A DNA stretch of 12,909 nt. It comes from Labilithrix sp. Lineage in GTDB: Bacteria; Myxococcota; Polyangia; Polyangiales; Polyangiaceae. Positions 1 through 12,909 of the stretch are shown one piece after another. Both the position numbers and the translations under genes were made by a program. The notes under the pieces were generated by a model. It was not told the DNA's origin. It saw nothing but the letters and a program-made list of their open reading frames with translations, and did no database searches. The stretch spans positions 1-12,909 of the forward strand of contig JAQBQL010000113.1 of assembly GCA_028287035.1 (NCBI GenBank). The letters are read 5' to 3'. Within the stretch, counting starts at the first letter, position 1. Each line of letters starts with the position of its first letter.

Positions 1-102
1 GGCGGCAACGGCACGACGCCCGCCGCGAGCGGCGGCGGCGGCAACGGCGCCAGCGGTCGAATCACGATGGCCTACCGCGGACCCCAGGCGGTGTTCACGT
101 GA
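1..102 (+). CDS. Phage tail protein, glycine-rich C-terminus (partial)
   Basis: The frame is open from base 1 and stops at 100-102, giving the last 33 residues of a protein that begins outside the window. The visible part is rich in Gly, Ala, Asn and Ser and ends in a short beta-strand-like tail (RITMAYRGPQAVFT). Glycine-rich C-termini of this style are common in phage tail and tail-fibre proteins. The next gene starts at a GTG overlapping this stop (GTGA), so the two are translationally coupled and probably both belong to the tail tip. The family cannot be named from so short a piece. Confidence 0.6.
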   Translation, partial: GGNGTTPAASGGGGNGASGRITMAYRGPQAVFT

Positions 103-1361
103 GCGCGCGCGCCGGGTGGCTGGCCCTGTTCGGGCCGGCGGTGCTCCGCAAGCTGGGGATCGACTACCCGCAGCGGCCGGTCCTCGAGTTCGCGGCGGGC
201 ACCGGCGCAACCGTGGACATCGTCGACGACGGCGTCGAGGCGGTGCGCGTCACGATCGGCGCGTCCGGCGGCGCAGCGCCGGCGGGCTCGGGCTTCGTGA
301 CCGTCACGTCCGGCGTGCAAAACTCTGCCGCCTCGCCCGCGGCGGCCGGCGTGCTCGCATTCCTCCAGACGCCGAGCTCGACGAACCTCCTCGCGGCCAT
401 GACCGACGAGACGGGCAGCGGCTCGCTCGCGTTCTCGGACTCCCCGAGCTTCGTCACGCCGCGGCTCTGGAACGGCGCGAAGACCTTCCGTTACACCTTC
501 GCCACCTCGGCGATCGCGGCCGATCGCGCCGTCACGCTTCCGGCGCTGACCGCCGATGATGTGTTCGTCTTCGCGGGCTTCGCGCAGACGCTCACGAACA
601 AGACGCTCAGTGCGTCGAGCAACACGATCACCGACACGAGCGCTGCCCTCGGCGACCTCCTGTACTTCAACGGCACGAAGTTCGTTCGCCTCGCGCGCGG
701 CACGACCGGCCAGGTCCTCACCGCGACGTCGACGACGATCCAGTGGGCGGCGGCCGCGGGCAGCGGCGGCCTCGGCACGAACGTCAGCAGCGGCGCGGGC
801 TACATCGCGATCGGCGCGGCGCCCGCGGCCGCTGGCGCGCTTCGACTCACGAACGCCGAGTACATCTACTCCAAGGACGGCGGAGCGAACGATCGCCAGC
901 TTCTGGGCCTCGACGCGTCGGGATACATCCAGATCGGCGCCGGCTTGATCCAGTGCGCGATCGGCCTCGACGACTTGATCCTCGGAACGCCCTTCGGGCA
1001 GATCCTCCGCGCGAGCACGGCCCAGGCCACCTTCGCCGTCCCGGTCGAGGGGAACCTCTACGGCGCGGTCGACGGAATGGCGACGATCGCGATCAGCTCC
1101 GCGAACATCACGCTCGTGCAGGCGCAGTACGGCACGCGCGTGCAGAAGTTCACGGGCGCGCCGGCTGCCGTCCGGACGATCACCTACCCGTTGCCGGCCG
1201 ACGATGCGCACTCGTACGTCCGCACGGTGTGGGTCAACACGACGACCGCGAACAGCATCACGTTCACGAACGGCGGCGGCGCGACGGTCGTCTTCGCTGG
1301 CAACACGAGCGTCGCGCACCAGCTCATCTTCACGCCCGCCGGCGTGTTCCAGGTCACCTGA
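99..1361 (+). CDS. Phage tail fibre-like protein
   Basis: A 420-residue protein beginning at a GTG that overlaps the preceding stop by four bases. It carries two kinds of segment that recur in phage tail fibres: at about 91-121 a TNLLAAMTDETGSGSLAF type repeat followed by SPSFVTP, and at about 165-217 the LTNKTL / NTI / GTTGQVLT series ending in WA. The C-terminal 80 residues are Thr/Asn/Gly rich and predicted beta, as expected for a trimeric distal domain. The likely role is a structural fibre or distal tail component that contacts the host surface; the receptor cannot be inferred. It sits directly before the lysis genes, a usual place for tail fibres. I see no chaperone or lysozyme domain. 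The assignment rests on repeat style and position, not on a catalytic motif. Confidence 0.8.
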   Translation: MSARAGWLALFGPAVLRKLGIDYPQRPVLEFAAGTGATVDIVDDGVEAVRVTIGASGGAAPAGSGFVTVTSGVQNSAASPAAAGVLAFLQTPSSTNLLAAMTDETGSGSLAFSDSPSFVTPRLWNGAKTFRYTFATSAIAADRAVTLPALTADDVFVFAGFAQTLTNKTLSASSNTITDTSAALGDLLYFNGTKFVRLARGTTGQVLTATSTTIQWAAAAGSGGLGTNVSSGAGYIAIGAAPAAAGALRLTNAEYIYSKDGGANDRQLLGLDASGYIQIGAGLIQCAIGLDDLILGTPFGQILRASTAQATFAVPVEGNLYGAVDGMATIAISSANITLVQAQYGTRVQKFTGAPAAVRTITYPLPADDAHSYVRTVWVNTTTANSITFTNGGGATVVFAGNTSVAHQLIFTPAGVFQVT

Positions 1362-1386
1362 TCACCAACGCCACGAGAAGCAGCAC

Positions 1387-1974
1387 ATGACGCCCACCGA
1401 CGCCCGCGTAGACCCGCCCGAACCGAAGCTGACGAAGGAGCTCGACAGGTACGAGATCCTCCAGGCGCAGCTGTCCCAGGTGCTCACGCGCCTCACGGAG
1501 GGCTTCAAGGTCTCCGAGGACCACTTCGACAAGCAGGATCGCACCCTCGCGCGTCTGGCTGACGAGTCGGTCTCGACGAGCACGCGCCTCGGCAAGGTGG
1601 AGCTGACGCTCACCGAGCACACCAGCCGGCTCGTGCTCGTCGAGGACCGCGCCGGCAACGCCTCGATGCGCGTCAAGACGGTCACGCAGTCGGACGAGGG
1701 GCAGAACATGCAGATCGCGTCGCTGGCGGTGAAGGCCGACGACCTGACCACGAAGCTCGACGCGCTCGCCGGCAAGGTCGACACGTCGCACGAGGTGCTC
1801 ACCAGCATCAAGTCCGTGCTCGACAAGCCGCTCGTGCGGAAGATCGGGTACGCGGCGGGCTCCCTCCTGTTCGCGATTCTCACCGCGAGCACCGCCTACT
1901 TCGCGCGCGGCAGCGAGAAGGCCGCGCAGCCGACGATCATCCAGCTCGCCCCGCCGGCGCAGGTGGCGAAGTGA
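1387..1974 (+). CDS. Coiled-coil protein with C-terminal membrane anchor (holin-like)
   Basis: 195 residues, starting at an ATG about 8 bases after a GAGAAG ribosome-binding sequence and 25 bases after the fibre gene. Residues 15-150 are polar, heptad-like and rich in Leu, Glu, Lys and Thr, suggesting a long coiled coil. Residues 152-173 form a single hydrophobic segment flanked by Arg/Lys, followed by a short Ala/Pro/Gln tail. The order coiled coil, then membrane segment, then short tail resembles XhlA/haemolysin-type proteins and some tail-anchored holin-like proteins of phage lysis cassettes. Its stop overlaps the next gene (GTGA), and an endolysin lies four genes on, so a role in membrane permeabilisation or lysis timing is plausible. 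It could instead be a structural or tape-associated protein. The holin role is inferred from context and topology. Confidence 0.65.
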   Translation: MTPTDARVDPPEPKLTKELDRYEILQAQLSQVLTRLTEGFKVSEDHFDKQDRTLARLADESVSTSTRLGKVELTLTEHTSRLVLVEDRAGNASMRVKTVTQSDEGQNMQIASLAVKADDLTTKLDALAGKVDTSHEVLTSIKSVLDKPLVRKIGYAAGSLLFAILTASTAYFARGSEKAAQPTIIQLAPPAQVAK

Positions 1975-2222
1975 AGTCGCCCCGGCCGTTCCTCGCGTTC
2001 CTTCTCCTCGGCCTGGTGCTCGCCGCCATCCGCCTCCTGACGGGCTGCGGCTTCCTCCAGAAGAGCGCGCGCCCGGCGACCGCGGCGGCGCGGCTTGCCA
2101 TCTGCGCGGAGGGCCCGATCGAGCAGTACACGCCGTGCTGCCTCGACGTGGCGCGCGAATTCCCGCTGCGTGACGGCGGCGCCCGGTCCACCGACGACTG
2201 TTACCTGGACGGAGGCCGCTGA
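1971..2222 (+). CDS. Small phage lipoprotein, possible outer-membrane spanin
   Basis: 83 residues from a GTG that overlaps the previous stop by four bases. The N-terminus has basic residues, a hydrophobic stretch at about 7-20 and a lipobox-like L-T-G-C ending at Cys26. The mature part contains four more cysteines (an isolated one, a CC pair and one near the end) and is otherwise unremarkable. A small lipoprotein among lysis genes suggests an outer-membrane spanin, which would link to an inner-membrane spanin such as the product of 2371-2574. However, classical o-spanins lie downstream of or inside the i-spanin gene, the order here is reversed, and the mature part is not proline-rich. Arg21 just before the lipobox is unusual. 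It may be a lipoprotein of other function. Confidence 0.6.
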   Translation: MKSPRPFLAFLLLGLVLAAIRLLTGCGFLQKSARPATAAARLAICAEGPIEQYTPCCLDVAREFPLRDGGARSTDDCYLDGGR

Positions 2223-2371
2223 TGGCTCTCGCGAAGCTGATTGCAGAGATCCTTGCCGACGTCGTCATCGCGCTCGTGAAGGCGGACGGCGACGAGGCCG
2301 CGACCGAGGACGCGCTCATCGACGCCGAGTTCCGGCTGGCGCGACTTCGTGCCGAGCGGAGGCGCGGGTGA
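2222..2371 (+). CDS. 49-residue phage protein of unknown function
   Basis: A short frame with an ATG sharing one base with the upstream stop (TGATG) and a stop sharing one base with the next ATG (TGATG). This continuous overlap pattern and the G/C-rich third positions argue that it is translated. The product begins with an amphipathic or hydrophobic helix (LAKLIAEILADVVIALVKA), then an acidic stretch (DGDEAATEDALIDAE), and ends in a very basic Arg-rich tail. It may be a small soluble helix pair or a peripheral membrane peptide in the lysis cassette. No family is recognised. Confidence 0.6.
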   Translation: MALAKLIAEILADVVIALVKADGDEAATEDALIDAEFRLARLRAERRRG

Positions 2372-2574
2372 TGATCCTCGGCGTCCTCTCCGTCGTAGTC
2401 GGCCTGACGCTCGCGGTTGCGCTGGCGATCGACTGGCGACGCCAGCGCGCGTTCGAGGCGAACCTCGAGATCGAACGGCTCGAGACGCAGCGCAGGCACG
2501 CCGAGGACGAGCTCCGTCGCCGCATGCGCGACAGCTTCTCCGAGTGGCCATTCCCCCCGAAGGGAGACCGGTGA
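2371..2574 (+). CDS. Small membrane/coiled-coil protein, candidate inner-membrane spanin (Rz-like)
   Basis: 67 residues. Residues 2-20 form one hydrophobic membrane segment, followed immediately by Asp-Trp-Arg-Arg and a charged helix (21-55) rich in Glu and Arg with heptad-like leucines. A short Pro-rich end follows. An N-terminal signal anchor with a periplasmic coiled coil is the hallmark of Rz-type i-spanins, which pair with an outer-membrane lipoprotein to fuse the membranes at the end of lysis of a Gram-negative host. The ATG overlaps the previous stop by one base, and the stop overlaps the endolysin start by one base. It is shorter than classical Rz (about 150 residues), so the spanin call rests on topology and position. 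Confidence 0.6.
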   Translation: MILGVLSVVVGLTLAVALAIDWRRQRAFEANLEIERLETQRRHAEDELRRRMRDSFSEWPFPPKGDR

Positions 2575-3377
2575 TGTACCCGCTCGGCCTGAAGAACTGG
2601 ATCGCGTTCACCGAGGGATTCGAGGGGGGCGTCTCGTGCCCCTACCTCGACATTCGTGGCAAGATGACGATCGCCTACGGGAACCTTGTCGACTCGCCTG
2701 GCGCGGTGTCTGGCTTGCCTCTCGTGCACCCCGACGGCCGGCTTGCGACGATCGCCGAGAAGGTCGCCATGTTCGAGCGCCTCACCGCCCCTGCCGTGGC
2801 GCCGCGGCTAGCTCACGACGGCTGGACGGCCGCAGCGAGGCTCACTGATCTGCGCCTCCCGCGCGCGGACATGATCGCGCTGGCGCTCGGCCGGCTCGCG
2901 TCGAACGAGGCGATCCTCCGGCAGCGGTTCCCGAGCTTCGACACGTACCCGCTCTGCGCACAGATGGCCCTGCACTCGCTCAGCTGGGCATGCGGCGCGG
3001 GCTTCGACTACCCCAAGCTCGAGGCGGCCGTGAGGGCGCGCGACTGGTACACCGCGTCCCTCGAGATCCACATGAAGGAGCGCACGCCCGAGGGGAAGCT
3101 GAACGCCGGCCTCGTCCCGCGCAACGTCGCGAACAAGGTGCTCATGCGCAACGCGGCGAAGGTGGAGGCGTTCGGCCTCGATCCCGAGACCCTCGAGTGG
3201 GTCGACGAGCTCTCCGTGAAGGACGTGCCCACCGTCCGAGACCTCAGCATCCACGACGAACCGACCAACCCGGGCACGCTGCCGAGCATCTACGCCGGCC
3301 GCGAGGAGGTCACGGGCAGCGGCGGTATCGTCCACCCCTGGCACTTCTACGACGAGCCGCCCGACGACGTGGCGTGA
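2574..3377 (+). CDS. Phage endolysin, T4-type lysozyme-like (GH24-like)
   Basis: 267 residues with no signal peptide, so export to the murein would depend on a holin. The N-terminal motif has Glu17 in FEGG, Tyr24, Asp26, then Gly29 and T-I-A-Y-G starting at Thr32. This matches the E-8-D-5-T spacing of the glycoside hydrolase 24 lysozymes (E11, D20, T26 in T4), with the following YG kept and the usual His replaced by Asn37. These enzymes cleave the beta-1,4 bond between MurNAc and GlcNAc. A central helical part, including SWACGAGFDYPKL and a VPRNVANKVLM segment, continues the lysozyme-like fold, where NxR-type residues often occur. The last 80 residues form an acidic C-terminal extension without an obvious wall-binding repeat. 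It is the final gene of the rightward operon. Wall-degrading function is fairly sure; the exact family is less so. Confidence 0.85.
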   Translation: MYPLGLKNWIAFTEGFEGGVSCPYLDIRGKMTIAYGNLVDSPGAVSGLPLVHPDGRLATIAEKVAMFERLTAPAVAPRLAHDGWTAAARLTDLRLPRADMIALALGRLASNEAILRQRFPSFDTYPLCAQMALHSLSWACGAGFDYPKLEAAVRARDWYTASLEIHMKERTPEGKLNAGLVPRNVANKVLMRNAAKVEAFGLDPETLEWVDELSVKDVPTVRDLSIHDEPTNPGTLPSIYAGREEVTGSGGIVHPWHFYDEPPDDVA

Positions 3378-3387
3378 CGCGCCCGAG

Positions 3388-3855
3388 CTACCGCGCGCAG
3401 ACGCCGTAGTGCAGACAGGACGCCTCGTCGGCGTCCGTCCAGATGAGCGTCGTCGGCACGATTCGATTCATCAGCCCCGGCTGCGCGGGGTCGATGTGAT
3501 CGAGGCCGAGCGCGTGGCCAAACTCGTGAGCTGCGATCTCCGCCACGCGCTCGGGCCGCTTGTCGGCGTCGATCCAGATGCGAAACTCGCCCTCGCTCGA
3601 GTCCCCGAGCTGCTTCGGCGGCAGCGGCGCCCTCACGATCTTCATTGCGCGTCGGTCGCTGTCGTCGGGCAGCTGGCCCCAGACGATCTCGGGCACCGGC
3701 TTGCCCGTGGCGGCGGTGATGAACGCAGCGCCGCGTGCGATGGCCGCGCGCTCCTCGAGCGAGAAGGCCTCGTCCCCGATGATGACGTCGCTCTCGCCGT
3801 GGGCGCATCCGAACAGCAGCGCCGCCACCACCAGAACAGCCAGCACTCGGCTCAT
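3388..3855 (-). CDS. Metzincin (matrixin-like) zinc metalloprotease lipoprotein, probable phage cargo gene
   Basis: 155 residues starting at ATG 3855. The start was chosen because it gives a normal lipoprotein signal: a short n-region, hydrophobic residues 4-15 and the lipobox L-F-G-C with Cys17. Longer upstream extensions place an implausible sequence before the signal. Residues 110-120 read HEFGHALGLDH, the metzincin zinc motif HExxHxxGxxH (His110, His114 and His120 as ligands, Glu111 as general base), and Met129 in GLMN fits the Met-turn. This is a minimal, propeptide-free catalytic domain, likely tethered to the inner face of the outer membrane or to the cell surface. The gene converges on the endolysin with 10 bases between stops and is not part of the late operon. 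It has its own divergent upstream region, typical of a lysogenically expressed moron. The substrate is unknown. Confidence 0.8.
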   Translation of the reverse strand: MSRVLAVLVVAALLFGCAHGESDVIIGDEAFSLEERAAIARGAAFITAATGKPVPEIVWGQLPDDSDRRAMKIVRAPLPPKQLGDSSEGEFRIWIDADKRPERVAEIAAHEFGHALGLDHIDPAQPGLMNRIVPTTLIWTDADEASCLHYGVCAR

Positions 3856-3915
3856 CCAGAAACCGTACGGCTGAGCGGCGGGCCCCGACATGGGTCGTCC
3901 GTGACAACCGTCAGT

Positions 3916-3940
3916 TCGGTCGCAGTTGGTATCCGACCGA
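3916..3940. promoter_or_regulatory. Inverted repeat in a divergent intergenic region, possible operator
   Basis: TCGGTCG at 3916-3922 and CGACCGA at 3934-3940 form a perfect 7-base inverted repeat around an 11-base spacer. It lies in the 150-base gap between the leftward metalloprotease gene (start 3855) and the rightward zinc-ribbon gene (start 4006). A dyad of this size between divergent starts could bind a dimeric regulator. No T-run follows on either strand, so it is not a classic terminator. In GC-rich DNA a 7-base dyad can occur by chance. Confidence 0.3.
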
Positions 3941-4005
3941 CGCAGATAGAGCACAACCGCCCGTACGCCCCAGGGAGGGCGTGGGCCGGGTGCTAGGGTT
4001 CCGCG

Positions 4006-4227
4006 GTGCTGCGCGAGACGAAGGGCACGTGGTCGGTCACCTGCGCTCGCTGCTACGCTGTCCAGCCGCTCGAGGCCGGGAGCCTGCTCGAGGCGCGTGA
4101 CGCCGCTCGTGGCGCGTCGTGGCTGGACCAGGCGCGCAAGGGGCAGCGGCTCGAGCGATGGGCGTGGCTCTGCCCGGCGTGCCGCCCGAGGCCGGCGGGC
4201 CCTGGCGTGATGGGCCCGTCGACCTAG
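4006..4227 (+). CDS. Zinc-ribbon mini-protein of phage origin
   Basis: 73 residues from a GTG. Two CxxC knuckles are present, C13-x-x-C16 (CARC) and C56-x-x-C59 (CPAC), separated by about 40 residues of an Ala/Leu/Glu/Arg-rich helix. This is the layout of a small treble-clef or ribbon zinc protein. Between the knuckles, the TWSVTCARCYAVQPLEAGS segment is typical of phage small zinc proteins that may bind nucleic acid or a host protein. It stands alone between divergent and convergent neighbours. Third-position bases are strongly G/C, supporting coding. The precise function is not recognised. The GTG has only a weak AGGGTT upstream, so a start a few codons later is possible. Confidence 0.6.
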   Translation: MLRETKGTWSVTCARCYAVQPLEAGSLLEARDAARGASWLDQARKGQRLERWAWLCPACRPRPAGPGVMGPST

Positions 4228-4325
4228 CAACCTGGCGCGCCGACCGGCCGACGAGCCTCGGGATGGTGCTCGAGGACCAGGCCGCGAACGACAACGATCA
4301 CCCGCCGACCGAGCGGATGCCAAGG

Positions 4326-4757
4326 TCAGGACGTCTCGCCGATGGCCTCGACGTTCTTGTGCGCGGTCAAGAACCCATCGCCCCACCCGTCGATCGCGAG
4401 GTGCACGGCGTCAGCCTCGGACCCCGTGCCGAGCCGCACGACGGTGGCCAGCGTGCCGGCGGGCATGCTCGGCCACAGTTCGTTGTGAACGATGCGGACG
4501 CGCGCGCCCGGCTTTAGGTCGCTCACGGGCGCCGGCCTCGCACTCTCGGACTCTGTTGCCCAGGCTCGCATCGCTCGGGCACACGTACGCGCCTCTTGGA
4601 CCTTGGCAGAGGGACCGTCGCGGAGCTCACGGAGGCGCGCCCATTCGTCGACGAGATCAGCCGCCATTGGATCGCGACCGAGAAGGACGAACATGGGCTC
4701 GTCGGGGTGGGCGTTCGCGTAGCAGTCGTAAGTGCCCGGCCTGTTCTTCGTTCCCAT
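4326..4757 (-). CDS. Conserved phage protein of unknown function (143 residues)
   Basis: The start at ATG 4757 is supported by an AAGGGAGA ribosome-binding sequence 6 bases upstream and by overlap with the preceding stop (TGATG). The N-terminal half holds a block with PGTYDCYANAHPDEPMFVL, then LLGRDP and a Leu/Asp/Trp/Ala helix, then a KVQEARTCARAMRAW helix. This combination recurs in phage proteins linked to replication or early genes in proteobacterial phages, mostly annotated as hypothetical. The C-terminal half (about 78-140) is predicted beta, with LKPGARVRIVHNELW, AGTLATVVRLG and AVHLAIDGWG. This resembles a small SH3-like or KOW-like barrel. It is the last gene of the leftward operon. 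The function is unknown. Confidence 0.75.
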   Translation of the reverse strand: MGTKNRPGTYDCYANAHPDEPMFVLLGRDPMAADLVDEWARLRELRDGPSAKVQEARTCARAMRAWATESESARPAPVSDLKPGARVRIVHNELWPSMPAGTLATVVRLGTGSEADAVHLAIDGWGDGFLTAHKNVEAIGETS

Positions 4758-4954
4758 CACGCGTCTCCCTTTGATGCGTCGCCCGGCGCGACTGATGGTG
4801 CCTGTCTTGCCGCGCGGCGAACGCGACAGATCTCGTGCGCCTGATTGAAGCGGCTCAGCTGCAGCTCCACCGCCGTCGACAAGTCGCTCTTCGCCGTCAC
4901 CGACGCGCCGCAACAGCAGGTGACGGTTGCTTCGGTACACATCCAAGCGCTCAT
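4757..4954 (-). CDS. Small Cys-rich phage protein (65 residues)
   Basis: ATG 4954 overlaps the upstream stop (ATGA) and the stop overlaps the next ATG by one base, so it is embedded in a tightly coupled operon. Cysteines lie at 6, 13, 14, 15 and 43, with a CCCG cluster near the N-terminus followed by a helix (LSTAVELQLSRFNQAHEICR) and a polar tail. The cluster could bind a metal together with Cys6 and Cys43, but no standard CxxC knuckle exists. No family is recognised. Coding is supported by the overlaps and third-position G/C. Confidence 0.65.
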   Translation of the reverse strand: MSAWMCTEATVTCCCGASVTAKSDLSTAVELQLSRFNQAHEICRVRRAARQAPSVAPGDASKGDA

Positions 4955-6117
4955 CGGTTGACGCCCTCGGAGGGCGCCAGCGTTCCCCGAGCTGCCGCGT
5001 CGATGGCGCCCGCCAGCGTGGCGCTCAGGTAATGGGAGCGCACGCCGCTCGCCGTCCCCCAGCTTGTCTCGCGCCGCGCGTCGAAGACGGACACCTCGAA
5101 CATGCCGACCTGGCGACCGATCGAGACCTCCGTGCATTTGCCGGCGGCGAGCAGCTGCCCGATCTGCGCGATCGCACGACCTGCCTCCTCGGCGGCCTTC
5201 ACGCGCTCGGAGAGCCAGCGTAGCCGCATCTTTCGCTCAGGGTCCTCGAACGCATCAACCAGGCGGAGCACGTCCGTCGACAGAGCGCTCGTCTCGTCCG
5301 AGGCGTTGGAAGAGGCCGGCGCGGGCAACGCATCGACGACCGCGAGCGCGGCGCGCAGCGACCCGTCGGTAACGCGCGCCATCTTGCGAAGCGTCGACTC
5401 GTGCGAGGCGCGTGCACTGGGGGTCGCGTCCCAGAGGCCGCCGGCGCGAGCCTGCTCAGCGCGAAGCAGTAGCCACGTGACCAGCTCCACGAGCGCCCCC
5501 TTCGCGTGCCGCTCGCCGACGAGCCGCATTGCTTCCGCGTACAGGTCGTGACGTCCCGAGCGCAGAGGGTGCGCCGCCTTGATCTCTTCGGCCTCGCTGA
5601 GCGACGCCGACGCAGTGACCGGCACGCGCGCGAAGTTCGGGTCAGCAATGAGGCGCGCCTCTTCCGCCTCCCTCGCGTCGTCGCGCTCCGCCGCCCGCAC
5701 GATCGCAGGGTCCACGTGCGAGCCCTCAGCCGTCTCCCGCGCGCGGATAGGCTCGGACTCGCTCTCGGCCCATACGAACTTGTTCGTGCGGTGTTTCGCG
5801 CAGAAGTACATCTGCTCGCCGTCCCGCTTTGCCACCTCGGCGGCGGTGAGCTGGAACACGACCGGCGAACGACCGCACGGCCATCCACCCTGGTCCTCGG
5901 CCTGGCACGTCGTCGAGCCCTCGGGTGAGGCGCGCTTCAGGCACGCCCGCCGGTCGTGGCACCGGAGCGGCTCGCCCATGAACGAGGACAGCAACTCGCC
6001 GCCCTCGCCCCCGACCGCCCCGCACAGTCCGCACCGCGGCGCCGGGGCAGCACCACCACCGCCGCCGCCCCACGCGATGATCTCGACCTCGATCGTCGCC
6101 TTCTTCTCGTTGCTCAT
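4951..6117 (-). CDS. Phage protein with N-terminal Cys-rich (zinc-binding) region
   Basis: 388 residues from ATG 6117, which overlaps the J-domain gene stop (ATGA) and has GAGAGGGG 5 bases upstream. After a short acidic/hydrophobic lead and a run of eight residues of Gly (17-22) and Ala, cysteines at 29/32 (CGLC) and 53/59 form one candidate zinc site. Cys71, Cys81, Cys106 and His109 form another, so the first 115 residues look like two small zinc modules. Residues 120-388 are helical and rich in Ala, Glu, Arg and Leu with no membrane segment. They include a region (SLSEAEEIKAAHPLRSGRHD) and a C-terminal segment that looks globular. It is the largest gene of the leftward operon. It may be a scaffold for nucleic acid or host-protein binding, but no enzyme motif is seen and the function is unknown. 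Confidence 0.75.
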   Translation of the reverse strand: MSNEKKATIEVEIIAWGGGGGGAAPAPRCGLCGAVGGEGGELLSSFMGEPLRCHDRRACLKRASPEGSTTCQAEDQGGWPCGRSPVVFQLTAAEVAKRDGEQMYFCAKHRTNKFVWAESESEPIRARETAEGSHVDPAIVRAAERDDAREAEEARLIADPNFARVPVTASASLSEAEEIKAAHPLRSGRHDLYAEAMRLVGERHAKGALVELVTWLLLRAEQARAGGLWDATPSARASHESTLRKMARVTDGSLRAALAVVDALPAPASSNASDETSALSTDVLRLVDAFEDPERKMRLRWLSERVKAAEEAGRAIAQIGQLLAAGKCTEVSIGRQVGMFEVSVFDARRETSWGTASGVRSHYLSATLAGAIDAAARGTLAPSEGVNR

Positions 6118-6737
6118 GCTCGCCCCTCTCGGCGCGCCGCATCGAACGCGCGGTTGATCTCGGCCATGCGGGCGTGATCGCCCCCGGCGTCCGGGTGGTG
6201 GATGCGCGCGAGCTCGCGGTATGCCTCGCGCACCGTGATCGCGTCCGCGGTCTCGGGGACGCCGAGCGCGTCCCACCACGCCGGCGCGGCGGTCGACTGC
6301 GGGAGCGCGGCGAAGCCGGTGAACGCCTGCTCGAGCATCGAGCTCGCGCCGTGACGCTGGATGGCACGCAGGGCCTCGACAGTGGCCCCGATGGCGCGCA
6401 GGTTCCAGCGGACCTTCCGGTACGTGTCGCACGCGATGACGAAGGGGCGCTTCGTGGTGTGTTGGGGCTCGTCCGGCGTGGGCGTCGGGATGGCGCGGTC
6501 GAAGTACACGGCCACGCCGCCGTCGTCGGGCTCGCGCCAGTTCGCGTACGGGAGACCGTCCTGCCGGAGCGGGATGTTCGTCGAGAGGACGACGCTCGTT
6601 CCGCCGAGGAGCTGGAGCGAGTGGAGGAGCTCGTCGCGGGCGCGTCCCAGGTCGACCTTGAAGTCGGCATCACGGCGGCGGCCTGGCGGCGTGCGCGGCT
6701 GGCCGGCGGGCCACGTGAGCGGGTAGCGCGCGATCAC
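6114..6737 (-). CDS. Phage J-domain (DnaJ-like) protein
   Basis: 207 residues. The GTG at 6737 is chosen because GGGAGG (6742-6747) lies 4 bases upstream and because this start overlaps the preceding stop (GTGA). A GTG at 6758 would add seven residues and has no such support. Residues 1-150 form an unassigned conserved domain (ARYPLTWP, LGGTSVVLSTNIPLR, GVAVYFDR, FVIACDTYRKVRWNLRAI, ALRAIQRHG). Residues 153-204 are a J-domain with His181-Pro182-Asp183 (HPD) between helices, the motif that stimulates Hsp70 ATPase activity. Such proteins with a C-terminal J-domain occur in many proteobacterial prophages. The probable role is recruitment of host DnaK, but the substrate domain is unknown. There is no Hsp70 gene nearby, so it would act on the host chaperone. 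Confidence 0.85.
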   Translation of the reverse strand: MIARYPLTWPAGQPRTPPGRRRDADFKVDLGRARDELLHSLQLLGGTSVVLSTNIPLRQDGLPYANWREPDDGGVAVYFDRAIPTPTPDEPQHTTKRPFVIACDTYRKVRWNLRAIGATVEALRAIQRHGASSMLEQAFTGFAALPQSTAAPAWWDALGVPETADAITVREAYRELARIHHPDAGGDHARMAEINRAFDAARREGRA

Positions 6738-6913
6738 GCGGCCTCCCGCGTGAGCCACCGGCGGGCCGCGGCGCGGAACGCTAGGACCTCGGGCGACCCA
6801 TTAGCAGCCCACCGTCCTGGCGGTTCTGCCACTTCCGCCGGCACTTCACCGGCATCCGGCAGGGATTGAAAATCCCCGTGTCCCTGGTTCGATTCCGGGA
6901 GTGGGCACTGCAT
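6734..6913 (-). CDS. Small ORF at the prophage edge, reading through the attachment site
   Basis: The frame ends at TGA 6734-6736, overlapping the J-domain start, and its last 22 codons have coding-like third positions (ANGSPEVLAFRAAARRWL and onward). That part is therefore probably a real leftward phage frame. Its 5' end is uncertain. An ATG at 6911-6913, with GGAG 8 bases upstream, would give 59 residues, but the first 18 would be an antisense reading of the tRNA-Phe fragment (PESNQGHGDFQ). Internal GTGs at 6844 and 6832 would give 36 or 32 residues. No family is recognised. Confidence 0.4.
   Translation of the reverse strand: MQCPLPESNQGHGDFQSLPDAGEVPAEVAEPPGRWAANGSPEVLAFRAAARRWLTREAA
6860..6908 (+). 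repeat. attR: 3' fragment of a tRNA-Phe gene
   Basis: The segment contains an anticodon arm with loop TTGAAAA (anticodon GAA, Phe) at 6866-6872, flanked by GGGA and TCCC. The variable loop GTGTC follows, then T arm CCTGG-TTCGATT-CCGGG at 6883-6899 and a 3' acceptor strand AGTGGGC at 6900-6906 with discriminator A6907. It closely resembles the 3' half of bacterial tRNA-Phe. No D arm or 5' half precedes it: the 20 bases upstream show no AGCTCAGT-like element. A phage integrating into the 3' end of a tRNA leaves the intact gene at one end and a 3' copy at the other. Orientation here (tRNA 3' end pointing to host DNA on the right) puts the intact gene left of the window. The exact core length cannot be set without attL. 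Confidence 0.85.
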
Positions 6914-6947
6914 CTGGCGCTCTCCGACGCGCCGTCTCAGGGCTCCC

Positions 6948-8618
6948 TCAAGGCTCCCGCAGCGCTCCCGCAGCGCCCGGGAGAGCCACTTCGCGAAGCC
7001 AGTCGACGCTTCGCGGCGCGTGGCGGCCGAAGATGCCGACGTCGTCGGACCCCAGCTGGCCGCGGTCGTTGCCACCCCAGCAGGTCGCGACGCCATCCCT
7101 GGACAAGCCGCAACCGTGCTCCTGGCCCAGCGCGAGCTCGGTCGTCCCGTCGAGCGCAACGAAATGCTCGGGGCGCGTCACGTCCCATGGCGTGGAGGCC
7201 GCCGCCGACTCGGCGAACTCGTTCGCGCCCCAGCAGAAGACGCCGCCCTTTGCCACGGCGCACGCGTGATCGCGGCCCAGTGAGAGCGCGAGAGCTTCCG
7301 CGACGCCGGGCACGACGACCGGGGCCGAGGCGGGGCCATAGCTGCTCCCGTCGCCGAGGTCGGCGTGATGGCCCAGACCGAAGCACGCGACCCGTCCGTC
7401 GGTGAGGATGGCGCATGTCTCGTCCGCGCCAGCGGCGATCGCACGCGCCGGCAAGGGGAACGCGATCGTCCGCGGAGAGAGCGTCGGTTCGCCGATTCCG
7501 GGTACGGTCCCCCAGCAGGACACCGCTCCGTTCTCGTTCCGTGCACACGAGTGCTCGACGCCCAGCGCGAGCTCGACGGCGCGCACCACACCGGCGAGCC
7601 GTCGCGGCGGTGCCCACGGCTCACGACCGCCGCTGCCGAGCTGGCCCGACGTGTTCGCGCCCCAGCAGATCACCGCCTTCGCGGAGTCGATCGCGCAGGT
7701 GTGGTGCGCGCCGGCCGCGATCGCCCGCAGAGGTCGCGCTGCCCGCACGCGAACGGGTTCGGCGCTTGGCAGGTTCGTTCCATCGCCGAGCGCGCCGTCA
7801 CGGTTGTCGCCCCAGCAGAGCGCTTCCTCCGCGCGGAGCGCACACGTGTGCATGCCGCCCGCGGTGACCTGGGTTGCACCCCGCAAGACGAGGCGCGGAC
7901 GAGCCACGGATCCCGCGGTCACCGCGGGCGCTACCTGCCCGAGGCCGTTGGCGCCCCAGCAAACGACGTCGCCTCCGGTCAGGACGCATACATGGCCGGC
8001 CTCGGGAAACGCACCGCCGCTCGCGATGGCCGCCGCGCGGAGCGGTTCCGCTGTCGAACCGCGAGGCGGCGGGTCCTCCGCCGCTGCGCGGATCGGGGCC
8101 GTGACGTCGGCGCGACGCCGGTAGACGTCGAGCGCGCTGCAGTCGAAGCCCGTCCACATGTGAATGTCGCGCGCCGGATCGGGCAGGTGCTCCGAGAACG
8201 CGTAGAGCCGATCGAGGTCGCGCCCGACCATGATCGCGTACTCGCCGAACGTGAGGCAGCTCGAGAGGATCATGTACTTCGCGTCGCCCGCGCGGAGGTA
8301 GTCGTAGAGACCGGGCGTCGGCACCCCGGCGCCGAGCGCGTCGAAGTACGCCAACGGGTGGAAGCTCGGTGAAGCGTGGCCGTTCCTGATCGCCAGGAAC
8401 GGGCTCGCTGGAAACACCACCCCCCCCGTCGAGCCTCGCGATCGACGCGTTGAGGGCACGAGCACGCTCGCGCCCGACCTCGTCGATGACGAGCGGGGCG
8501 GCGTCGGCGTGGGCGCGCGCGAGGAGGAGAGCGAGGAGCACGGGCGTGCCCACGCTCGCCAGGAGCGCTGGGGCATTGGCACGCGCCGCGGCATCGCCGC
8601 GCTGGAGCGCGCGGGCAA
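6948..8618 (-). CDS. RCC1-type seven-repeat propeller, C-terminal part of the frameshifted glycosyltransferase fusion
   Basis: The coding-like part runs from about 8427 to the stop at 6948; the stretch 8428-8618 is an out-of-frame shadow. The first 110 coding residues (VVFPASPFLAIRNG, LAYFDALGAGVPTPG, MILSSCLTFGEYAIM, then FDCSALDVYRR) look like the soluble end of the transferase. Next come seven repeats of the form C-x7-9-CWG or CFG, spaced 45-55 residues, each with two cysteines: about residues 208, 245, 296, 345, 395, 439 and 489 of this frame. Two repeats carry GQLG and others show GALGDG or DLGDG. Seven blades match the RCC1 beta-propeller. The paired cysteines suggest disulfides and an extracytoplasmic location. 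In bacteria such propellers are thought to be binding platforms; the partner is unknown. An independent start is unlikely, so it is either a pseudogene piece or expressed through slippage. Confidence 0.75.
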   Translation of the reverse strand: MPARSSAAMPRRVPMPQRSWRAWARPCSSLSSSRAPTPTPPRSSSTRSGASVLVPSTRRSRGSTGGVVFPASPFLAIRNGHASPSFHPLAYFDALGAGVPTPGLYDYLRAGDAKYMILSSCLTFGEYAIMVGRDLDRLYAFSEHLPDPARDIHMWTGFDCSALDVYRRRADVTAPIRAAAEDPPPRGSTAEPLRAAAIASGGAFPEAGHVCVLTGGDVVCWGANGLGQVAPAVTAGSVARPRLVLRGATQVTAGGMHTCALRAEEALCWGDNRDGALGDGTNLPSAEPVRVRAARPLRAIAAGAHHTCAIDSAKAVICWGANTSGQLGSGGREPWAPPRRLAGVVRAVELALGVEHSCARNENGAVSCWGTVPGIGEPTLSPRTIAFPLPARAIAAGADETCAILTDGRVACFGLGHHADLGDGSSYGPASAPVVVPGVAEALALSLGRDHACAVAKGGVFCWGANEFAESAAASTPWDVTRPEHFVALDGTTELALGQEHGCGLSRDGVATCWGGNDRGQLGSDDVGIFGRHAPRSVDWLREVALPGAAGALREP

Positions 8619-9648
8619 CCGCGCCCCCCACGATGAGCGTCACGGGCGCGGCGAACACGATGGCGTACATGAGATTGTTGACCCACGCCGTCGCCTTCGC
8701 GTACCCGATGACCGACGTCACGAGCGCGCAGACCAGCAGGCCCGTCCATAGCCCGACCTCCGCGCGCCAGGCGCGCTTCCAGGTGAGGACGAGGGCTCCG
8801 AGTGGCACGAGGATCATGAACGGCGCGAACGTGAAGAGGAGGGCCAAGGCCTCCTTCTCTCGTGCGGGATCCACGTGGTGCTTCGCGAGCATCGTCACCG
8901 TGTAGAAGGAGTATCGACCTCCGGTCACCCACTCGAGGACGCCGTAGGTCGCGATGGCGAGGACGGCCGTCGCCACGCAGAACGAGACGCCGCGCCGACG
9001 GTCCCGCAGCAGCACGAACAGGCAGATCCACGCCGCGAAGAACGCCGTGCTCTGTTTCGTGAAGACCGCTGCCGTGAGGAGCAATGCGCCCGCCATGATG
9101 CCGCGCGCGCGGAACGGACCACGCGCCACCACGGCCGCGGCGCCCGTGACGAACGCAACCGCGAGGGAGTCGACGCGAACGAGGTCGTAACAATAGCCAG
9201 CGAGCGGATAGCCCGCGACGATCCAGCCGAGGGCGAGCGGGACGGCGGCGTAGCGGAGGATGTGCCCTTGCCAGTGCCGCCAGACCGCCCAGCCGAGCAC
9301 GGACATCGCGACGGCGAGCGAGAGCAGCGAGAGAAGGCGGCCGCTCCAGTAATCGAGGGTTCCGAGCTTCTCCAGGGCAGCGAGGACGGCGAAGTGGACA
9401 GGTGCGTACGGGAACGGCAGAAAGCCCCGATCGGGCGCGCCGTAGAGGGGCTGGCCGTGCGCGACGCGATAGCCCATGTAGAGGACGCCGCCCTCCATCC
9501 ACTCGATGTCCATCGGGTACGCGAGGCGCGACGAGACCACGCGCAGGAACCCCACGAACTGATCGATCGCCGGCAGGAGGAGGATCGCGACGCCCGCGAG
9601 GTGCCACCACCGCTTGCTCGCCCGGAAGTGCGTCGCCTTCTCACTCAT
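7798..9648 (-). CDS. Membrane glycosyltransferase-like protein (GT-C/GT39-like), frameshifted
   Basis: From ATG 9648 the frame encodes about 405 meaningful residues and then, after the G8 run at 8420-8427, continues out of frame as a low-complexity Arg-rich tail to 7798. The N-terminal part has about ten hydrophobic segments. The first loop after membrane segment 1 (16-38) carries acidic residues Asp47, Glu49 and Glu52 (MDIEWMEGG) with YAPVHF shortly after, as in GT-C fold transferases of the ArnT/GT39 style that use polyprenyl-phosphate sugars. If the G run had seven bases, the frame would continue into the segment at 8420-6948, giving a single protein of about 899 residues with a C-terminal RCC1 propeller. 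Its neighbour, a PAP2-like phosphatase 76 bases upstream, fits a polyprenyl-phosphate theme. The donor and acceptor are unknown. Confidence 0.75.
   Translation of the reverse strand: MSEKATHFRASKRWWHLAGVAILLLPAIDQFVGFLRVVSSRLAYPMDIEWMEGGVLYMGYRVAHGQPLYGAPDRGFLPFPYAPVHFAVLAALEKLGTLDYWSGRLLSLLSLAVAMSVLGWAVWRHWQGHILRYAAVPLALGWIVAGYPLAGYCYDLVRVDSLAVAFVTGAAAVVARGPFRARGIMAGALLLTAAVFTKQSTAFFAAWICLFVLLRDRRRGVSFCVATAVLAIATYGVLEWVTGGRYSFYTVTMLAKHHVDPAREKEALALLFTFAPFMILVPLGALVLTWKRAWRAEVGLWTGLLVCALVTSVIGYAKATAWVNNLMYAIVFAAPVTLIVGGAVARALQRGDAAARANAPALLASVGTPVLLALLLARAHADAAPLVIDEVGRERARALNASIARLDGGGGVSSEPVPGDQERPRFTELPPVGVLRRARRRGADARSLRLPPRGRREVHDPLELPHVRRVRDHGRARPRSALRVLGAPARSGARHSHVDGLRLQRARRLPASRRRHGPDPRSGGGPAASRFDSGTAPRGGHRERRCVSRGRPCMRPDRRRRRLLGRQRPRAGSARGDRGIRGSSAPRLAGCNPGHRGRHAHVCAPRGGSALLGRQP
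8420..8427. repeat. Homopolymer C8/G8 at the frameshift
   Basis: Eight consecutive C on the plus strand (G on the coding strand) sit exactly where the transferase frame passes to the RCC1 frame. Seven or ten G would join the frames; eight gives the present break. Such runs are hot spots for both sequencing error and replication slippage. Confidence 0.85.
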
Positions 9649-9724
9649 GACTGCTCACGCAGCAGAAGAGCACATCGGCGGCGATCGTCGGCGCCGGTCG
9701 CCGTCCGCGGCTACGCGGCGCGTC
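9649..9724. other. Short intergenic spacer with weak hairpins
   Basis: The 76 bases between the PAP2 gene and the transferase gene hold two small dyads: CTGCT-CACGC-AGCAG (9650-9664 approximately) and CCGCG-GCTA-CGCGG (9705-9718). Neither is followed by a T-run on the coding (minus) strand, so neither is a clear rho-independent terminator. The two genes could be one transcript, and no convincing ribosome-binding site is seen before 9648. Confidence 0.35.
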
Positions 9725-10696
9725 TCACTGCATGACGCCCACGAGGGTGACGCCGCCGCCGCCATCGGCGCTGCCCATGGGCACGACGCGCAGGTTCGTG
9801 TCGTGGAGCGCCGGCATCGCGATGCCGACGCCTGCGCCGGCGAGACCGCCGAAGATCACGTCGGTCGGGAAGTGGCCGCCCGACATCACGCGGCCGGTGC
9901 CCACGACCGCGGAGCCGGCGACGCCGCCGATCAGCGTGACGAGCGCGAGCCCGGGACGCCCCAGCTTCTGCAGGGTGCGCGCGGACGCGACGGTGACCGC
10001 CATCGCATTCGCGGTGTGCCCGCTGAAGAACGATCGGGCGGCGTTGGAGTCGTTGCGCTCGTCGAGCGGCGCGCCGTTGTTGTAGACGCGCGGCCGGGGG
10101 CGCGCGATCGCGTAGCTGAGCGACACCTGGAGAGCGCTGATCATGAGCGCGCTCTCCGCGATGACGACCTCGTCCTGCACGCCGTTCCAGAAGCTCTTGT
10201 CGCCGATGCCCTCGGCGAGCAGCACGACGAGCGGCGGGAGCGCGACGGTCGCGGCGGTCGCGATGTCGCCGACCTGACCCCAGGCCGTCGAGTAATTGCC
10301 GGCCGACGGGCGATCGAGCGCGTTGATCTTGGACCGATCGCAGTTCGGCACGCACGCCGGGCCCGACCCGCTCTCGTCCAGGAAGAGGAACCCGCTCGTC
10401 GCGGCGGCGCCGATGAGGAAGATCGGGACGTCGAGCTCCCAGCTCAGCCGGTACGCCGGCTTGGGCCGCGAAGACGCGGCGTACGACGGCGGCGGCGGCG
10501 CGACGAGCGGCGCCGGGTCGACGGGCGGCGCGTACGAAGACGGCGGCGCGGACGCAGGAGCCGCGGAAGGATCGGCGGTCGCCGGCGCGGGCTGCTCCAC
10601 CTGCGCATGCGCGGACGACGACGAGAACGAGAGGAGCAGGGCGGCGAGCGTCGGCAAGACGGCTCGCGTAGCCCGCGTGAGCAGCGGGGACGGCAT
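9725..10696 (-). CDS. PAP2-superfamily phosphatase, secreted/periplasmic
   Basis: 323 residues from ATG 10696, chosen over a GTG at 10726 because it begins directly with a signal peptide (basic residues, hydrophobic 13-24, AHA|Q cleavage near 31). Residues 32-78 are a Pro/Ala/Ser linker. The PAP2 signature is present but not standard: RPRP at 199-202 lacks the lysine of KxxxxxxRP, SGH at 225-227 has Phe-Ser where Pro-Ser is usual (FFSGH), and GR269-x5-H275-x3-D279 has Gly for Ser. The phosphate-binding arginines and both histidines remain, so activity is likely. PAP2 enzymes dephosphorylate lipid phosphates such as undecaprenyl pyrophosphate or phosphatidate. The co-directional GT-C-like gene downstream suggests a polyprenyl carrier role. 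The C-terminus (280-323) is Gly-rich. Confidence 0.85.
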   Translation of the reverse strand: MPSPLLTRATRAVLPTLAALLLSFSSSSAHAQVEQPAPATADPSAAPASAPPSSYAPPVDPAPLVAPPPPSYAASSRPKPAYRLSWELDVPIFLIGAAATSGFLFLDESGSGPACVPNCDRSKINALDRPSAGNYSTAWGQVGDIATAATVALPPLVVLLAEGIGDKSFWNGVQDEVVIAESALMISALQVSLSYAIARPRPRVYNNGAPLDERNDSNAARSFFSGHTANAMAVTVASARTLQKLGRPGLALVTLIGGVAGSAVVGTGRVMSGGHFPTDVIFGGLAGAGVGIAMPALHDTNLRVVPMGSADGGGGVTLVGVMQ

Positions 10697-10974
10697 CGCG
10701 GCGCGCACGTGCAAGCCGGGTTCCACGTCGTGAGCCGCGGGCGTTCGGGCGCTCTCGAGGGAATGCGCGGAGCCTGCTGCACGCGCGCGCGGTGGCGGCC
10801 CGCCGCGCGTATTCCCCGTCCCCCGGTCAGGATGGCGAAGAGCGCCACGGTCGCGTGCGGGAATGGCTCCTTCGCCACAGCGGCGGCCCGTGTTTCGTCG
10901 CGAGCGGTCGTCACGCGACGCGCGACATGCGACTGCGTCGTCCTCGCCGCGCGACTCGCGGTAGGCTCCGCCCG
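10697..10974. promoter_or_regulatory. Divergent intergenic region, 278 bases
   Basis: No gene is supported here. It should hold the promoters of the leftward PAP2 gene and the rightward outer-membrane-like/sigma-factor operon. GGGAAT occurs at 10759-10764 and 10859-10864 and its complement ATTCCC at 10811-10816, at roughly 50-base intervals. GGAA-type elements are common -35 boxes of ECF sigma factors, and an ECF gene lies in the downstream operon, so autoregulation is possible. A matching -10 cannot be assigned. Confidence 0.35.
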
Positions 10975-11991
10975 ATGACGAGGCGACGTCGGCGCGCTGG
11001 CGCCCGCACGAGCAAGTGGCTCGCAGTGGGCGCGTCCCTCGTCGCGCTCCTCATCGCGCGCCGCGCCGGTGCGGCGCCGACCGTCCGGCTCCACGTGGCT
11101 GCCGAGAGCACGTGCGAGGGAACGGCGGCGATCGCCTCGCGCCTCGCGGCTCGCGGCGTCACCGTCGGCGACGACGACGGCGCGTTCGACGTGGACGTCA
11201 CCGCGATCAGCGCCGGCGCCGACGCGCCCGCCACCGCCACGCTCATCCTCCGCCGCGGCTCGCGCACGGCGACCCGTACGCTGAGCGCGCCGACCTGCGA
11301 CGAGGTCCTCGAGGCGTCCGCCTTCACGCTGGCCCTCGCCCTCGAGCAGCCGCTCGACGCACCAGCGCCTCCGCCGGCCGCGTCACCTCCGACCGCCGCC
11401 TCACCTCCGACCGCCGCCTCACCTCCGCCGGCCGCGTCACCTCCTTCACCAGCCTCACCTCCCGGGCCTCCTCTCACCCTGGGAGCATCGGCGGGCTTCG
11501 GTCTCTTCGCCGGAGCGTCGCGGGCGGTGGCTCCCGCGCTGGCTGGCCGCGTCGATGTCGGCTCGGAGCGGCCGCGCCTCCTCGCGCCGTCGGCGAGCCT
11601 CGGCATCCTCGTCGTGCTGCCCACGACGACCCGTGCCGCGGACGCGGACGTCGGCTTCGCGATGCAGGCGGGCTTCGTCGATGGCTGCCCGGTGCGCCTG
11701 GCGATCGGCGCGCGCCTCACGCTGCGCCCGTGCCTCGAGCTCCAGGTCGGCCGGCTGCAGAGCCGCGCCTCGGGCATCGTCGGAGGACGCCTCCAGTCCT
11801 CCACCTGGGCGGCGCTCGCGATCGCCGGCCGTCAGCGCGTCGAGCTGGGGTACGGCATCGGGCTCGAGGCGGTCGTCGTCGCTGGATCTCCGCTGATCCA
11901 GGATGACATCTTCGTCGGGGCGTCCCGGGTGCTCGGCGTCGGTCCGCTGCTCTTCTCGGCGACGGCCGGCGCCGGCGTGCACTTTCGGTGA
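10975..11991 (+). CDS. Secreted/outer-membrane-like protein with Pro/Ala linker, linked to ECF sigma factor
   Basis: 338 residues from ATG 10975. Six arginines in the first 12 residues precede a hydrophobic segment (16-28) and an AGA|AP-type cleavage site near 33. Residues 35-120 form a small domain with Cys47 (ESTCEGTAAIASRLAARGV) and a second Cys in a PTCDEVLEASAFTLALAL motif, a pair seen in Myxococcota secreted proteins next to sigma factors. Residues 125-165 are a Pro/Ala linker encoded by 18-base tandem repeats. The C-terminal 170 residues alternate hydrophobic and polar residues with many Gly and end in a terminal aromatic/basic pair (VHFR), suggesting a beta-barrel. The stop overlaps the sigma gene start (GTGA). 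The role is unknown; sensing or envelope function is inferred. Confidence 0.65.
   Translation: MTRRRRRAGARTSKWLAVGASLVALLIARRAGAAPTVRLHVAAESTCEGTAAIASRLAARGVTVGDDDGAFDVDVTAISAGADAPATATLILRRGSRTATRTLSAPTCDEVLEASAFTLALALEQPLDAPAPPPAASPPTAASPPTAASPPPAASPPSPASPPGPPLTLGASAGFGLFAGASRAVAPALAGRVDVGSERPRLLAPSASLGILVVLPTTTRAADADVGFAMQAGFVDGCPVRLAIGARLTLRPCLELQVGRLQSRASGIVGGRLQSSTWAALAIAGRQRVELGYGIGLEAVVVAGSPLIQDDIFVGASRVLGVGPLLFSATAGAGVHFR
11365..11472 (+). repeat. 18-base tandem repeats encoding a Pro/Ala linker
   Basis: About six 18-base units, the clearest TCACCTCCGACCGCCGCC at 11383-11400 and 11401-11418 (identical), then more diverged copies at 11419, 11437 and 11455, and a degenerate one at 11365. 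They encode SPPTAA-like hexapeptides. The unit is in frame, so copy-number change would alter linker length without frameshift. Confidence 0.85.
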
Positions 11992-12707
11992 TCGCGATTA
12001 CGCTCGCCGGACACAGCCCTTCGCCAGCCATCGTGTCCCAGGCCTCGATCCCCCTTCTCCCGCTCGACTACGACCGCGCGCACGACCGCGCGGAGAGGCC
12101 GGATCATGCGGAGCGCTTCGACCTCGGTCCGGATGGCGACGAGGGAGAGGACGACGCCCGGACGACCCCGGGCGGGAGCCAGGTCGCTGCCTATCCGAGC
12201 GACGCGGGCCGCCTCCGCCGGCTCGTGGACGACGAGCACGGGTTCGTGTGGCGTTCGATCCGCCGGCTCGGCGTGCGCGAGAGCGACGTCGACGACGGGG
12301 TGCAGAAGGTCTTCCTCGTGGCCGCCCAGCGGCTCGCCACGTTTCCGCCCGGCCGCGAGCGCGCCTTTCTCTTCGCCACGTGCATGCGCGTCGCGGCCAA
12401 CGAGCGCCGGGGCGAGTCACGCCGGCGGAGCGCGGGAGCGGAGGCCCTCGAGGGTCTGCGGTCGCACGGTCCGAGCCCCGAGCAGCACGCGTCGGACCGG
12501 CACCTGCTCGACCGGCTGCTCGAGCCGCTCCCGCTCGAGCTCCGCAGCGTTCTCGTGCTCTTCGAGCTCGAGGGGATGACCGGCGACGAGATCGGCGAGC
12601 TGCTCGATCTGCCGGTCGGCACCGTGGCGTCGCGGCTGCGTCGTGGCCGGGAGCTCGCGACCGCGGCGGCCAAGCGGCTTCGTGCCAGTGAAGGAGGCGA
12701 GCGATGA
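11988..12707 (+). CDS. ECF-type RNA polymerase sigma factor
   Basis: Up to 239 residues from a GTG overlapping the preceding stop by four bases. Region 2 lies at about 78-145 (LVDDEHGFVWRSIRRLG, then ESDVDDGVQKVFLVAAQRL, and the DNA-melting part with FLFATCMRVAANERR). Region 4 lies at about 175-225 (LPLELRSVLVLFELEGMTGDEIGELLDLPVGTVASRLRRG), the helix-turn-helix for the -35 element. There is no region 3, as in ECF factors. The first 70 residues are an acidic, low-complexity extension, longer than usual, so a later start is possible, for example the GTG at 12033. The stop overlaps the next ATG (ATGA). Translational coupling to an envelope-type protein upstream and a small protein downstream suggests a cell-surface signalling unit. 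Confidence 0.9.
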   Translation: MIAITLAGHSPSPAIVSQASIPLLPLDYDRAHDRAERPDHAERFDLGPDGDEGEDDARTTPGGSQVAAYPSDAGRLRRLVDDEHGFVWRSIRRLGVRESDVDDGVQKVFLVAAQRLATFPPGRERAFLFATCMRVAANERRGESRRRSAGAEALEGLRSHGPSPEQHASDRHLLDRLLEPLPLELRSVLVLFELEGMTGDEIGELLDLPVGTVASRLRRGRELATAAAKRLRASEGGER

Positions 12708-12909
12708 GCACCAGGCTCCGCGATCTCGATGACGATCTCGGCGCAGCGTTCCGCTCCGCCGACCACGACCGCCCGTCCCCCGACGCGAAGACCGCCCTCG
12801 TCGCCGCCCTCGGCCTCGGCGCGGGCGCCGCCGTCGCGGCCAGCATGGCCGGCGCAGCAGGCGCGAGCGCAGCAGGCGCGAGCATGAGCGGAGGCGCCGG
12901 CGCAGCAGG
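12704..12909 (+). CDS. Putative anti-sigma or sigma-associated protein (partial)
   Basis: The ATG overlaps the sigma-factor stop (ATGA) and follows a strong AAGGAGG (12691-12697) by 6 bases. The visible 68 residues begin with an acidic helix (STRLRDLDDDLGAAFRSAD, then PSPDAKTALVAALG) and become a Gly/Ala-rich membrane-like stretch with GAGAS/AAGAS repeats. The window ends inside the gene. A cytoplasmic N-terminal helix before a membrane segment is the usual layout of anti-sigma factors that bind the ECF factor encoded just upstream, and the Ala/Gly region could be a TM or linker. The role is inferred from position. Confidence 0.6.
   Translation, partial: MSTRLRDLDDDLGAAFRSADHDRPSPDAKTALVAALGLGAGAAVAASMAGAAGASAAGASMSGGAGAA

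Follow-up and report, generated by a model that had tools for sequence, protein, structure and literature searches.

The 12,909-nucleotide stretch of DNA analysed here (the window) contains, on its forward strand, the 3′ part of a tRNA-Phe gene with the anticodon GAA, which stands without a recognisable 5′ half exactly between phage-type genes on its left and chromosome-type genes on its right. We consider it probable (roughly 0.83) that this fragment is the displaced attR of a prophage inserted in the tRNA-Phe gene of the host. On this reading, the fragment would fix the right-hand boundary of a prophage that otherwise bears no label, in a probable Polyangia host, a class whose phages are, as an impression rather than a count, little sampled. 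The features of the window are listed in Table 1.

Table 1. Features of the window on both sides of the tRNA-Phe fragment
Feature	Positions	Strand	Basis
ORF of putative function, called "tail" by the sequence-only reading	99-1361	+	No Pfam or PHROG match
GH24 phage-type lysozyme (endolysin)	2574-3377	+	Homologue names; Pfam and PHROG weak
ORF with weak M10 (matrixin) match	3388-4386	-	Pfam, 22.1 bits (cut-off 24)
ORF on the phage side	4951-6432	-	ORF call; no Pfam or PHROG match
Phage J-domain protein, C-terminal DnaJ domain	6114-6758	-	PHROG_9210; Pfam DnaJ above cut-off
tRNA-Phe (GAA) 3′ fragment, proposed attR	6862-6907	+	tRNA positions 28-73
RCC1-repeat ORF, host side	6948-8618	-	Pfam
Hydrophobic ORF, host side, glycosyltransferase-like by eye	8358-9648 (ORF 7798-9648)	-	No Pfam match
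PAP2-superfamily protein, host side	9725-10726	-	Family match
ECF-type sigma factor, host side	11988-12707	+	Family match

The tRNA-Phe fragment

The fragment was read in register with an intact tRNA-Phe that ARAGORN called on an IMG/VR contig (L002), and it comprises the anticodon arm from position 28 with the loop TTGAAAA, the variable loop, the T arm with TTCGATT, the 3′ acceptor strand and the discriminator A. The two sequences are identical at 43 of 46 bases, against a mean of 24.7 and a maximum of 28 in 200 dinucleotide shuffles of the window. All three mismatches lie in the 3′ acceptor strand (AGTGGGC in the window, TTCGGGC in L002), where differences are expected because the hosts are not the same. 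In this register the match stops to the left of 6862, and A73 is followed by CTGC, not by CCA. The Rfam tRNA model RF00005 also matches the fragment over model positions 27-71 of 71, cut off at the 5′ end, with 25.5 bits (E = 6e-4) when 6862-6930 is scanned alone, a score below the gathering score of 29; the match was listed neither in the scan of the whole window nor in that of 6700-7050. Among E. coli genomes, the stretch falls on an annotated tRNA-Phe in each of the best five of 5379 matching records. Folding the fragment by itself is uninformative (z = 0.26, with an equal or better fold in 118 of 200 shuffles). Both the alignment and the Rfam match bear out the sequence-only reading, which had recognised a tRNA-Phe 3′ half with GAA anticodon loop, T arm and acceptor strand; its limits of 6860-6908, by contrast, were two bases too wide on the left and one on the right.

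In other sequences, the acceptor strand of the fragment did not recur in a tRNA-Phe 3′ half, either in IMG/VR or in 40 genomes of the phylum of genome G001, which is probably not the phylum of the host. A 60-base stretch compared with phage records matched 266 of them at E ≤ 10, and the top matches among the best 15, at 89%, came from Salmonella and E. coli, where the site is either annotated as tRNA-Phe or not annotated; none of the 15 pointed to the identity of the phage.

Missing 5′ half and second copy

No complete tRNA, tRNA-Phe included, was detected in the window by ARAGORN. When the 27 bases that form the 5′ part of the L002 tRNA-Phe are compared with both strands of the window, at most 18 of 27 agree, a value within the level of 200 shuffles (mean 17.1, maximum 20). 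A D-arm pattern gave a single match with three mismatches at 604-620, and at least one such match occurred in 23 of 200 shuffles; a strongly divergent 5′ half could escape both searches. The 3′ tRNA fragment stands, as the earlier reading had it and as would be expected of an attR, without a convincing 5′ half on either strand. Since no such half was found, a split, intron-interrupted or permuted tRNA-Phe was rejected, subject to the same caveat about a strongly divergent 5′ half. A repeat search revealed no second att copy in the window, nor was one present among the repeat families of the window.

Gene content on the two sides

The firmest phage-type gene on the left is that of the J-domain protein, which is separated from the tRNA fragment by 103 bases and matches PHROG_9210 with E = 2.3e-47. 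In tblastn, 50 of 50,697 phage records match the protein, none of them reaching 60% identity, and it has relatives in six IMG/VR loci. The neighbouring ORF 4951-6432 overlaps the J-domain gene in another frame with its upstream part, and its real start is therefore probably later. For the lysozyme, the Pfam Phage_lysozyme match is below the cut-off and that to the PHROG_7 endolysin family is weak (E = 4e-4, scanned from 2349), and of the 83 homologous proteins (that of the window included) 11 have a source name, eight being "GH24 family phage-related lysozyme", two "hypothetical protein" and the last a hypothetical protein of a Gemmatimonadaceae MAG. Among phage records, a single one matches the lysozyme (34%), and no relative was found in IMG/VR.

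The remaining ORFs on this side are unassigned. Among the 57 listed proteins related to ORF 99-1361 (its own included), none is named tail; one relative (P0249) carries PF13884, which we take to be a chaperone domain of tail spikes, in an alignment that covers 10% of the query. Two further PHROG matches, at 1384-1971 (E = 0.0054) and 4006-4224 (E = 0.0092), are weak, concern families of unknown function and were left aside. No DNA match of the window was found among phage records, and no integrase match among the left-side ORFs scanned against Pfam and PHROGs, in the approximately 6.8 kb of the element that are visible.

On the right side, the stop of the RCC1-repeat ORF lies 40 bases beyond the fragment. 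The RCC1 family was detected neither in genome G001 nor in 14 control genomes, which makes its absence from G001 uninformative; PF01743 was found in 10 of these 14, none of the ten being a myxobacterium. The hydrophobic protein has one relative, 38% identical and encoded in an Acidobacteria MAG, in a seeded scan of 84,980 species genomes. Approximately 820 bases are shared, in different frames, by the RCC1 and hydrophobic ORFs. By eye, the RCC1 ORF begins as if it continued the hydrophobic protein, and a frameshift or sequencing error may lie where the two overlap. For the ECF-type sigma factor, 2191 relatives were obtained, and the five with organism names among the best 120 belong to Pendulispora, Sorangium, two Polyangiaceae MAGs and a Deltaproteobacteria MAG, which makes a Polyangia host probable. 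Within ORF 10792-11991, positions 11368-11462 form a tandem repeat of 18-base period.

The fragment separates phage genes (J-domain protein and lysozyme) from host genes (RCC1, PAP2 and ECF sigma factor), in agreement with the change of gene content that the sequence-only reading had placed here. Its J-domain and lysis genes are likewise supported by the family and homologue data; the tail gene that it had also named is not supported by Pfam or PHROGs, and at most slightly by the homologues. The G+C content is similar on both sides (0.68-0.73 left, 0.70-0.76 right) and discriminates little.

Relatives of the J-domain gene

In two of the six IMG/VR loci (L003 and L007), the surroundings of the J-domain gene include a tRNA or tRNA-like sequence, other than tRNA-Phe, together with an integrase or integrase-like ORF. 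The J-domain protein of L003 is 68% identical to that of the window, and the next gene encodes a tyrosine integrase (PHROG_1, E = 2.9e-40). Inside the frame of this integrase, on the opposite strand (4489-4522, minus), lies a tRNA-like 3′ half, whose Rfam tRNA score is weak (E = 3.8). It matches 212 phage records at E ≤ 10; the best eight of them include two SSV1 records with an annotated integration site at this place (34 bases, 91%, E = 2e-4), three with an integrase and three with neither. L007 has its J-domain gene at 9998-10585, followed by an ORF that is integrase-like by eye (11087-12205) and by an intact tRNA-His. The fetched parts of the other four loci gave no match to the integrases of L003 and L007, the only queries used; one of the six (L008) has a tRNA-Asn approximately 9 kb from the J-domain gene. 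The tRNA-Phe core, searched as an exact pattern, is absent from the fetched parts of all six loci. A tentative and rather doubtful interpretation is that these loci represent a little-described lineage of temperate phages, with a Polyangia host in the present case, which carries the PHROG_9210 J-domain gene beside its integration module and may have switched from one tRNA site to another (tRNA-Phe in the window, a tRNA-Arg-like site in L003 and tRNA-His in L007).

Origin of the fragment

Under the favoured explanation, a temperate phage would have been inserted by a tyrosine integrase into the tRNA-Phe gene of the host, and the strands would probably have crossed over within or close to the anticodon arm. 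The attP of the phage would have carried a copy of the 3′ part of the tRNA, so that the tRNA-Phe would be restored at the far left end (attL, beyond this sequence) and the original 3′ part pushed to the right end, now 6862-6907. Several observations argue for an attR: the 3′ fragment reaches the discriminator with no complete tRNA in the window, the J-domain gene beside it belongs to PHROG_9210, the lysozyme homologues are of phage type, the right side carries RCC1, PAP2 and ECF sigma genes, and in L003 and L007 the J-domain gene has both a tRNA (or tRNA-like sequence) and an integrase (or integrase-like ORF) nearby. The signature described in the part of the Islander report drawn on here (PMC4383910) also matches. 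Against it count the lack of an attL, an integrase or a second copy of the fragment in the window, the lack of the tRNA-Phe core in L003 and L007 (exact pattern, fetched parts), the weak or missing family matches of the left ORFs other than the J-domain gene, the lack of a DNA match in phage records and of an IMG/VR relative of the lysozyme, the failure to find the same acceptor strand in IMG/VR or the 40 genomes, and the missing CCA.

Alternatively, the fragment could be the end scar of something other than an intact phage: a degraded prophage, a satellite or other integrative island that has some phage genes, or a single element within a tandem array at tRNA-Phe. The left side has few firm phage families, no integrase is present among the scanned ORFs, and the ORF that weakly resembles M10 might be cargo; however, a stretch of 4.2 kb holds both the J-domain gene and the phage-type lysozyme, and only approximately 6.8 kb of the element are visible, so that missing genes mean little, which makes this origin unlikely. 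An assembly chimera, in which a short tRNA repeat led to the fusion of phage and host pieces that are not neighbours, appears highly improbable: the record seems to be a single short contig (12,909 bases) that very likely ends with the window, and tRNA ends are repeated sequences, but the common stretch comprises only about 46 bases and the G+C content is alike on both sides, although the latter discriminates little. An attR of a prophage, which is presumably a whole phage, remains the preferred reading.

Comparison with known systems

The scar itself is ordinary, and integration of this kind is well described in the part of the Islander report considered here (PMC4383910). According to that part, the attP of elements in tRNA genes carries the 3′ part of the tRNA, the gene being restored at one end and the displaced 3′ part left at the other; a 3′ fragment was found in 3760 of 3919 islands, and the site was anticodon-centred in 2083. 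In the window, the phage-like genes likewise border on a displaced 3′ tRNA fragment, which reaches from the anticodon arm to the 3′ end, as fits the anticodon-centred class, whereas the window sequence contains neither the intact tRNA nor the integrase that accompany elements of that type.

The L002 contig, which is enterobacterial by our reading, shares 38 identical tRNA-Phe bases with the window and has an intact tRNA-Phe and an integrase-like ORF on the same contig, but different genes surround its tRNA-Phe; the common site may simply reflect the conservation of tRNA-Phe. In L002, the tRNA-Phe 3′ end occurs twice together with a terminator-like stretch (8341-8387 and 8501-8547, one base differing), which looks like an old scar following the intact gene.

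In the sections used here of the report on Myxococcus phage Mx8 (PMC6070905), this phage is temperate, has a myxobacterial host and integrates site-specifically, as is proposed for the element in the window, which differs in that no integrase is next to its fragment; this is a likeness of features, not a tested kinship. Integrase frames that extend across attP are described for Mx8 and SSV in the same part of the Islander report (PMC4383910), and for Mx8 also in those sections (PMC6070905), and L003, with its att-like sequence inside the integrase frame, resembles Mx8 in this respect.
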